The notes under the pieces were generated by a model. It was not told where the DNA came from. It ran no database searches and was given only the letters and a program-made list of their open reading frames with translations. A program made the position numbers and the translations under genes. This document shows positions 1 through 64,000 of a stretch of 64,000 nucleotides of DNA, one piece after another. The first letter of the stretch is position 1, and each line of letters begins with the position of its first letter. This stretch comes from Catenulispora acidiphila DSM 44928 (lineage in GTDB: Bacteria; Actinomycetota; Actinomycetes; Streptomycetales; Catenulisporaceae), in contig NC_013131.1 of NCBI RefSeq assembly GCF_000024025.1, positions 9,280,229-9,344,228 of the forward strand, written 5' to 3'.

Positions 1-1813
1 GCCGGCCCTCGGGCTGGCCCTGCTCGAATTCCAGGGCGACGGCCAGGAGTTCGCGCAGGTTCTCGATGCGGGTCTCGTCCTGCGGGTCGTCAGAGTCCTG
101 CAACTCCTGCAGCAGGCCGGTACGCTCCAGTATGGCTTCCAAGACGTGCGCGGGACCGTACTCGGCCGCCATCTCGCGCAGCTCGTCCATCATCTGCGTG
201 AAGCCCTGGACGGCCTTCACCGAGCGCGCCGCCAAGCCCGGTGCCTCGTCGGCGCGGCGCAGGGCGTCGCCGAAGGTGATGCGCTCGCGCGCGGACAGCC
301 GCTCCAGCGACTCCTCAGCCTTCTCGCCGATGCCGCGCTTGGGCGTGTTCAGGACGCGGCGGACCGAGACGATGTCGTCCTCGTTGGCCAGGGCGCGCAG
401 GTACGCCAGGGCGTCGCGCACTTCCTTGCGCTCGTAGAAGCGGACGCCGCCGACCACGCGGTAGGGCAGCCCGACGCGGACGAAGACTTCCTCGAAGACA
501 CGGGACTGCGCGTTGGTCCGGTAGAACACTGCGACGCCGCCGTAGGTGGTCTCCTTGGCGTCGGAGAGGCGGTCGATCTCCTCGGCGACGAACTGCGCCT
601 CGGAGTGCTCGTCGTCGGCGACGTAGCCGGTGATCAGCTTGCCGTCGCCGGAGTCCGTCCACAGGTTCTTGGCGCGGCGGCCCTTGTTGTTCTCGATGAC
701 GGCGTTCGCCGCGGTCAGGATCGTCTGCGTGGAGCGGTAGTTCTGCTCCAGCTTGATGACCTTGGCGTCCGGGTAGTCGCGCTCGAACTCGATGATGTTG
801 CGGATCGTCGCGCCGCGGAAGGCGTAGATGGACTGGTCGGCGTCGCCGACCACGCACAGCTCGGCCGGCGGCAGGTCCTCGGTGTTCAGGCCGGGGCGCA
901 CCAGGTCGCCGTCGACGGTGCGCTTCTCGTGCTGCCCGACCAGTTCCTTCACCAGCTGGTACTGCGCGGTGTTGGTGTCCTGGTACTCGTCGACCAGGAT
1001 GTTGCGGAAGCGGCGGCGGTAGTGCTCGGCGATCATCGGGAACGCCTGGAGCAGGTGCACCGTGGTCATGATGATGTCGTCGAAGTCCAGCGCCTTGGCC
1101 GCGGTCAGGCGGTCCGCGTACAGCCGATAGACCTGCGCGAGCTGGCGCTCGGCCTCGGTCTGCGCGCGGCTGGAGAAGGTGTCGTGGTCGACCAGCTCGT
1201 TCTTGAGCTTGGAGATCTGGCCGAGCATCGAGCGCGGCGTGGTCTTCTTCGGGTCGATCTCCAGATCGCGCAGCACCATGGTCATCAGGCGCTGGGAGTC
1301 GGCGGTGTCGTAGATCGAGAAGTTGCTCGGCAGCCCGGCGGTCTTGGCCTGGGCGCGCAGGATCCGGACGCAGGCGGAGTGGAACGTCGAGACCCACATC
1401 AGGCGGGCGCGCGGACCGACCAGCTCCTCGACGCGCTGGCGCATCTCGGCGGCGGCCTTGTTGGTGAAGGTGATCGCCAGGATCGAGCCGGGGTGCGCGT
1501 GCCGCTCGCCGACCAGGTAGGCGATCCGGTGCGCGAGCACGCGGGTCTTGCCCGAGCCGGCGCCGGCGATGATCAGCAGCGGGCCGCCGGCGTGCAGGAC
1601 CGCCTCGCGCTGCGGTTCGTTCAGGCCGTCGAGCAGCTTGCGCGCGGCGGCCGACTCCTCCGGCGGGACCCAGGCGTCCTCGGGCTCCTCCCAGCCGTCC
1701 CAGCCCTCGCGCTCGGCGTCGGACTCCTCCGCCCACGCCGGGGGTTCGGGCAGGGTCCGGTCGGTGTGACGCTCCTCGCCCGACCCCCGCTGCTCCCGGA
1801 TCGCGTCGAGCAT
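1..1813 (-). CDS. pcrA: UvrD/PcrA-type ATP-dependent DNA helicase, C-terminus off the window edge
   Basis: This is a superfamily 1A 3'-5' DNA helicase that unwinds DNA in repair and replication restart. About 604 residues are visible; the gene runs off the left edge. After an acidic, low-complexity N-terminus (about 50 residues) come LNEPQREAVLH (Q motif), the Walker A GAGSGKTRVLAHR, AITFTNKAAAEMRQRV (motif Ia), LVDEYQDTN (motif II, DEYQD), VVGDADQSIYAFRGA (motif III) and KLEQNYRS (motif IV). This order is typical of PcrA/UvrD. The ATG at 1813 gives the acidic leader seen in actinobacterial PcrA, but no strong ribosome site precedes it, so the start is tentative. The gene is divergent from the PIG-L gene at 2057. 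UvrD1 and PcrA cannot be separated without the missing end. Confidence 0.93.
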   Translation of the reverse strand, partial: MLDAIREQRGSGEERHTDRTLPEPPAWAEESDAEREGWDGWEEPEDAWVPPEESAAARKLLDGLNEPQREAVLHAGGPLLIIAGAGSGKTRVLAHRIAYLVGERHAHPGSILAITFTNKAAAEMRQRVEELVGPRARLMWVSTFHSACVRILRAQAKTAGLPSNFSIYDTADSQRLMTMVLRDLEIDPKKTTPRSMLGQISKLKNELVDHDTFSSRAQTEAERQLAQVYRLYADRLTAAKALDFDDIIMTTVHLLQAFPMIAEHYRRRFRNILVDEYQDTNTAQYQLVKELVGQHEKRTVDGDLVRPGLNTEDLPPAELCVVGDADQSIYAFRGATIRNIIEFERDYPDAKVIKLEQNYRSTQTILTAANAVIENNKGRRAKNLWTDSGDGKLITGYVADDEHSEAQFVAEEIDRLSDAKETTYGGVAVFYRTNAQSRVFEEVFVRVGLPYRVVGGVRFYERKEVRDALAYLRALANEDDIVSVRRVLNTPKRGIGEKAEESLERLSARERITFGDALRRADEAPGLAARSVKAVQGFTQMMDELREMAAEYGPAHVLEAILERTGLLQELQDSDDPQDETRIENLRELLAVALEFEQGQPEGR

Positions 1814-2056
1814 GGGGAACAACGGAAGGGCACCTGGGGCGAAGAGGGAAGAACTCACTCAAGGATTTTCGCAGACCGCACCGACAACTCGGGGGCGGTC
1901 GCCGAGATGGGACGGTCACCTGGGCCGATACCCGTGCCGCCGGTGGACACGCGACAATGGTTCGGTACCCGGAACACCGGCGGCCGTGCCGGTGTTGCCC
2001 CGAGTGGGGAGCATCCGCTCCTTCAGAAGCAGGCACGCCCCGAACCAGGAGCCCCC

Positions 2057-2776
2057 ATGCCCGAGGCCAGCGTCCCCTCCCGCGTCCTCGTCGTCACCGC
2101 GCACCCCGACGACGTCGACTTCGGTGCCGCCGGTACCGTCGCGACCTGGACCGACGCCGGGATCGAGGTCGTCTACGCGATCATGACCAGCGGCGAAGCC
2201 GGCGAGGCGTTCCCGGACACGCCGCGCTCGGAGGTGGCGGCGCTGCGCGAGTCCGAGCAGATCGCCGCGGCCAAGTGCGTCGGCGTGACCGACGTCCGCT
2301 TCCTGCACTGGCCCGACGGCCGCCTGACGCCCTCGCTGGACCTGCGCCGCGACATCTCGCGCGTGATCCGCCAGGTCCGCCCCGACCGCGCCCTGATCCC
2401 CTCCGCCGAGCTGGACCTGGAGCGCATCTACGCCTCCCACCCCGACCACCGCGCCGTCGGCGAGGCGGCCATCGCCGCGGTCTACCCCGACGCCCGCAAC
2501 CCCTGGGCGCACCCCGAGCTGCTCGAGGTCGAAGGCCTGGAGCCGTGGACGGTCCCGGAGACCTGGGTGATGTCGATGAAGAATGCCGAGCACGCCGTGG
2601 ACATCACCGACGTCTTCGACCGCAAGCTCGCCGCGCTCCAGGCGCACGCCTCGCAGACCAACGGCCACACCGATCTGGAGGGCATGCTGCGCACCTGGGG
2701 CGGAGCCGTCGCGCAGCGGCTGGGGCTGGGCGAGGACCGGATCGCCGAGGCGTTCCAGATCGTCAACACCCGCTGA
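2057..2776 (+). CDS. PIG-L family (LmbE-like) deacetylase
   Basis: This 239-residue cytosolic protein belongs to the zinc-dependent PIG-L/LmbE N-acetyl-glucosaminyl deacetylase fold, which includes MshB and Mca of mycothiol metabolism. The N-terminal AHPDDVDFGAAGT (about residues 15-27) carries the metal-binding HPDD motif. SHPDHRAVG (about residue 130) supplies the second histidine set. The length is close to a bare PIG-L domain and shorter than typical Mca, so the substrate is not assigned. The ATG at 2057 follows AGGAG with a 6-nt spacer. The gene stands alone: pcrA diverges upstream and glnD converges from the right, leaving a 51-nt gap. The family call is sure; the substrate is not. Confidence 0.88.
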   Translation: MPEASVPSRVLVVTAHPDDVDFGAAGTVATWTDAGIEVVYAIMTSGEAGEAFPDTPRSEVAALRESEQIAAAKCVGVTDVRFLHWPDGRLTPSLDLRRDISRVIRQVRPDRALIPSAELDLERIYASHPDHRAVGEAAIAAVYPDARNPWAHPELLEVEGLEPWTVPETWVMSMKNAEHAVDITDVFDRKLAALQAHASQTNGHTDLEGMLRTWGGAVAQRLGLGEDRIAEAFQIVNTR

Positions 2777-2827
2777 CCGCTGCTCAACTGGTCAGGACTG
2801 GTCAGCAAGGTCGAGCGCGGCAGCGGC

Positions 2828-5325
2828 TCACAGAACCTCGGCCACAGCCGCCGCCACACGTTGCGCCGCATCGTCGGACAGCGGCGCGCCGGTGGCGGTG
2901 ACGACGTAGAACACGTCGACCGCTTCGGCGCCGAGCGTCGAGACGCGCGCCGAGCGCACCGAGACACCCGTCCTGGCGAGCACCGAGGCGACGCGGTAGA
3001 GCAGCCCCGGCGCGTCGCGCGCCTTGACCTCCAGCACGGTCGCCGAAGCCGAAGCGCCGGGCAGCACAACCACGCTCGGCGCGGCGACCAGGCGGTTGCG
3101 GCGTTCGTCGGCGTCGCGGCTGGCGAGGCGGCCGGCGACGTCCAGCGTGCCGGCGACGGCCGCGCGCACGTCCTCGCGGAGCCGGTCCTGCAAGGCGGTG
3201 CTCCAGTCGGCGGCGACCAGCCAGCGCTGGACGACGACGCCGTCGACGGTCTCGGTGGTGGCGGCGCGGATCGTCAGGCGGCGTAAGGCCAAAACGCCCG
3301 CGACGGCAGCGAGGATGCCGATCCGGTCGGGCGCCGCGACGGACACCGTCTGCGCACCTTCCAGCTCGACGACGAGTCCGTCGGCCGAGGCACGGCTCCG
3401 CGCGGCCAGCTCGGCCGCGCGCGCCGGATCCGACGGCTCGGCGACCGGCGGGTCGACGCCGAGGAGCGCGGCCTCGGCACGGACCGTGAGGCCGTGGTAG
3501 AGACCGGCGCGCCAGGGGTTCCACGCCGCGGGACCGGTCGCCTTGCTGTCGGCTTCGGAGAGCGTGTGCAGCAGACGTAGCGCTTCCAGGCGCGGGGCGG
3601 CCAGCTCGGCCAGGGCGGCGAGGAGCGCCTCGACGGTGGCCGGGTCGTCGGGATCGCGCGCGGTGGCGAGATCGGGCAGCAGCAGGTGGTGGCGCACCAA
3701 GCCGGTCAGGGTACTGACATCGGCGGCGTTGAACCCGAACGCGGGCGCCAGTTCCCGGGTCAGGACGGCACCGATCTCGGAGTGGTCGCCGGGCAGTCCC
3801 TTGCCGACGTCGTGCAGCAGCGCGGCGACCAGCAGCAGGTCGGGGCGGTCGACGCGGCGCGCCAGATCGGCGGCGGCGACGACGGTCTCCAGCGTGTGCC
3901 GGTCGACGGTGTGGATGTGCAGGCTGTTCCGCTGTGGCAGAGACCTGATACGCCGCCATTCGGGCAGCAGCGCGTGCAGGATGCCGGAGCGGTCGAGCGC
4001 CTCCCACACCGGGATGAGCCCGGGTCCGGCGCCGAGCAGCGTCACGAACGCCTCCCGCGCCTCCCGCGGCCACGGACGCGGCAGCGGAGCCGACTCCTCG
4101 GCGAGGCGGCGCAAGGTGTTGGGAGCGAAGGAGAGGTCTGATTCGGCGGTCGCGGCGGCGGCACGGAGCACCAGCACGGGATCGCGCGACGGAGCGCCGG
4201 CGCGGGCGAGGTAGACCTCGCCGTCCTGCTCCACGACGCCGTCGGCGAGCGGACGCCGCACGGGGCGCCGCCCCGGACTGCGCGCCGCCAGCGCCGCGTC
4301 GACTTGGCGCCAGGCGGCTTCGGCGGCGTAGGCGATGGTGGTGGCGGCTTCGGCCACGCGGCGCAGGAGGAGGTCGGCGTCGGTGGTGTAGAGCTCTGCG
4401 ACGGCGGGGGTGGCCAGCGAAGTAGCGGGCGCTGCCGACGAAACGCTGGGACCTTCGCCGGCGGACTCACCGCCCAAGCCGACCCCTGTCGCATCGCCTG
4501 CCGACCCGAGGTCGGCGGCGAACAACTCGTTGTGCTCGAGCGGCTGGGTCAGAGTCCTATCATCGTGCTCGCCCAGCACTCTGGCGTCTCGCAGCAGCGC
4601 CGCGACGCCGTCCTGCTCTTGCAGCAACAAGCGGTCCAGCGCGCGCCCGGAAACCGTGTGCAGCGCGTCCCGCACGTCCAGCAGGAACTCGCGGGCTCGC
4701 TCCGGCGCGCCGTGCGGCACATCGACCAGCCAGGTCGCCGAGATGAAGCGGAGCATCGTGGAGTCGCGAAGCCCTCCGCGAGCCTCCTTCAGGTCGCCTT
4801 CGAGGCGGTAGGCGAGTTCGCCGTGGCGTGACAGCCGCGAGGCGTACTCCTCACGCAGATCGCCCAGGCGCCGTGCGGCGTCGCGGCGCCAGTCGGCGAA
4901 GACGCCCGCGCGGACCGACGCCACGAGCTGCGTGTCGCCGGCGACCAGGCGCGCGTCGAGGAGTCCGGCCGCCACCGCCAGATCGGTGCGGGCGAGTTCG
5001 AGGGCTTCCTCGACGGTGCGGACCGAGTGGTCCAGCTTCACGCCCGAATCCCAGACCGGGTACCAGATCTTGTCCGCTATCTGCGCGACGGCCTCAAGGG
5101 GCAGCGATGCCGCGTGCAGCAGGACCACGTCCAGGTCCGAGCCGGGCGACAGTTCCTGGCGGCCGTAGCCACCGACCGCCACCAAGGCGATGCCGGGCTC
5201 GTCCGGGAGCAGGGAGGCCAGAAAGGCGTCCGCGGCGTCCGAGCGCGCACGCCGGACGGCCGGCCCGATCTGCTGATCGGGCCGGCCACCGGCTCCCTCA
5301 CCGTTCCGCTCCGCGTGCCGCTCCA

Positions 5326-5326
<1 letters not shown>
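2828..5326 (-). CDS. glnD: PII-protein nucleotidyltransferase/nucleotidyl-removing enzyme GlnD
   Basis: GlnD modifies the PII protein in response to nitrogen status. In actinomycetes this has been shown to be adenylylation; in enterics it is uridylylation. The 832 residues show the nucleotidyltransferase motif GGYGRQELSPGSDLDVVLLH (about 55-75), an HD hydrolase domain (LLHDVGKG and VRHHLLLPD, about 465-560) and two C-terminal ACT domains starting near 655 and 755. A Gly/Ser/Ala-rich stretch (about 285-320) interrupts the central helical domain. The GTG at 5326 shares its G with the glnK stop (TAGTG), so translation is probably coupled. An upstream in-frame ATG at 5473 would bury glnD in glnK and has Arg/Gly-rich non-native sequence; I rejected it. 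Last gene of amtB-glnK-glnD. Confidence 0.93.
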
Positions 5327-7061
<1,735 letters not shown>

Positions 7062-7168
7062 CGCTTCTCCCTCACCTGATTCGACGGATGATGGGAAGGA
7101 GCCTGGCGGCGCACCGTTTCCGGGGGCGCCGCCGAGTGTTTCGAGGCCGTGACAGATGCCCCGCCAGT

Positions 7169-7244
7169 GTTACATCCGGGTGAACTTGTCCCGGCGGGCG
7201 AGATAAGTCCGTTACAAAACGGACATGTATCAGCATGCTGTTAC
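7169..7244. promoter_or_regulatory. amtB upstream region with GTTAC half-sites (possible GlnR site)
   Basis: The 201-nt gap between amtB and nsdA is the least GC-rich stretch nearby. It holds three GTTAC words at 7169, 7211 and 7240. The published GlnR operator of Streptomyces alternates GTnAC and GAAAC boxes at 6-nt spacing. Here the partners six bases on are only partial (GTGAA at 7180, GACAT at 7222). The placement 108-183 nt upstream of amtB is right for a nitrogen operator, but the match is loose and this remains inference. Confidence 0.35.
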
Positions 7245-7262
7245 TACGGTGCGATCATCCGT

Positions 7263-8726
7263 TCACGCCGCGGCGGGCAGCACCGCCAGCGTGCGCTCGT
7301 GGACCTCGCGGACCGATCGGACGTCCGGATAGCGCGCGAACAGGTTGCCCGCGGTCGTCCGCAGCCGGTCTTCGACCCGTTTGGAGCGCAGCCGCTGCAC
7401 CAGCTCGGCGCCGCCGTGCAGGTAGGCGACCGCCGCCTCCGGCTCGCGCTGCTGGAGCCGGACCGTCGCCATCCCGACCACGTTCAGCGCGCGGCTGCGC
7501 AGATAGGAGTCGTCGGCCGAGAGCAGTTCCACGGCCCGGTCGATGTTCTTCGCCGCCTGCTCGGTGAGCTGCGGATAGCGATACGCCAGGTCGCGGAAGG
7601 AGTGGCCGTTCTCGCCGTAGAGCTCGGCCTCGGTGAAGAACGCTATCCACGACGGGTCGCCGCCGCGGGTGCGGTCGCCGCCGGCGCCGTTGCTCCCGCG
7701 CTCGGCTCGGTCCTGCCCGGCGGGGAAGTCGCCGGGGAACAGGTCCTCGGCGGCGGCCACGGCGCGGCGGCAGTTGTCGCTGTCGCCGAGGTTGGCGTAG
7801 GCGCGCGCCTCCATCGCGGCCAGCAGCGACTGCACGCGCGCGGTGGTGGTGCCGTGGCTGCCGTACTGGGCCAGGTGGACCAGTTCCAGGGCGTCCTGCG
7901 GGCGGTTGATGTGGATCATCTGGCGGGACATGGTCGCCAGGACGAGCGCGCCCAGCGGGGTGTCGCCGGCCTCGCGGGCGGCGTGCAGGGCGAGGACGAA
8001 GTAGCGCTGGGCCGAGGGCTGCATGCCGATGTCGTAGGCCATCCAACCGGCGAGGAGCGCCAATTCCGCGGCGGTGCGGAACAGGCGCTCCGACAGGGCC
8101 GGGGCGTAGTTGTCCCGTAACAGCTCGGTGACTTCGTGCAACTGCCCGACCACGGCCATGCGGCGCAGGCCGCCGCCGCACTGCGCGTCCCAGCCGCGGA
8201 ACAGGCGCGTGGTCTCCTCCAGGCGGTCCATCTCCTCGGCGGTGACCCGGCCGGGCAGCCGGCCGTTGACGGAGTGCTGCTCCGGGACCGGGCTGAGCCA
8301 GCGCTTCATCGGCTCGATCAGCGACGGGCCGGCGGACAGCGACAGCGAGGTGCCCAGGAAGCCGCGGCGGTTGAGCATCAGGTCGCTGCGGGCGAAGTCG
8401 CCGAGCAGCTCGATCGAGCGCCGCCCGGCCCACGGCAGGTCCACCCCGGAGGTGGCCGGCGGCGCGGCGGGCTCGCGCAGGCCGAGCTCGGCGTGCGTGA
8501 TGACGGTGCCGAAGCGCTCGGAGAAGAGTTCGACGAGGATGCGCGGGGCGGGGTCGCGGGGGTGCTCGCCGTCGAGCCAGCGGCGTACGCGCGAGGTGTC
8601 GGTGGAGACGTGGGCCGCCCCCAGCTGTCTGGCGCGTTTGTTGACCAGTCTCGCCAGTTCCCCCTTCGACCACCCGGAACGCTGGAACCAAGAATTGAGG
8701 AGTTCGTTGGGCGGCTTGCCGGTCAT
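7263..8726 (-). CDS. nsdA: NsdA-like regulator of differentiation (HTH plus TPR-like repeats)
   Basis: This 487-residue protein matches NsdA, a Streptomyces protein that represses sporulation and antibiotic production and whose gene adjoins amtB-glnK-glnD in Streptomyces. Residues about 5-70 form an XRE-like helix-turn-helix (SKGELARLVNKRARQ, STDTSRVRRWLDGEHPRDP). Residues about 190-480 are alpha-helical and TPR-like, with LAGWMAYDIGMQPSAQRYF and AMEARAYANLGD. A Tat-like NRRGFLGTSLSLS string at about 118-130 is internal and probably not a signal. The ATG at 8726 follows AGGGGG. Synteny and architecture support the name; function in this organism is inferred. Confidence 0.82.
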   Translation of the reverse strand: MTGKPPNELLNSWFQRSGWSKGELARLVNKRARQLGAAHVSTDTSRVRRWLDGEHPRDPAPRILVELFSERFGTVITHAELGLREPAAPPATSGVDLPWAGRRSIELLGDFARSDLMLNRRGFLGTSLSLSAGPSLIEPMKRWLSPVPEQHSVNGRLPGRVTAEEMDRLEETTRLFRGWDAQCGGGLRRMAVVGQLHEVTELLRDNYAPALSERLFRTAAELALLAGWMAYDIGMQPSAQRYFVLALHAAREAGDTPLGALVLATMSRQMIHINRPQDALELVHLAQYGSHGTTTARVQSLLAAMEARAYANLGDSDNCRRAVAAAEDLFPGDFPAGQDRAERGSNGAGGDRTRGGDPSWIAFFTEAELYGENGHSFRDLAYRYPQLTEQAAKNIDRAVELLSADDSYLRSRALNVVGMATVRLQQREPEAAVAYLHGGAELVQRLRSKRVEDRLRTTAGNLFARYPDVRSVREVHERTLAVLPAAA

Positions 8727-8952
8727 TCTTTGTTGCCCCCTGGAGATTCACGCCGGTCCGGCCGGAATGCGAAACCCTGTGTTGCAGAACGTAACCGCAC
8801 CGCGACGATGCCCGCAGCCGAACGTTTTCGAACACCGCGATTCGCCAGTCTTCGCCACCTTGTCGAACCAGAAGTGGTCGGACGACACAGGTCTAACGAC
8901 CATCCCGGGCGGGCAGCGTGACCCCGAGGCGTCCGTCGGCGTTGGAGGAAGC

Positions 8953-9492
8953 ATGCGAGTACGCCTGGGGGGCAGCCGCCACACCCATGCCCGGCCCGCG
9001 CCGGCCCTGCGCCTGCCCGCGGCCTACGACCTGCTGGACGTCCCGGCCGCCGCGGGCCACCGCGTCCTGCTCCAGCTCGAACGCCTCGGCACCCCGCTCG
9101 GCCCGGTGCTGACCGTCCAGCCGGCCGGCCCGGGCCACGAACCGGTCAGCGGAAGCAGGCTGCGCTTCTTCGTCGAGGCCGGCACCACAGCCTCCTTCCT
9201 CGCGGACCTGAAGGACCTGGGCTGGGACCCCGACGACACCGACATCCGCACCATCGGCGTGGTCCTCGCCGCCGAGACCCCGCTGCCGCCGGCGAGCAGC
9301 GCACGCTGGGTGCGGCCACCGGAGACGATGGCGGCCGGGACGCCCCTGGGGAAGTTAGAGGCGCCGGGGTCGCAGGGCGAGCGGTTGACGGGAGTGCTGC
9401 CGCCGGCGCGGCTGCTGCTCGGGGCGCTGGCGCATGCTTGCCGGCGGGCTGAGGGGCGACGATTCTTGTTCGCTGGATGCCGGGCCGGGTGA
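8953..9492 (+). CDS. Truncated primase/polymerase-like protein (C-terminal part only)
   Basis: This 179-residue protein resembles the C-terminal part of the actinobacterial primase/polymerase-like (prim-pol) family encoded between nsdA and ftsY in Streptomyces. Shared elements are the LPAAYDLLDVP block (about 22-32), GHRVLLQLERLGTPLGPV, RLRFFVEAGTTASFLADL, a WD...DIRTIG strand, WVRPPE and ARLLLGALAHA. The family's N-terminal cysteine-rich CxC-type segment is absent, and no in-frame sequence for it lies upstream. The ATG at 8953 follows GGAGG with a 4-nt spacer, so the short form looks like a real gene. The last ~16 residues (RRAEGRRFLFAGCRAG) are encoded by the first unit of the 90-bp repeat, suggesting the original C-terminus was altered. 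Confidence 0.62.
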   Translation: MRVRLGGSRHTHARPAPALRLPAAYDLLDVPAAAGHRVLLQLERLGTPLGPVLTVQPAGPGHEPVSGSRLRFFVEAGTTASFLADLKDLGWDPDDTDIRTIGVVLAAETPLPPASSARWVRPPETMAAGTPLGKLEAPGSQGERLTGVLPPARLLLGALAHACRRAEGRRFLFAGCRAG

Positions 9493-9905
9493 GAGCTGGG
9501 CTTCGGGCAGCCAGTTCCTCCTTGCAGAACGCCGAGCGGCTGAGGCACGCGGTACCAGCTCGCTGAATGCCGAGCCAGCTAGAGGGCTGCGCTCGGGCAG
9601 CCAGCTCCCACTTGCAGAACGCCGAGCGGCTGAGGCACGCGGTTCAAGCTCGCCGGATGCCGAGCCGGGTAAGAGCTGCACTTCGGGCAGCCAGCTCCCA
9701 CTTGCAGAACACCGAGCGGCTGAGGCACGCGGTTCAAGCTCGCCGGATGCCGAGCCGGGTAAGAGCTGCACTTCGGGCAGCCAGCTCCCACTTGCAGAAC
9801 GCCGAGCGGCTGAGGCACGTGGTTCAAGCTCGCCGGATGCCGAGCCGGGTAGAAGACTGCGCTCGAGCAGCCAGCTGCTGCTAGCACAACGCCGAACCGG
9901 CTAGC
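9446..9905. repeat. Five tandem 90-bp units between a CDS end and ftsY
   Basis: An imperfect direct repeat has a period of exactly 90 bp. The marker CCAGCTCCCACTTGCAGAAC recurs at 9511 (diverged), 9601, 9691, 9781 and 9871 (diverged). GCGGCTGAGG recurs at 9446 (diverged), 9536, 9626, 9716 and 9806. The middle units are over 95% alike by eye. Each unit holds GAGCTG...CAGCTC with a nested GCTGC...GCAGC, so each could fold into a hairpin. The array fills the gap 9493-9905 and runs back into the preceding reading frame. From 9905 to 10081 I see only a weak further copy (CTGCGCTCGGGC at 9963) and no gene. The unit is a multiple of three, so its six-frame translations look like repeat proteins, but no start site supports one. 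Confidence 0.93.
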
Positions 9906-10081
9906 TCTCTGTGCTTTGGCAAGGGCTCCTGTTCGCGGGCGGCAGCCGGACCGGGCAGCGGCCTGCGCTCGGGCTGTCGGCTTCTGCTGATCGCGCGCCG
10001 TCGCCCGACAGCGGTCTGACCGCCGCTCCCGCTTGTCCGGGCCGCTCGGAGCGCCCGGCTTCGCGTGCGAGGATGTCTGTC

Positions 10082-11269
10082 ATGGAGTTCCTCGTCATCG
10101 GCATCATCATCGCGGCCATAGCCGTCATCGGCGCGACCGCCCTGTTCTACCGTGCCCGAGGCCGTCGTCGTCCGGTGGCGCCGCCGGCTGCGGGTCCGTC
10201 TGTGACGGGTTCGGCGCAGGGGGTGCCGGCCGGGGGCGGGGGGACCGCTGTGGCTGAGCGGGCGCCGCCTGTCGTCGAGGCCGCGCCGGTGGCGGCCGAG
10301 GCCGAGGTGCTGCCGGAGATCGAGGTTCCCGAGCCGACCGCCGGGCGGCTGGTGCGGCTGCGGTCGCGGCTGTCGCGGTCGCAGGGGACGTTGGGGCAGG
10401 GTCTGCTGAAGCTGCTGAGCCGGGACAAGCTCGACGAGGCGACGTGGGAGGAGATCGAGGACACCTTGATCGCCGCCGACCTCGGGGTCGGACCCGCGAC
10501 CGAGCTGGTCGGGCGGCTGCGGACGAACACGCGCGTGCAGGGCAGCCGGACCGTGGACGAGGCTCGGGCGCTGCTGCGCGAGGAGCTGATCGCGCTGATC
10601 GACCCGACGCTGGACCGCTCGCTGAAGGTCGCCAAGCACCCCGCCGCCGACGGCGCGCCGGAGCGTCCGGCCGTGGCGATGGTGGTCGGTGTGAACGGGA
10701 CCGGCAAGACCACGACCACCGGCAAGCTCGCGCGGGTGCTGGTCGCCGACGGCTACACCGTCGTGCTCGGCGCCGCCGACACCTTCCGGGCCGCGGCCGC
10801 CGACCAGCTCCAGACCTGGGGTCAGCGGGTCGGCGCCTACACCGTGCGCGGTGCCGAGGGCGCGGACCCGGCGTCGGTGGCGTTCGAGGCGGTGAAGGAG
10901 GGCACGGGCATGGGCGTGGACACCGTGCTCATCGACACCGCCGGGCGGCTGCACACCAAGACCGGTCTGATGGACGAGCTGGGCAAGGTCAAGCGGGTCG
11001 CCGAGAAGCAGGGCACGGTCGACGAGGTCCTGCTGGTCCTGGACGCCACCACCGGCCAGAACGGCCTGGTGCAGGCCCGGGTGTTCGCCGAGGTGGTGGA
11101 CGTCACCGGCATCGTGCTCACCAAGCTCGACGGCACCGCCAAGGGCGGCATCGTGGTCGCCGTGCAGAAGGAGCTGGGCGTCCCGGTCAAGCTCGTCGGG
11201 CTCGGCGAGGGTCCGGACGACCTGGCGCCGTTCGACCCCGAGGCGTTCGTCGACGCGCTGCTGCAGTAA
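10082..11269 (+). CDS. ftsY: Signal recognition particle receptor FtsY
   Basis: FtsY is the SRP receptor GTPase that docks ribosome-SRP complexes at the membrane translocon. The 395 residues start with one hydrophobic segment (EFLVIGIIIAAIAVIGATAL) typical of actinobacterial FtsY, then a Pro/Ala-rich linker to about residue 75. The NG domain follows, with GVNGTGKTTTTGKLA (G1), ADTFRAAAADQL (G2), DTAGRLHTK (G3), TKLDGTAKGG (G4) and the closing GLGEGPDDLAPFD. The ATG at 10082 has GAGG at a 9-nt spacing; an in-frame ATG at 10073 sits directly on that site and is less likely. A strong terminator follows. ffh is not in the window. Confidence 0.96.
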   Translation: MEFLVIGIIIAAIAVIGATALFYRARGRRRPVAPPAAGPSVTGSAQGVPAGGGGTAVAERAPPVVEAAPVAAEAEVLPEIEVPEPTAGRLVRLRSRLSRSQGTLGQGLLKLLSRDKLDEATWEEIEDTLIAADLGVGPATELVGRLRTNTRVQGSRTVDEARALLREELIALIDPTLDRSLKVAKHPAADGAPERPAVAMVVGVNGTGKTTTTGKLARVLVADGYTVVLGAADTFRAAAADQLQTWGQRVGAYTVRGAEGADPASVAFEAVKEGTGMGVDTVLIDTAGRLHTKTGLMDELGKVKRVAEKQGTVDEVLLVLDATTGQNGLVQARVFAEVVDVTGIVLTKLDGTAKGGIVVAVQKELGVPVKLVGLGEGPDDLAPFDPEAFVDALLQ

Positions 11270-11281
11270 TCCGGGAACACA

Positions 11282-11311
11282 AAAGGGCGGCCGGATCTCC
11301 GGCCGCCCTTT
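11282..11311. terminator. Bidirectional terminator between ftsY and the converging gene
   Basis: A perfect 14-bp inverted repeat, AAAGGGCGGCCGGA and its complement, is separated by 2 nt. It has A and T tracts on both sides and lies 12 nt after the ftsY stop and 13 nt from the stop of the convergent gene, so it can serve both. Confidence 0.92.
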
Positions 11312-11324
11312 CTCGTGCCCGGTC

Positions 11325-12272
11325 TCACTCGGTGTCGACCAGCCGCTCGATCCGCTGCACCACATCGGCCTCGAAGCAGTTGTGCATGTGTGTGAGGCCC
11401 TTGAACCCGCTCACGCTGTCCAGCACGTGCCGGGTGTTCGCGTAGATCCCCTGCAGGCGTCCGGCCGCCATCGCGATCTGCTTCAGCACCCAGGTCAGCT
11501 CCACCTGCGCCTGCGCCGCGACCGCCGGCGTCATCGTGCCCACCGACATCACCTCCTCGACCAGAAACCCGCCGAGGGAGCCGATGAGCAGGTTGATCAG
11601 ACCGGTGACGGTGCCCTCGGCGAGCGCCGCCTCGCCGCGCAGCCCGCGCAGCGTCTCGGCGGTCTTGGCGAGGTTCTCGGCCAGGGTGTCCAGCTCGGTC
11701 AGGAAGTCGGCCAGCAGCGGGTAGAAGTGCTCGGCGGTCTCGTCGTCCCAGGTCTTGTGCAGGGCTCCGGCCGCGGAGCACAGGTCGGTGACCGTCTGCT
11801 GGACGTGCGCGTGCGTCGCGTCCCAGGCCTTGGCGGCGCGCTCCAGCTCGTCGGGGTCGCCGGTCAGCTTGTCCAGGAACTCGAACGGGCTCGGCAGGCC
11901 GGTGTGGTCCGAGACCCAGGCCAGCAGCCGCTTCTCCAGCCCGGTGATGCCGACCAGGTGGATGTGCGGGTGCGGTACCTCCAGGTGCGGGAAGTGGCGC
12001 TTGGCCAGCGCCTCCAGCTTCTCCTGGTCCCGCTCCAGCACATGTTCCGGGCGCGGCTCGGGTTTCTGCCCCTCCGGCAGCGCCTCGGCGCGGGCGATGA
12101 AGTCCTCGATGCTGTGGACCTCGGCGGCGGTCTGGCCGATCTGCTCGGTCAGCTCCGCGCCGGGCGCCTCCGCCAGCTTGCGGCGCTGGCTGCGGATCAC
12201 CAGCACGCCCAGCCCCCACATGCCGAAGATCAGGACCGCGAAGCTCAGGCCCGTGATGAGCATGACGTTCAC
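11325..12272 (-). CDS. Membrane-anchored helical protein with a WXG100-like segment
   Basis: This 315-residue protein has an N-terminal membrane segment (about residues 4-25), then a long helical region. Around 165-205 the KTWDDETAEHFYPLLADFL pattern, tryptophan followed by an amphipathic helix and later TLRGLRGEAALAEG, recalls WXG100-type targets of type VII secretion. A glycine-rich hydrophobic hairpin (GLINLLIGSLGGFLVEEV) follows near 215-235, and LTWVLKQIAMAAG begins the last helices. The GTG at 12272 overlaps the stop of the upstream gene (GTGA); an ATG three codons later is possible. No EccC, EccD or other ESX machinery is in the window, so a secretion role is inference from fold-like pattern and pairing. 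Confidence 0.5.
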   Translation of the reverse strand: MNVMLITGLSFAVLIFGMWGLGVLVIRSQRRKLAEAPGAELTEQIGQTAAEVHSIEDFIARAEALPEGQKPEPRPEHVLERDQEKLEALAKRHFPHLEVPHPHIHLVGITGLEKRLLAWVSDHTGLPSPFEFLDKLTGDPDELERAAKAWDATHAHVQQTVTDLCSAAGALHKTWDDETAEHFYPLLADFLTELDTLAENLAKTAETLRGLRGEAALAEGTVTGLINLLIGSLGGFLVEEVMSVGTMTPAVAAQAQVELTWVLKQIAMAAGRLQGIYANTRHVLDSVSGFKGLTHMHNCFEADVVQRIERLVDTE

Positions 12273-12634
12273 GAGTCGGCACCCCCCGACTGCTGCGGGA
12301 TCGTGCGGCGCCAGGGGAAGGCGTCGGGAGCCCACTCAGAGGCCTGCGACGCGGCCGGGTCCGGACCGGCCGGGTTGGCGCCGATCGCGCGCCCGCCGCC
12401 GAGTCCGGCGATGAAGTGGTCGATGACCTCGCAGGCCTCGGCGATGTCCTTCTCGGTCTCGGGAAGCCGCTGGTGGTAGGCGTCGCGCACCTCGGTCGCC
12501 TCGAACATCTTCCCGAAGGCGAAGTCGTGGACCCGGGCGCCCTCCAGCTTGCCGGGCACTTCGCGCAGCGACGCCTCCGCGGCCCGGAGCGCGGCCACGA
12601 ACGCGTCCATCGGGTCGGTCCCCTCCGTCGTCAC
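12269..12634 (-). CDS. Small helical protein paired with a WXG100-like membrane protein
   Basis: This 121-residue protein has two predicted amphipathic helices: MDAFVAALRAAEASLREVPG, and then VRDAYHQRLPETEKDIAEACEVIDHFIAGLGG after a short linker. A proline-rich, disordered tail containing two tryptophans follows. The length and helix-turn-helix form resemble EspC/WXG100-type small partners, though no WXG motif itself is present in the turn. The GTG at 12634 follows GGGAGGG. The stop overlaps the GTG of the membrane protein by 4 nt, so the two are made together. I do not recognise a named family with certainty. Confidence 0.5.
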   Translation of the reverse strand: MTTEGTDPMDAFVAALRAAEASLREVPGKLEGARVHDFAFGKMFEATEVRDAYHQRLPETEKDIAEACEVIDHFIAGLGGGRAIGANPAGPDPAASQASEWAPDAFPWRRTIPQQSGGADS

Positions 12635-12714
12635 CGAACCCTCCCCTCAGTAGATCCGACGCGGAGCCTACTCCGAGTTGCGCCTTTCACAGCACCCCGC
12701 GAACACTGGTTCCC

Positions 12715-13119
12715 ATGTATGAGATCAAGGTCGAGCGCACCGGCGACGGGCGCTACATCGCCACCAACGAGCGCGGCGCCCGCATCGAGCTGAGCGGGGA
12801 CGGCCAGGGCCCGAACTTCTCCCCGGTGGAACTGCTGCTGATCGCGGTGGCCGGCTGCAACATCGTCACCACCGAGCCGCTCACCGCGCAGCGCGGGCAC
12901 CGGATGACGACGCTGGCGGCGACCGCGACCTCGGAGAAGGTCGAGCGGAACAAGCTCGGGCCGGTGACGCTGTCCTACAGCGTGGAGCTCCCCGAGGGCG
13001 ACGCGGACGCCGCGAAGGTGTTCCGGGACGTCGCCGAGCGCGTGGAGGAGCGGCACTGCACGGTCAGCCGCTCGCTGCGCGAGGGCACGCCGGTGAACCT
13101 GGACCTCGACGGGGTCTGA
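12715..13119 (+). CDS. OsmC/Ohr family peroxidase-like protein
   Basis: OsmC-family proteins reduce organic hydroperoxides with two reactive cysteines. Both are here: Cys48 in LLIAVAGCNIVT and Cys115 in EERHCTVSRSL, each in its usual helix context. The 134 residues match a single OsmC domain (usual length 130-150). The N-terminal strand pattern MYEIKVERTGDGRYIAT and the GNFSPVELL-like segment (GPNFSPVELL) are also typical. The ATG at 12715 lacks a strong ribosome site. The gene stands alone between the divergent WXG-like pair and the convergent GNAT gene. OsmC and the YhfA-like subgroup cannot be told apart from this alone. Confidence 0.85.
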   Translation: MYEIKVERTGDGRYIATNERGARIELSGDGQGPNFSPVELLLIAVAGCNIVTTEPLTAQRGHRMTTLAATATSEKVERNKLGPVTLSYSVELPEGDADAAKVFRDVAERVEERHCTVSRSLREGTPVNLDLDGV

Positions 13120-13128
13120 GGCCCGACG

Positions 13129-13692
13129 TCAGTACCCGACCGGGTTGGTGTGCAGGATCCGGTAGAACTGCTTGCTGTCGGACCACACGCCGTTGATGAA
13201 CAGGTGCGCGCGCGACAGGCCGATCTCCTCGAACCCGCACTTGGCCAGCACCCGCTGCGAGGCGACGTTGTCCACGTTGGTCCCGGCCTCGACGCGGTGG
13301 ATGTTCCAGCGCTCCAGCGCGTAGCCGCAGACCGCGTTCACCGACGCGGTCGCCAGGCCGCGGCCGTTCAGGGCGGCGTCGACCCAGTAGCCCATCCGGG
13401 CGTTGAGGAAGATGCCCAGCTCGATGTTCGACAGCGTGAGGCTGCCGTAGACCTCGGCGTCCCCGCGGTCGAGCGTCCAGCGCTCGACGCGGCCCGCGGC
13501 GCGCTCCTCGTCGAACTTCTTCAGCCGCCAGTACTGGCCCTGTTCGGTGTAGAAGTCGTCCGGGCGGATCGGCTCCCAGCGCTCCAGGTGATCGCGGTTG
13601 CGCTCGTAGGCGCGCGCGAACGCCGCCGCGTCGGTCAGCCGGACCGGGCGCAGCAGCACATCCTCGGACAGCCGTATTTCCCCACTGGTCAT
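13129..13692 (-). CDS. RimJ/RimL-type GNAT acetyltransferase
   Basis: This 187-residue acetyl-CoA-dependent N-acetyltransferase belongs to the GNAT fold, closest in pattern to ribosomal-protein alanine acetyltransferases. It shows LRPVRLTDAAAFARAYERNR at the N-terminus, then ARMGYWVDAALNGRGLATASV (the acetyl-CoA loop is NGRGLAT) and VEAGTNVDNVASQRVLAKCGFEEIG, the usual GNAT C-terminal motif. It starts 16 nt after the smc stop in the same direction and may be read through from smc. The target (ribosomal protein, small molecule or drug) cannot be told from sequence. Confidence 0.85.
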   Translation of the reverse strand: MTSGEIRLSEDVLLRPVRLTDAAAFARAYERNRDHLERWEPIRPDDFYTEQGQYWRLKKFDEERAAGRVERWTLDRGDAEVYGSLTLSNIELGIFLNARMGYWVDAALNGRGLATASVNAVCGYALERWNIHRVEAGTNVDNVASQRVLAKCGFEEIGLSRAHLFINGVWSDSKQFYRILHTNPVGY

Positions 13693-13708
13693 CGCAGCAG
13701 GGTAAGGC

Positions 13709-16700
13709 TCAGACGGTCTCGTCTTCCATTGCGCTCTCGGCTGGGCTGTCGGGAGCCGCCTGCGGTTGAGCCGGCTGGACCGCCTGCGCCGGGAGGATCT
13801 TCGGCGCGTCGCTTATGGCGCCGGTCTCCTTGTTGCGCAGCTTCTGGCTGATGACCGTGGTGACGCCGTCCCCGCGCATGGTGACGCCGTACAGCGCGTC
13901 GGCGACCTCCATGGTGCGCTTCTGGTGCGTGATCACGATCAGCTGCGAGGTGGCCCGCAGCTCCTCCATGATGTTGATCAGCCGGCCCAGGTTGGTGTCG
14001 TCCAGCGCCGCCTCGACCTCGTCCATGATGTAGAACGGCGAGGGCCGGGCCTTGAAGATGGACACCAGGAACGCCACGGCGGTCAGCGACCGCTCGCCGC
14101 CGGACAGCAGCGACAGGCGCTTGACCTTCTTGCCGGGCGGGCGCGCCTCGACCTCGATGCCGGTGGTCAGCATGTCCTCGGGGTCGGTGAGGATCAGCCG
14201 GCCGTCGCCGCCGGGGAACAGGCGGGAGAACACGCCCTCGAACTCCCGGGCCACGTCGGCGAAGGCCTCGGTGAAGACCTGCTCGACCCGGTCGTCGACC
14301 TCCTTGATGATGTCCAGCAGGTCCTTGCGGGTCTTCTTCAGGTCTTCCAGCTGCTCGGACAGGAACTGGTGCCGCTCCTCCAGCGCCGCGAACTCCTCCA
14401 GCGCCAGCGGGTTCACCTTGCCCAGGGCCGTGTAGTCCTTCTCGGCCTTCTTCAGGCGGCGCTGCTGCTCGGCGCGGTCGTAGGGCACTGCGATGTCGCC
14501 CTCGACGGTCGGCGGGATCGGCACCTCCGGGCCGTACTCGGCGACCAGCACGTCGGCCTCGACGCCGTGCTCGGCCAGCGCCTTCTCCTCCATCTGCTCG
14601 ATGCGCATCCGGCGCTCGGCGCGGGCCACCTCGTCGCGGTGCACCGAGTCGGTGAGCTTCTCCAGCTCCCCGGACAGCTCGCGGACCCGGACGCGCACGA
14701 CCTGGATCCCGGCGTCGTGCTCGACCCGCGCGCGCTCGGCCGCCTCGCGCCGCTCCTGGGCCAGCGCCAGCGACTGCTCCAGATGCCGGATGACCTGCTC
14801 GAAACCGTGCGCCACGGCTCGGGCGACCTCGGCCTCCTCGGCCAGGCGCTCGGCACGCTCTATGGCCCGCTCGCGAGCCTCGCGCTCCTGCTGCGCGGCG
14901 CGGTCCAGCTGGTCGGCGCGGCCGGCCAGGGCCCGCGCGCGCTCCTCGGCGGTGCGCACCGCCAGGCGCGCCTCCATCTCCGCGGTGCGCGCGGCGGTGG
15001 CCTGCTGGGCGAAGGTGTCGCGCCGGTCGCTGGACAGCGTGTCGTCGAGTTCTTCGGCGGCGGCGGCGATCTCCTGAGCCTCCAGGAGCTGCCCCTCCAG
15101 CTCCTCCACCTGTGCCAGGTCGCGCTCGCGCGCCTCCTCGGCCTTCTCGATCGCGGCGACGAAGCGCTCCACCTCGCTGAGCGCGGCGCGGGCCTGGCCG
15201 CCGAGGCGGCCCAGCTGCTGCGCGACCCCGGCCTTCTGGCTGTCGGCCTGGCGGCGCTGCGCCATCAGCGAGTCCACGTGCGCCTTGGCGCTCTGCCGCT
15301 CGGCGGTCGCGAACTCCAGCTCGGTGCGCAGCCGCTCGGCCCGCGCCCCGGCCTCGTACAGCTTCTCGGCGGCCTCGTCGACCGCGGCCTGGACCTCCAG
15401 CAGGGTCGGCGCCGAGGACGAGCCGCCGCGCGCCGAATCCCGGCCGAGCACGTCGCCGTCCCGGGTCACGGCCCGCACGTCCGGGATCCGCCCGATGAGC
15501 TCGGAGGCCTCGGACAGGTCCTCCACGACCGCCATCCGGTTCAGCAGCCGGGTGAACGCCGGGCGCAGCTCCTCCTGGACCTGGATCAGGTCGATGACAT
15601 AGCGGGCGTCTCCGGGCAGCTGCGGCCATTCGCCGTCATCGGCATAGGAGAGGTCGCCGCCGACGATGACCGTCGCCTGGCCGGCGTCGTCGGCCTTGAG
15701 CAGCCGGATGGCGTTCACCGCGCTGTCCACGCTGGTCACCGCGACCGCGTCGGCGGCGGTGCCGAGCGCGGCGGCGACCGCGGCCTCGGCGCCGGACTCC
15801 ACGGTCAGTATCGCCGCGACGCTGCCGAGCAGGCCCGAGAGCCGGTCGGTGGCGGCCAGCAGGGCGCCGGCGCCGTCCTTGCGGTTCAGGCCGAGTTCGA
15901 GGGCTTCCTTGCGGGCGGCGAAGCCGGCGTGCTCCTTCTGCGCCTCGCGCTCGGCGGCGCGCAGCTCGGTGAGCTTCTCCTCGGACTCCGACAGCGCCTG
16001 CGAGGCCTGTTCGACCTCGTCGTCGAGCCCGCCGCCGTCCGTCTCCAGGCTCTCGACCTCGGCCTTGAGCTCGTCGTACTCGCGCTGCACGCCGGCGGCC
16101 CGGGACCGGGCGTCCTCGGCGGCGGCGCCGAGGCGGCCGATCTCGGCGTCGGCGGCGGCGGCCTTGGACCGCATCGCGCCGACCCGGCCCTCGAGCTTGG
16201 CCAGGCTCTCGCGCTGGTCCGCGGCGGCGCGCACGGAGGCGGCCAGCCGCCGCTCCTCCTGCTGCAGCGCGGTCTCGGCGTCGGTGCGCTGCATGACCGC
16301 GCCGGCCAGGGTCTCCTGCGCCTCCGCGATCTCCTCGGCGAGGTCGGCCTCTTCCTCACGGATGCGCGCGGCCTCGGCCTGCATCTCCTCGGGGTCGCGG
16401 CCGTGCCGCTCCTCGGGGGCGGTGCGCGAGGCGTTGCGGACGCGCTCGACGGCCAGCTGCGCCGAACCGCGGTAGCGCTCCTTCAGGGAGCTGAGGCGAT
16501 ACCAGGTCTCCTGGGTCTGAGCCAGATACGGGACCAGGGCGGCGCCGCGCTGTTCGAGTTCGGATTCCTGAGCCTGCGCCTCGGCGTACAAGCGCTCCAG
16601 CTGCTTGCGCCGGACCTTCATCTGCTCTTCGTCGGCGGCCTCCTGCTCGAAGGCCTGCCGCATGCCGACCAGGTCGTCGGCGAGCAGGCGCAGCCGGGCG

Positions 16701-17371
16701 TCGCGCAGGTCGGACTGGATGACCACGGCGCGGCGCGCCACCTCGGCCTGCCGGCCGAGCGGCTTGAGCTGGCGGCGCAGTTCGCCGGTGAGGTCGGTGA
16801 GCCGGGTCAGGTTGGCCTGCATGGCGTCGAGCTTGCGGAGCGCCTTCTCTTTGCGCTTGCGGTGTTTCAGGACGCCGGCCGCCTCCTCGATGAAGGAGCG
16901 GCGGTCCTCCGGACCGGCCTGCAGGACCGCGTCCAGCCGGCCCTGGCCGAGGATGACGTGCATCTCGCGGCCGATGCCGGAGTCGGAGAGGAGTTCCTGG
17001 ATGTCGAGCAGACGGCAGGGATCGCCGTTGATCGCGTACTCCGAGCCGCCGTTGCGGAACATGATCCGCGAGATCGTGACCTCGGAGTAGTCGATCGGGA
17101 GCGCGCCGTCGGAGTTGTCGATGGTCAGCGCCACCTCGGCGCGGCCCAGCGGGGCGCGGCCGGTGGTGCCGGCGAAGATGACGTCCTCCATCTTGCCGCC
17201 GCGCAGCGACTTGGCACCCTGCTCGCCCATCACCCAGGCCAGGGCGTCCACGACGTTCGACTTGCCCGAGCCGTTCGGGCCGACCACGCACGTGATGCCC
17301 GGTTCCAGGCGCAGGGTGGTGGCCGACGCGAAGGACTTGAAGCCGCGCAGGGTCAGGGTCTTCAGGTACAC
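13709..17371 (-). CDS. smc: Chromosome segregation protein SMC
   Basis: This is the 1220-residue ATPase of the bacterial condensin complex, which organises and segregates the chromosome. The ATP-binding head has Walker A GPNGSGKS (residues 31-38) and the GQG loop (about 147). Two long coiled coils flank a hinge domain (about 500-680, rich in Gly and hydrophobic residues). The C-terminal head has the signature LLSGGERSL and Walker B FYIMDEVEAALDD. The GTG at 17371 gives the conserved N-terminus (V/M)YLKTLTLRGFKSF. A GTG four codons earlier sits directly on the AGGAG site, and a longer ORF upstream is Arg-rich and unlikely. The ScpA/ScpB partners are not in the window. Confidence 0.96.
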   Translation of the reverse strand: MYLKTLTLRGFKSFASATTLRLEPGITCVVGPNGSGKSNVVDALAWVMGEQGAKSLRGGKMEDVIFAGTTGRAPLGRAEVALTIDNSDGALPIDYSEVTISRIMFRNGGSEYAINGDPCRLLDIQELLSDSGIGREMHVILGQGRLDAVLQAGPEDRRSFIEEAAGVLKHRKRKEKALRKLDAMQANLTRLTDLTGELRRQLKPLGRQAEVARRAVVIQSDLRDARLRLLADDLVGMRQAFEQEAADEEQMKVRRKQLERLYAEAQAQESELEQRGAALVPYLAQTQETWYRLSSLKERYRGSAQLAVERVRNASRTAPEERHGRDPEEMQAEAARIREEEADLAEEIAEAQETLAGAVMQRTDAETALQQEERRLAASVRAAADQRESLAKLEGRVGAMRSKAAAADAEIGRLGAAAEDARSRAAGVQREYDELKAEVESLETDGGGLDDEVEQASQALSESEEKLTELRAAEREAQKEHAGFAARKEALELGLNRKDGAGALLAATDRLSGLLGSVAAILTVESGAEAAVAAALGTAADAVAVTSVDSAVNAIRLLKADDAGQATVIVGGDLSYADDGEWPQLPGDARYVIDLIQVQEELRPAFTRLLNRMAVVEDLSEASELIGRIPDVRAVTRDGDVLGRDSARGGSSSAPTLLEVQAAVDEAAEKLYEAGARAERLRTELEFATAERQSAKAHVDSLMAQRRQADSQKAGVAQQLGRLGGQARAALSEVERFVAAIEKAEEARERDLAQVEELEGQLLEAQEIAAAAEELDDTLSSDRRDTFAQQATAARTAEMEARLAVRTAEERARALAGRADQLDRAAQQEREARERAIERAERLAEEAEVARAVAHGFEQVIRHLEQSLALAQERREAAERARVEHDAGIQVVRVRVRELSGELEKLTDSVHRDEVARAERRMRIEQMEEKALAEHGVEADVLVAEYGPEVPIPPTVEGDIAVPYDRAEQQRRLKKAEKDYTALGKVNPLALEEFAALEERHQFLSEQLEDLKKTRKDLLDIIKEVDDRVEQVFTEAFADVAREFEGVFSRLFPGGDGRLILTDPEDMLTTGIEVEARPPGKKVKRLSLLSGGERSLTAVAFLVSIFKARPSPFYIMDEVEAALDDTNLGRLINIMEELRATSQLIVITHQKRTMEVADALYGVTMRGDGVTTVISQKLRNKETGAISDAPKILPAQAVQPAQPQAAPDSPAESAMEDETV

Positions 17372-17485
17372 GTGCGGCGACACTCTCCTGCGCTGCCCGC
17401 CCGGCGGGCCTGATAAGGGGTCCGGATGACGCCTCGCCTGATCACAAGCCCGGCGACGCTCTTGGCGAGCGTACCCCCTCCAGGA

Positions 17486-17519
17486 CAAGGGACGCCGGAG
17501 GTCGCTCCAACGTCCCTTG
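17486..17519 (-). terminator. Hairpin between the small coiled-coil gene and smc
   Basis: CAAGGGACG and its exact complement CGTCCCTTG enclose a nested GGAG/CTCC pair, making a nearly continuous 13-bp stem with small 2-nt bulges. It lies 33 nt beyond the stop of the small gene on the minus strand and 115 nt upstream of smc. It could end the small transcript or act as an smc leader structure; there is no T-tract. Confidence 0.6.
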
Positions 17520-17551
17520 GGTGGAGATGCCGCTGTTGGGGAATACCAGGA

Positions 17552-17761
17552 CTAGCGGGACAGAGCGGGTTCCCGCTCCAGCTCGCTGAATTCGGAGTCC
17601 AGCCCGGTCGAGCTGTACTTCGAAGCGGCCAGCGCCGCGTTCTCGTCCTCGAGGCGGGACACATACGCCTCAAGATCGACGACGCGCTGCTTGAGCCGCC
17701 TCATCTCGGAAACCATGCGGTGGTCCACCGCAGCGACATGCCCGAGAAGCGCCTTAGCCAT
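17552..17761 (-). CDS. Small coiled-coil protein upstream of smc
   Basis: This 69-residue protein starts MAKALLGHVAAVDHRMVSEM and continues as one heptad-rich coiled coil (RRLKQRVVDLEAYVSRLEDE) with a short polar tail. The MAKALLG start followed by a leucine-zipper-like helix is a pattern I know from small uncharacterised actinobacterial proteins; no function is established to my knowledge. The ATG at 17761 has AAGGA at 8 nt. A consensus TTGACA lies 54 nt upstream on the minus strand (17820-17815), though the -10 is poor. It may be co-expressed with smc, but the hairpin between them argues for a separate message. Confidence 0.72.
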   Translation of the reverse strand: MAKALLGHVAAVDHRMVSEMRRLKQRVVDLEAYVSRLEDENAALAASKYSSTGLDSEFSELEREPALSR

Positions 17762-18208
17762 AGTGAGGGTCCTTCACGATGAGTGCCTGGCGTCTTCGCC
17801 AGAGCCTCTGTAGGTGTCAACCTGCCAGACAAGGTGGTGCCGTGGTCGCGCACCGGCTGCGGGGGCAGCGTCGTCAGCGTTATGAATCAGCGATGAGGCC
17901 GGTGTTTAGCCGGTTTCACCACAGGGCATACCGCGCCGACAAAAAGGAGTGCGCGACTACCAGGGTCGCACCGAAAGGGGTCTTGGGTCAACACGAAGGC
18001 AGGCACCGCAAAGCGGACCGCGCGGGCCGTGGTGCCACTCGATCACTTGGGACACCCGGGCGTCAAGCTTTATCCGTGCGGGATCCGCCTTATTCGGAGC
18101 GGGAATTCACCCTAGAGGGGCGGGGCGACGAGGAGCGGGACCGGGGTGCCGCGCAAAGCTTTGCCCAAGTCACTCGAACGGGCTAGAGACCCTTTGTAGC
18201 TTGGCCGT
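17762..18208. other. 447-nt intergenic region, divergent promoters, no gene found
   Basis: This gap separates the small coiled-coil gene from the first CAP-domain gene. It is lower in GC than its surroundings and has no coding pattern in any frame. I see a TTGACA on the minus strand at 17820-17815 with a weak GAAGAC 17 nt further on, and a CCGG-TGTTTAG-CCGG hairpin near 17912. The length leaves room for a long leader or small RNA on either side. I checked for the c-di-AMP (ydaO) riboswitch often found ahead of cell-wall genes in actinomycetes and did not find its conserved blocks. Confidence 0.5.
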
Positions 18209-19021
18209 ATGGCCTCAGCGCTTGACGGCGGGAACGCGTCCGCGGACCCGCCGCGCCCGACCAGCCATCGCCGCCGGACCGTCCGCCGACGTCCCAGTCT
18301 GCGCAGGTCGGCGGCGACCGCCGTGGTCGCCGGACTGGCGATCACCGCGCCGCTGATGACGCTGCGCGCCCACGACGAAGACACAGTCGCCCTCGGACCG
18401 GACACCCCGAACAGCTCAGTGCCGACCTCCGCGGGTCCCCCGAGTGCCGCGACTCCCCCGAACGCCGCAGCGAAGGCACCGGCGCTGGTTCCTTCCCCGG
18501 ATCCGGCGGCGACCACCGGCAGCCGCTCCCTCCCGCCGGTGTCCCGGGACGCGACGCGGACGCCGACCTCCGCCCTTCCGACGCGGACCGCTTCCACGGC
18601 CGGCAGCGGCGCGCCGACCGTACAGATCTCCTCCGATGAAGCCACCTCCTACGAGGCCGAGGTGGTCGCGCTGACCAACGACCAGCGCGCGGCACACGGC
18701 TGCCCGGCCCTGCGCGACGACTCCCGGCTGCGCGCCGCGGCCGTCGGCCACAGCGTCGACATGCAGGCGCGGGACTACTTCGACCACAACACCCCCGACG
18801 GCGTGACCCCGTGGACCCGCATCGGGGCTCAGGGATATTCCGACCCCTCCGCGGAGAACATCGCCAAGGGGCAGCCCACACCGCAGGCGGTCGTCGAGGC
18901 GTGGATGAATTCCGCGGGGCACCGAGCCAACATCCTGAACTGCTCGTCCAAGGCCATCGGCGTGGGAGTGCAGTTCGGACCGGGCGGGCCCTGGTGGACT
19001 CAGGACTTCGGCTATTCCTGA
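18209..19021 (+). CDS. Secreted CAP-domain (SCP/YkwD-like) protein
   Basis: This 270-residue exported protein has an Arg-rich N-terminus and one membrane segment or signal (AATAVVAGLAITAPLM, about 35-50). A Pro/Thr/Ser/Ala-rich linker follows (about 60-140), then a CAP domain (about 145-270). The CAP motifs are intact: NDQRAAHGCPAL, VGHSVDMQARDYFDHNTPDGVTPW, SAENIAKGQ, EAWMNSAGHRANIL and a final WTQDFGYS. The two CAP-cavity histidines lie in GHSVDM and GHRANIL. Bacterial YkwD-type proteins are extracytoplasmic; their exact biochemical role is open. ATG 18209 is the start in the listed frame. A second CAP-like gene follows 150 nt downstream. Confidence 0.9.
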   Translation: MASALDGGNASADPPRPTSHRRRTVRRRPSLRRSAATAVVAGLAITAPLMTLRAHDEDTVALGPDTPNSSVPTSAGPPSAATPPNAAAKAPALVPSPDPAATTGSRSLPPVSRDATRTPTSALPTRTASTAGSGAPTVQISSDEATSYEAEVVALTNDQRAAHGCPALRDDSRLRAAAVGHSVDMQARDYFDHNTPDGVTPWTRIGAQGYSDPSAENIAKGQPTPQAVVEAWMNSAGHRANILNCSSKAIGVGVQFGPGGPWWTQDFGYS

Positions 19022-19171
19022 GCTGTCCACCCCTGTATCCAGGGCCGTATTCAGGGCCTTAGTGATCACGAAAATCCGTTCCCACCGGTGCGCGAATCCC
19101 CTTACTCACCATGCGCCCCAGCGGTAGCATCTGGTGACTTCGGGCGCTTGGAGACCAGGGGGAATCAGCGC

Positions 19172-20143
19172 ATGGACCTACGCACGTGGCAGGAGGCCGG
19201 CATCCGGGCCGGCTCCTACAGCGCGCGCCACCGGGGCCGCAGCCCGTTCAGCCCGCTGCGGCCGGCGCCGATCGCCATCGGCAGCCTGTCCACGGCGGCC
19301 ATCGCCGCCTTCGCCTTCGTCGCGCCGGGAGTCCTGCACGGCACCCCGGCCGGGGCGAGCTCGACGGTCCTGGACGGCGCGCCGAACCGCGTCGCGCCGA
19401 TGGCGCCGGGCCACGGCGGCGACGCGGCGCCCGGGTTCGTCACCGTCACCGCGCCGGCGAGTTCGTCCTCGGACTCCCCCGCGACGCCGACGAGCACCGC
19501 GACCTCCGAACAGGCGGCGGTGAGTTCCAGCCCGGCGCCGTACACCGAGCACACCCCGACCATGTCGGGCAGCTCCTCGCGGCCCTCGCAGCCGCAGCCG
19601 AGCCAGTCGCAGGCGCCGCCGTCCACGTCGCCGACCGCGCCGACGTCCCCGGCCTCGCCGACCGCGCCGAGCCAGCGGCCGACCGAACCGCCGACGATCC
19701 CGCCGAGCGCCCCGGTCGTCCCGCCGCCGACCTCCAGCACGACCACCACGCCCTTCAACTCCTCGGCCGCGGTCTCCTCCGCCCTGAGCGAGATCGGCCG
19801 AGCCCGCGGGCAGCAGGGCGTCAGCCTGATGAGCGTGAACACGCTGCTGACCAAGGCGGCGAAGGTCCACTCCGTGGACATGGCGCGCACCGGCGACTTC
19901 AGCCACATCGGCTCCGACGGCTCGGACCCCTTCAGCCGCGCGGCGAACGTGGGCTGCTTCTCGCTGTCCCAGGAGCTGATCGCGCACGGCAAGCCCGGCG
20001 ACGACGTCATCGGCGCGCTGATGCGCGACCCGGCTTCCAAGCGGGCGCTGCTGTCGTTCTGGAACAGCACGATCGGCGTCTCGGCCCAGCTGGACCCGGC
20101 GACCGGCGACGTGTACTGGACGATCGAGCTGGGCTGGGTCTAG
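19172..20143 (+). CDS. Secreted CAP-like protein with a degenerate CAP domain
   Basis: This 323-residue exported protein is built like its upstream neighbour. It has a short cytoplasmic part, a hydrophobic segment (about 32-55), a very long Ser/Pro/Thr linker (about 75-205) and a C-terminal domain of about 115 residues. The domain keeps the first CAP motif (AAKVHSVDMARTGDFSHIG), the later W-rich strand (FWNSTIGVSAQLD) and the ending VYWTIELGWV. In place of the GHR(A/R)NIL motif it has DPASKRALLSFW, so the second cavity histidine is lost. ATG 19172 follows AGGGGG at 8-9 nt. It may have become a binding or structural paralogue; that is inference. Confidence 0.78.
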   Translation: MDLRTWQEAGIRAGSYSARHRGRSPFSPLRPAPIAIGSLSTAAIAAFAFVAPGVLHGTPAGASSTVLDGAPNRVAPMAPGHGGDAAPGFVTVTAPASSSSDSPATPTSTATSEQAAVSSSPAPYTEHTPTMSGSSSRPSQPQPSQSQAPPSTSPTAPTSPASPTAPSQRPTEPPTIPPSAPVVPPPTSSTTTTPFNSSAAVSSALSEIGRARGQQGVSLMSVNTLLTKAAKVHSVDMARTGDFSHIGSDGSDPFSRAANVGCFSLSQELIAHGKPGDDVIGALMRDPASKRALLSFWNSTIGVSAQLDPATGDVYWTIELGWV

Positions 20144-20243
20144 TCCCTGGTCGGGCTCCGGGCGTTCACCCGCATTGCGGAGGCGTTCACCCGCATTGCG
20201 GAGACTCCGTGCTGCCGCGCGCCCTCGGTCGTTGAACCAAGGC

Positions 20244-21881
20244 GTGCGTAGACCAAGGATCGAAGACCTCCGTCCGTCCCGGCTGCCGGCGACCGTCCTC
20301 GCGGCGGTCGTCGGCACGGGTTCGGCGTTGCTGCTGATACTGCGTTTGTTCGTCCCGCGGCCGGTCGGGGTCGCCGACAACTACGACGGCGTCCGGCTGA
20401 TGTGCCACCTCGGCGTGGACGTGCGGCTGCCGAAGAACACCCCCCGGCTGCGCGACTACGTGTACTACCGCTACGACCACCTCGCGCACTTCAGCTGCCA
20501 GCGGCACGCGCTCGGCTCGATCCGGCTGCCGGACGTGCCGTACCAGAGCAGCCAGGTGCTGGTGCTGTACTCGGGGCGGCTGCTCACGCGGGTGCTCGGG
20601 CTGCCGGGCTACCTGGACCTGCGCGCCGTCGGCATCGTGTGCTGCGTGCTGATCGGCGGGGCGGTCGGGCTGCTGTACCGGGTCGCGGCGCTGCGGCACC
20701 GGTACCGGCTGCTGCTGTGCGCCGCGGTGGTGGGGGTCGTCGCGGACACGGTGTTCATCGACTACGCGGTCTCGCCGTTCAGCGAGATCGCGTCGATCAT
20801 CGGGCTGCTGTACGTCGCGGCCGGCGTGCTGATGCTGGCCGGGCCGAGCCGTCGGCGGCGGTTGGCGGGCATCGCGGTGACGGGGGTGTCAGGGCTCTTC
20901 CTGCTCACCGCCAAGACGCAGAACGTGCCGGCGATGCTGCCTCTGGCGCTGGTACTGCTGGCGCCGGCGGTCCCGGTGCCGCTTGCTCGGCTGCGCACGC
21001 TGGACCGGCGGCTGAGGCAGCGGCTGACCGGGCTGGTGGCCGTCGTGGTGATGGCGGCCGGCGCGTTCGCGGTGTCGGGCAACGAGGACAAGCGGACGGC
21101 GCGGCTGACCGAGGCGAACTTCGTGACCGTGACGCTGCTGCCGACCTCGGCGCATCCGCAGCGGGACCTCGCGGAGTTCGGGGCGCCGTCCTGGGTCGCG
21201 GACTACGCCGGGGCGCCGCCGTGGTGCGCGCCGCCTGCCCTGCAGGACTCCGCCGCCTACCAGAAGTTCACGCAGGGCTTGTCCCATCAGCGGATCCTCG
21301 GGTTCTTCGCGGACCATCCGACGCGGCTGCTGCCGGTGCTGAACCGTGTCGCAGCGTACTTCTACAAGCCGCGCCCGACCTCCACGCTCTGCGGTCCCGG
21401 GCCGCACGGCACGCACGGCCCGCAGGTCATGGTCCTGCCGCAGCTGGCGAACTACACGCACATGGGGCACACGCCGCGCGGTCTGCTGGACCGGCGCTGG
21501 GCGCCGGTCACCGACGCGCTCGGGCTGCTGCGCGGCGCCGGGATGGGGACGCTGCTCCTGCTGTGGCTGCTTCCGGCGGCGGCTGTGGCGGCGACGCGGC
21601 GTCGGCGGGCGTTGCGGGGTGTGGGGGCGGTGCGGGGCGTGGGGGCGGTGCTCGGGCTGCTGCTGGCGGTGGCGGTGACGCAGTTCGGCGCGTCCGCGTT
21701 CGCCGACGGGATCGACACCGCGAAGCATCTCGATCTCGCGGTGCTCGCCACGGCGCTGGCGTGGGTGTTCGCCGCGGTGGAGGTGCTGGCGGCGGTGACG
21801 AGGCGGGATCGGCGCGACGTGTCCGAGACGGCGGGGATTCCGCGTCCTGCTTCGGTACAGGCTTCAGAACCGGTGCGCTGA
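20244..21881 (+). CDS. Multi-pass membrane protein, WsfD-like glycan biosynthesis family
   Basis: This integral membrane protein of about 545 residues has 9-11 membrane segments. An early extracytoplasmic stretch, GVADNYDGVRLMCHLGVDV, resembles the DNGDGxRL-type motif of the WsfD-like hexose transferase family. A large extracytoplasmic loop (about 285-440) contains cysteines (PPWCAPP, STLCGPG). Such GT-C type proteins use lipid-linked sugars at the outer face of the membrane. The start is uncertain: GTG 20244 (AAGG two bases upstream) keeps a short Arg-rich lead, while a TTG at 20175 extends it without support. A tandem 20-bp duplication (GGCGTTCACCCGCATTGCGG) lies just upstream at 20161-20200. 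Confidence 0.68.
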   Translation: MRRPRIEDLRPSRLPATVLAAVVGTGSALLLILRLFVPRPVGVADNYDGVRLMCHLGVDVRLPKNTPRLRDYVYYRYDHLAHFSCQRHALGSIRLPDVPYQSSQVLVLYSGRLLTRVLGLPGYLDLRAVGIVCCVLIGGAVGLLYRVAALRHRYRLLLCAAVVGVVADTVFIDYAVSPFSEIASIIGLLYVAAGVLMLAGPSRRRRLAGIAVTGVSGLFLLTAKTQNVPAMLPLALVLLAPAVPVPLARLRTLDRRLRQRLTGLVAVVVMAAGAFAVSGNEDKRTARLTEANFVTVTLLPTSAHPQRDLAEFGAPSWVADYAGAPPWCAPPALQDSAAYQKFTQGLSHQRILGFFADHPTRLLPVLNRVAAYFYKPRPTSTLCGPGPHGTHGPQVMVLPQLANYTHMGHTPRGLLDRRWAPVTDALGLLRGAGMGTLLLLWLLPAAAVAATRRRRALRGVGAVRGVGAVLGLLLAVAVTQFGASAFADGIDTAKHLDLAVLATALAWVFAAVEVLAAVTRRDRRDVSETAGIPRPASVQASEPVR

Positions 21882-21902
21882 ACGCAGCGCGGATAGACGA
21901 AG

Positions 21903-21946
21903 ACGGCGATGCCGCGGGATCCGGAAGGACTCTGCGGCATCGCCGT
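21903..21946 (+). terminator. Terminator after the WsfD-like gene
   Basis: ACGGCGATGCCGC and its exact complement form a 13-bp stem with an 18-nt loop, ending in TTTCG. It lies 21 nt after the stop. Three copies of GAGGC(G/A)CCTG follow at 21968-22010, before the end of the converging flavoprotein gene. Confidence 0.8.
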
Positions 21947-22017
21947 TTCGCTGTGCTTCGCCTTGCTGGAGGCGCCTGTCGTTAGAGGCACCTGTCAGAG
22001 GCGCCTGGCGCGGGCGG

Positions 22018-23592
22018 TCAGACTCGCTGGTCGCTCTTGGCTTCCTCGACCCGGCGGCGCGGCACGATCGGGGCGTCGCGGCCGGTGCCGGAGGTTCCGG
22101 AGGCGCTGGAGCCGCCCGACGCGGGCTTCTGGTCCGCGGCCTCCTCGTGGTACTCCTCCTCGACGTTCACCGTCCACACGTCGTGCGTGGTGCCGGTGGC
22201 GATGTTCTCGGCGGTGAGCATCGCCGTCATCATCGAGTGGTCCTGGTTGTTGTAGCGGTGCATGCCGTTGCGGCCGACCGGGTGCACGTTCGGCGCCTCG
22301 CGGGCGAGCCACTCGCGGATGACCTCGACGTTGCCCCGGTAGTACTCGTCGTAGACCGGGTACGCCTTCGGCATCCGCACCACGTAGCCCTCCTCGACGG
22401 CGTCCGAGGACACCAGGCCGAGAGCTTCGAGTTCCTGCGCGCCCTGCTTGATCAGGACGTCGTCGGCGGCCTCCCACAGGTCGTCGCCCTCGGAGACGAA
22501 GTACTCCAGCCCGAGGCAGGTGCGCCCCTCCTTGACCAGGTACGGCGACCAGGAGCCGAAGTTCTGGATCCGGCCGACGCGGACGCCGGGGGTGTGGATG
22601 TAGATCCAGTTGTCGGGGAAGCCGGCGGACTCCGGCACGACCAGCGCGACGGTGAGGAAGTCGCGGTAGCGCAGGTCGTCGGCGGCGGCGAGGACCTCGG
22701 CCGGCGCCGGCGGGTCCATCGCGCGCACCAGCGCGGAGATCGGCATGGAGGAGATCACGTGGTCGGCCGGGACGGTGCGCTCGCCGTCGGCGTCCTTCAC
22801 GGTCACCGCGACGGCGCCGCCCTCGGCGCGGTGCACGGTCCTGACCCAGGTGTTCATCACGACCGAGCCGCCGCCGTCGGCGACCAGGTCCCGGCAGCGC
22901 TCCCACATCATGCCGGGACCGTACTTCGGGTACTGGAACTGCTCGATCAGGCTGGTGATCTGCTTCTGGTTGCGCTTGGGCGCCAGCGCGTTGGCGACCG
23001 CCTTGAACAGCGACAGGTTCTTGATGCGCTGGGCGGCCCAGTCGGCCTCGATCTCGTTGGCCGGCATACCCCACACCTTCTCGGTGTAGGTCTTGAAGAA
23101 GATCGAGTAGAGCCGGAAACCGAAGCGTGCGGCGACCCAGCCCTCGAACTTGGTCTGGTCCTTCGGCGGCTTGATCTGCGCCCAGACGTAGGACCCGACG
23201 CAGCGCACGGCCTCGACCACACCCAGCCCGGACAGCGCGTTGCCGGCCTTGAGCGGGTAGTCGAACAGCTTGCCGCGGTAGTGGATGCGGCTCATGCGCG
23301 GCCGCATCAGGAAGTCCTCGTCGGGGAGGATCTCGTGCCACAGCGCCTCCACCGGTCCGGCCTTGGTGAAGAAGCGGTGGCCGCCGATGTCGAAGCGCCA
23401 ACCCCCGCGCTCCACGGTCCGGCTGATCCCGCCGACCACGTCGTCGGCCTCGAACACGGCCGGCCGCACACCGGCCTTGACCAGCTGGTAGGCGGCGGTC
23501 AGCCCGGCCGGCCCGGCACCGATGACGACGACGGCGGGCGCGTCGGGCGCACCCTGTCCGGATTCTGGTGCTTGTGAGGAGATTGTTGACAC
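22018..23592 (-). CDS. FAD-dependent oxidoreductase, UDP-galactopyranose-mutase-like
   Basis: This 524-residue flavoprotein has the dinucleotide-binding VIGAGPAGLTAAYQL (about 22-36) and FEADDVVGGISRT, then GGWRFDIGGHRFFTK, the pattern of the protoporphyrinogen-oxidase/UGM-like amine oxidase group. Further blocks include TEKVWGMPANEIEADWAAQRI, FQYPKYGPGMMWERC and the C-terminal GRNGMHRYNNQDHSMMTAML, typical of actinobacterial UGM-like oxidoreductases next to glycan genes. The last 35 residues are a charged, Ser/Gly-rich tail. It starts at GTG 23592 with only a weak ribosome site. Sitting between three GT-C-like membrane proteins, it probably supplies or modifies a sugar donor; the true substrate is not known. 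Confidence 0.82.
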   Translation of the reverse strand: MSTISSQAPESGQGAPDAPAVVVIGAGPAGLTAAYQLVKAGVRPAVFEADDVVGGISRTVERGGWRFDIGGHRFFTKAGPVEALWHEILPDEDFLMRPRMSRIHYRGKLFDYPLKAGNALSGLGVVEAVRCVGSYVWAQIKPPKDQTKFEGWVAARFGFRLYSIFFKTYTEKVWGMPANEIEADWAAQRIKNLSLFKAVANALAPKRNQKQITSLIEQFQYPKYGPGMMWERCRDLVADGGGSVVMNTWVRTVHRAEGGAVAVTVKDADGERTVPADHVISSMPISALVRAMDPPAPAEVLAAADDLRYRDFLTVALVVPESAGFPDNWIYIHTPGVRVGRIQNFGSWSPYLVKEGRTCLGLEYFVSEGDDLWEAADDVLIKQGAQELEALGLVSSDAVEEGYVVRMPKAYPVYDEYYRGNVEVIREWLAREAPNVHPVGRNGMHRYNNQDHSMMTAMLTAENIATGTTHDVWTVNVEEEYHEEAADQKPASGGSSASGTSGTGRDAPIVPRRRVEEAKSDQRV

Positions 23593-23652
23593 GACGCCCC
23601 AACGATCCCCGAAGGCGTCGAGTAACGCGTATTACGCCATTAGGTGATGGAA

Positions 23653-25536
23653 TCAGGAGTTTGCCGGTTCGGGTACCACTCGCGACCCGTCCGGTGCGGT
23701 AGCGGCGGGGGCGGGGGCGGGGAGGCTGAGGGGGACGGCGGGGGTCGGCGGCGGCGCGGCGGTGGCGGTGGCGACCCACACCAAGGCGATCAGCCCCGCC
23801 GCCCCGAGCACCGCGACGCCGAGCACCGTGAGCGACCCGACAGCCGGATGCCAGGACCCGCCGAACGGATTCACCGGGGCGTTGGGACCGGCCTGGACGC
23901 GCGTCATCTCCACGGCGAGCACCCAGAGCTGGCAGAACGCGGCGCCGAGCGCGAACAGGCGCGGGATGCGGCGTTGCAGCACCGACGGCAGCTCTGCGGC
24001 GTTCCCAGAGGCCAGCAGCACGGCGGTCCCGGCCAGACCGGGCAGGAAGTAGCGGCCGTACTGGGACCAGCCGAGCGTGCCGAGGAACTTGATCTCCAGC
24101 AGCACGGTGATGCCGAGCGACGCCGCCGCGACCGCGAGCGCCACGACCACCACGCGCCGGCTCCGCAGCATGGCGAGCGGGATGAGCACTGCTGCTGATA
24201 ATGCCGCCCACAGCATGGGAACCCACGAAGCCTGCACGTCCAGCGCGAACGCCTCGCTGAACCAACCGCCGACCCGGTTCACGGCGATCAGCCGCAGCAG
24301 GGTGCTGACGCGATGGTCGGCGAGGTGGACGGCGATGAGGGTGTGAGTGACCTTGTCGTTGCCGGAGACGACGTTCCACGCCATCCCGAGCGCCCCGACC
24401 ACAGCCCACGCAGCAGCCACGAGGCGGGCAGCACGCCACCGCAGCAACTCCTGAAGCCGACCGCGTTCCGCCACCGCCAACGAACCGCCGACCGCGAGCG
24501 CGAACCAGAACGGGCCCTCGGCACGGACGGTCAGGACGACGGCGCCGGAAATCGCGGCGAGGAGGAGAAGCGCGGGTTGGGAGAATGTGTGCTCAGAGAT
24601 TGCTGGAGAGTCAGGATCGACCTCCATCGCCCGCCGCATTCGCGCCGCGCCCGCATCGAAATACGCCTCCCAAGCGTCTCGCAGCCGCGCATCGCTCGCC
24701 ACAGAGTCAGCCTCAGCCGCCGCAGAAGCTCGCCGCATCAGCCGCACCCGCGCCGCCTCGGCCTCCGCCGCAGCCCCTCGCCTCAGACGCGACCGCCGCA
24801 ACACGCCGCCGACCACCGAGCGTGCCGCAGAGCCCGCATTCGCCGACACCGCTGATGTCGCCCGCGCCAGGTCCACCAAGCACACCCACAGCAGCAGCGC
24901 CGCCGAGATCTCGATGCCGTTGGGGTTCACCGTCGCGTTGAGGGCGATGGTGGTCGGGGTCAGCACCGTGAGGAGTGCGGCTAGGAGCAGGGGGCGGCGG
25001 GTGCGGATCGCGATGGTGGCGGCGGTGGCTGCGAAGGCTGAGGCGAGGAGGGCTGCCAGGATGCGGCTCAGCACGATGCCGGTCGTGGTTGGCCAGAAGC
25101 GGAGTGGGGCGCCTACTGCGAGGTAGTACAGGGGGTTGTAGCGGCCTACCCAGGAGACCACGCGGGTTTTGGCGTGGGTGGCGGGGGCGGGTTCTTGGCA
25201 GGTGGCGCTGCGTGCGACCCAGCTTTGGTCCTGGTGGAGGTTTGGGAAGTAGACGCAGAGGGCGTTGGGGGGGAGCAGGCTCTTGGGGACCTCGAAGGCT
25301 GCTCCTGGGCGGTGGACCAGGGGGTCTTCGCCTTGGGGGGCTAGGAGGTGGCCGGTTACGGCTCCGTAGGCGCGCTCGATGTGCTGGCGTTCGTCGGTGG
25401 TGCCGTCGGGGGGCATGGCGAGGGACCAGGCGGCGGCCAGGAGGGCGAAGGCTGCGAAGGCTGTGCGCCAGGTTCTGTGCAGGGGGGATCGGTGCAGGGG
25501 GGATCGGTGCTGCCGCGCGGGCACGGTCGGGGACAT
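23653..25536 (-). CDS. DUF2142-like multi-pass membrane protein
   Basis: This 627-residue protein has about 11-13 membrane segments. The N-terminal MPPDGTTDERQHIERAYG and the later RYNPLYYLAVGAPLRFWP match the DUF2142 pattern (P-x-DE...H near the first loop, then NPLYY), a family linked to cell-surface polysaccharides. An Ala/Arg-rich insertion of about 95 residues (roughly 235-330, after VCLVDLAR) interrupts the membrane core. ATG 25536 follows AGGAGG. Residues 11-20 repeat as HRSPL HRSPL, from a duplicated 15-bp unit. It is divergent from the YfhO-like gene at 25753. Function by analogy only: lipid-linked sugar handling. Confidence 0.75.
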   Translation of the reverse strand: MSPTVPARQHRSPLHRSPLHRTWRTAFAAFALLAAAWSLAMPPDGTTDERQHIERAYGAVTGHLLAPQGEDPLVHRPGAAFEVPKSLLPPNALCVYFPNLHQDQSWVARSATCQEPAPATHAKTRVVSWVGRYNPLYYLAVGAPLRFWPTTTGIVLSRILAALLASAFAATAATIAIRTRRPLLLAALLTVLTPTTIALNATVNPNGIEISAALLLWVCLVDLARATSAVSANAGSAARSVVGGVLRRSRLRRGAAAEAEAARVRLMRRASAAAEADSVASDARLRDAWEAYFDAGAARMRRAMEVDPDSPAISEHTFSQPALLLLAAISGAVVLTVRAEGPFWFALAVGGSLAVAERGRLQELLRWRAARLVAAAWAVVGALGMAWNVVSGNDKVTHTLIAVHLADHRVSTLLRLIAVNRVGGWFSEAFALDVQASWVPMLWAALSAAVLIPLAMLRSRRVVVVALAVAAASLGITVLLEIKFLGTLGWSQYGRYFLPGLAGTAVLLASGNAAELPSVLQRRIPRLFALGAAFCQLWVLAVEMTRVQAGPNAPVNPFGGSWHPAVGSLTVLGVAVLGAAGLIALVWVATATAAPPPTPAVPLSLPAPAPAATAPDGSRVVPEPANS

Positions 25537-25752
25537 GGGTCAGCCTCCTGTGGTGGCGCGGGGTGTTCTGCGGACGCTAGACCACGGGGCGGGGCGGGGG
25601 GTGCGGGGACACACGTGCGTCACCGGAAGCGGTGAACATCGAAGCCGTTCGGCGGAGCAGCCGGTGCCGGGGGCGGGAGTGGCTCGTTGTGCATCATCGG
25701 CGCGCGCCCCGTCCGCAGCGTGCGTCAAGCGCCACGCCCGAGGAGTCCTGCG

Positions 25753-28266
25753 TTGAGTGTCACGCCCCCGGCCCTGCGGCCGCCGGCCCCCCGTCGTCCG
25801 AGCCGTCCGAGCCGCCCCAGCCGTCCGGCCGCCGACGCCCCGGCCGGTCCCGGCGTCCCCCGGGCGCGGCGCTGGCTGGGGCGGGTGCCGGGAGCCCCGG
25901 CGGGGCGCCCTGCGCTGCGCCCGCTGCGCTCGCTCCGTCCGCTCCACCCGCGCACCGATGCCGGGACCGCCGCGCTGGTCGCGGTGGTCGTCGCGGTGCT
26001 GGCGCAGATCCCGCTGCTGACCAACCGGTTCTTCTACCTGTGGGACGACAGCGCCGCGGAGTTCCTGCCGGTCTGGAACCGCATCGGCACCGATCTGCTG
26101 CACGGGCACTGGAACCCGCTGGTGCCGGGCATGTGGAACGGCGGCAACTTCGCCGCCGAGGCGCTGTTCGGGATCTGGAACCCGGTCGAGCTGCTGGACG
26201 CGCTGTTCACCGCGCTGTCCGGTGACCTGCTGATCGCCGCGATCGTGATCAAGACCCAGTTCCTGGTGCTGCTGACGCTGGGCATCTACGCGGTCTGCCG
26301 CGAGTACCGCGCGGGCCGGGCCGCCGCGGCGGTCGTCGCGGTCGCGCTGCCGTTCTCCGGCTTCACGCTCTACTTCGACGCCGCCTCCTGGATCGCCGGC
26401 CTCATGGGCTTCGCCTGGACCGCGCACTTCTGGTGGTCCGCGCGCCGCTATATGCGCGGCCGCCTGAACCCGGTGGTGCCGATCATCTTCGGGTTGATGA
26501 TCGTCACCACCGGCAACCCGTACGGCCTGCTCGGCATGGTGGTCGTGGCGAGCGCGCTGGCGGCGGAGTCGCTGGCGGCCCGCGACCGCCGCGCGATCTG
26601 GCGGCTGGCCGGGGTCAGCGCGGTGGCGGCTTCGGCGGCCGCGCTGGTGTTCCTGCCGCTGGTGCTCAGCGCAGCGGTGACCACCCGCTCGCCGGGCTCG
26701 GGCATCATGAACACCGGCTTCCTGGTCCCCGGCGTCGGCGATCTGCTGAACCTGTCCGCGCCGGCCTACCTGCCGCACTCGGTGTCCTGGCACATGGCGT
26801 TCTGGTCCGTGCCGGCGACGTATCTGGCGTGGTTCATCGCCCCGCTCGCGCCGTGGCTGGACTGGCGGCGGGTGACCCACCGGCCGCGCACGCTGATCGG
26901 CGTCGGGCTGCTCGCGGTGGTCTATCTGGCGATGGCGGTCGGCCCGTCGCAGATCTGGCTCTTCCGCTGGCCGCTGCGCGTCATCGAGTACGCCTACCTG
27001 GGACTGTGCATCGTGCTGGCGCTGGCGCTCACCGAGGCGCCGCGCACCGACCTGCCCCGGCGCCGTGCGGCGGTGACCGCGGCGATCATCGTGGTCGGCG
27101 GCTACCTGTCGTGGTCGGCGCAGCCTGGCCGGTTCCACACCGTCATCGCCGCGACCGCCCTCGTCGGCGTCCTGTCCTGGCTGATGGTCCGCCGGGTGCG
27201 AGCCGGACGGCCGCTGTCCCGGCTGCTGATCGGCGGGACGGTCGCCGTGCTGGGCTTCCAGGCGCTGGCGTTCCCGGCCAACCAGAACGTCACCAACTGG
27301 CATCCGCAGCACGACGTGGCTTCGATGAAGCAGCACTTCGACAAGCTCTACCAAGGCAACACTCTGATGGTCGGCGACCCGCTGACCGAGGCCGACCGGC
27401 TCGGGCGGCGGCAGGTGTGGCACGACCTGCCCGGCGGCAACCTGCTGCAGGTCGCGGGGGTGACGAGCCTGAACAACTACACCGGCGTCTCCTACCGCGC
27501 CTACATGCGGCACCTGTGCATGTCGTACTACGGCGGCACATGCCAGTCGCTCTTCGCCAGGCTGTGGCACAAGGACACCGACTCCGCCGCCGACCTGGCC
27601 GATCTGCTGCGGCTGCAGACCGTGGTGGTGCAGACCCGGCAGTCGGTGCTGAAGGCCCTGAATCCGCCGCCGCCGGCCGCCGGGAAGACGCCCACGAAGC
27701 CGCTGGTGCTCCCGGCCGGCTGGACCGTGCGGGAGCTCGACGCCCACACGCTGGTGCTGAACCGTCGCAACGCCCTGCCGTGGCCGAACGGACGGGTCTC
27801 CTACACGGCGCCGGGCGTCCACGTCACGGCGGACGACATCGCCTCGGACGGCGTCGGCGAGACCCTGCGCTACACGGGATCGGGCGAGGTCCGGATCGCG
27901 GCGCTGCTGTGGCCGGGGTGGCACGCGACCGTCGACGGGCACGCGGCGAAGCTGAAGGGGACGGACGTCGGGATCATTAAGGTCCTGCTGCCGCCCGCGC
28001 GCAGCGGCGGCAGCACGCTGAAGCTGAGCTTCCAGCCGCCGGGCTACCGGATCGGGGAGGCGATGGCGCTGCTCGGGCTGGGTCTCGCCGGGCTGATCAT
28101 CGCGCTCTGGTATCGCAGCCGGCGGCGGCTGCGGGCGGAGGTGGCGGGGACGGCCGCAATGGCGGTGCCAGTTCCGGCGCCGGCTTCGGCTTCGGTTCCG
28201 GCTCCGGTTCCCGCTAGCGAGGCAGCCGCTGACACTTCGGACAGAAGTAGCTCGACCGATTCATGA
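25753..28266 (+). CDS. YfhO-like membrane protein (GT-C type)
   Basis: This 837-residue protein has a Pro/Arg-rich cytoplasmic N-terminus (about 75 residues), about 12 membrane segments and a C-terminal extracytoplasmic region. The region closes with [19 protein letters not shown] and a final membrane helix, the signature of YfhO proteins. YfhO members transfer sugars from lipid carriers to teichoic acids or lipids in Firmicutes; the role here is inferred. The TTG at 25753 has AGGAG at 7 nt and is clearly the start; a longer frame from 25687 lacks one. The tail is low complexity ([18 protein letters not shown]) and its last 53 nt overlap the end of mutM on the other strand. Confidence 0.8.
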
Positions 28267-29086
28267 ACGACTCGCGCTTGATCGGCGTCCCGCAGCGTTC
28301 GCAGGGCTCTCCTTCGCGGCCGTAGGCGTGCAGCGACCGGGCGAAGTAGCCGCTCTCGCCGTTGACGTTCACATACAGGCTGTCGAAGGACGTCCCGCCG
28401 ACGGCGAGAGCGGCGGTCATCACCTCGCGCGCCGCCTCGAGCACCCGGTCGGTGTCGGGGCGGCGCATCTTCGAGGTCGGGCGGTCGTAGTGCAGGCGCG
28501 CGATCCACAGCGCCTCGTCGGCGTAGATGTTGCCGATACCGCTGACCCGGGTCTGGTCCAGCAGCGCGCGCTTCAGGCCGGTGTTGCGGCGGCGCAGCTC
28601 GCTGTGGAAGAAGTCGACGTCGAACTCGGGGTCCAGGACATCGCGCGCGATGTGGACGACGGAAGCCGGGACGACCACGCCCTGCCGGTCGTGCTCCAGC
28701 TTCTCCAGCGCCATGCCGCCGAAGGTGCGCTGGTCGACGAAGCGCAGCTCGGGACCATCGTCGGCGAAGGTGAAGCGGATGCGCAGGTGCTTCTCATCCG
28801 GAGTACCGGAGGGCTGGAGCAGCAGCTGGCCGCTCATCCCGAGATGCCCGGTCACCGCCTCGCCGACACTGGTCTCGCCCTCACCGAGCGGCAGCCACAG
28901 GAACTTGCCCCGGCGCTCCGCGCTGAGCAGCGTGAGCCCGGCGGCACGCGCGGCGAAGTCCTCGGGTCCATCGGGATGGCGGCGGATCGCCCGCGGATGC
29001 AGCACCTCGGCGGCGGCGACGGTGCGCCCGACAGCCCAGCGTTCCAGACCGCGGCGGACGACTTCTACTTCAGGCAGTTCGGGCAC
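28214..29086 (-). CDS. mutM: Formamidopyrimidine-DNA glycosylase MutM (Fpg)
   Basis: This base-excision repair enzyme removes 8-oxoguanine and ring-opened purines. The 290 residues start at GTG 29086 so that the catalytic proline is residue 2 ([14 protein letters not shown]), which fixes the start; a longer frame to 29152 would destroy the active site. Other family marks are Lys58-like [28 protein letters not shown] and the C-terminal zinc finger C-x2-C...C-x2-C (CERCG, CPKCQ). It is the last gene of the DUF177-rpmF-rnc-mutM block, 69 nt after rnc. Its 3' end overlaps the convergent YfhO-like gene by 53 nt. Confidence 0.96.
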
Positions 29087-29155
29087 GGGCTGAGCGTACC
29101 GAAGCGCACTGTCAGGAACCGCCGAACACCAGCACCCAGCAGCGGGCCGCACCCC

Positions 29156-29986
29156 TCAGGAAGCGTCCGCCGCCGGATCCGGCTCGATGTCGTAAGGCCC
29201 GTGGGTCAGCTTGCGGTCGCCCGCGGGACCCGGGAGCACGCCTTTGGCGGCCAGCGCCTCGGCGTGCGTCTCGCGGATGGTGCGCCAGGCTTCCTCGGCG
29301 GCTTGCTGCTCGGCTTCCTTCTTCGAGCGGCCGGAGCCGTGGCCGTAGACGGTGCCGCCGACGCAGGCGTCGGCCTCGAAGAACTTGTCGTGGTCCGGGC
29401 CGGTCTCGGTGACGCGGTAGTCCGGGACGCCGATGCCGGCGACGGCGGTCAGCTCCTGCAGGGAGGTCTTCCAGTCCAGGCCGGCGCCGAGGGTCGCCGA
29501 GGTGGCGATCAGCGGGCCGAACAGGCGGCGGACCAGGTCGAAGGCGACCTCGATGCCGTGGTCCAGGTAGACCGAGCCGATCAGGGCCTCGAGGGTGTCG
29601 GCGAGGATGGAGGCCTTGTCGCGGCCTCCGGTGGTCTCCTCGCCGCGCCCGAGCTTCACGTAGTCGCCCAGGCGGAGTCCGCGGGCGACCTCGGCCAGGG
29701 CCTTGGAGTTCACCACGGCCGAACGCAGCTTGGCGAGCTGCCCCTCGGGCAGCTCGCTGTGCGTGGTGTAGAGCGTGTCGGTGACCACCAAGCCCAGCAC
29801 CGAGTCGCCGAGGAACTCCAGGCGCTCGTTGGTGGGCAGGCCGCCGTTCTCGTACGCGTACGAGCGGTGGGTCAGGGCCCGGTCGATGAGCCGGGCGTCA
29901 ACGGGCAGACCGAGACGGGCGATGAGGTCCTCCGGCGGGGCGGAGGCTCCTGTCCCGCCCTTGCCGGACCTGTTCGAAGACGCCAC
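29156..29986 (-). CDS. rnc: Ribonuclease III
   Basis: RNase III is a dimeric double-strand RNA endonuclease that processes rRNA and regulates mRNAs; in Streptomyces it also affects antibiotic production (absB). The 276 residues show [12 protein letters not shown] (active-site signature), [33 protein letters not shown], and a double-strand RNA binding domain (about 180-250) with DWKTSLQEL and [18 protein letters not shown]. The GTG at 29986 gives a short Ser/Gly-rich lead. It lies 23 nt after rpmF and is followed by mutM, an order conserved in actinobacteria. Confidence 0.96.
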
Positions 29987-30009
29987 AGCTATCGAGATCT
30001 CCGGTGGAC

Positions 30010-30183
30010 TCAGACCTCGACGACCTGGCGGCGGTCATAGGTGCCGCAGTTCGCGCACAGGTGGTGCGGGACCTTCGTCTGGCCGCAGTTCTCGCAGGCC
30101 ACCAGGGTCAGCGGCGCGGCCTTCCACTGGGCACGGCGGGAACGGGTACGGCTGCGGGACTTCTTGCGCTTCGGGACGGCCAC
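30010..30183 (-). CDS. rpmF: 50S ribosomal protein L32
   Basis: This 57-residue protein reads [20 protein letters not shown] at its start. It ends with a zinc-binding pair, ACENCGQ and [15 protein letters not shown], typical of the C+ form of L32. It is a component of the large ribosomal subunit. The GTG at 30183 has AGGAG at 8 nt, and that site lies in the last codons of the DUF177 gene, 4 nt upstream. It is too short for ordinary ORF lists, but the frame and motif are unmistakable. Confidence 0.97.
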
Positions 30184-30187
30184 GGGC

Positions 30188-30802
30188 CTACTCCTGGTCT
30201 CGGGCGGGCGGGGCGACCGGCGCCGTACCGCTGTTGCTTGCTACTTGGTCCTTCAGGTCCGCCAAGGCCGCCCACCGGGGGTCGGCGGTCTCGTGCGAGT
30301 GTTCCGGGTCGTCGTTCAGGTTGACCCCGCATTCGGGGCACAAACCCTGGCAGTCGTCCCGGCACAGCGGTGCCGACGGCAGTGCGAGCACCACCGCGTC
30401 GTGCACGATCGGCTCGAGGTCGAGCAGATCGTTGACGAGGAACACCGCGTCCTCATCGCCTCCCGTGTCTTCACCCGGGAAGAAGAACAGTTCCTGGAAC
30501 TCGGCCTCGACATCGAGGTCCAGCGGGTCCAGGCACCGGACGCACTCCCCGGCGACCGCGGCACTCACAGTACCGGTCGCGAGGACCCCCTCCACGACGG
30601 CTTCCAGCCGCGCGTCGAGATCCACGTCCGAACCCGCCGGCACGCTGGCGACCCCGTCCTTGTCCCCGATGGACTCCGGCGCCGGTACGGTCTCGTGCAG
30701 TTTGCGCATCGATCCCGGGCGCCGGCCGAAGTCTTGGGTGTCCACGACATACGGCGAGCGGGGGTCGGGCTGCGCCGGCTTCTTCGGCGTCGTGCCAGGC
30801 AT
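30188..30802 (-). CDS. DUF177 (YceD-type) protein, rpmF partner
   Basis: This 204-residue protein belongs to the family encoded immediately upstream of rpmF in most bacteria (YceD in Escherichia coli; DUF177), which is tied to 23S rRNA or ribosome assembly. It has the CVRCLDPLDLDV cysteine pair (about residue 90), an acidic stretch, and then CRDDCQGLCPECGVNLN. The ATG at 30802 has GAGGG close by; a TTG start at 30835 is weaker. The stop precedes rpmF by 4 nt. It is probably the first gene of the DUF177-rpmF-rnc-mutM operon. Confidence 0.86.
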   Translation of the reverse strand: MPGTTPKKPAQPDPRSPYVVDTQDFGRRPGSMRKLHETVPAPESIGDKDGVASVPAGSDVDLDARLEAVVEGVLATGTVSAAVAGECVRCLDPLDLDVEAEFQELFFFPGEDTGGDEDAVFLVNDLLDLEPIVHDAVVLALPSAPLCRDDCQGLCPECGVNLNDDPEHSHETADPRWAALADLKDQVASNSGTAPVAPPARDQE

Positions 30803-30947
30803 GATCCCTCTATCGTCGGGTGTGGTGGACCTCAAGGCGAAAGGCGGCGTACGTCAGCCATTTGGCCGTCAGGCAGACAACCACGATAGCCGAGGGCCGG
30901 GGTGTCGGCCAAACCCGGAGCCCGGCACACCCCCGGCGATGACGTCA

Positions 30948-30981
30948 GGAGTGTGCCGCGGCGTGACCCGCGGCACACTCC
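30948..30981 (-). terminator. Terminator of the glycine-rich protein gene
   Basis: GGAGTGTGCCGCGG pairs exactly with CCGCGGCACACTCC across a 6-nt loop, a 14-bp GC-rich stem. It lies about 50 nt beyond the stop at 31028 on the minus strand and 145 nt upstream of the DUF177 gene. Confidence 0.85.
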
Positions 30982-31027
30982 CTGCGATCTTCGGATCCCG
31001 GACGGATTCCCTGAAAACCCCGGACGC

Positions 31028-32041
31028 TCAGTAGCTGACGACGACCTCGCCGCCGGTCCCGGGCTGCGGGTCCGCCGCGTCCCCGCCGCCGTTGCCGCCG
31101 GCGCCGGTCCCGTCGGCGCTGCCGGTCCCGCCGTAGCCGCCGACCGCGCTGGTCGTGCTGTTGGCCGCGGACCCGCCGGTGGCGTCCCCGCCCTCGGTCA
31201 CGGTGGGGTTGAGCGACTGCCCCTGGGACACGCAGTCGCCGGCGCGGCCGCCGAGCCCGGGCAGCCCGCCGTGGCCGCCGTCCTCCTCGCCGACCGAGCC
31301 GGCGCCGCCGCCCCAGCCGCCGGAGGCCACGGCGTAGGTGCTCAGGTCCGCGGTCGCGAAGGTGCTGGCTCCCCCGCCACCGGCACCGCCGCCGCCGCTG
31401 TACACGTCTGTGGCGCCGTCCCCGCCCGGACTGGTCATCCCGGCGACCGGAGCCGCCCCGCTCCCGCCAGAGCCGCCGTGCGGCTCCCTGCCGGTCCGCT
31501 GGCCGTCCGCCCCGCCCCCGCCGCCGCCCCCGCCGGTCCCGGGACTGCCGTCGCCGCCGTTGGAGGACAGCGCCTGCCCGTCCTGGCCGGCCGTCCCGCC
31601 GCCGGTCCCGCCGCCGGGCGTGGCATCGACCATGGCAGCGCCCTGCGACGCCCCGCGGCCGCCGTACCCGCCGACCGAGACGGTGAAGACCTGCCCCGGG
31701 ACCACCGGCAGCACGCACTGCACGATCGCGCCGCCGCCCCCGCCTCCGCCGCCCCAGGACGCCACGCCCTGCTGAACGCTGTCCCCGCCTCCGCCGCCCC
31801 CGCCCCCGACCGCCGTGACGGTCAGCTGGATGACGCCGTCGGGCACCGTGAACGTGCCGTCCTGGGTGAAGGTCAGCGACGTCTGGAACGCCTGGGATGA
31901 TGGAGATGCCTGAGATGCCTGAGATGCCTGAGATGTCCGGGCCGACGCCGGAACGGCTCCCAGACAAGCGGCGATCAGCGTGGCCGCGCCCGCGGCCGCC
32001 GCCAGGCGCCGGGCCGGGACCGGCTTGGTGTCCACGCGCAC
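31028..32041 (-). CDS. Secreted glycine-rich protein
   Basis: This 337-residue protein has a clear signal peptide (AAAGAATLIAACLGAVPASA, cut near residue 34) and a short repeat QASQASQAS from a 9-bp unit. A beta-strand start, FTQDGTFTVPDGVIQLTV, leads into long runs of glycine broken by SWGG and YSGG-type turns to the end. The N-terminal strand plus GGGGGG resembles a glycine-rich surface domain used in adhesins and phage fibres; it is not a PE_PGRS protein (no PE start). The GTG at 32041 has GGGAG at 6 nt. It shares a divergent promoter region with the secreted PIG-L gene. Function unknown; surface or matrix role inferred. Confidence 0.8.
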   Translation of the reverse strand: MRVDTKPVPARRLAAAAGAATLIAACLGAVPASARTSQASQASQASPSSQAFQTSLTFTQDGTFTVPDGVIQLTVTAVGGGGGGGGDSVQQGVASWGGGGGGGGAIVQCVLPVVPGQVFTVSVGGYGGRGASQGAAMVDATPGGGTGGGTAGQDGQALSSNGGDGSPGTGGGGGGGGADGQRTGREPHGGSGGSGAAPVAGMTSPGGDGATDVYSGGGGAGGGGASTFATADLSTYAVASGGWGGGAGSVGEEDGGHGGLPGLGGRAGDCVSQGQSLNPTVTEGGDATGGSAANSTTSAVGGYGGTGSADGTGAGGNGGGDAADPQPGTGGEVVVSY

Positions 32042-32250
32042 GATGGCTCCCTGTGATCTTGGTCGGACACGGGTCGAGCACTGTCGGCGCCCACTTGACT
32101 ACCGGGAGCGGCGTGCCGCCAAGTCGCGGTGCGCCGGATGAGTGTTTTGCGGGACCGGCGCGTGTCGTGCTCACGCCGGATACTTATATACGTGTATGGA
32201 TAGCGGCGAATCGGTAGAAAACCGTGGATTCTCTACTCCGGACTGGATCT
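32042..32250. promoter_or_regulatory. Divergent promoter region with an ATAC-GT-GTAT palindrome
   Basis: This gap lies between the two secreted-protein genes. An AT-rich tract at 32180-32205 contains ATACGTGTAT (32188-32197; arms ATAC and GTAT around GT), with another ATAC at 32180 giving a second inverted pair with the same GTAT. Such an AT-rich patch is rare in this window and could be the operator or the -10 region of either gene. No clear -35/-10 pair stands out. Confidence 0.45.
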
Positions 32251-34266
32251 ATGCGCCCTCCCGTCAAACTCCGCGCCGCCTTGCTGGCGTTCGCCGCGGC
32301 CTTGTTCAGCGTGCCGTCGGCGCCGGCCCGCGCTGACACGTTCGCCGCCTCTCCGAGCATCGTCCAAGTCGTCGCGCACGCCGACGACACCTTCCTCTTC
32401 TTCAATCCAGACCTGCGCAAGGTCTACGACTTCCCGCTGGTCACGGTGTTCCTCACGGCCGGCGCGGCGACCACCGAGGTCGGGCCGAACCAGGCCTTCT
32501 CCAGCACCTGCCTGTACGGCCAGAGCCGCGACAAGGGCGCGCGGGCCGCCGCCGCCGAGATCGCCGGCGTGCGGAACCCGACGTGGACCCGGACCCCGAT
32601 CACCTTCGCCGGCAAGGTCGCGGAGGAGGACACCCTCGACCAGGCGCCGCAGGTGAAGCTGGTCTTCTTCAAGCTGCACGACGCCGGGGACGCCAACTAC
32701 GTCAGCGGCGTGAACAAGCAGGGCATCCTGGAGCAGATCTACAACTCCGGCCAGATCACCGGCTGGCACCAGGCCACCATGGGCACCCTGGCGGCCGACG
32801 GCGGCTCGGACTGCGAGCAGCAGTACGCGAACCAGACGTACACGAAGTCCCAGCTGACCGCCTCGCTGACGGCACTCTACGCGCACTACAACGCGACCGT
32901 CGTCTACGGCATGGACCCGCACCGCTTCGACAGCGACCCGGGCAACACCGACCACCTCGGCGCCGGCGGCTTCACCCTGGACTCCGTCGCGGCGTACCAC
33001 GGCCCGGGCAGCGGCGGGCACGTCCTGCTGCGGCCCTACCGCGACTACAACATCAGCAAAGAGGGATCCACCCTCAACGGCGGCGACAGCGCGACCAAGA
33101 ACGGCGACTTCATCAGCTACCTCGGTCCGGACCGCGGCGACATCCCCGGGGTCTACCACGGCTTGTACGACACGTCGCCGGACCCGAACAACAGCTTCTA
33201 CACGCCCTTCTACAGCCGCCAGTACTCGCGGTGGCCGAACGGCGAGGTGTGGACGGCGCTGGACGGGACCGGCAAGCTCAACGCCTTCGCCATCCTCAAC
33301 AGCCAGGTCCAGCAGTGGATCGAGACGACCCCGGGCGGCGCCTGGACCGGTCCGACGCCGATCCCCAACAGCTCCGGACTCACCCCGACGCTCTCGGTGA
33401 TCCGCGATCCCTCGGGCATGCTGCGGGTGTTCACGACCCGGCTGTCGGACTACTCCGCGATGACGGACGTCGAGACCGCGCCGGGCGTCTGGAGCGCCTG
33501 GAAGTCGCTGGGCAGCGCGAACCCCGACGACCCGACGCTGCAAGGCGACCCGGCCGCGCTCACCGAGCAGAACGGCAACGTGACGGTGTTCGTCCGCAAC
33601 CTCGGCACCGGGGTCAGCGCCAAGACCCTGAATCCGGGCGGCAGCTGGCCCAGCACATGGGCCGACCTCGGCGGCTTCGACGTCCGCGACGACCTCGCGG
33701 CGGGCCTCGGCGGCAGCGGCGCCGGCGAGCTGTTCGCCCCGTCCGGACAAGGCATCCTGCACTGGAAGCAGAACACGGCGCGCCGGTGGGCGATGGACTC
33801 CTCGCCGCTGACCCCGGCGGCGGCCGGCAAGACCCAGGTCTCCTTCGCGCTCAACAAGGACGGCCGGCCGGAGATCTTCTACGCCGATCCGAACAACCCG
33901 AGCGTCGCGACCCAGTGGACGCAGGGCAACGGCACCTGGACCCGCTCGCCCGGGCTGATCGGCGGCAGCCCGCCGATGCTGGAGAGCGTCGCGGCCACGA
34001 CCGCGCCGGACGGCCGGATCAGCATCGCGATCCGCAACTCCGGCGGCGGGGTCAGCATGGCGTCGCAGACCGCGGCGAACGTCGGGTTCTCCGGATCGTG
34101 GCCGGATCTGGGGAACGTGATCGTCGGCGCGCCGGCGATCGCTTCCGACTCCGACGGGCGGCTGATCGTGCTCGCCTGCGAGCTGGACGGCGCGCTGCAC
34201 ATCAACCGGCAGACGGCGGCGGGGACGGGGAGTCCGTTCGGCGGCTGGCAGCTCGTGGGGCACTGA
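32251..34266 (+). CDS. Secreted PIG-L deacetylase with C-terminal PLL-like propeller
   Basis: This 671-residue exported protein has a signal peptide (KLRAALLAFAAALFSVPSAPARA) and a PIG-L domain (about 35-270). Its first metal motif is VVAHADDTFLFFNPDL (AHADD instead of AHPDD) and the second is MDPHRFDSDPGNTDHLG. About 370 residues of repeated W-x-LG / GxLxVF blocks follow, typical of PLL-like beta-propeller or sialidase-like lectin repeats (SWPSTWADLGGF, GSWPDLGNVI). The likely target is an N-acetylated sugar outside the cell, with the propeller binding glycan. The ATG at 32251 is chosen over GTG 32224 because it gives the cleaner signal peptide; neither has a strong ribosome site. A strong terminator follows. 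Confidence 0.83.
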   Translation: MRPPVKLRAALLAFAAALFSVPSAPARADTFAASPSIVQVVAHADDTFLFFNPDLRKVYDFPLVTVFLTAGAATTEVGPNQAFSSTCLYGQSRDKGARAAAAEIAGVRNPTWTRTPITFAGKVAEEDTLDQAPQVKLVFFKLHDAGDANYVSGVNKQGILEQIYNSGQITGWHQATMGTLAADGGSDCEQQYANQTYTKSQLTASLTALYAHYNATVVYGMDPHRFDSDPGNTDHLGAGGFTLDSVAAYHGPGSGGHVLLRPYRDYNISKEGSTLNGGDSATKNGDFISYLGPDRGDIPGVYHGLYDTSPDPNNSFYTPFYSRQYSRWPNGEVWTALDGTGKLNAFAILNSQVQQWIETTPGGAWTGPTPIPNSSGLTPTLSVIRDPSGMLRVFTTRLSDYSAMTDVETAPGVWSAWKSLGSANPDDPTLQGDPAALTEQNGNVTVFVRNLGTGVSAKTLNPGGSWPSTWADLGGFDVRDDLAAGLGGSGAGELFAPSGQGILHWKQNTARRWAMDSSPLTPAAAGKTQVSFALNKDGRPEIFYADPNNPSVATQWTQGNGTWTRSPGLIGGSPPMLESVAATTAPDGRISIAIRNSGGGVSMASQTAANVGFSGSWPDLGNVIVGAPAIASDSDGRLIVLACELDGALHINRQTAAGTGSPFGGWQLVGH

Positions 34267-34288
34267 GCCGGACCGGTCGGCGGAACGA

Positions 34289-34326
34289 CCGCGGCCCGCA
34301 TCCCTGTGGAGGGGTGCGGGCCGCGG
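34289..34326 (+). terminator. Terminator of the secreted PIG-L gene
   Basis: CCGCGGCCCGCATCCCT pairs with AGGGGTGCGGGCCGCGG (17 bp, one T-G pair) over a GTGG loop, followed by TTTT. It lies 22 nt after the stop. Three copies of CAGTCAGGC(A/G)CC follow at about 34343-34376. Confidence 0.93.
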
Positions 34327-34415
34327 TTTTCGTCTGCGGAGCAGTCAGGCACCAGTCAGGCACCAGTCAGGCGCCAGCGATGCTCAGCGCTGCTGGAATG
34401 CAGTGCTGCTGGAGT

Positions 34416-35633
34416 TCAGTGCTGCTGGTACGGGTCGTCCCGGAACTGGCGCACGTCGATCATGCCGGTGTCGAAGAACCCTGACGCCTCGGGGTGCTGC
34501 TGGTGCGAGGGCTGCTGGGCGTACTGCTGCTGTTGCTGCTCGTGCTGCGGGTAGGCCTGGTACTCGCCGCTGTGGTACTCCGGCTGCTGCTGCTGCTCGT
34601 ACTGGGTGCCGTAGGGCTGGACCGGGTACGGGACCGACGCCGGGTCGCTGTAGTTCGCGGCGTACCCGTTCTCCTGGTCGTAGCCGTAGCCGACCGCGAC
34701 CTGCGCCGGCTGCTGCTGGTGCTGGTACTCCTGCGGCGGGTAGTCCTGCGAGAAGTCGGGGCGCTGGAAGACGCCGCTCATGTCGGCCGCGGCGAACTCG
34801 TGGGAGAGCTCGGGCTCGGGCAGGCCGTACTCGCTCTGGCCGTACTCGCTCTGCGCGTAGCCGGCGCCCTGCTGGGCATACACGGGCTCCGGGGCGTAGG
34901 CGGGCTGCTCCTGGTACGCCGGCTCCGGGTAGGCGGCCTCCTGGTAGGCGGGCTGCTCCTGGTAGACGGGCTCGGCCGGCTGGTAGGACGGCTCCTGCTG
35001 GTAGCCGTTCTGCTGCGTCTCGTAGGCCTCGTCGGTGTACTTCGGGTACTCGCCGGTGTTGTAGCCCGGCTCCCGCTGGTAGGCGCTGCCGGTGGGGACC
35101 TCGTCGCGCTCGTCGAAGTCGTACTCGGGGCGGGTGGCGGCCTCGACGGCGTCCTGCTCGGCCATGTGCTCGCCGAGTTCGGACATCGGGTCCCGGCCGA
35201 CCATCTTGGCCCGGCCGCGGCCCACGGCCTGCAGCGTCTTGGTCAGCACGACCTCGAAGTTGGCGAGCTTGTCGTCGACGTAGTTGTCGGCGTCCTCGCG
35301 GATCCGGCGCGCCTCCTCCAGGGCGGCGCCGCGGATGCGCTCGGCCTCCCGGCCCACCTCGGTGCCCGAGAGCATGCTGCCGCGCTCGCGCCGGGCCGCC
35401 TCGATGTGCTCCGAGGCGTCCCGCCGGGCCTGGGCTATCACCTCCTCGCGCTCGGCGACGAGGCGCCGGGACTCGGCGAGTTCCTCGGACACCCCGGCGG
35501 CGAGTTCGTGCAGGATCTCCAGGACCTCGGCGCGGTTGATGACGCACGAGGCAGACATCGGCACCGCTTTGGCGGTCTCGACGATCTGCACGAGGTCGCC
35601 GACCATCTGCTCCAGGCGGTCGCTTGTGGCCAC
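34416..35633 (-). CDS. DivIVA-like coiled-coil protein with Gln/Tyr-rich tail
   Basis: This 405-residue protein has an N-terminal helical part with heptads (RLEQMVGDLVQIVETAKAV, then a coil from about 35 to 130 with EREEVIAQARRDASEHIEAARR), as in DivIVA/ATP-synthase-b-like proteins. Residues about 170-380 are a disordered Gln/Tyr/Pro/Glu-rich region with repeats such as YQEQPAYQE and QSEYGQSEYG. The end, GFFDTGMIDVRQFR, is a conserved short motif of the actinobacterial family encoded beside coaD. The GTG at 35633 has GAGGAG at 12 nt. Probably polar or envelope-associated; that is inference from relatives. Confidence 0.78.
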   Translation of the reverse strand: MATSDRLEQMVGDLVQIVETAKAVPMSASCVINRAEVLEILHELAAGVSEELAESRRLVAEREEVIAQARRDASEHIEAARRERGSMLSGTEVGREAERIRGAALEEARRIREDADNYVDDKLANFEVVLTKTLQAVGRGRAKMVGRDPMSELGEHMAEQDAVEAATRPEYDFDERDEVPTGSAYQREPGYNTGEYPKYTDEAYETQQNGYQQEPSYQPAEPVYQEQPAYQEAAYPEPAYQEQPAYAPEPVYAQQGAGYAQSEYGQSEYGLPEPELSHEFAAADMSGVFQRPDFSQDYPPQEYQHQQQPAQVAVGYGYDQENGYAANYSDPASVPYPVQPYGTQYEQQQQPEYHSGEYQAYPQHEQQQQQYAQQPSHQQHPEASGFFDTGMIDVRQFRDDPYQQH

Positions 35634-35729
35634 TTCTCACTCGCTCCTCTAGCGGCCCGAGAGGGCCGCCCCTTCTTGGCGACGGTCGGTCTTCGCAGGG
35701 CTCCGCACGCGAGCCCCTAGCGGCAAAGG

Positions 35730-36242
35730 CTACGCGGACTTCTTCTTCCGTTCAGCCAGTCGGTCGGTAAGGGCCGAAAGCACCAGGTCGGGGACCAGCC
35801 CCGAGACATCGCCGCCGAGCGAGGCGACCTCTTTCAGCAGCGAGGAGGACAGGTAGCTGTACAGCGGATTCGAGGCCACGAACAGCGTCTCGACGCCGGA
35901 GAGCCGGTGGTTCATGTGCGACATCTGGAGTTCGTACTCGTAGTCGCTCACCGCCCGCAGGCCCTTCATGATCGCGCGGATCCCGCGCTGCGCGCAGAAG
36001 TCGACCAGCAGTCCCTCGAACGGCTCGGCCCGCACGTTCCCGTACTCGGCACTGGCCTGCTTCACCAGATCGATGCGCTCCTCGATGGTGAACAGCGACC
36101 CGGCCTTGCCCGCGTTCACCCCCACCGCGACCACGACCTCGTCGAACAGCCCCGAGGCGCGGCCGATGATGTCCAGGTGGCCGTTGGTGACCGGGTCGAA
36201 GGACCCGGGACAGACCACACGGCGGGTGACGGGCTCGTCCAT
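35730..36242 (-). CDS. coaD: Phosphopantetheine adenylyltransferase
   Basis: CoaD joins ATP and 4'-phosphopantetheine to dephospho-CoA, the penultimate step of CoA synthesis. The 170 residues are family-typical: CPGSFDPVTNGHLDIIGRA (the TxGH nucleotide motif), KGLRAVSDYEYELQM, and the C-terminal SYLSSSLLKEVA in place of the ISSTxVR form. ATG 36242 lies 2 nt after the rsmD stop, so the two are co-transcribed, as in many bacteria. Confidence 0.96.
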   Translation of the reverse strand: MDEPVTRRVVCPGSFDPVTNGHLDIIGRASGLFDEVVVAVGVNAGKAGSLFTIEERIDLVKQASAEYGNVRAEPFEGLLVDFCAQRGIRAIMKGLRAVSDYEYELQMSHMNHRLSGVETLFVASNPLYSYLSSSLLKEVASLGGDVSGLVPDLVLSALTDRLAERKKKSA

Positions 36243-36244
36243 GG

Positions 36245-36853
36245 TTACTCCGGCGGATTGAGGGGACCGGTCGTTGGCGCGCCGCGAACGTACCAGACAG
36301 CGAAGTTCATCCGGGCCTCCCCGTAACTCTTGCTCCGCGTGGCTTCATAACCCGCCGGCCAGGGGAAATCCCTGTCCCGAGCCGAGCGCTCCAGCACCGC
36401 CACCGCGTCCGGCGCGAGCCACCCGCCCTCCCCCAAAGCTGTGAGGATGGTCACGACCTCGCCATCGGCCACCGCGTACGGCGGATCCAGCAGCACCAGG
36501 TCGAACGGCGCCTCCTTCGGCACCTCACCGGCGACAGCCCGCTCGGCCCGATCGGCGACGACCCGCGCGCCAGGCAGATCGACAGTCGCGATGTTCTGCG
36601 CGATCAGCTTGGTGACGCGCCGATCGGCCTCGACCAGCAGCACCTTCTCAGCGCCGCGCGAGAGCGCTTCGAGACCGAGGGCACCGGAACCGGCGAAGAG
36701 GTCGAGGACTGATAATCCGGACAAGCCACCGAATTCGGATGCCAGGGCGGAGAACAGACCTTCCCGGGCACGGTCGCCGGTGGGACGCGTGCCGTCGCCG
36801 GGCGGAACGGCGAGGCGGCGGCCTCGGGCGGCGCCGGCGATGACGCGGGTCAT
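36245..36853 (-). CDS. rsmD: 16S rRNA (guanine966-N2)-methyltransferase RsmD
   Basis: This 202-residue SAM-dependent methyltransferase acts on G966 of 16S rRNA. MTRVIAGAARGRRLAVPPG and RPTGDRAREGLFSAL form its RNA-binding start, DLFAGSGALGLEALSRGA binds SAM, and LVLLDPPYAV carries the catalytic (D/N)PPY. The ATG at 36853 starts at this conserved block. The upstream in-frame extension to 37192 is Pro/Arg-rich, lies over the 18-bp repeats and is not credible. It sits next to coaD, the usual arrangement. Confidence 0.94.
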   Translation of the reverse strand: MTRVIAGAARGRRLAVPPGDGTRPTGDRAREGLFSALASEFGGLSGLSVLDLFAGSGALGLEALSRGAEKVLLVEADRRVTKLIAQNIATVDLPGARVVADRAERAVAGEVPKEAPFDLVLLDPPYAVADGEVVTILTALGEGGWLAPDAVAVLERSARDRDFPWPAGYEATRSKSYGEARMNFAVWYVRGAPTTGPLNPPE

Positions 36854-36862
36854 GGGGCACAC

Positions 36863-37008
36863 GCCGGGGATGTGGTGGTCGCGCGGGCGATGCGGTGCAC
36901 CAGGGCAATCCGGTGCCCGCGGGCGATTCGGTCGGCGCCGGCGATCGGGTGGGGGCAGGCGACCTGGCGCGTGGCGGTGATCCGAGGCATGCGGGCGATC
37001 GAGTGCGT
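36863..37008. repeat. Seven-unit (possibly eight) 18-bp tandem repeat between recG and rsmD
   Basis: From 36883, seven consecutive 18-bp units follow without a gap (starts 36883, 36901, 36919, 36937, 36955, 36973, 36991). All fit GCGGGCGATC-GGTGCGC with two to six changes; the core GGCGAT is best kept. One more diverged copy lies at 36863 after a 2-nt offset. The rest of the gap to recG (37009-37142) shows no gene. In the minus direction the array would read as a six-residue repeat rich in His, Arg and Ala, but no start or ribosome site supports translation. Confidence 0.85.
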
Positions 37009-37142
37009 GTGTAAGCGAGCTACTTGGTGCGCGCGCGCAACCCGCCGCTCGCCAGCGCGCGCAAAGCCGCGGCGGGTCGGGTGGGCCGGATGGTCGGCGT
37101 CTCCGAGCGCGGCGGCTGGGCGGCGTGCGCCTTGGTGGCTGA

Positions 37143-39383
37143 TCATGTCTTGCCCAAGTATTCCGCGCGTTCGGGGTCGAGCAAGACGGCAATTGTCCGG
37201 GCGAGGGCCGGGTAGGCGTTCAGGGCCGGGTCGGCTTCGACCAGGGGGGTGGCTTCGTCGCGGGCGGCGCGGATGATGTCCTCGTCGTCGATCACGCTGA
37301 GCATTCGCAGGGAGCTGCGGTAGCCGGATTGGGTGGCGCCGAGGACGTCGCCCTCCTTGCGGATGGCGAGGTCTATCTTCGACAGTTCGAAGCCGTCGAG
37401 GGTCGAGGCCACGGCGGCCAGGCGTTCGCGGGCTGGGGCGCCGTCGGGCGATTCGGTGACCAGCAGGCACAGGCCGGGCCACTTGCCTCGTCCGACGCGG
37501 CCGCGGAGCTGGTGGAGCTGCGAGACGCCGAAGCGGTCGGCGTCCATCACCACGATCACGGTGGAGTTCGGGACGTTCACGCCGACCTCGATCACCGTGG
37601 TGGCGACCAGGACGTCCAGCTCGTGGCCGGCGTAGGCGCGCATCACCGCGTCCTTGTCGTCCGGCGCCATGCGGCCGTGCAGCATGCCGACCCGCAGTCC
37701 CTTGAGCGGGCCCTCGGCCAGCTTCGCCGCGACGTCGACCACGGCCAGCGGCGGGCGCTGCTGGCCGGGTTCGGAGACCAGCTCGGAGCCGTCGTCGGAG
37801 ACCTCGCCGCTCCCGGATTCCTCGCCGATGCGCGGGCACACCACGTACGCCTGCCGGCCCGCGCCGACCTCCTCGCGGATGCGCTCCCACACCCGCGTGA
37901 AGTGCGAGGGGTGCTCGTGCGCGGCGACCACGTGCGTGGCGATCGGGGAGCGCCCCGCCGGGAGCTCGGACAGGACCGAGGTCTCCAGGTCGCCGAAGAC
38001 CGTCATCGCCACCGTGCGCGGGATCGGCGTCGCCGTCATGACCAGCACGTGCGGCGGGTCCTCGCCCTTGGCGCGCAGCGCGTCGCGCTGCTCGACGCCG
38101 AAGCGGTGCTGCTCGTCGACCACCACCAGGCCGAGGTCGGCGAACTGGACGTGGTCCTGGATCACCGCGTGCGTGCCGATCACGATGCCCGCGGTGCCGG
38201 ACGCCGCGTCGAGCAGGTTGGTGCGGCGGTCCTTCGCGTTCTGCGATCCGGTGAGCAGCGCGACGCGCACCCGCTTGCGGTTCGGGTCGAAGGGAGCGGC
38301 GTCGGGGGCGGCGGTCTCAGAGAACAGATCCATCGGCACGTCCGCCCCGGCGCCCAGCATCTGCACGATCGACCGGTGATGCTGCTGCGCCAGCACCTCG
38401 GTCGGCGCCAGCATCACCGCCTGGCCGCCGGCGTCGACCACGGCGAGCATGGCGCGCAGCGCGACCATCGTCTTGCCCGAGCCCACGTCGCCCTGCAGCA
38501 GCCGGTGCATCGGGTGCTCGGAGGCCAGGTCCGCCTCGATCTCCTCGCCGACCTGGCGCTGCCCGGCGGTGAGGGTGAACGGCAGCGCGGCGTCGAAGGC
38601 GTCGAGCAGACCGCCGGGGACGCGGCGGCGCGGGACCGCCGGCAGCGCCTTGAGCGCCTCGCGCCGCTGCGCCAGCACGACCTGCATCGGCAGCGCCTCG
38701 TCCCACTTCAGGCGCTTGCGGGCGACGGCGATCTCCGGCCAGTCGTCGGGGCGGTGGATCCGGCGGAACGCCTCGGTCAGCGTCAGCAGGCCCTGGCGGG
38801 CGCGGACCGGCCGCGGCATCGGGTCGTCCTCGATATCGGCGTCGAGCTGGTCGATGACCATGCGGACGCAGCGCGCGATCTTCCACGACGGCAGCCCGCC
38901 GGTGCTCGGGTACAGCGGCATCAGCTCGCCGGCCCAGTTGTCGATCGGCGAGTCGCCGGCGTCCTCGGTGTCGGCGTCCAGCTTCGCGAACTCGGGGTTC
39001 GTCAGCTGGATCTTGCCGTGGTACTCGCCGACCTTGCCGGCGAACATCCCGAGCATGCCGGGCTTGAGGGCGTTGGCCGCGCGCGGGTTGAAAAAGGTGA
39101 TCTCCACCGCGGTGTCGGCGGCGTCGCGCACCTCCACGGTCATCATCTGGCCGCGCCGGGCCGCCATCGAGCGCCGGCTGACCTTGGTGACCTGCGCGAC
39201 GATCGTCGCCTCGGTCCCGGGCTCCAGCTCGGAGAGCTCGGTCAGCTCCCCGCGCTTGACGTACTTGCGCGGGTAGTGGCGCAGCAGGTCGCCGACCGTA
39301 TCCAGGCCGAGCCCGGTGTGCAGCACCTTCGCGGTGCGGTCGCCGACCGCCTTGCGCAGCGGCTCGTCCAAGCGGATGCCCAC
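37143..39383 (-). CDS. recG: ATP-dependent DNA helicase RecG
   Basis: RecG drives branch migration and replication-fork reversal. The 746 residues show the N-terminal wedge/OB region (about 40-150; GDLLRHYPRKYVKRGE, IVAQVTKVSRRSM) and helicase motifs LLQGDVGSGKTMVA (I), APTEVLAQQHH (Ia), VVDEQHRFGVEQR (II, DEQH), MTATPIPRT (III), and HGRMAPDDKDAVM, TTVIEVGVNVPNS and QLRGRVGRGKWPG (IV-VI). The GTG at 39383 has GGAGG at 9 nt and is preferred to GTG 39416, which overlaps nothing useful. It follows the DAK2 gene by 22 nt, a common actinobacterial pairing. Confidence 0.95.
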   Translation of the reverse strand: MGIRLDEPLRKAVGDRTAKVLHTGLGLDTVGDLLRHYPRKYVKRGELTELSELEPGTEATIVAQVTKVSRRSMAARRGQMMTVEVRDAADTAVEITFFNPRAANALKPGMLGMFAGKVGEYHGKIQLTNPEFAKLDADTEDAGDSPIDNWAGELMPLYPSTGGLPSWKIARCVRMVIDQLDADIEDDPMPRPVRARQGLLTLTEAFRRIHRPDDWPEIAVARKRLKWDEALPMQVVLAQRREALKALPAVPRRRVPGGLLDAFDAALPFTLTAGQRQVGEEIEADLASEHPMHRLLQGDVGSGKTMVALRAMLAVVDAGGQAVMLAPTEVLAQQHHRSIVQMLGAGADVPMDLFSETAAPDAAPFDPNRKRVRVALLTGSQNAKDRRTNLLDAASGTAGIVIGTHAVIQDHVQFADLGLVVVDEQHRFGVEQRDALRAKGEDPPHVLVMTATPIPRTVAMTVFGDLETSVLSELPAGRSPIATHVVAAHEHPSHFTRVWERIREEVGAGRQAYVVCPRIGEESGSGEVSDDGSELVSEPGQQRPPLAVVDVAAKLAEGPLKGLRVGMLHGRMAPDDKDAVMRAYAGHELDVLVATTVIEVGVNVPNSTVIVVMDADRFGVSQLHQLRGRVGRGKWPGLCLLVTESPDGAPARERLAAVASTLDGFELSKIDLAIRKEGDVLGATQSGYRSSLRMLSVIDDEDIIRAARDEATPLVEADPALNAYPALARTIAVLLDPERAEYLGKT

Positions 39384-39405
39384 GGCCCGGCACCTCCGGA
39401 GGTTG

Positions 39406-41211
39406 TCACTCGACACCGATCAAGAGCGGGTAGCCGGTCTGCCCGCCGTCGTACACCACCACGTCCACGACCGGATGGCGCGTCCGCACCCGGTCGGTGA
39501 CGGCCTCGGGCATGCCCGGCTCCGTGCCGTCCCCGATCACCAAGGTCACCATCTCACCGCCCGCCGACAGCATGCGCTCCAGCACGGCCTCGGCCGCGGC
39601 GGCCTGGTCGTCCTCGATCAGCGCGACGTCGTTCTCGACGTGCCCGAGCACCTGTCCGGGCCGGCAGACCCCGGCCATGGTCCAGGCCTCGGTCGCCGCC
39701 ACCTCGATGGCGCCGTACCGGGTCGCGCCGGCCGCCGCCGTCATGGCCACCACGTCGGCGTCGAAACGCCGGGACGGCTCGTGCACGGCCAGCGCCGCTA
39801 TCCCCTGAACGGTCACCTTCGCCGGAACCGCGGCGACCCGCATCGACGGCTGCCCGGCGGAGAGCCGCTCGGCGACCGCGGCGGCGACCACGGTGGTCTC
39901 GGTGTCGTTCGGCAGCAGCACCACCTCGGAGGCCCGGGTGAGGGCCACGGCGCGCTCGAAGTCGGCGGCGCTCGGCGGACGTCCGGGCTCGGCGCGCAGC
40001 ACGTGCGCGCCCGCCTCCTCCAGCAAAGTGGCGATGCCCTCGCCGTACGCCACGGCCACGACCGCCCGGGTCGCCCGAACGGTGGGAACGGCGGCGGAGA
40101 CGGTAAGCGGCTCGGCAGGCGACGCCGTATGGACCCCGGTGGAATGCTGCGAGGCCAGGTGGGTGATCTGGATGTCGCGCGGACGCCCGGCGGCGATCCC
40201 GGCCTCCAGCGGGAAGCCGGCGTCGTCGACGTGCACATGGACCCGCCACAGACCGTCGCCGCCGACCACCACCAGGCTGTCGCCGCCGCCGCGCTCGCAG
40301 AAGTCGTCGAGCCCGCGCCGCAGCTCGGCCATCGCCGATTCGGTCGCTTCCAGCAGGTAGATGACCTCGAACTCCGGCTCGGGGCGGGCCCGCGTCGGAG
40401 CCGGTTCCGCGGCGCGCACGGCGGCCAGCCGGCGCTGCCGGAAGGCGCCGCGCGGGTCCAGGCCGCCGGTGTAGGCCGCGAGCGTGTCCAGGATCACGAC
40501 CAGACCCAGCCCGCCGGCGTCGACCACGCCGGCCTCGCGCAGCACGTCGAGCTGGTCGGGGGTGCGGCCCAGCGCCTCGCGCGCGCCGGCGGCCGCGGCC
40601 TGCGCGACGTAGGCCAGGGAGTCGTTCGCGGTGAGCGGGTTCGGGACCGGCAGCGCCTCGCCGCCGGCCGGGACCGGGATCCGCGCGGCCAGCTCGCCGA
40701 TCGCGACCACCGCCGCCGAGGACGCCTCCGCCGCGGCCGAGGCCACGGTCAGGATGGTCCCGGCGGCCGGGCGGGCGACCGCCTCGTAGGCCAGCTCCGC
40801 GGCCGCGGCCAGGCCGGCGGCCAGCGCCGCGCCGTCCACCGCGGAGCCGGTGTAGCGGGCTCCGGCGGCGCCGCGCAGCAGCTGGCTGAGGATCACCCCG
40901 GAGTTGCCCCGCGCGCCGAGCAGCGCGCCGTGGGCCAGCGCCTGGAGCGCCTCCGGGACCGAGGGCGCCGGGCCCGGCGCGGTCAGCCGGTCGTCCAGCG
41001 CGCGGCAGGCGGCCTCGAAGGTCAGGTACATGTTGGTACCGGTGTCGGCGTCGGCGATGGGGAAGACGTTGAGCGCGTCGATCTCCTCGCGGTGCCGCCC
41101 CAGGACCGCCAGGGCCGCACCGGCCCAGCGGCGCAGCGCGCCGGCGTCGACGGGCGCCGCCACGGCCGGGCGCTCGGGCGGCGCGTCGGGTCCGGGCACG
41201 GTGGGGGGCAT
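39406..41211 (-). CDS. DAK2 domain protein (YloV/FakA-like)
   Basis: This 601-residue protein has a DhaL/DAK2 nucleotide-binding domain at the N-terminus. NVFPIADADTGTNMYLT (about 46-62) carries the conserved aspartates that hold ATP and Mg, and GARGNSGVILSQLLRGA follows. A middle domain and a DegV-like C-terminal part (about 280-601) complete the YloV architecture. Firmicute FakA phosphorylates fatty acids bound to FakB; actinobacterial members are less studied and no FakB gene is visible here. The ATG at 41211 starts the alignable region; the extension to 41355 runs through short promoter-region repeats. Divergent from rpmB, upstream of recG. Confidence 0.88.
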   Translation of the reverse strand: MPPTVPGPDAPPERPAVAAPVDAGALRRWAGAALAVLGRHREEIDALNVFPIADADTGTNMYLTFEAACRALDDRLTAPGPAPSVPEALQALAHGALLGARGNSGVILSQLLRGAAGARYTGSAVDGAALAAGLAAAAELAYEAVARPAAGTILTVASAAAEASSAAVVAIGELAARIPVPAGGEALPVPNPLTANDSLAYVAQAAAAGAREALGRTPDQLDVLREAGVVDAGGLGLVVILDTLAAYTGGLDPRGAFRQRRLAAVRAAEPAPTRARPEPEFEVIYLLEATESAMAELRRGLDDFCERGGGDSLVVVGGDGLWRVHVHVDDAGFPLEAGIAAGRPRDIQITHLASQHSTGVHTASPAEPLTVSAAVPTVRATRAVVAVAYGEGIATLLEEAGAHVLRAEPGRPPSAADFERAVALTRASEVVLLPNDTETTVVAAAVAERLSAGQPSMRVAAVPAKVTVQGIAALAVHEPSRRFDADVVAMTAAAGATRYGAIEVAATEAWTMAGVCRPGQVLGHVENDVALIEDDQAAAAEAVLERMLSAGGEMVTLVIGDGTEPGMPEAVTDRVRTRHPVVDVVVYDGGQTGYPLLIGVE

Positions 41212-41507
41212 GGCGGCCAGGGTACCGCTGCGGCCTGTGGCAGCCGGTGCACGACCGCCTCGTGGAGCAGATCGAGAGCGGATCGAGAGCGGATCGCCCA
41301 GCGGATCGGGCTTGATCAGGAGCGGGTCGCCGACCGGATTGGCGCCACCGCCCACGCGTCGGCTACTCTGACCAGGTTGCCAGGAGGGCTACGCCCCCCG
41401 GCCATCAGTACCTGCCCGCCGACGACGGCGGGGATCACGCAAGCACGCAGCCGCAGGAACAGTTGAGACCGCCGGCAGCGTCAACGACTCGGTAGAGGTG
41501 AATCGAA
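41212..41507. promoter_or_regulatory. Divergent promoter region of the DAK2-recG operon and rpmB
   Basis: A candidate rpmB promoter is TTGGCG (41339-41344) and TACTCT (41364-41369) with a 19-nt spacer. The rpmB leader holds a CCCGCCG-ACGA-CGGCGGG hairpin (41415-41432). Near the DAK2 start the unit GATCGAGAGCG is repeated back to back (41269-41290), followed by looser GGATCG words. No gene is seen in the 296 nt. Confidence 0.4.
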
Positions 41508-41705
41508 GTGGCTGCCAACTGCGACGTGTGCGGCAAGGGGCCGGGCTTCGGCCACAACATCTCGCACTCGCACCGCCGGACCAAGCGGCGCTGGAACCCG
41601 AACATCCAGACCGTCCGCGCGGTCGTGAACGGGACCCCCAAGCGCGTCAACGCCTGCACCTCGTGCATCAAGGCGGGCAAGGTCACGCGCTCGGCGTCGG
41701 CGTAA
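41508..41705 (+). CDS. rpmB: 50S ribosomal protein L28
   Basis: This 65-residue L28 begins [20 protein letters not shown] and ends with [10 protein letters not shown], the two Cys-x2-Cys pairs of the zinc-binding form. It is part of the large ribosomal subunit. The GTG at 41508 follows AGAGGTG at a good distance. Its position opposite the DAK2-recG operon is conserved in actinobacteria. A single-gene transcript is likely, given the promoter-like sequence upstream and the terminator 38 nt after the stop. Confidence 0.97.
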
Positions 41706-41742
41706 AGCGGTCGTAAAAAACCGCATGCTCTGAAGTTTTGAG

Positions 41743-41781
41743 AAACCGCAGGTCAGCCTCCTGGAGGCTGGCCTGCGGTTT
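41743..41781 (+). terminator. rpmB terminator
   Basis: AAACCGCAGGTCAGCCTC pairs with GAGGCTGGCCTGCGGTTT over a 3-nt loop (18 bp, one T-G pair), flanked by A and T tracts. It lies 38 nt after the rpmB stop. Confidence 0.92.
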
Positions 41782-41850
41782 CGTGTGTTCAGCGAACGGT
41801 AAGGCGCTCGGCCCGGGACTGTGTCGGTACCGCGTGTCACGATGGAGTGC

Positions 41851-42942
41851 ATGACCCATCTCACGGTGGAAGGCGCCCTGGAGTACATCTCGGGCATCTG
41901 CTTCAAGACCGGCCCGCCGAGCCGGGTCGGCGTGGAACTGGAATGGTTCCCCCGGGACGCCCGGCACCCGGAGCACCTGCCGGACCGCTCCCGCGTCCTG
42001 CGGGCGTTCGCGGACGCGGCCGACCTGCCGTTGTCCGGCACCCTCACCATGGAACCCGGCGGCCAGTGGGAACTCAGTTCCGCTCCCGCCGACTCGGTCC
42101 GCGAGTTGATCGCCGTCACGGACCGTGATCTGACCTTGTTACGGCGATCGGCTGCGGAGGCAGGCTTAGAGCTCGTCGGCATGGGCCGCGAGCACGGCCA
42201 CCCCCCGAGTCGGCTCGTCGACCACCCCCGCTACGTCGCGATGGAGCACTTCTTCGACCGCGACAACGGCTCCGGCCGCGTCATGATGTGCTCGACCGCC
42301 TCGATCCAGGTGAACCTGGACGCCGGCACCGAGCACGACGGCCCGGAGGATTTCCGCCGCCGCTGGCGGCTGGCCCACCGGCTCAGCCCGGTCCTCACCG
42401 CCGTCTTCTGCCGGTCCGACCGGCCGGCCGTGTGGGCCGCGATCGACCCCGGGCGCACCGTCGCCCCTCCCCTGGACTCCCCCGATCCGCGTTCGGCGTA
42501 CGCGCAGTACGCGCTGGACGCGAAGCTGATGTGCGTCCAGCGCGCCGACGACGGTCCCTGGACCGCCCCGGCCGGGCTCACCTTCCGCGAGTGGATCAAG
42601 ACCGGCGCGCTGGAACCCGGAGAGGACCGCGCGCCGACCCTGGAGGACCTCACCTACCACCTGACCACCCTCTTCCCGCCGGTCCGGCCGCGCGGGCACC
42701 TGGAGCTGCGGGTGCTCGACGCGCTGCCCGGCGATCTGTGGCGCGTGCCGACCGCGCTCGTCACCGCCCTGTTCCACGACGCCCAGGCCGCCGAAGACGC
42801 CTGGGCCGCCCTCGAACTGACCCCGATCCGGAAAGCCGCCGCGGCCTGCTTCGACGCCGCCCTGTCCGCCTTGGAGCGGATGGACGTGCCCGCATCGCTG
42901 ACGGCCGAAGTCGCGCGCTACGCCGAGGAGGACCTCCCATGA
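41851..42942 (+). CDS. egtA: Ergothioneine biosynthesis glutamate-cysteine ligase EgtA
   Basis: EgtA makes gamma-glutamylcysteine, the sulfur donor used by EgtB in mycobacteria. The 363 residues show GICFKTGPPSRVGVELEWFP near the start, MEPGGQWELSSAPADS (substrate loop), MCSTASIQVNLDAG and a C-terminal HLELRVLDALPGDLW, the pattern of actinobacterial GCS2-type EgtA. The start is uncertain among ATG 41842 and 41851 and GTG 41821; 41851 fits the alignable start. The stop overlaps egtB by 4 nt. It is first in the egtABCD operon, about 70 nt after the rpmB terminator. Confidence 0.91.
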   Translation: MTHLTVEGALEYISGICFKTGPPSRVGVELEWFPRDARHPEHLPDRSRVLRAFADAADLPLSGTLTMEPGGQWELSSAPADSVRELIAVTDRDLTLLRRSAAEAGLELVGMGREHGHPPSRLVDHPRYVAMEHFFDRDNGSGRVMMCSTASIQVNLDAGTEHDGPEDFRRRWRLAHRLSPVLTAVFCRSDRPAVWAAIDPGRTVAPPLDSPDPRSAYAQYALDAKLMCVQRADDGPWTAPAGLTFREWIKTGALEPGEDRAPTLEDLTYHLTTLFPPVRPRGHLELRVLDALPGDLWRVPTALVTALFHDAQAAEDAWAALELTPIRKAAAACFDAALSALERMDVPASLTAEVARYAEEDLP

Positions 42943-44279
42943 CAGTGCCCATAGACGACACGGGTTCGGCAGCCGGCGCGGCCGGCCTGACCGAGCTCAT
43001 AGCCCGCAGCCTGGAGCGCGCCCGAGACCGCACGCACGGCCTGACCGGCCCGGTCGAGGAGCCCGACCTGATCCGCCAGCACTCCCCGCTGATGTCGCCC
43101 CTGGTCTGGGATCTGGCGCACATCGGCAACCAGGAGGAGCTGTGGCTGCTGCGCAACCTCGGCGGCCGCGAGCCGATGCGCCCCGAGATCGACCCGCTGT
43201 ACGACGCCTTCGAGCATCCGCGCGCCGCGCGTCCCACCCTCCCGCTGCTGCCTCCCGACGAAGCCCGGCGCTACGTCCACGAGGTCCGCGGCCGGGTGCT
43301 GGACATGCTCGAGCAGCCCCGCTGGGGCGATGAGGAACTCAGCCGCGGCGGATTCGCCTTCGGCATGGTCGCGCAGCACGAGCAGCAACACGACGAGACC
43401 ATGCTGATCACGCACCAGCTGCGGACCGGTCCACCCGTCCTGCACAGACCCCCGCCGCCCGCGCCGCCGGCCGACACGCTCTCCTTGGCGCCGGAGGTGT
43501 TCGTGCCCGGCGGGCCGTTCACCATGGGCACCTCGACGGAGGCCTGGGCGCTGGACAACGAGCGGCCGGCGCACGAAGTGGACGTCGCAGGGTTCTGGCT
43601 CGACACCACCCCGGTCACCAACGGCGCCTACATGGAGTTCCTCGCCGACGGCGGCTACGACGACCCGCGCTGGTGGTCCGAGCCCGGCTGGGCGCACCGC
43701 CAGAAGGCCGATCTGGTCGCCCCGCTCTACTGGTCCCGCGAGGGCGAGCAGTGGCTGCGGCGGCGGTTCGGCGTGGTCGAGCCGGTACCGGCCGCGGAGC
43801 CGGTCGTCCATGTCACCTATTACGAAGCCGAGGCGTACGCGGCCTGGAAGGGCCGGCGGCTGCCGACCGAGGCCGAATGGGAGAAGGCCGCGCGCCACGA
43901 CCCGGTCAGCGGCCGGTCGCGGCGCTACCCGTGGGGCGACGAGGATCCCTTGCCGCGGCACGCGAATCTCGGCCAGGCCCACCTCCAGCCCTCGGCTGCG
44001 GGGTCCTATCCGGAGGGCGAGGCGCCGTCCGGGGCGCGGCAGCTGATCGGCGACGTCTGGGAGTGGGTGTCTTCGGATTTCCTGCCCTACCCCGGCTTCG
44101 TCGCCTGGCCCTACCGGGAGTACTCAGAGGTCTTCTTCGGTCCGGACTACAAGGTCCTGCGCGGCGGCTCGTTCGCCGTGGACCCGGTGGCGTGCCGGGG
44201 CACGTTCCGGAACTGGGACTACCCGATCCGGCGGCAGATCTTCTCCGGGTTCCGAACGGCCCGCGACGGAGTCCTCTGA
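42939..44279 (+). CDS. egtB: Hercynylcysteine sulfoxide synthase EgtB
   Basis: EgtB is a non-haem iron enzyme that joins hercynine and gamma-glutamylcysteine using O2, giving a sulfoxide. The 446 residues have the DinB-like N-terminal half with SPLVWDLAHIGNQEELWLLR and AQHEQQHDETM; the histidines in DLAHI and HEQQH are the expected iron ligands. The C-terminal formylglycine-generating-enzyme-like half carries VPGGPFTMGT, LPTEAEWEKAARHD, GDVWEWVSSDFLPYPGF and YKVLRGGSF. ATG 42939 overlaps the egtA stop (ATGA) and has GAGGAGG upstream. Its TGA shares one base with egtC. Confidence 0.96.
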   Translation: MTVPIDDTGSAAGAAGLTELIARSLERARDRTHGLTGPVEEPDLIRQHSPLMSPLVWDLAHIGNQEELWLLRNLGGREPMRPEIDPLYDAFEHPRAARPTLPLLPPDEARRYVHEVRGRVLDMLEQPRWGDEELSRGGFAFGMVAQHEQQHDETMLITHQLRTGPPVLHRPPPPAPPADTLSLAPEVFVPGGPFTMGTSTEAWALDNERPAHEVDVAGFWLDTTPVTNGAYMEFLADGGYDDPRWWSEPGWAHRQKADLVAPLYWSREGEQWLRRRFGVVEPVPAAEPVVHVTYYEAEAYAAWKGRRLPTEAEWEKAARHDPVSGRSRRYPWGDEDPLPRHANLGQAHLQPSAAGSYPEGEAPSGARQLIGDVWEWVSSDFLPYPGFVAWPYREYSEVFFGPDYKVLRGGSFAVDPVACRGTFRNWDYPIRRQIFSGFRTARDGVL

Positions 44280-45007
44280 TGTGCCGCCACCTGGCCTATC
44301 TGGGCCCGCCGAAATCGTTGCAGGAATTACTGATCGACCCTCCCCACTCTCTGTTCCGGCAGAGCTGGGAGCCCGCACGCCAGACGCACGGCGTGGTGAA
44401 CGCCGACGGCTTCGGCGTCGGCTGGTTCGCCGAGGGGGACCCGGTTCCCGCGCGGTACCGGCAGGCCGGGCCGATCTGGGCGGACCCCTCGTTCCCGGAC
44501 GTCGCGCGGGTGACGCGCAGCAGCGCGGTGCTGGCCGCCGTCCGCGACGCCACGACGGGCTCGGCGACCGGAGCCGAGGCCGCCGCGCCGTACCGGGGCG
44601 AGGGCTGGCTGTTCAGCCACAACGGATCGATCAGCGGCTACCCGGGGTCGATGGCGAAGCTCGCCGAGACGCTGCCGGCCGTCGATCTGCTGGACCTGGA
44701 ATCGCGGACGGACTCGGCGTTCGTCTGGGCCCTGATCCGCTCCCGCTTTCGCCAGGGCGCGGCGATGGCCGAGGCGGTCGCCTCCGTCGTCGCCGACGTC
44801 GCGGCGCTCGCCGATTCCCGGCTGAACCTGTTGTTGATGAACGACACCACGATCGTCGCCTCCGTCTTCGGCGACACCCTGACCGCGCGGAGCGGCGGCG
44901 GATTCACCGTCGTCGCCTCCGAGCCGGACGACGACTCGCCCGGCTGGGCCGACGTCGCGGACGGGGTCCACACCTGGAGTACGCACACATCTGTGGAGGG
45001 ACGATGA
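44279..45007 (+). CDS. egtC: Gamma-glutamyl hydrolase EgtC (ergothioneine pathway)
   Basis: EgtC removes the glutamyl group from the EgtB product. The 242 residues are a class-II glutamine amidotransferase fold whose N-terminal nucleophile is Cys2 in MCRHLAYLGPP. Other active-site marks are NADGFGVGWF, the RSSAVLAAVRDA segment, and FSHNGSISGYPG. ATG 44279 shares a base with the egtB stop, and its own stop overlaps egtD by 4 nt, so all four genes are translationally linked. Confidence 0.95.
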   Translation: MCRHLAYLGPPKSLQELLIDPPHSLFRQSWEPARQTHGVVNADGFGVGWFAEGDPVPARYRQAGPIWADPSFPDVARVTRSSAVLAAVRDATTGSATGAEAAAPYRGEGWLFSHNGSISGYPGSMAKLAETLPAVDLLDLESRTDSAFVWALIRSRFRQGAAMAEAVASVVADVAALADSRLNLLLMNDTTIVASVFGDTLTARSGGGFTVVASEPDDDSPGWADVADGVHTWSTHTSVEGR

Positions 45008-45975
45008 GCGGCATCGAGATCGAACGGCGGCTGCCGGAGGACTTCTTCGCGGCGGCGCTGCGGGACGACGTCCTCAAAGGCCTGACCGCGGAGCCGAAAT
45101 GGCTGCCGCCGAAGTGGTTCTACGACGCGCGCGGCAGCGAGCTGTTCGAGGAGATCACGCGGCTGCCGGAGTACTACCCGACGCGCGCCGAGCGGGAGAT
45201 CCTGGCCACTCGCGCGGCGGAGATAGCCGCGGTGACCCGAGCCGAGACGCTGGCCGAACTCGGCTCGGGCTCCTCGACCAAGACGACGCTGCTGCTCGAC
45301 GCCCTCCGGGACGCCGGGACGCTGCGCCGCTACGACCCGATCGACGTCAGCGAGGCCGCGCTGCTGGCCTCCGGCGAGCAGTTGCAGAAGCGCTATCCGG
45401 AGCTGACGATCCACGCGGTCGTCACCGACTTCGAGGAACGGCTGGCGATCCCGGAGTCGGCGGGCGCGCGGCTGGTGGTCTTCCTCGGCGGGACGATCGG
45501 CAACCTGCTGCCGGAGGAGCGCTCGGTGTTCCTCGCGCGGCTGCGCGCCGGGCTGCGTCCGGGCGAGTGGCTGCTGCTCGGCACGGACTTGGTGAAGGAC
45601 CCTGAGACGCTGGTCGCGGCGTACGACGACGCGGCCGGGGTGACGGCGGAGTTCAACAAGAACGTGCTGACCGTCGTGGACCGCGAGCTGGACGCCGACT
45701 TCGATCCGGACGACTTCGACCACGTGGCCCTGTGGGACCCGGCGGCGGAGTGGATCGAGATGCGGCTGCGGGCCCGGCGAGACCTGTCCGTCCGGCTCAA
45801 GGAGCTGGATCTCGGGGTGTCGTTCGAGCGCGGCGAGGAGCTGCGGACCGAGATCTCCGCGAAGTTCCGGCGCGAGGGCGTGGCCCGGGAGCTGGACGCG
45901 GCCGGGTTCGCGGTGCGCCACTGGTGGACCGACGAGCAGGCTCGGTTCGGACTGTCGCTGGCCGAAGCGGTGTGA
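45004..45975 (+). CDS. egtD: Histidine N-alpha-methyltransferase EgtD
   Basis: EgtD trimethylates histidine to hercynine with SAM, the committed step of ergothioneine synthesis. The 323 residues carry KWLPPKWFYDARGSELFEEI (histidine-binding start), AELGSGSSTKTTLLLDAL (SAM site), the TDFEE region, FLGGTIGNLLPEE and the ending FAVRHWWTDEQARFGLSLAE. It is the last gene of the operon. No egtE (the PLP-dependent C-S lyase) is present within the window, so the final step must be encoded elsewhere or done by another lyase. Confidence 0.96.
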   Translation: MSGIEIERRLPEDFFAAALRDDVLKGLTAEPKWLPPKWFYDARGSELFEEITRLPEYYPTRAEREILATRAAEIAAVTRAETLAELGSGSSTKTTLLLDALRDAGTLRRYDPIDVSEAALLASGEQLQKRYPELTIHAVVTDFEERLAIPESAGARLVVFLGGTIGNLLPEERSVFLARLRAGLRPGEWLLLGTDLVKDPETLVAAYDDAAGVTAEFNKNVLTVVDRELDADFDPDDFDHVALWDPAAEWIEMRLRARRDLSVRLKELDLGVSFERGEELRTEISAKFRREGVARELDAAGFAVRHWWTDEQARFGLSLAEAV

Positions 45976-46003
45976 TCGGCTCTGAGCCGATGTGAGGTGG
46001 GAT

Positions 46004-46044
46004 CGTCCGGAGGAACGAGTAGGCAGTTCCCGTCCCTCCGGACG
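46004..46044 (+). terminator. Putative egt operon terminator
   Basis: CGTCCGGAGG pairs exactly with CCTCCGGACG, with an inner GGAAC/GTTCC pair, forming a double-stem hairpin. It lies 28 nt after egtD. No T-tract follows, as is common in GC-rich actinomycetes. Confidence 0.65.
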
Positions 46045-46134
46045 CTCACACGCTAGGCAGCGGCGCTTGCGCGGGGATTGCGTCGGTGGATGAAAAGGAC
46101 AAACAGCGCGCCGAACCACAGTCACTGCACCGTT

Positions 46135-46176
46135 TCGGCGATACCGGCGTCCCTGTATCGGCGATACCGGCGTCCC
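46135..46176. repeat. Duplicated 19-bp word TCGGCGATACCGGCGTCCC
   Basis: Two exact copies start at 46135 and 46158, in the 213-nt gap between the converging egtD and thiD genes. No gene lies here. The word contains CGGCGATACCG, itself partly palindromic (CGG...CCG). Confidence 0.7.
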
Positions 46177-46188
46177 CGGGAAGACTGG

Positions 46189-47061
46189 TTATGAGGACTG
46201 CCCCGCCGAGTCCCGCCAGCGCCATCCGTGATCCACCGGCCCGATCCCGGCGCCCAGCGGGAAGCCCGCCGCGATGCCGCCGGTGACGTACTCCTTCGCG
46301 GCGCGCACCGCCGTCGGCACGTCGTCGCCGAGGGCCAGGCGCGAGGCGATGGCGCTGGCGAGCGTGCAGCCGGTGCCGTGGGTGTGGCGGTTGTCGTGGC
46401 GCGGGGCGCGCAGCCAGTGTTCGGCGCCGTCCGGGCCGACCAGGAGGTCCACCGACTCCGGGTGGTCGCTGAGGTGGCCGCCCTTGACCAGCACCCAGCG
46501 CGGGCCGAGGTCGGCCAGGGCTCGGGCCGCGGCGACCATCTCCGGTTCGGCGACCACGTCCAGACCGGTGATCAGGCGGACCTCGTCGAGGTTCGGCGTG
46601 ACCACCGTGGCGCGCGGGAGCAGTTCGCCGCGCAGGGCGTCGAGCGCCTCCGGAGCCAGCAGCGCATCGCCGTGCTTGGAGACGCTGACCGGGTCCACGA
46701 CCACCGGGACCGACGGGTCCAGCGTGCCGATCAGCCGGGCCACCGTGGAGGTCAGCTCCGGCGAGGCGAGCATCCCGGTCTTCACCGCGTCCACGCCGAT
46801 GTCGTCCACGACGGACCGGAACTGGCGCTCCACCGCCTCGATCGGCAGCGCCCAGAAGTCCTGGACGCCGACCGAGTTCTGCGCGGTGACCGCCGTCAGC
46901 ACCGACATGCCGTGCACGCCGTGCGCCAGCATCGTCTTCAGATCGGCCTGGATGCCCGCGCCGCCGCCGGAGTCGCTGCCGGCGATGGTGAGGACGCGGG
47001 GCGGGGCGCTGGACACGGGACCAGCGGAAGCAACCGGAGCGGCGGACATGGTGATCAGCAT
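46189..47061 (-). CDS. thiD: Hydroxymethylpyrimidine/phosphomethylpyrimidine kinase ThiD
   Basis: ThiD phosphorylates HMP and HMP-P for thiamine synthesis. The 290 residues belong to the ribokinase fold: [18 protein letters not shown] (substrate and first signature), [30 protein letters not shown] and [14 protein letters not shown] (anion hole and catalytic Asp region; the motif GTGC is intact). An ATG at 47049 is an alternative start; neither has a strong ribosome site, and there is no sign of a TPP riboswitch in the 67-nt gap to the upstream GNAT. thiL lies 4 kb away, not in the same operon. Confidence 0.94.
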
Positions 47062-47128
47062 ACGAGCCGCGCCAGGCGGCGAGGTCGGGAAGGTCGGGGA
47101 GGCGGTCGATCCCGGAGAAGTGAAGCGG

Positions 47129-47668
47129 TCAGTCCCGGAAGTCGAGCATGCAGAAGACCTTGTCGTAGCGCCGCTCGGCGACGGCGACGAAGTCCGGCAG
47201 GCGGCCGTACTCGCGGAAGCCGAGCGTGCGGTACAGCTTCAGCGCCTTCTCGTTGTCGCCGCGGGCGTCCAGGGTCAGCACCTCGATGCCGGCTTCGCGT
47301 GCGCTGTCCACCAATACGGCGGTGAGCAGACGACCGACTCCGAGACCCTGCGCATCGCTCGCGACAGCGACCTTCTCAAGGTCGGCATGCGGACGATGGG
47401 TCGGCCGCTCGTACCGCAGCCAATATCCGAGTCCCACCAAGCGATCGCCGGAGTATGCCAACCGCAGCGCGCCGTCCCCGGCTCGCGACGCGGCAGCCAC
47501 CTTCTCCAGCAGCGCGTGGATCTCAGGCTTCGAAGGCGGATCCACCCACCCGAGCGCCGCGCCGCCGGCTACCAGCTCGCCGAGAATCGCATGTGCGGCA
47601 TCGGTCAGGGAGGTCAGGGACTCGTCCACCACGCCGCCGCCGTCGCGGATCTCCACACCACTGCTCAT
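47129..47668 (-). CDS. GNAT family N-acetyltransferase
   Basis: This 179-residue protein has a GNAT domain over about residues 70-175: [49 protein letters not shown] (the QGLGVGR acetyl-CoA loop) and [29 protein letters not shown]. The first 60 residues are helical. It lies upstream of thiD with a 67-nt gap and could share its transcript. The substrate is unknown; the tail pattern with [11 protein letters not shown] is general to the family. Confidence 0.85.
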
Positions 47669-47699
47669 GATCCGCAGTGTGCCACTACGCCAGGTGCCA

Positions 47700-48602
47700 C
47701 TACGCCATCGCCCAAGCCGCCGGGCTGAACTTCTGCGTCAGCTCCACCAGCGCCTTCAGCGGCGCCGCCCCCGGCCCGATCCCCTCGCGCCACCGCGCCT
47801 CGATGGTCAGCGGCGCCAGGCCCTGCTTCAGATCCAGCATCACCAGGTCGCCGGAGTCCAGCTCGGCCTGCACCGAGAAACGCGGCAGCAGCGCGGCGCC
47901 GCGGCCGTTGACCGTCAGCCGCCGCAAGGCGTTCAGCGAGCCGGTGATCATCGCGATCTTCAGCGACGGACCGAGGTCGCGGCCGCTCTCGTCGAAGAGC
48001 TGCCGGTAGATGCAGCCGATCTCGGTCACCATGAACTCGGTGCGGCGCACGTCCTCCAGCGTCAGCGGGTGCACGCTCGCCAGCGGGTGCGAGGGCGCCG
48101 TCACCAGCACCACGCGGTCGGTGCCGACCACCGCTGTGGGTCCGTCGTAGGCCGGACCGCTGTCCAGCGTGAACACCGCGTCCAGACGCCCTTCCTGCAG
48201 CTCCTCCATCAGCCGGGTGCGGCTGGTGACGGTGACCGTGACGTCCGCGGTCTCAGGACCGGCCGCGCCGTGGTCGAAGGCGGTCAGCATCTCCGGCAGC
48301 CACTCGTCGGCCAGGGACTGCAGGGCGCCGATGCGCAGCAGCGGACGGTGTCCGGAGACGGTGCGGCGCATCTCGCTGTCCAGGTCCAGCATGCGGCGCG
48401 CGTACGGCAGCAGGCGCTGCCCGGCCTCGGTGGGCACCGTGCCGATGCTCGTCCGGTTCAGGACCGGTGTGCCGAGGTCGCGCTCCAGCGTGCGCAGCTG
48501 GTCGCTGACGCTGCTCTGCGCGTAGCCGAGCTGGTCGGCCGCCGCGGAGATGCCGCCGGCCTCCACCACCGCGAGGAACGCGCGCAACTGTCGGGTGTCC
48601 AT
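47700..48602 (-). CDS. LysR family transcriptional regulator
   Basis: This 300-residue regulator has the LysR helix-turn-helix (MDTRQLRAFLAVVEAGGISA, GYAQSSVSDQLRTLERDLG) and a two-lobed effector domain from about 88 to 295. The ATG at 48602 has AGGATGG at a good distance; an ORF extending to 48746 has no ribosome site and covers the operator. It is divergent from the YciI gene. A palindrome with the LysR T-N11-A form lies 13-31 nt upstream of its own start, and a near-identical copy sits before the Dabb/MFS pair, so it probably controls all four genes and itself. The effector is unknown. Confidence 0.92.
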   Translation of the reverse strand: MDTRQLRAFLAVVEAGGISAAADQLGYAQSSVSDQLRTLERDLGTPVLNRTSIGTVPTEAGQRLLPYARRMLDLDSEMRRTVSGHRPLLRIGALQSLADEWLPEMLTAFDHGAAGPETADVTVTVTSRTRLMEELQEGRLDAVFTLDSGPAYDGPTAVVGTDRVVLVTAPSHPLASVHPLTLEDVRRTEFMVTEIGCIYRQLFDESGRDLGPSLKIAMITGSLNALRRLTVNGRGAALLPRFSVQAELDSGDLVMLDLKQGLAPLTIEARWREGIGPGAAPLKALVELTQKFSPAAWAMA

Positions 48603-48612
48603 GCCACCATCC

Positions 48613-48633
48613 TGCCATCGGCTTCTCCGATAG
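48613..48633. promoter_or_regulatory. LysR-type operator 1 (T-N11-A palindrome)
   Basis: TGCCATCGGCTTCTCCGATA holds the inverted arms ATCGG and CCGAT around CTTCT, with T-N11-A spacing. It lies 13-31 nt upstream of the LysR start and 112 nt upstream of YciI. The copy at 49383 shares 18 of 20 bases. Confidence 0.75.
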
Positions 48634-48744
48634 GGGCGGCTCACAGGGTACGGTGCGTGCGGACCCCGGGTCCGTACGCCGGGTCCCCCGGAGTTCTTGA
48701 ACAGAACGCCGTCGCTGGACTGAAACTTCCATTCCCAAGGAGAC

Positions 48745-49032
48745 ATGGTGGCTCGCTTCGCCGTCGAATACGTCTACACCGCGGACACCGCCAAGCGCGA
48801 CGAGGTCCGCCCCGCGCACCGCGCCTTCCTGGCCGAGGCCCAGGGCCGCGGGGAACTGCTGGTCTCCGGGCCGTGGGCCAACAACACCGGCGCGCTGCTG
48901 GTCTTCGAGGTCGAGGACGAGGACGCGCTGAAGACTCTGCTGGAGCACGATCCCTTCGCCGAGGCCGACCTGGTCAGCCGGGTGCGGATCAACGAGTTCA
49001 ACCCGGTTCTGGGAAGCTGGCTCGCCGGCTGA
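48745..49032 (+). CDS. YciI family protein
   Basis: This 95-residue YciI-type ferredoxin-like protein is similar in form to muconolactone isomerase-like small enzymes. The start ARFAVEYVYTADTAKRDEVRP is followed by HRAFLAEAQGRGELLVSGP, the conserved His/Asp and SGP strand, and by DPFAEADLVSRVRINEFNPV at the end, the DPF motif. The start is ATG 48745 (AAGGAG 3 nt away) or GTG 48748. It is divergent from the LysR gene. A role in small aromatic or lactone metabolism is family-based guesswork. Confidence 0.84.
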   Translation: MVARFAVEYVYTADTAKRDEVRPAHRAFLAEAQGRGELLVSGPWANNTGALLVFEVEDEDALKTLLEHDPFAEADLVSRVRINEFNPVLGSWLAG

Positions 49033-49063
49033 AGCCGGCGGCCGGCCTCGGGGGATCTGGCGG

Positions 49064-49351
49064 TCAGATCCGGAACAGGATCCGCTCGCGCTGCGCGCGG
49101 ATCGGGTCCAGGTGCCGGGTCCGGACTTCGTGGTGGCCGGGGTCGGCGACCCAGGCCCGGTAGGTCTCCTCGTCGTCGAAGTCGGCGATCACCGCGGCGT
49201 CCATCGCGTCGTCCGTCAAGCGGGCGTCGCGGTGGAACTCGAAGTGGCGGCGGCCCTCGAACGGCAGGGCGCCGAGGGCCTTGCCGAAGGCCTCGATCTG
49301 GTCGTCGGTGGCGTCGGGGGTGAATTTGATGAGAAGGATGCTTCGGATCAC
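49064..49351 (-). CDS. Dabb (stress-responsive A/B barrel) domain protein
   Basis: This 95-residue dimeric alpha/beta barrel protein starts with IRSILLIKFTPDATDDQIEAF. The conserved H/D strand pattern RRHFEFHRDARLTDDAMDAAVIADFDDEETY follows, and it ends DPGHHEVRTRHLDPI, as in Dabb proteins. The GTG at 49351 matches the family start; the listed longer frame is Arg-rich and unlikely. It lies convergent to YciI (31-nt gap) and divergent from the MFS gene, with operator 2 between them. Barrels of this kind often handle small aromatic or polyketide substrates. Confidence 0.82.
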   Translation of the reverse strand: MIRSILLIKFTPDATDDQIEAFGKALGALPFEGRRHFEFHRDARLTDDAMDAAVIADFDDEETYRAWVADPGHHEVRTRHLDPIRAQRERILFRI

Positions 49352-49382
49352 GCTCTGATCTTGGCGCAGACCCCGCCGACTA

Positions 49383-49403
49383 TGCCATCGGAGTCTCCGA
49401 TGG
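49383..49403. promoter_or_regulatory. LysR-type operator 2 (copy of operator 1)
   Basis: TGCCATCGGAGTCTCCGATG carries perfect 7-bp arms CCATCGG/CCGATGG around AGTCT and T-N11-A spacing. It lies between the Dabb gene (32-52 nt upstream of its GTG) and the MFS gene (56 nt upstream of its ATG). Confidence 0.78.
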
Positions 49404-49458
49404 GGCGATCGGAAACCCGGCCTGTCGGCGAGACCGGCGCCGGACCGATCCTCGGGGC

Positions 49459-50850
49459 ATGGCACTGATCGACGAAGCCGCACCGAAGACCGCCGGCTCC
49501 ACTCCCCCGACCCCTGGCAAGCCTCAGCGCTCTGCCGCCTTCCGGACCAGGGCGGCGTTCGCCGGCATCGTGGCCGGCAACTTCATGGTCCTGCTCGACG
49601 CGACGATCCTCAACGTCGCGCTCCCCGATATGAAGGCGCATCTGCACGCCTCGGCCGCCGCGCTGCCGTGGACCGTGGACGCCTACACCGTCGTGTTCGC
49701 CGGCCTGATGCTCGCCTCCGGCGCGGTCGCCGACCGGTTCGGCGCCCGCCGCGTGTATCAGAGCGCGGTCGCTTTGTTCGGGCTGTTGTCCCTGCTCTGC
49801 GCGCTGGCGCCGAACGTCGGCGGCCTGATCGCCGGCCGCGCGCTGCTCGGCGCGGCGGCGGCCGGCATGGTCCCGGCCTCCCTGTCCCTGCTCGCCGGGC
49901 TCTACCCCGACGCCAAGGACCGGATGAAGGCGGTCGGCGCGTGGGCCGCGCTGTCCGGGATCGGGCTGGCCGTCGGGCCGGTGCTCGGCGGCGCGCTGGT
50001 CGCGGCCGGCGGCTGGCGGCTGGTCTTCGTGGTGAACCCGCCGCTGGCGCTGGTCTCGTGGTTCCTGGTCCGCGGGCTGTCCTCGCAGGCTTCCGGACAC
50101 CGCAAGAAGTTCGACATCCCGGGCCTGGTGCTGTTCACCGTCGCGCTGTGCGCGCTGACCTACGGTCTGGTGGACGCCGGGACCGAGGGCTGGAGCACGC
50201 CGTCCGCGCTGGTCGCGCTGGCGGTCGCGGTGCTCGCGGCGGTCGCCGTGGCCTTCGTCGAGCGCCGGGCCGAGACCCCGGTCCTGCCGCCGGAGCTGCT
50301 GCGTCTGGGTCGGGTCCGCACCAACCTGGTGACCGCGGTCGCCGCGAACTACATCTTCTATGGGCTGCTGTACTCGGTCACGCTGTGGTTCGAGGAGACG
50401 CGGCACATGAGCGCGGCGATGACCGGCGTCGCCTTCCTGCCGATGATGGTGCCGCTGTGCTTCCTGCCCTTCTTCACCAGCCGGCTGGCGCACCGGTTCG
50501 GCGCGCGCCCGATGGTGATGGTGGCGATGGTGGTGAACGTCGGGGTCGGCGCGGTCCTGTTCACCGTCGGCGCCCACACCTCGCTGGCGGTGGTGACGGT
50601 CGCGCAGGTCCTGATGGCGATCGCGACCACGCTGACGATCCCGTCGATCACCGCGGACATGGCGGTGGCCACCCCGCGTCCGCTCGCCGCGACCGGCCAG
50701 GGCGCGCTGAACGCCGCACGCCAGACCGGGAGCGCGCTGGGCGTGGCGATCCTCGGCACGATGTCGGGGATGCACGCCGCCGGGATCGCGATGGCCGCCG
50801 GCGCGCTGCTCACGCTGGTGCTCGCCGGGCTCACGCGCCGCAGCGCCTGA
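49459..50850 (+). CDS. DHA2-type (14-helix) MFS efflux transporter
   Basis: This 463-residue drug:H+ antiporter is of the EmrB/QacA group. It has FMVLLDATILNVALPDMK (motif D1), LASGAVADRFGARRVYQ (motif A), GRALLGAAAAGMVPASLSLL (motif B) and LSGIGLAVGPVLGGALV (motif C), plus the later helices to residue 463. The ATG at 49459 has GGGG-type sequence upstream. Operator 2 and the divergent Dabb gene suggest inducible export of the compound the LysR regulator senses. The substrate is unknown. The gene converges with thiL, 62 nt apart. Confidence 0.92.
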   Translation: MALIDEAAPKTAGSTPPTPGKPQRSAAFRTRAAFAGIVAGNFMVLLDATILNVALPDMKAHLHASAAALPWTVDAYTVVFAGLMLASGAVADRFGARRVYQSAVALFGLLSLLCALAPNVGGLIAGRALLGAAAAGMVPASLSLLAGLYPDAKDRMKAVGAWAALSGIGLAVGPVLGGALVAAGGWRLVFVVNPPLALVSWFLVRGLSSQASGHRKKFDIPGLVLFTVALCALTYGLVDAGTEGWSTPSALVALAVAVLAAVAVAFVERRAETPVLPPELLRLGRVRTNLVTAVAANYIFYGLLYSVTLWFEETRHMSAAMTGVAFLPMMVPLCFLPFFTSRLAHRFGARPMVMVAMVVNVGVGAVLFTVGAHTSLAVVTVAQVLMAIATTLTIPSITADMAVATPRPLAATGQGALNAARQTGSALGVAILGTMSGMHAAGIAMAAGALLTLVLAGLTRRSA

Positions 50851-50912
50851 GGCCGGCGGCGAGCGCCGACGCGAGGGTGCCGCAGGGTTCCGCCGGCTTC
50901 CGCCGGGTTCCG

Positions 50913-52025
50913 CTACGCCGAACGGCCGAAGTGGCTGAACCCGGCGGCGCCCTCCCACGGTTTGCCGTCGACGGTCACGGAGGCGGCACCGGCGTAGACG
51001 GTCCCGACCGGACGCCAGCCCTCGGGGACGGCGTCAGCCGAGGTGAAAGTGGCGACCAGCGCGTGGTCCTCGCCGCCGGTCAGGACCTGGTCCAGGCGCG
51101 GACCCCGGTCGGTGATCAGCAGGGTGCTGTCGACGTCGACCGCGACGCCGCTGGCCACGGCCAGGTGCCGCAGGTCGGCCAGCAGACCGTCGCTGACGTC
51201 GAGCATCGCGGTGGCGCCGGCCCGGGCGGCTTCGGGACCGGCGGCGTACGGCGGGCTCGGGCGGCGGTGCGCGATCAGATAATCAGCGGCCTGCGGTGCC
51301 GCCGAGGTGGCGAAGTCCGCCCCGGTCGCGCCATGGTCCGCTTCCGCCGCGCCGTCACCCGGAGCGCCGCCTCGTGCGCGTGCACCGCTTTGCGGAGTTT
51401 CCCCGGTCAGGTCGCTCGACGCGGCGTCGCTCCCGTTCGCACCGTCACCCGATCCGGCGACGGCGTCACCTTCTCCCTGTCTCTCGCCCGCGAGCAGCAG
51501 TTCCAGCCCTGCCGCCGACCACCCGAGCCGTCCGGCGACGGCCACCGTGTCCCCGGGACGCGCCCCCGAGCGCAGCACCGGAGCCCGGCCTTCGAGCGTG
51601 CCGAGCACCGTCACCGAGATCGTGATCAGGTCGCCGCGTACCATGTCGCCGCCGGCGACGATCGCCCCGACCCGCGCGCACTCCCCGGCCACGCCCTCGG
51701 CGAACTCCTCGACCCAGGCCACCGGCAGGTCTCCGGGCAGCACCATGCTCAGCAGCAGTGAGGTGGGGACGCCGCCCATCGCGACGATGTCGCTGAAGTT
51801 CTGGGCCGCCGCCTTGTGCCCGATGTCGCGCGGGCTGGACCAGTCGCGGCGGAAGTGGCGGCCCTCCAGCAGCAGGTCGGTGCTGACGGCCAGGCGGCCG
51901 TCGGGGGCGGCGAGCACGGCGGCGTCGTCGCCGGCCGGCACCAGGGTGTCGGGGCTGGTCAGGGGCAGGCGCGCCTGGACGCGGGCGATGAGTCCGAACT
52001 CGCCGGCGTCGTCGATGGTCTCCAC
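50913..52025 (-). CDS. thiL: Thiamine-monophosphate kinase ThiL with a low-complexity insertion
   Basis: ThiL phosphorylates thiamine monophosphate to the active diphosphate. The 370 residues have the PurM-like fold: GPAGDDAAVL-type start (LVPAGDDAAVL), VSTDLLLEGRHF, AAAQNFSDIVAMGG, GGDMVRGD, AMLDVSDGLLADL and TGGEDHALVATF, all ThiL motifs. Between the GLELLLAG helix and YLIAHRRPSPPY lies an extra Gly/Ser/Ala/Asp-rich segment of about 65 residues (about 183-248), making the protein longer than the usual 300-330. It starts at GTG 52025. It is divergent from the Lrp-like gene; this order (thiL, Lrp, DUF3515, ddl, gpsA, plsC) is a conserved actinobacterial block. Confidence 0.93.
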   Translation of the reverse strand: METIDDAGEFGLIARVQARLPLTSPDTLVPAGDDAAVLAAPDGRLAVSTDLLLEGRHFRRDWSSPRDIGHKAAAQNFSDIVAMGGVPTSLLLSMVLPGDLPVAWVEEFAEGVAGECARVGAIVAGGDMVRGDLITISVTVLGTLEGRAPVLRSGARPGDTVAVAGRLGWSAAGLELLLAGERQGEGDAVAGSGDGANGSDAASSDLTGETPQSGARARGGAPGDGAAEADHGATGADFATSAAPQAADYLIAHRRPSPPYAAGPEAARAGATAMLDVSDGLLADLRHLAVASGVAVDVDSTLLITDRGPRLDQVLTGGEDHALVATFTSADAVPEGWRPVGTVYAGAASVTVDGKPWEGAAGFSHFGRSA

Positions 52026-52156
52026 GCCGGTACGGTAACCCGGCAGCGCACCGGACTACTCGATCGGGTGAACCGTGGCGGTCCGCCCAGCGGGCATGGA
52101 CTCCCGGAATGGGGGAAGCGCAGGCTAAGGTGGCGTTTCCGACAGTAGGAGGACAC

Positions 52157-52396
52157 GTGGTTCAAGCGTACATCCTGGTCCAGACCGAGGTGGGGAAGGC
52201 GGGCGCCGTGGCGCAGGCGATCGCCGAACTCGAGAGCGGCATCACCACCGCCGAAGACGTGACCGGGCCCTACGACGTCATCGTGCGCGCCGAGGCGGCG
52301 ACCATGGACGAGCTCGGCCGGCTGGTGATCGCCAAGATCCAGGTCATCGAAGGCATCACGCGCACCCTGACCTGCCCCATCGTGCACTTCGAGTGA
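52157..52396 (+). CDS. Stand-alone Lrp/AsnC ligand-binding (RAM) domain protein
   Basis: This 79-residue protein consists only of the alpha/beta ligand-binding domain of Lrp/AsnC regulators: QAYILVQTEVGKAGAVAQAI, GPYDVIVRAEAATMDELGRL and a final IEGITRTLTCPIVHF. It has no DNA-binding helix-turn-helix. Such proteins bind amino acids and may modify full Lrp partners. The GTG at 52157 has AGGAGG at 4-5 nt; a longer frame to 52109 is not needed. It is followed after 1 nt by the DUF3515 gene. Confidence 0.87.
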   Translation: MVQAYILVQTEVGKAGAVAQAIAELESGITTAEDVTGPYDVIVRAEAATMDELGRLVIAKIQVIEGITRTLTCPIVHFE

Positions 52397-52397
52397 T

Positions 52398-53009
52398 GTG
52401 GTAGACCGTTCTTCCGTGGAAGGTACCGCGGGAGAGCCGAGAAACAGGTGGATACCGGCCGCGGCTGTTGGAACAGCCGCGGTTTTGGCGTGCTTGGGGG
52501 CGGTGTGGGGCTACCACGCCGGACGCACCGGCGCGGTGCGCGTCGACCTGCCGAAGACCTCCGACCAGGCGGTGCTCACCGCCTGCGCGAACCTCATCAA
52601 GGCCCTGCCATCCGAGGTGGAGGGCGAGCACCGGCGCGGAGCGGTCGGGGACGACGTCCACGTCGCGCAGCGGGCCGCAGCCTGGGGACCGACGGCGACC
52701 GTCCTGCGCTGCGGCGTCGCCGAACCGGCCGCGATCGTGGTCGGCGGCCCGGACTACACGCCGCTGTCCAACCAGTACGCGGGCATGGGTCCTGACGAAT
52801 CCGCCCAGGTCAACTGGCTCATCGAGGACCACGGCGACCACGCGACCTTCACCACGACCGACCGCGCGCTGTACGTCCAGGTGACGGTCCCCTACGACAC
52901 CGCCACCGAGAAGCAGAACGCGTCGAACGTGTTGGTGGACATCGCGCCGGCGATCGTGAAGACCGTCCCGACCAAGGCGGGACAGTTCGTCAGCGACCAG
53001 ATCCAGTAG
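52398..53009 (+). CDS. DUF3515 family membrane-anchored protein
   Basis: This 203-residue protein has one N-terminal membrane segment (IPAAAVGTAAVLACLGAVWG, about 18-37) and an extracytoplasmic domain with cysteines (TACANL, VLRCGV). That cysteine pattern and its place between the Lrp-like gene and ddl mark the actinobacterial DUF3515 family, whose role is unknown. GTG 52398 lies almost on the preceding stop. It converges with ddl at 20 nt. Confidence 0.78.
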   Translation: MVDRSSVEGTAGEPRNRWIPAAAVGTAAVLACLGAVWGYHAGRTGAVRVDLPKTSDQAVLTACANLIKALPSEVEGEHRRGAVGDDVHVAQRAAAWGPTATVLRCGVAEPAAIVVGGPDYTPLSNQYAGMGPDESAQVNWLIEDHGDHATFTTTDRALYVQVTVPYDTATEKQNASNVLVDIAPAIVKTVPTKAGQFVSDQIQ

Positions 53010-53028
53010 CCCGGCGAAATCCGACAGC

Positions 53029-54201
<1,173 letters not shown>

Positions 54202-54239
54202 GGGACTGACCATACCGAAGTCGGAGTAGGGTCCGGTGC

Positions 54240-55550
54240 ATGATCACGCGGGGGGCAAACGCGGAGGCGGACAGTATCGCGGCTCGTCATGACACTCCGA
54301 AGCACACGCCCAGCTGGCTCCGCCGCGCGCTGCCGGACACCGGACCGCAGCGCGCGCTGGTGATGTCGAGTTTCGTGAACCGCATCGGCACCGGGATGTT
54401 CCTGGCGACCTCCGCTTTGTACTTCACGGTGATCGTGGGCATACCGGCGCGACAAGTCGGCACGGGGTTGAGCATCGCCGGTCTGGCCGCACTGCTCGGC
54501 TCGGTTCCGGCGGGGACGCTCGCCGACCGCGTCGGTCCGCGCACCGTCCAGCTGGTCACGCTCGCGGTGCAGACCGTCACGATGGCGCTGTTCGTAGTCG
54601 TGCACTCGTGGTGGGCGTTCACCGTGGTGGCGGCTTTGGATTACGTCGCGGACGCGGCGAACAACGCGGCGCGCGGGGCGTTGATAGGCCGCATCGGGGG
54701 CGAGCGGCCGGGACTGTTCCGCGCGAAGCTGCGGACGTTCGTGAGCGTCGGGGTGGTCGCCGGAACGCTGCTCGCGGCGGTCGCGATCCAGATCGGGACG
54801 CGCGGCGCGTATGTCACGGTGATTCTGGTGAACGCGGTGTCGTATGTGGTCTGCGCGCTGTTGCTGCTGCGGGTCCCGAACTTCGGGGCGTTGCCGAAGC
54901 CTGCCGGAACGCGGCGGTTCGCGGCGTTGGCGGACCGGCCGTATGCGGCGTTCGCGGCTCTCAATGGTCTGATCAACCTGCAAGCGGTCGTGGTGACGCT
55001 GGTGATTCCGCTGTGGATCGCGTCGCGGACACAGATCCCGCATTGGGCTGCCGCTGCGGTGTTCGGGCTGAACTTCTTGGTGGGCACGGCGCTGATGCAG
55101 CCGGTGGGTCGGCGTATAAAGACGACGGAGCAAGGCGGAAAAGCAATGCGCGTCGCCGGGCTCGCGATCGCCGTCGGCTGCGCGGTGTTGGCTGGAAGCA
55201 ACTCGGGACCGCGATGGTCCGAGACGCTGGTGTTGTTCGTGGGCGCAGCGGTGTTGTGCGCCGCCGGGGTGTGGGTGACCGCCGCCGGTTTCTCGCTGAG
55301 TTTCGAGCTGGCGCCCGCTCACGCGCAGGGGCAATACCAAGGCGTCACGCTGCTCGGGCTTGACGCCGCGGGCGCTGTCGGACCGGCGTTGCTGACCGCG
55401 CTGGTGCTGGGACTCGGCGCGCCGGGGTGGGTGGTGCTCGGTCTGGGCTTCGCCGCCGCCGGGCTGATGGGACCGGCGGTGACGCGATGGGCTGAGCGGA
55501 CTCGGCCGACGGTTGTCAGTGTCGGCGATGCCGCGCCGGAACCGGCTTAG
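54240..55550 (+). CDS. MFS transporter (12-helix)
   Basis: This 436-residue permease has NRIGTGMFLATSALYFTVIV as its first helix, then GTLADRVGPRTVQL (motif A), a central loop near 205-230, and a second six-helix half. Codon third positions here use A and T more than the neighbours (for example GTGTTGTTCGTG and AAGACGACGGAG), hinting at separate origin. It replaces no conserved gene of the block. The substrate is unknown. Stop-side sequence to 55615 repeats CTTAGCGTTTCGGCTT twice, with shorter TTTCGGC words. Confidence 0.83.
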   Translation: MITRGANAEADSIAARHDTPKHTPSWLRRALPDTGPQRALVMSSFVNRIGTGMFLATSALYFTVIVGIPARQVGTGLSIAGLAALLGSVPAGTLADRVGPRTVQLVTLAVQTVTMALFVVVHSWWAFTVVAALDYVADAANNAARGALIGRIGGERPGLFRAKLRTFVSVGVVAGTLLAAVAIQIGTRGAYVTVILVNAVSYVVCALLLLRVPNFGALPKPAGTRRFAALADRPYAAFAALNGLINLQAVVVTLVIPLWIASRTQIPHWAAAAVFGLNFLVGTALMQPVGRRIKTTEQGGKAMRVAGLAIAVGCAVLAGSNSGPRWSETLVLFVGAAVLCAAGVWVTAAGFSLSFELAPAHAQGQYQGVTLLGLDAAGAVGPALLTALVLGLGAPGWVVLGLGFAAAGLMGPAVTRWAERTRPTVVSVGDAAPEPA

Positions 55551-55615
55551 CGTTTCGGCTTAACCTTTCGGCGTTGGCTTTTCGGCTTAGCGTTTCGGCT
55601 TTGGCTTTTCACCTT

Positions 55616-56623
55616 TCAGTGCCCGTGCCGCTCCGCCTTCAACGGCCGCGTCATCAGTTCCTTGAGCATCTCCGCGGGCGCGCGTCCGTCGTGCACGATC
55701 GCCACCACCGTCTCGGAGATCGGCATCTCCACGCCGTGCCGGTCCGCCAACTCCAGGACCGCCTCGCAGGACTTCACGCCCTCAACGGTCTGCTTCACTT
55801 CCGCCTGCGCCTGCTCCAGCGTCAGTCCGCGGCCGAGGTGGACGCCGAAGCTGCGGTTGCGGGACAGCGGCGAGGCGCAGGTGGCCACCAGGTCGCCGAG
55901 ACCGGCCAGGCCGGAGAAGGTGTAGGGGTCGGCGCCGAGGGCGGCACCTAGGCGCGCGGTCTCGGCGAGGCCGCGGGTGATGAGGGTGGCCTTGGTGTTG
56001 TCGCCGAAGCCCATGCCGTCGGCGATGCCGACCGCGAGGCCGATGACGTTCTTCACCACGCCGCCGAGTTCCACGCCCATGACGTCGCTGGCGGTGTAGG
56101 TGCGGAAGTACGGGCCGTTCGTCGCGGCCTGCAGGCGCAGCGCCACGTCCTCGTCGCGGCTGGCGACCACCGAGGCGGCGGGCTGGCGGCGGGCGATCTC
56201 CGGGGAGAGGTTGGGACCGGACACGACCGCGACGCGCTCGCGGCCGAAGCCGGTGACCTCGCGGATCACCTCGGTCATCCGCTTGGCGGTGCCGACCTCC
56301 AGGCCCTTCATCAGCGACACCAGGACGGTGTCCGGATCGATGAGGTCCTTCCAGGCGGTGAGGTTCGCGCGCAGGGTCTGGGCCGGGATGCTCAGGTAGG
56401 CGAACTCCGCGCCGGCCAGCGCCTCGGCGGGGTCGGTGGTGGCGCGGACCGTGTCCGGGAGCCGGACGCCGGGGAAGTACTCGGCGTTCTCGTGATCGGC
56501 GGTGATCGCGGCGATCTGCTCCTGCCGGCGGCCGACCATCACGACGTCGTTGCCGGCGTCGGCCAGCACGATGCTCATCGCCGTGCCCCACATACCGGTG
56601 CCGAAGACGGCACAACGCCTCAT
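55616..56623 (-). CDS. gpsA: Glycerol-3-phosphate dehydrogenase (NAD(P)+)
   Basis: GpsA reduces dihydroxyacetone phosphate to sn-glycerol-3-phosphate for phospholipid synthesis. The 335 residues have VFGTGMWGTAMSIVLADAG (nucleotide site), MKGLE (catalytic lysine region), VVSGPNLSPEIARRQPAA, ELGGVVKNVIGLAVGIADGM, RGLAETARLG and SRNRSFGVHLGRG. The start overlaps the plsC stop by 4 nt (ATGA), so acylation and glycerol phosphate synthesis are coupled, a conserved pair. Confidence 0.95.
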   Translation of the reverse strand: MRRCAVFGTGMWGTAMSIVLADAGNDVVMVGRRQEQIAAITADHENAEYFPGVRLPDTVRATTDPAEALAGAEFAYLSIPAQTLRANLTAWKDLIDPDTVLVSLMKGLEVGTAKRMTEVIREVTGFGRERVAVVSGPNLSPEIARRQPAASVVASRDEDVALRLQAATNGPYFRTYTASDVMGVELGGVVKNVIGLAVGIADGMGFGDNTKATLITRGLAETARLGAALGADPYTFSGLAGLGDLVATCASPLSRNRSFGVHLGRGLTLEQAQAEVKQTVEGVKSCEAVLELADRHGVEMPISETVVAIVHDGRAPAEMLKELMTRPLKAERHGH

Positions 56624-57474
56624 GCGCTCTCTACCTGCTTTCCGCTCTCGCCTTCGGCGTCGCCCCGGGCGGCGGCTCCGTGCGGTGCCTCGCCCTCGCC
56701 GTACTCGTTTCCGTTCTCGGTTCCGTTCTCAGTTCCGTTCTCATTGTCCGTCCCGTTGGCCGACGCGTAGCGCTGGGCCGGCGGTTCCTCGCCGCGCAGC
56801 TTCGCGAGCAGCTCGGTGATGGCCTCCATGATCCGGTCGGTCGCTTCGCGGAGCGTGGCCGCCGTCTGCGGCATCGCGCGCAGGTCGTCCAGGTCCACCG
56901 GCGGGCCGGCCAGCATGATCATCCGCTTGCGCGGCAGGATGTGCGGCCGCTTCTCGTGGTACGCCAGGATCTCCTGCGGTCCCCACTGCGCCACCGGGAC
57001 CACCGGGCAGCCGGTCGCCAGCGCGATGCGCGCCGCGCCGCTCTTCGCCGCCATCGGCCACAGGCTGGGATCGCGCGTGATCGTGCCCTCCGGATACACC
57101 GCGACCGCCTGGCCGTTCTCCACCGCGGAGATCGCGTCGCGCAGCGCGTTGGCGGCGTCGGCGCTGTCCCGGTAGACCGGGATCTGCTTCGCCGCGCGCA
57201 GCACCCCGCCGACGAACTTGTTCTTGAACACCCCGGACTTGGCCAGGAACCGCGGAATCCGGCCGTTGCCGTAGATGTAGTGGCCGAAGGCGAGCGCGTC
57301 CACATGCGAGATGTGGTTGGCCGCGATCACCACCCCGCCGGTCCTCGGGATGTTCTCGCCGCCGCGCCAGTCCCGCTTCATCAGCACGCGCAGCGGCGGC
57401 ACCATGACCACGACGATGAAGCGGAAGGCCGCGCCCTGCTTCCTGGGTGGCCGGTAGGGGGTGCTGGAGGACAT
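56620..57474 (-). CDS. plsC: 1-acyl-sn-glycerol-3-phosphate acyltransferase (PlsC-like)
   Basis: PlsC adds the second acyl chain to lysophosphatidic acid. The 284 residues carry AANHISHVDALAFGHY (NHx4D catalytic motif), AVYPEGTITRDPSLWP (substrate site) and GCPVVPVAQWGPQ. ATG 57474 matches the family start; the longer frame to 57510 is not conserved. The last 45 residues are a disordered Asn/Gly/Glu/Thr tail with NGTENGTENG repeats, encoded by a short DNA repeat near 56710-56760. The gene overlaps gpsA by 4 nt. Confidence 0.92.
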   Translation of the reverse strand: MSSSTPYRPPRKQGAAFRFIVVVMVPPLRVLMKRDWRGGENIPRTGGVVIAANHISHVDALAFGHYIYGNGRIPRFLAKSGVFKNKFVGGVLRAAKQIPVYRDSADAANALRDAISAVENGQAVAVYPEGTITRDPSLWPMAAKSGAARIALATGCPVVPVAQWGPQEILAYHEKRPHILPRKRMIMLAGPPVDLDDLRAMPQTAATLREATDRIMEAITELLAKLRGEEPPAQRYASANGTDNENGTENGTENGNEYGEGEAPHGAAARGDAEGESGKQVESA

Positions 57475-57548
57475 CCCCCAAGTGTTCCCGAGTGCGGGGC
57501 GTCCGAACAAGTACGCCGGTCGCCGTTCCGGCGTGACAGGATCAAGTC

Positions 57549-58259
57549 ATGCCCCGGTCAGACCTCTCCGAGCACAGTGCGAGCGTCACGGCGCGTGCCG
57601 AACCCGGAACCCGCTGGTGCCTGGTGGTACCGGTGAAGCGGCTGGGGCTCGCCAAGACCCGCCTGGCCGGTCCCGGCGTCCCCCCGGCACTGCGCGAAAG
57701 ACTGGCCCTGGCCTTCGCGGCGGACACGGTGCGCGCGGCCCTGTCGGCGTCCCGCATCGCCGAGGCGATAGCGGTGACCGACGACCCGCAAGCCGCAGAA
57801 CTCCTCGCCGCCATCGGCGCGACGATCATCGCCGACGAACCCGACGCCGGATTGAATGCCGCATTCTTGTTCGGAGCAACCGCCGCCCGCCGGAAATTCG
57901 GAACGCACATCGGCATCGCCGCCTGCACCGCCGATCTCCCGGCATTGCGCGCCCCGGAGTTGGATATAGCACTGGCACAGATTTCCGAAAACACCCGCCA
58001 TTTCATCGCCGACGCCCACACCATCGGCACCACGATGCTCTTCGCACCCCCCGGCACCGACCTGAACCCCCGCTTCGGCGGACCCTCCCGAGCCGCCCAC
58101 ACCGCCACCGGCGCCCGAGAACTCACCACCCCCGACATCAGCTCACTGCGACGCGACGTCGACACCGCCGCAGACCTCACCGCCGCCCTCCACCTAGGCG
58201 TCGGCCCCCACACCACAGCGGTCTGGAGCGCACGAGAACCACTCCCCTCGGGTGTATAA
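57549..58259 (+). CDS. cofC: Phospholactate/phosphoenolpyruvate guanylyltransferase CofC (FbiD)
   Basis: CofC guanylylates 2-phospho-L-lactate (archaea) or phosphoenolpyruvate (actinobacteria) for coenzyme F420. The 236 residues show the nucleotidyltransferase start CLVVPVKRLGLAKTRLAG, the GDLP-like CTADLPALR, TTMLFAPPGTDLNPRFGG and a closing RRDVDTAADLTAAL, as expected. It is divergent from plsC (74 nt). Other F420 genes (fbiA, fbiB, fbiC) are outside the window. Confidence 0.93.
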   Translation: MPRSDLSEHSASVTARAEPGTRWCLVVPVKRLGLAKTRLAGPGVPPALRERLALAFAADTVRAALSASRIAEAIAVTDDPQAAELLAAIGATIIADEPDAGLNAAFLFGATAARRKFGTHIGIAACTADLPALRAPELDIALAQISENTRHFIADAHTIGTTMLFAPPGTDLNPRFGGPSRAAHTATGARELTTPDISSLRRDVDTAADLTAALHLGVGPHTTAVWSAREPLPSGV

Positions 58260-58266
58260 CCAGTCC

Positions 58267-58485
58267 GTGACACGCAAAGAGGCCCAAGGCACCGCAAGGC
58301 TTTTCGACCCCACCACCCACACCGGCACCGTCCTCCTCGACGACGGCACCGAAATCGCCTTCGACGCCCCCGCCTTCACCGCCGGCGGCCTCCGCCTCCT
58401 CCGCATCGGCCAACGCGTGAAAATGCACCTGGACGACGGCCGCATCACCGCGCTGACGCTGGTGACGCTGCCTCTGCCGGAGTAG
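58267..58485 (+). CDS. Small OB-fold-like protein next to cofC
   Basis: This 72-residue protein (GTG 58267) reads QGTARLFDPTTHTGTVLLDD and then GTEIAFDAPAFTAGGLRLL, with a final RIGQRVKMHLDDGRITALTL. The GxV...DDGxxIxFDA pattern resembles cold-shock/OB proteins without the RNP aromatic motifs. Its place immediately after cofC (stop 58259, 7 nt) fits a small actinobacterial family of unknown role. A GTG start at 58252 would overlap cofC by 8 nt. Confidence 0.68.
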   Translation: MTRKEAQGTARLFDPTTHTGTVLLDDGTEIAFDAPAFTAGGLRLLRIGQRVKMHLDDGRITALTLVTLPLPE

Positions 58486-58639
58486 GGCGTAGAGAGTAGG
58501 GCGCGAGGTTAAGGCCGGGAACCGCACGCGCCTGGCTGCCGATCGCGCTCGCGGCGGATTCAGGCCAGCCTCACAAGCCGCCCACATCAGCCACTAAGCG
58601 CTGGCAGCCACGCTCCGGCCATCGCACCCCTCTGGGCAA

Positions 58640-59060
58640 CCGGATTGCCCGCCGACGCTCCCCGACAGGCTCAGGACCCGCCGCCAGCGCTCCGGCGAGA
58701 GAACCATGCAGCAACCGGGCCGCTGCCGCCGCGAAGCCAACTAGCTTGCCCGGCAAGGGCTCCCGGGAGTCTCCGAAACCGCTGCTAGCGCTCCTGCCAG
58801 CGAATCGCGCAGCCGCCAGCCGCCGCATGGACCAGCCAGCTGCCCGCCGAAACTTGCCCGCAGCCTCAACCGCTGCCAGTACTCCTGCCAACCGCTCGCG
58901 CACCCACAAGCTCCTGCGTGGGCCAGCCAGCTGCCCGCCAAGACTTGCCGACAGTTTCGCGCGCAGCCTCCGAAGCCGCTGCCAGCGCGTCGGAGAGCAA
59001 ATCGTGCAGAGCCGCCAGCCAAGCCTCCCCCACAGCCTCAGAGTCCGCTGCCAGCGGCGT
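58640..59060. repeat. Degenerate ~91-bp repeat in a 685-nt gene-free gap
   Basis: Between the small OB gene and hupS lies a gap (58486-59170) with no credible gene. CCAGCCAGCTGCCCGCC recurs at 58832 and 58923 (91 bp apart). ACCGCTG(C/G)-CTCCTGCCA recurs at 58778 and 58869 (91 bp) and again at 58975 with a 15-bp insert. GCCGCTGCC words continue to 59050. The array is much more diverged than the one at 9446 but has nearly the same period. Reverse-strand frames give Gly/Ala-rich repeat peptides without start sites. Confidence 0.72.
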
Positions 59061-59080
59061 GCGAGTCCCCGAAGCGCCAA

Positions 59081-59108
59081 AGGCGGCGCCCCACCAGGGG
59101 CGCCGCCT
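59081..59108. terminator. Terminator between the repeat gap and hupS
   Basis: AGGCGGCGCCCC pairs exactly with GGGGCGCCGCCT around ACCA (12 bp). It lies 63 nt beyond the hupS stop on the minus strand and probably ends that transcript; it could also end transcription from the left. Confidence 0.85.
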
Positions 59109-59170
59109 CAATCAGGCCGCTGGGACTCTCGTCGTGGCGGCTGGGTCGTGCTGGGTCGTGCTCGATGGTG

Positions 59171-59869
59171 CTAGCGCTTGGCGGCGGTCTTCTTGGCCGG
59201 GGCCTTCTTGGTGGTGGTGCGCTTGGCGGGGGCGGCCTTCTTGGCGGGGGCCTTGGCGACCTTCTTGGCGACGGGGCGGGCTGCCGCCTTCTTGGCGGGG
59301 GTGGCCTTCTTGGCGGGGGCCTTCTTGGCGGTGGCGGCCTTCTTGGCCGCCGCCTTGACCACGGTGGCCTTCTTGGCGGTGGCCTTCTTGGCCGGGGTGG
59401 CCTTGCGGGCGGCGGTGGTCTTCTTGGCCGGGGCCGCCTTCTTGGCGGTGGCCTTGGCGGTGGTCTTCTTGGCGGTGGTCTTCTTGGCGGCGGTCGCCTT
59501 GACCGCGGTCTTCTTGGCCGGAGCCGCCTTCTTGGCGGTGGCCTTGGCGGTGGTCTTCTTGGCGGCGGACTTGGCGGCCGCGGGGGCCTTCTTGTCGCCG
59601 TTGACCATGTCCTTGAAGCCCTGGCCCGCCTTGAACTTCGGCGCCGAGGAGGCCTTGACCTTCACCGACTCGCCGGTGCGGGGGTTGCGGGCGGTGCGCG
59701 CCGGGCGCTTGACCTTCTCGAAGGAGCCGAATCCGGTGATGGAGACCTTGGTCCCCGAGGCCACCGAGGCGATGATCGCGTCCAGGACCGCGTCGACCGC
59801 GTCCCCGGCGTCCTTCTTGGACGCGGCGAGCTTGTCGGCGACGGCCTCGATCAGCTGGGCCTTGTTCAT
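59171..59869 (-). CDS. hupS: HU-type nucleoid protein with Lys/Ala-rich tail (HupS/HupB-like)
   Basis: This 232-residue protein has a normal HU domain (about 1-92): MNKAQLIEAVADKLAASKKD, GFGSFEKVKRPARTARNPRTG with the DNA-clamp proline region, and the ending FKAGQGFKDMVNG. A 140-residue histone-H1-like tail of AAKKTTAKAT and AAPAKKT repeats follows. This is the HupS (Streptomyces) and HupB (mycobacteria) architecture, which compacts DNA and matters in spores or stress. It has its own promoter. leuCD follow on the same strand to the right. Confidence 0.95.
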   Translation of the reverse strand: MNKAQLIEAVADKLAASKKDAGDAVDAVLDAIIASVASGTKVSITGFGSFEKVKRPARTARNPRTGESVKVKASSAPKFKAGQGFKDMVNGDKKAPAAAKSAAKKTTAKATAKKAAPAKKTAVKATAAKKTTAKKTTAKATAKKAAPAKKTTAARKATPAKKATAKKATVVKAAAKKAATAKKAPAKKATPAKKAAARPVAKKVAKAPAKKAAPAKRTTTKKAPAKKTAAKR

Positions 59870-59954
59870 GTCTACCTACCCTTGGGGCTGTTGGTACGTC
59901 TTGCTCTGATTTCGGCCGTACGTCGCATGCTTGCTCCGTATCAGAACCAATCGC

Positions 59955-59984
59955 ACCGTATGGTGGCGCCAGAGGGCGAATCAA
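59955..59984 (-). promoter_or_regulatory. Putative hupS promoter
   Basis: On the minus strand, TTGATT (59984-59979) and TACGGT (59960-59955) lie 18 nt apart, about 86 nt upstream of the hupS ATG. The flanks are AT-rich for this genome. Confidence 0.45.
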
Positions 59985-60000
59985 ATACCTAGGGGTTAAA

Positions 60001-60297
60001 TCACCCTTGTGTCGCAGTGTTTTTCCCAGAAGGGGTGTCTGCGGGGGTGGAAACGGGGGTGGAAACGCCCCCCGGGGCGAGGATCGCGAGTTCGCTGAAA
60101 AACTCTTCCAAACGGTGTGCCGCGACCGTCACGTCATGCCGCGACAAAGCCGTGATGGCGAGCACGCGTTTGGTCAGTTCCGCCCGCCGCTGCGCGGGAA
60201 TCCGCGGATCGCCGAGTGCTTTGTGGACGTCCTTCAGCCGCGCGGCGAAGGCCGCGTAGCGAGAAGGGCGGGGCCGAAGAGGCACGTCCGGTGGCAT
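60001..60297 (-). CDS. Small conserved-type protein between hupS and leuD (unknown)
   Basis: This 98-residue protein begins MPPDVPLRPRPSRYAAFAAR and continues as two helices, LKDVHKALGDPRIPAQRRAEL and LSRHDVTVAAHRLEEFFSEL. A Pro/Thr/Ser tail with TPVSTPADTPS follows. ATG 60297 is preferred to a TTG at 60342. I do not recognise a family. Its place between hupS and leuD and the even codon use suggest a real gene. It ends only 131 nt upstream of the hupS start. Confidence 0.5.
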   Translation of the reverse strand: MPPDVPLRPRPSRYAAFAARLKDVHKALGDPRIPAQRRAELTKRVLAITALSRHDVTVAAHRLEEFFSELAILAPGGVSTPVSTPADTPSGKNTATQG

Positions 60298-60374
60298 CCA
60301 CCCATAGTGCCCCTTGGCCCCGCCCAAGAGAAAACTGATCAAGTACCGCCGTTAGAGGACGGCACTCGCGTACT

Positions 60375-60974
60375 TCACACCGCAGCCGGCAGCGTCTTCG
60401 GCTTGAAACCGGGACGCTCTTCTTCGAAAACGTCGATCTCCTCGGCGTGCCGCAGCGTCAGGCTGATGTCGTCCAAGCCCTCCAGCAGCCGCCAGCGCGT
60501 GTAGTCGTCCACCTCGAAGGTGAACACGTGACCCTCGACGCGCACCTCGCGCGCCTGCAGATCGACCGTCACCTCCAGCTCCGGGTTCTCCTCCACGAGC
60601 TTCCACAGGATCTCGATGTCCTCCTGCTTCAGCACGGCGGTCAGCAGACCGTCCTTCGCGGAGTTGCCCCGGAAGATGTCGGCGAACCGCGCCGAGAGCA
60701 CCACCTTGAAGCCGTAGTCCTTCAGCGCCCACACCGCGTGCTCGCGCGAGGAGCCGGTGCCGAAGTCGGGACCGGCGACCAGCACCGACACGTCCTGGTA
60801 CTGCTCCTGGTTCAGGATGAACTCCGGGTCCGCGCGCCAGGCGGCGAACAGCCCGTCCTCGAAACCGGTCCGCGTGATGCGCTTGAGGTACACCGCCGGG
60901 ATGATCTGGTCGGTGTCGACGTTGGAGCGGCGCAGCGGCAGCGCGCGCCCGGTGTGTGTCGTGAACTTCTCCAT
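60375..60974 (-). CDS. leuD: 3-isopropylmalate dehydratase small subunit LeuD
   Basis: LeuD is the swivel-domain subunit of isopropylmalate isomerase in leucine synthesis, working with LeuC. The 199 residues start [20 protein letters not shown] and contain [33 protein letters not shown] and [17 protein letters not shown], all standard. ATG 60974 has GGAGGAG upstream. It lies 20 nt after leuC. Confidence 0.96.
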
Positions 60975-60994
60975 GGCTGAAACTCCTCCTGCCC

Positions 60995-62401
60995 TCAGGC
61001 GGCCAGATCCGACGGGGACGACAGGGTTCCGCGGACCGCCGTCGCGGCGGCCACCAGCGGCGACACCAGGTGCGTGCGCCCGCCCTTGCCCTGCCGCCCC
61101 TCGAAGTTGCGGTTGGACGTGGACGCCGAGCGCTCGCCGGGAGCCAGCTGGTCGGGGTTCATGCCCAGGCACATCGAGCAGCCCGCGAACCGCCACTCGG
61201 CGCCGGCGGCGGTGAACACCTCGTGCAGACCCTCGGCCTCGGCCTCCAGCCGCACCCGCGCCGAGCCCGGCACCACCAGCATCCGGACGCCGTCGGCGAC
61301 CTGGCGGCCCTTGATGACCGCGGCGGCGGCGCGCAGGTCCTCCAGCCGGCCGTTGGTGCACGAGCCGAGGAAGACCGTGTCCACCTTGATCTCGCGCAGC
61401 GGCGTGCCGGCCTGCAGCCCCATGTATTCCAACGCCTTGCGCGCCGCGACCTTGTCGACCTCGGCGCCGAAGTCCTTGTCCGGGTCCGGGACCGACGCCG
61501 ACAGCGGCAGTCCTTGGCCGGGGTTGGTGCCCCAGGTGACGTACGGGGTCAGCGCGTCGCCGTCGATGACCACCTCGGCGTCGAAGGTCGCGCCGTCTTC
61601 GGTGCGCAGCGTCTTCCAGTACTCCACCGCGGCGTCCCAGTCGGCGCCGGAGGGCGCGTGCGCGCGGCCCTTCAGATACGCGAACGTGGTCTCGTCCGGG
61701 GCGATCATCCCGGCGCGGGCGCCGGCCTCGATGGACATGTTGCAGACCGTCATCCGGCCCTCCATCGACAGCTTCTCGACGGCCTCGCCGCGGTACTCGA
61801 TGACGTAGCCCTGCCCGCCGCCGGTGCCGATCTGCGCGATGACGGCGAGCACCACGTCCTTGGCGGTGACGCCCTCGCCGAGCGCGCCGGTGACCGTGAC
61901 GGCCATCGTCTTGAACGGCTTCAGCGGCAGCGTCTGGGTCGCCAGCACGTGCTCGACCTCGCTGGTGCCGATGCCGAACGCCAGCGCGCCGAAGGCGCCG
62001 TGGGTGGAGGTGTGTGAGTCGCCGCACACCACGGTCATTCCGGGCTGGGTCAGGCCCAGCTGCGGCCCGACCACGTGCACGATGCCCTGCTGGGCGTCGC
62101 CCAGGGAGTGGATGCGCACGCCGAAGTCGGCGCAGTTCTTGCGCAGCGTCTCGATCTGCAGCCGGGACACCGGGTCGGCGATCGGCTTGTCGATCTCCAG
62201 CGTCGGGGTGTTGTGGTCCTCGGTGGCGATCGTGAGGTCGGGGCGGCGCACGGTCCGGCCGGCCTGGCGGAGTCCGTCGAAGGCCTGCGGCGAGGTCACC
62301 TCGTGCAGCAGGTGGAGGTCGATGTAGAGCAGGTCGGGCTCGCCGTCGGCCGAGCGGACCACATGGTCCGCCCACACCTTCTCGGCCAGGGTGTGGGGCA
62401 T
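60995..62401 (-). CDS. leuC: 3-isopropylmalate dehydratase large subunit LeuC
   Basis: LeuC is the aconitase-type subunit that holds the [4Fe-4S] cluster and isomerises 2- to 3-isopropylmalate. The 468 residues show [61 protein letters not shown] and [12 protein letters not shown], which supply the three cluster cysteines. ATG 62401 has GGAG at 5-7 nt. It leads the leuCD operon and is divergent from ndgR, with a palindrome between them, matching the known pairing in actinomycetes. Confidence 0.97.
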
Positions 62402-62497
62402 CGTCGCTCCTGTCTTCCCACTAGGTCGCATCTGTTGTCGCCGATCTCGGGTCGAGGGGCGCCGAGGGAGATTGGATCATTCGCGGCGCACGCCTTG

Positions 62498-62516
62498 CGT
62501 CTCGGGATCTGAGACG
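62498..62516. promoter_or_regulatory. Palindrome between leuC and ndgR (likely NdgR operator)
   Basis: CGTCTC-GGGATCT-GAGACG is a perfect 6-bp inverted repeat, 15 nt upstream of the ndgR start and 97 nt upstream of leuC. IclR-type NdgR/LtbR proteins are known to bind between their gene and leuCD, so this is the natural candidate site. Confidence 0.6.
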
Positions 62517-62530
62517 GCAGAATTCGGTCT

Positions 62531-63247
62531 ATGGACAACTCTAGCGGAGTCGGCGTCCTGGACAAGGCCGCCGTCGTACTGAGCGCCCTGGAAGCAGGCC
62601 CGACCACCTTGGCGGGCCTGGTCACGGCCACGGGTTTGGCGCGCCCGACCGCTCACCGGCTGGCCGTGGCCCTTGAGCACCACCGTCTCGTATCCCGGGA
62701 CATGCAGGGCCGCTTCATCCTCGGGCCGCGTTTGCAGGAACTGGCTTCGGCCGCCGGCGAGGACCGGCTGCTGGCCGCCGCCGGACCGGTGCTGGCGGCG
62801 CTGCGCGACCACACCGGGGAATCGGCGCAGCTCTACCGGCGCCAGGGCGACCTGAGGGTCTGTGTGGCCGCTGCCGAGCGCATGTCAGGGCTGCGCGACA
62901 CCGTGCCGATCGGCTCGGCGCTGCCGATGACGGCCGGCTCGGCGGCGCAGATCCTGCTGGCCTGGGAGGAGCCGGACCGCCTGCACCGCGGGCTGCAGGG
63001 CGCGCGCTTCACCGCCACCACGCTGGCCGGCGTCCGCCGCCGCGGCTGGGCCCAGTCGGTCGCCGAGCGCGAGCAGGGCGTCGCCTCGGTCTCGGCGCCG
63101 GTGCGCGGACCCAACAACCGCGTCATCGCCGCGGTGTCGGTATCCGGCCCGATCGAGCGGCTGACGCGCCAGCCCGGACGCCTGCACGCCCAGTCGGTGG
63201 GGGAGGCCGCCGCACGCCTCAGCGAGGCCGTGAAGCGCGGTTCCTAG
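62531..63247 (+). CDS. ndgR: IclR-family regulator NdgR (LtbR-like)
   Basis: This 238-residue IclR regulator has an N-terminal winged helix-turn-helix (LDKAAVVLSALEAGPTTLAG, GLARPTAHRLAVALEHHRLV) and a C-terminal ligand domain from about 75, with GSALPMTAGSAAQILLAW and VSAPVRGPNNRVIAAVSVSGP. The divergent position next to leuCD identifies NdgR, which controls leucine genes and, in Streptomyces, antibiotic production and amino-acid-dependent growth. ATG 62531 is the clear start. Confidence 0.93.
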   Translation: MDNSSGVGVLDKAAVVLSALEAGPTTLAGLVTATGLARPTAHRLAVALEHHRLVSRDMQGRFILGPRLQELASAAGEDRLLAAAGPVLAALRDHTGESAQLYRRQGDLRVCVAAAERMSGLRDTVPIGSALPMTAGSAAQILLAWEEPDRLHRGLQGARFTATTLAGVRRRGWAQSVAEREQGVASVSAPVRGPNNRVIAAVSVSGPIERLTRQPGRLHAQSVGEAAARLSEAVKRGS

Positions 63248-63302
63248 CGAGGTTTTCAGCGCTTCTCACAGCGTGCTGCGAGGAGTAGAGCACACTGGAC
63301 GG

Positions 63303-64000
63303 ATGAGGTCCTTTCGGAGCCGACGACACAACGGCGTGTCCGTCGCCCGGGCCGGACGGGTGCTGCTGGCACTCGGCGTGGCCGCGGCGGCAGGTTGTTC
63401 GGCGACCAGCACAGCCAAGCCGGCGCCGTCTCACAGCGCGATGTCTCAGAACACGATGTCTCAGAGCACGGTGCCGATCGTGAAGCTCGACGGACCGGTC
63501 TACGGAAAGCCGGCCGACGGCGGCGACCGGGTGTTCGCCGCGACAGAGAACGACACGGTCTACGCGCTCTCCCCGACCGACGGGTCGGTGGTGTGGAGCA
63601 AGCATTTGGCCGAGCCCTTCCACCCGCACGGATGCGGGAACATCGTCCCGCTGGGGATCACCGGCGCTCCGGTCTTCGATCCCGATTCCCATCTTCTGTA
63701 CGTGGTCGCCGAGGACGCGAGCGCACACCACGTGCTGTACGGACTCGCCGCGGCGGACGGGCACGTGGTCTCCCAGGTGGCGGTCGACCCGCCGGTCGGC
63801 GATCGCGGGTACCAGCAACAGCGTTCGGCGCTGACCTTGTGGCACGGACATGTGTTCGCGGCGTTCGGCGGGCTGTACGGCGACTGCGGCACGTATACCG
63901 GCGCGGTCGCATCCGTCGACAACGCTTCGGGATCCGTGAACTGGTTCGAGGCCTCGACAAGCGGACGCGGCGGCATGTGGGCGCCCGGAACGGCGGCGGC
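63303..64000 (+). CDS. PQQ-type beta-propeller lipoprotein, C-terminus off the window edge
   Basis: The first 232 residues of an exported protein are visible. It has an Arg-rich start, a hydrophobic stretch and a lipobox, LALGVAAAAGCSA (Cys32), so it is probably a lipoprotein. A MSQNT/MSQST repeat follows. Propeller strands then read GKPADGGDRVFAATENDTVY, ALSPTDGSVVWSKHL and VYGLAAADGHV-like blocks (YGLAAADGHVVSQV, ASVDNASGSVNWFE), each ending in the DGxxxW turn of PQQ/WD-type repeats. The start is ATG 63303 with weak ribosome sequence. The real end lies outside the window. It could be a surface-exposed binding protein; no PQQ-enzyme residues are claimed. Confidence 0.82.
   Translation, partial: MRSFRSRRHNGVSVARAGRVLLALGVAAAAGCSATSTAKPAPSHSAMSQNTMSQSTVPIVKLDGPVYGKPADGGDRVFAATENDTVYALSPTDGSVVWSKHLAEPFHPHGCGNIVPLGITGAPVFDPDSHLLYVVAEDASAHHVLYGLAAADGHVVSQVAVDPPVGDRGYQQQRSALTLWHGHVFAAFGGLYGDCGTYTGAVASVDNASGSVNWFEASTSGRGGMWAPGTAA

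What the first reader, a model, noticed from the sequence alone, without database searches (positions are those of the whole stretch)
48602..50850. Two near-identical LysR operators link LysR, YciI, Dabb and MFS genes as an unrecognised regulon
TGCCATCGGnnTCTCCGAT occurs at 48613 and 49383, both with T-N11-A spacing and both in divergent intergenic gaps. Together they flank YciI, a Dabb barrel protein and a DHA2 exporter, with the LysR gene itself beside site 1. Two small barrel-type enzymes plus an exporter under one regulator suggest detoxification or signalling with a small aromatic or polyketide-like compound.
Basis: partly seen in the sequence, partly recalled or inferred. Interest (0 to 1): 0.72.

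Follow-up and report, generated by a model that had tools for sequence, protein, structure and literature searches.

The report
LysR exporter switch with two operators
A soil actinomycete carries a conserved genetic switch in which one LysR-type regulator very probably controls a drug-type exporter, and perhaps two small barrel proteins, through two copies of the same DNA site; it is a new example of a well-known kind of switch with an unusual history of gene insertion.

Summary
The 19-mer lies exactly at 48613 and 49383, both in divergent gaps, and exactly nowhere else in the 10.47-Mb genome. All 10 same-genus genomes keep LysR<-op1->YciI, Dabb<-op2->MFS with both palindromes (ATCGG-N5-CCGAT). 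In other genera the unit is LysR<-op->MFS with one palindrome and no YciI/Dabb between. The MFS-side operator has classical LysR anatomy: a palindrome, an ATCG half-site 21 bp on (23 of 24 loci), and a palindrome centre 64-66 bp before an in-frame MFS ATG (24 of 24), preceded by a leaderless -10 signature. Best reading: LysR activates the exporter from -65. Op1 lacks the half-site and sits on the inferred LysR and YciI promoters, which suggests autoregulation or repression. YciI and Dabb were found with this locus only in Catenulispora, where the block lies between thiD and thiL, genes that are adjacent in 5 of 5 other genomes checked. Binding, ligand and the chemistry of YciI/Dabb are unknown; nearest solved folds (TftG, olivetolic acid cyclase) make a small aromatic or polyketide-like compound plausible, not shown. 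Ordinary mechanism, solid new member.

The parts
47700..48602 (-). LysR-type regulator, 300 aa
   Evidence: Pfam HTH_1 70.5 bits (cut-off 26.6) and LysR_substrate 122.9 bits (cut-off 28)
48609..48614 (-). -10-like hexamer of LysR (CAGGAT) at -12..-7 of its ATG; leaderless start inferred
   Evidence: A(-11) and T(-7) in 10 of 10 Catenulispora rows, and in 20 and 21 of all 26 rows
48617..48631 (.). op1: ATCGG-N5-CCGAT; centre 22 bp before the LysR ATG; no second half-site on either side
   Evidence: 10 of 10 same-genus genomes
48649..48654 (+). TACGGT, proposed -10 of the YciI promoter, 25 bp from the op1 centre; op1 would then cover the -35 region (inferred)
   Evidence: same spacing in 10 of 10
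48745..49032 (+). YciI-family protein, 95 aa
   Evidence: Pfam YCII 51 bits (cut-off 24); predicted fold nearest TftG and HI0828
49064..49351 (-). Dabb-family protein, 95 aa, GTG start
   Evidence: Pfam Dabb 43.8 bits (cut-off 25), also ABM 24.3 (cut-off 23.1); nearest solved fold 3bgu, further down At3g17210 and olivetolic acid cyclase
49358..49363 (-). -10-like hexamer of Dabb (CAAGAT); leaderless start inferred
   Evidence: its A and T columns invariant in 10 of 10; start codon 43 bp from the op2 centre in 8 of 10, one base further in 2
49387..49401 (.). op2 main palindrome (RBS-like), ATCGG-N5-CCGAT; centre 65 bp before the MFS ATG
   Evidence: in-frame ATG at 64-66 bp in 24 of 24 loci with both operator and MFS
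49408..49422 (+). op2 second half-site (ABS-like), ATCGGA-N4-CGG, 21 bp after the first
   Evidence: ATCG at this place in 23 of 24 loci, ACCG in L012
49447..49452 (+). -10-like hexamer of MFS at -12..-7 of its ATG; leaderless start inferred
   Evidence: A(-11) in 20 of 24, T(-7) in 22 of 24
49459..50850 (+). MFS transporter, 463 aa, DHA2/EmrB-like
   Evidence: Pfam MFS_1 148.2 bits (cut-off 33.4); best NCBIfam model TIGR00711 178.8, below its cut-off 230.2
47129..47668 (-). GNAT acetyltransferase downstream of LysR on the same strand; possible passenger or co-transcribed member
   Evidence: Pfam Acetyltransf_1 52.4 bits (cut-off 20.7); present in 10 of 10 Catenulispora loci

Best explanation
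The locus is a LysR-type (LTTR) switch for an MFS exporter. The LysR binds ATCGG-N5-CCGAT. At op2 it occupies the main palindrome at -65 and the half-site 21 bp nearer the promoter; when its (unknown) small ligand binds, it activates transcription of the MFS gene, which starts at or next to its ATG. At op1, a lone palindrome overlapping the LysR promoter and probably the -35 region of the YciI promoter, the same protein limits its own synthesis and gates YciI. In Catenulispora a LysR<-op->MFS divergon was parted by YciI and Dabb, with one operator copy on each side, so that all four genes stay next to a site. Shown by sequence: both sites, their conservation, spacing, half-site and gene order. 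Inferred: binding by this LysR, transcription starts, direction of control, order of evolutionary events. Unknown: ligand and enzyme reactions. The confidence given is for the LysR acting at both sites and activating MFS; for control of YciI and Dabb alone I would put about 0.6.
For: Both operators in 10 of 10 same-genus genomes. 20 of 21 named loci with LysR identity of 47% or more have the core near the LysR start (ten of the 21 are genomes already). An in-frame MFS ATG lies 65 bp (18), 64 bp (4) or 66 bp (2) from the operator centre in 24 of 24 loci, while from the half-site to the ATG the 14 non-Catenulispora loci are only 43% identical on average, against 86% in the palindrome and 65% in the second site. 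ATCG at +21 in 23 of 24. Leaderless -10 signature like that described in PMC8079986 (passages) and PMC3160421 (passages). A pattern-first search of 293 genomes gave 63 composite sites; 42 lie by LysR and transporter genes: 10 Catenulispora op2, 9 orthologous LysR/MFS pairs, 3 distant LysR/MFS pairs, 20 EamA/LysR places (one search prints 21 because one place is held twice). A palindrome near -65 with a second site over -35 is the usual LTTR layout (PMC12016517, passages).
Against: No binding or expression data. L077 (S. echinatus, LysR 50% identical) has no core upstream; L080 has the operator but no MFS in the DNA held. More distant divergent LysR/MFS pairs of Amycolatopsis (L084, L085, L087; LysR 32-35%) have no core. 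21 of 63 composite sites have neither gene nearby; the Markov estimate of about 0.1 per genome would give roughly 30 by chance, and the reversed control (1 match) is not matched in dinucleotides. In the 3 distant LysR/MFS loci and the EamA loci no start codon lies at +62 to +68. In 10 of the 24 loci other in-frame MFS start codons also exist. Transcription starts are inferred. Nothing shows that YciI or Dabb responds to the LysR.
Confidence: 0.8

Rival explanations
1. Only LysR and MFS form the regulon. YciI and Dabb are unregulated passengers between them, and op1 is kept only for LysR autoregulation.
For: The single operator in other genera serves LysR and MFS alone. Op1 lacks the second half-site. 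In 25 loci of YciI or Dabb homologues inspected elsewhere, two have a core nearby and neither has ATCG at +21 on the strand listed.
Against: YciI, Dabb and both operators are kept in 10 of 10 genomes. Spacing of op1 to the TACGGT box (25 bp, 10 of 10) and of op2 to the Dabb start (43 or 44 bp, 10 of 10) is fixed.
Confidence: 0.3
2. A regulator other than the neighbouring LysR binds the palindromes (a paralogue or another helix-turn-helix family).
For: No binding data; the genome has at least 37 LysR matches at E<=0.001 (39 of 69 candidates were scored).
Against: The site travels with this LysR in the genera found and has the LysR hallmarks T-N11-A and -65 placement.
Confidence: 0.08
3. The two palindromes are chance or a generic genomic repeat.
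For: The core has 23 places in the genome against about 15 expected; 8 neighbouring pairs of 5-N5-5 repeats within 1 kb exist in the window.
Against: Same arms, fixed spacing and half-site in 24 loci of several genera; 16 of 21 other core matches lie in called ORFs, and one other composite site exists in the genome.
Confidence: 0.02

Closest known systems
Classical LTTR promoters with a regulatory site near -65 and an activation site over -35 (BhbR1 as described in PMC12016517; BenM/CbnR-type systems recalled)
   Same: 15-bp T-N11-A palindrome near -65, second site a short gap further on, probable autoregulation
   Different: target is an exporter; a second, lone copy of the palindrome serves the regulator and YciI; the MFS start looks leaderless
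Divergent LysR/MFS pairs of Streptomyces, Actinospica, Kitasatospora, Solihabitans and Streptacidiphilus found here
   Same: orthologous LysR and MFS, same palindrome, half-site (ACCG in one) and 64-66 bp spacing
   Different: one operator, no YciI or Dabb between the genes
EamA transporter with a convergent LysR in Streptomyces-like genomes (for example L059)
   Same: ATCGG-N5-CCGAT-N6-ATCG in front of or at the 5' end of a transporter reading frame
   Different: transporter family, gene orientation and spacing differ; the LysR is only about 31-36% identical in the full-length matches
TftG dehydrochlorinase and HI0828 (YCII family); olivetolic acid cyclase and At3g17210 (Dabb-type folds)
   Same: predicted folds match (TM about 0.6-0.8); His25 and Asp69 of YciI align with a His and an Asp of HI0828 and TftG
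   Different: sequence identity about 17-26%; reactions not tested

Membership tests
LysR-type transcriptional regulator (LTTR) | N-terminal LysR HTH plus LysR substrate-binding domain | tested here: met
   Pfam HTH_1 and LysR_substrate above cut-off
LTTR operator | T-N11-A palindrome near the regulator's own start, in a divergent gap | tested here: met
LTTR activator promoter | main site near -65 and a second site toward -35 | tested here: inconclusive
   spacing to the start codon and the half-site are conserved, but the transcription start is inferred
LTTR activator promoter | ligand-dependent binding and activation | not testable with these tools
   needs footprint and transcript data
EmrB/DHA2 efflux subfamily (TIGR00711) | score above the curated cut-off | tested here: not met
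   178.8 against 230.2; passes MFS_1, so EmrB-like only
YCII family | Pfam YCII above cut-off, ferredoxin-like fold, conserved His and Asp | tested here: met
   51 against 24 bits; H25 and D69 invariant in 10 of 10 and aligned with His and Asp of HI0828 and TftG; fold
YCII dehydrochlorinase (TftG-like activity) | enzymatic activity | not testable with these tools
   fold resemblance only
Dabb family | Pfam Dabb above cut-off and ferredoxin-like fold | tested here: met
   43.8 against 25 bits; ABM is also just above its cut-off; model pLDDT 80.0, nearest 3bgu

The most novel reading that the evidence does not exclude
A LysR divergon was split by captured genes, and its operator was copied so that both halves stay under the regulator. 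One copy is a full activator site (palindrome plus half-site at -65); the other is a lone palindrome over two promoters, so one ligand-responsive protein drives the exporter up while setting regulator and YciI levels in the opposite or a different sense. YciI and Dabb would then process the same small aromatic or polyketide-like compound that the MFS exports.
Probability: 0.3. Interest if true: 0.5.

Novelty: new member of a known kind. Interest (0 to 1): 0.38.

Why it matters
It gives a precise, testable operator code (ATCGG-N5-CCGAT-N6-ATCG at -65 of a probably leaderless exporter gene) for a LysR/MFS pair shared by several actinomycete genera, and ties two poorly understood small-barrel families to an exporter through a shared regulatory site. 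The comparison of one-operator and two-operator loci shows how a divergent regulatory unit can take in new genes and keep them next to its control site.

Tried and rejected
Chance repeat: rejected on conservation. Larger own-genome regulon: the 21 other exact core places and 3 of the 4 two-mismatch places (the fourth is one of the 21) were fetched; 16 of the 21 lie in ORFs called by third-position GC, one a doubtful 101-aa ORF. Five (L037, L040, L044, L048, L049) lie outside called ORFs; the exact composite pattern found only one other place in the genome, the coding one, so these five lack an exact half-site. Not followed further; the 3-mismatch matches were not looked at one by one.

YciI/Dabb with the site elsewhere: each protein was searched in 99 relatives and each alignment in 396 genomes of the phylum (E<=1e-6 for Dabb, 1e-14 for YciI, at most 12 candidates scored per genome). 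YciI matched in 52 of 99 relatives, mostly weakly; of the non-genus loci I inspected 4 (L153-L156), with 21 in all with about 1.5 kb on each side. Two have a core (L195, L197), without ATCG at +21 on the strand listed.

How the operator was copied: the inner flanks of op1 and op2 do not look alike beyond about 20 bp by eye, so this is undecided. Codon-position divergence of YciI and Dabb is only a weak sign of purifying selection. PDB search with the single YciI sequence gave nothing; the profile gave HI0828 and TftG. BhbR2 of PMC12016517 was considered as an LTTR model for op1 and dropped: it is a MarR-family protein.

Literature: nine paper searches (open-licence library only, listings) showed no report of this operator or locus; this is not proof of absence. 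Passages seen: PMC7837296, PMC7641849, PMC12016517, PMC6018408, PMC3160421, PMC8079986. No paper was read whole.

Rows left out: LysR loci below 46% identity (L016-L030, L084-L142) are not in the 24-locus set. L063-L070 are taken as repeats of L004-L006, L008-L010, L012 and L013, and L075 and L076 as repeats of L011 and L015, by matching positions, identities or contig lengths. L077 and L080 are left out of the MFS spacing for want of operator or MFS. The 26-row LysR table includes L077, whose start is misplaced. The scripted spacing check looked only at 64-66 bp; one search read the in-frame starts without that limit.
Full report
Observation. Each contains a perfect ATCGG-N5-CCGAT palindrome with T-N11-A inside. 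The first lies between LysR and YciI, the second between Dabb and MFS. The window belongs to a single-contig genome of 10,467,782 bases; its same-genus relatives are named Catenulispora, and that size is the one I recall for C. acidiphila. In that genome the core occurs 23 times and the 19-mer exactly twice; with up to 3 mismatches the 19-mer has 53 matches against 7 for the reversed control. Of the 21 other core places, 16 lie in ORFs called by third-position GC, one of these a doubtful 101-aa ORF. A first-order Markov estimate gives 0.09 cores per window and about 15 per genome. Repeated inverted repeats of this size within 1 kb are not rare in the window (8 neighbouring pairs), so the case rests on conservation.

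Conservation in the genus. The LysR search covered 60 genomes, the own one included. The ten genomes of the genus (L001-L010, the window's own being L001) all keep LysR, YciI, Dabb and MFS with both palindromes. The op1 centre is 22 bp from the LysR ATG in 10 of 10. Op1 has a TACGGT 25 bp from its centre on the YciI side in 10 of 10. The Dabb start codon is 43 bp from the op2 centre in 8 of 10 and one base further in 2 of 10.

Other genera. A scan of genome contigs with a ten-sequence LysR alignment returned the best 80 of 160 related loci. 21 of these (L063-L083) have LysR identity of 47% or more: six Catenulispora or Catenulisporales records, two Actinospica, and 13 of Streptomyces, Kitasatospora, Solihabitans, Streptacidiphilus and one unclassified actinobacterium. 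20 of the 21 have the core near the LysR start; L077 does not. None of the 15 loci outside Catenulispora (L069-L083) shows YciI or Dabb by tblastn at E 1e-3 in the DNA held. Three Amycolatopsis loci with LysR of 32-35% identity and an MFS have no core. After removal of repeats, 24 loci (10 Catenulispora, 14 others) have both operator and MFS. In 24 of 24 an in-frame MFS ATG lies 64 to 66 bp from the operator centre: 65 in 18, 64 in 4, 66 in 2; in 10 of the 24 other in-frame start codons also exist. A second half-site, ATCG, lies exactly 21 bp after the first in 23 of 24; L012 has ACCG. Among the 14 non-Catenulispora loci mean pairwise identity is 86% in the palindrome, 65% in the second site and 43% from there to the ATG, so the fixed spacing is not simple sequence likeness.

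Promoters. Anchored on the MFS start codon, the two most informative columns are T at -7 (22 of 24) and A at -11 (20 of 24). That is the -10 signature of a transcript starting at the start codon, as described for leaderless genes in S. lividans (PMC8079986, passages) and in bacteria including Actinobacteria (PMC3160421, passages). LysR shows the same columns (A in 20 and T in 21 of 26 rows, one row misplaced), and Dabb in 10 of 10. If the MFS transcript starts at its ATG, the palindrome is centred at -65 and the second site runs toward -35, the usual LTTR layout (PMC12016517, passages; PMC6018408, passages). This is sequence geometry; no start has been measured.

The two sites differ. Op1 has no second half-site in either direction in 10 of 10 genomes. 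Its centre lies at -22 of the inferred LysR start and, if TACGGT is the YciI -10 box, at about -37 of YciI. Both positions fit repression better than activation. This step is inference.

Pattern-first test. The composite ATCGG-N5-CCGAT-N6-ATCG was searched in 293 genomes of the order: 63 places in 59 genomes, 1 for the reversed control. The reversed pattern is not matched in dinucleotide content; the Markov estimate of about 0.1 per genome would give roughly 30 by chance. All ten Catenulispora genomes have it at op2; the window's own genome has one more, inside an ORF. The other 53 places were all looked at, as loci or stretches fetched. Of the 63, 10 are Catenulispora op2, 9 are orthologous LysR/MFS pairs, 3 distant LysR/MFS pairs, 20 have EamA and another LysR beside them, and 21 have neither (one search prints 21 EamA because one place is held twice). 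The 9 orthologous pairs all have ATG at 64-66 bp, but at least five are loci already in the 24. The 3 distant pairs and the EamA loci have no start codon at 62-68 bp. In 14 of the 20 EamA places the match to the EamA reading frame of L059, whose true start is not established, begins before the site, so the site may lie in front of the gene or within its 5' end.

Origin. YciI was searched in 99 relatives: 52 have a match, outside the genus at most 46% identical (G015; the best E-value there is at 40%, G062). Dabb in 99 relatives has one match outside the genus, partial and 34% identical. Samples of 396 genomes of the phylum gave distant homologues; of 25 loci inspected, two have a core nearby and neither the half-site on the strand listed. 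In five genomes of other genera (two of one genus of the same family, two Streptomyces, one of a third family) thiD and thiL are adjacent, 5 of 5. In Catenulispora the GNAT-LysR-YciI-Dabb-MFS block lies between them: thiD on the LysR side in 10 of 10, thiL on the MFS side in the window and in 6 of 6 named loci, one cut by its contig end. So the block entered or formed at this place in the genus; whether operator copying and YciI/Dabb capture were one event is open.

Proteins. LysR, YCII, Dabb and MFS_1 all pass Pfam cut-offs; the MFS falls short of the TIGR00711 EmrB cut-off. The YciI model (pLDDT 89.6) is nearest to TftG and HI0828, then to muconolactone isomerase ClcF. Its His25 and Asp69 are invariant in 10 genomes and align with a His and an Asp of HI0828 and TftG. 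The Dabb model (pLDDT 80.0) is nearest to 3bgu (function unknown), then 3fmb, At3g17210 and olivetolic acid cyclase. These folds make a small aromatic or polyketide-like substrate plausible; no ligand is shown.

Verdict. A real, conserved LysR-linked operator system built, as far as sequence can tell, on a standard LTTR mechanism. Interest is moderate: the mechanism is known, the split divergon with a second operator copy is unusual, and the operator code is directly testable.

Noticed in passing
window 46189-47061 and 50913-52025: thiD and thiL flank the whole block here but are adjacent in five of five genomes of other genera checked.
   Followed up: partly
L059 from 4400, and 19 similar places: The same composite operator stands at or before the 5' end of an EamA transporter frame with a LysR of another subfamily beside it; in L059 a ubiD gene is nearby.
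   Followed up: partly
L077 near 4001: S. echinatus has a LysR 50% identical but no operator; the match begins at residue 5 and an MFS-like stretch (29%) on the other strand overlaps its start, so the locus may be rearranged.
   Followed up: no
L080 upstream of LysR: Operator with half-site but no MFS found in the DNA held.
   Followed up: no
window 47129-47668: GNAT gene directly downstream of LysR on the same strand, present in 10 of 10 Catenulispora loci; may be co-transcribed with LysR.
   Followed up: no
window about 51250-51500: The ThiL reading frame appears to carry a low-complexity insertion; the NCBIfam ThiL model matches it in two stretches.
   Followed up: no
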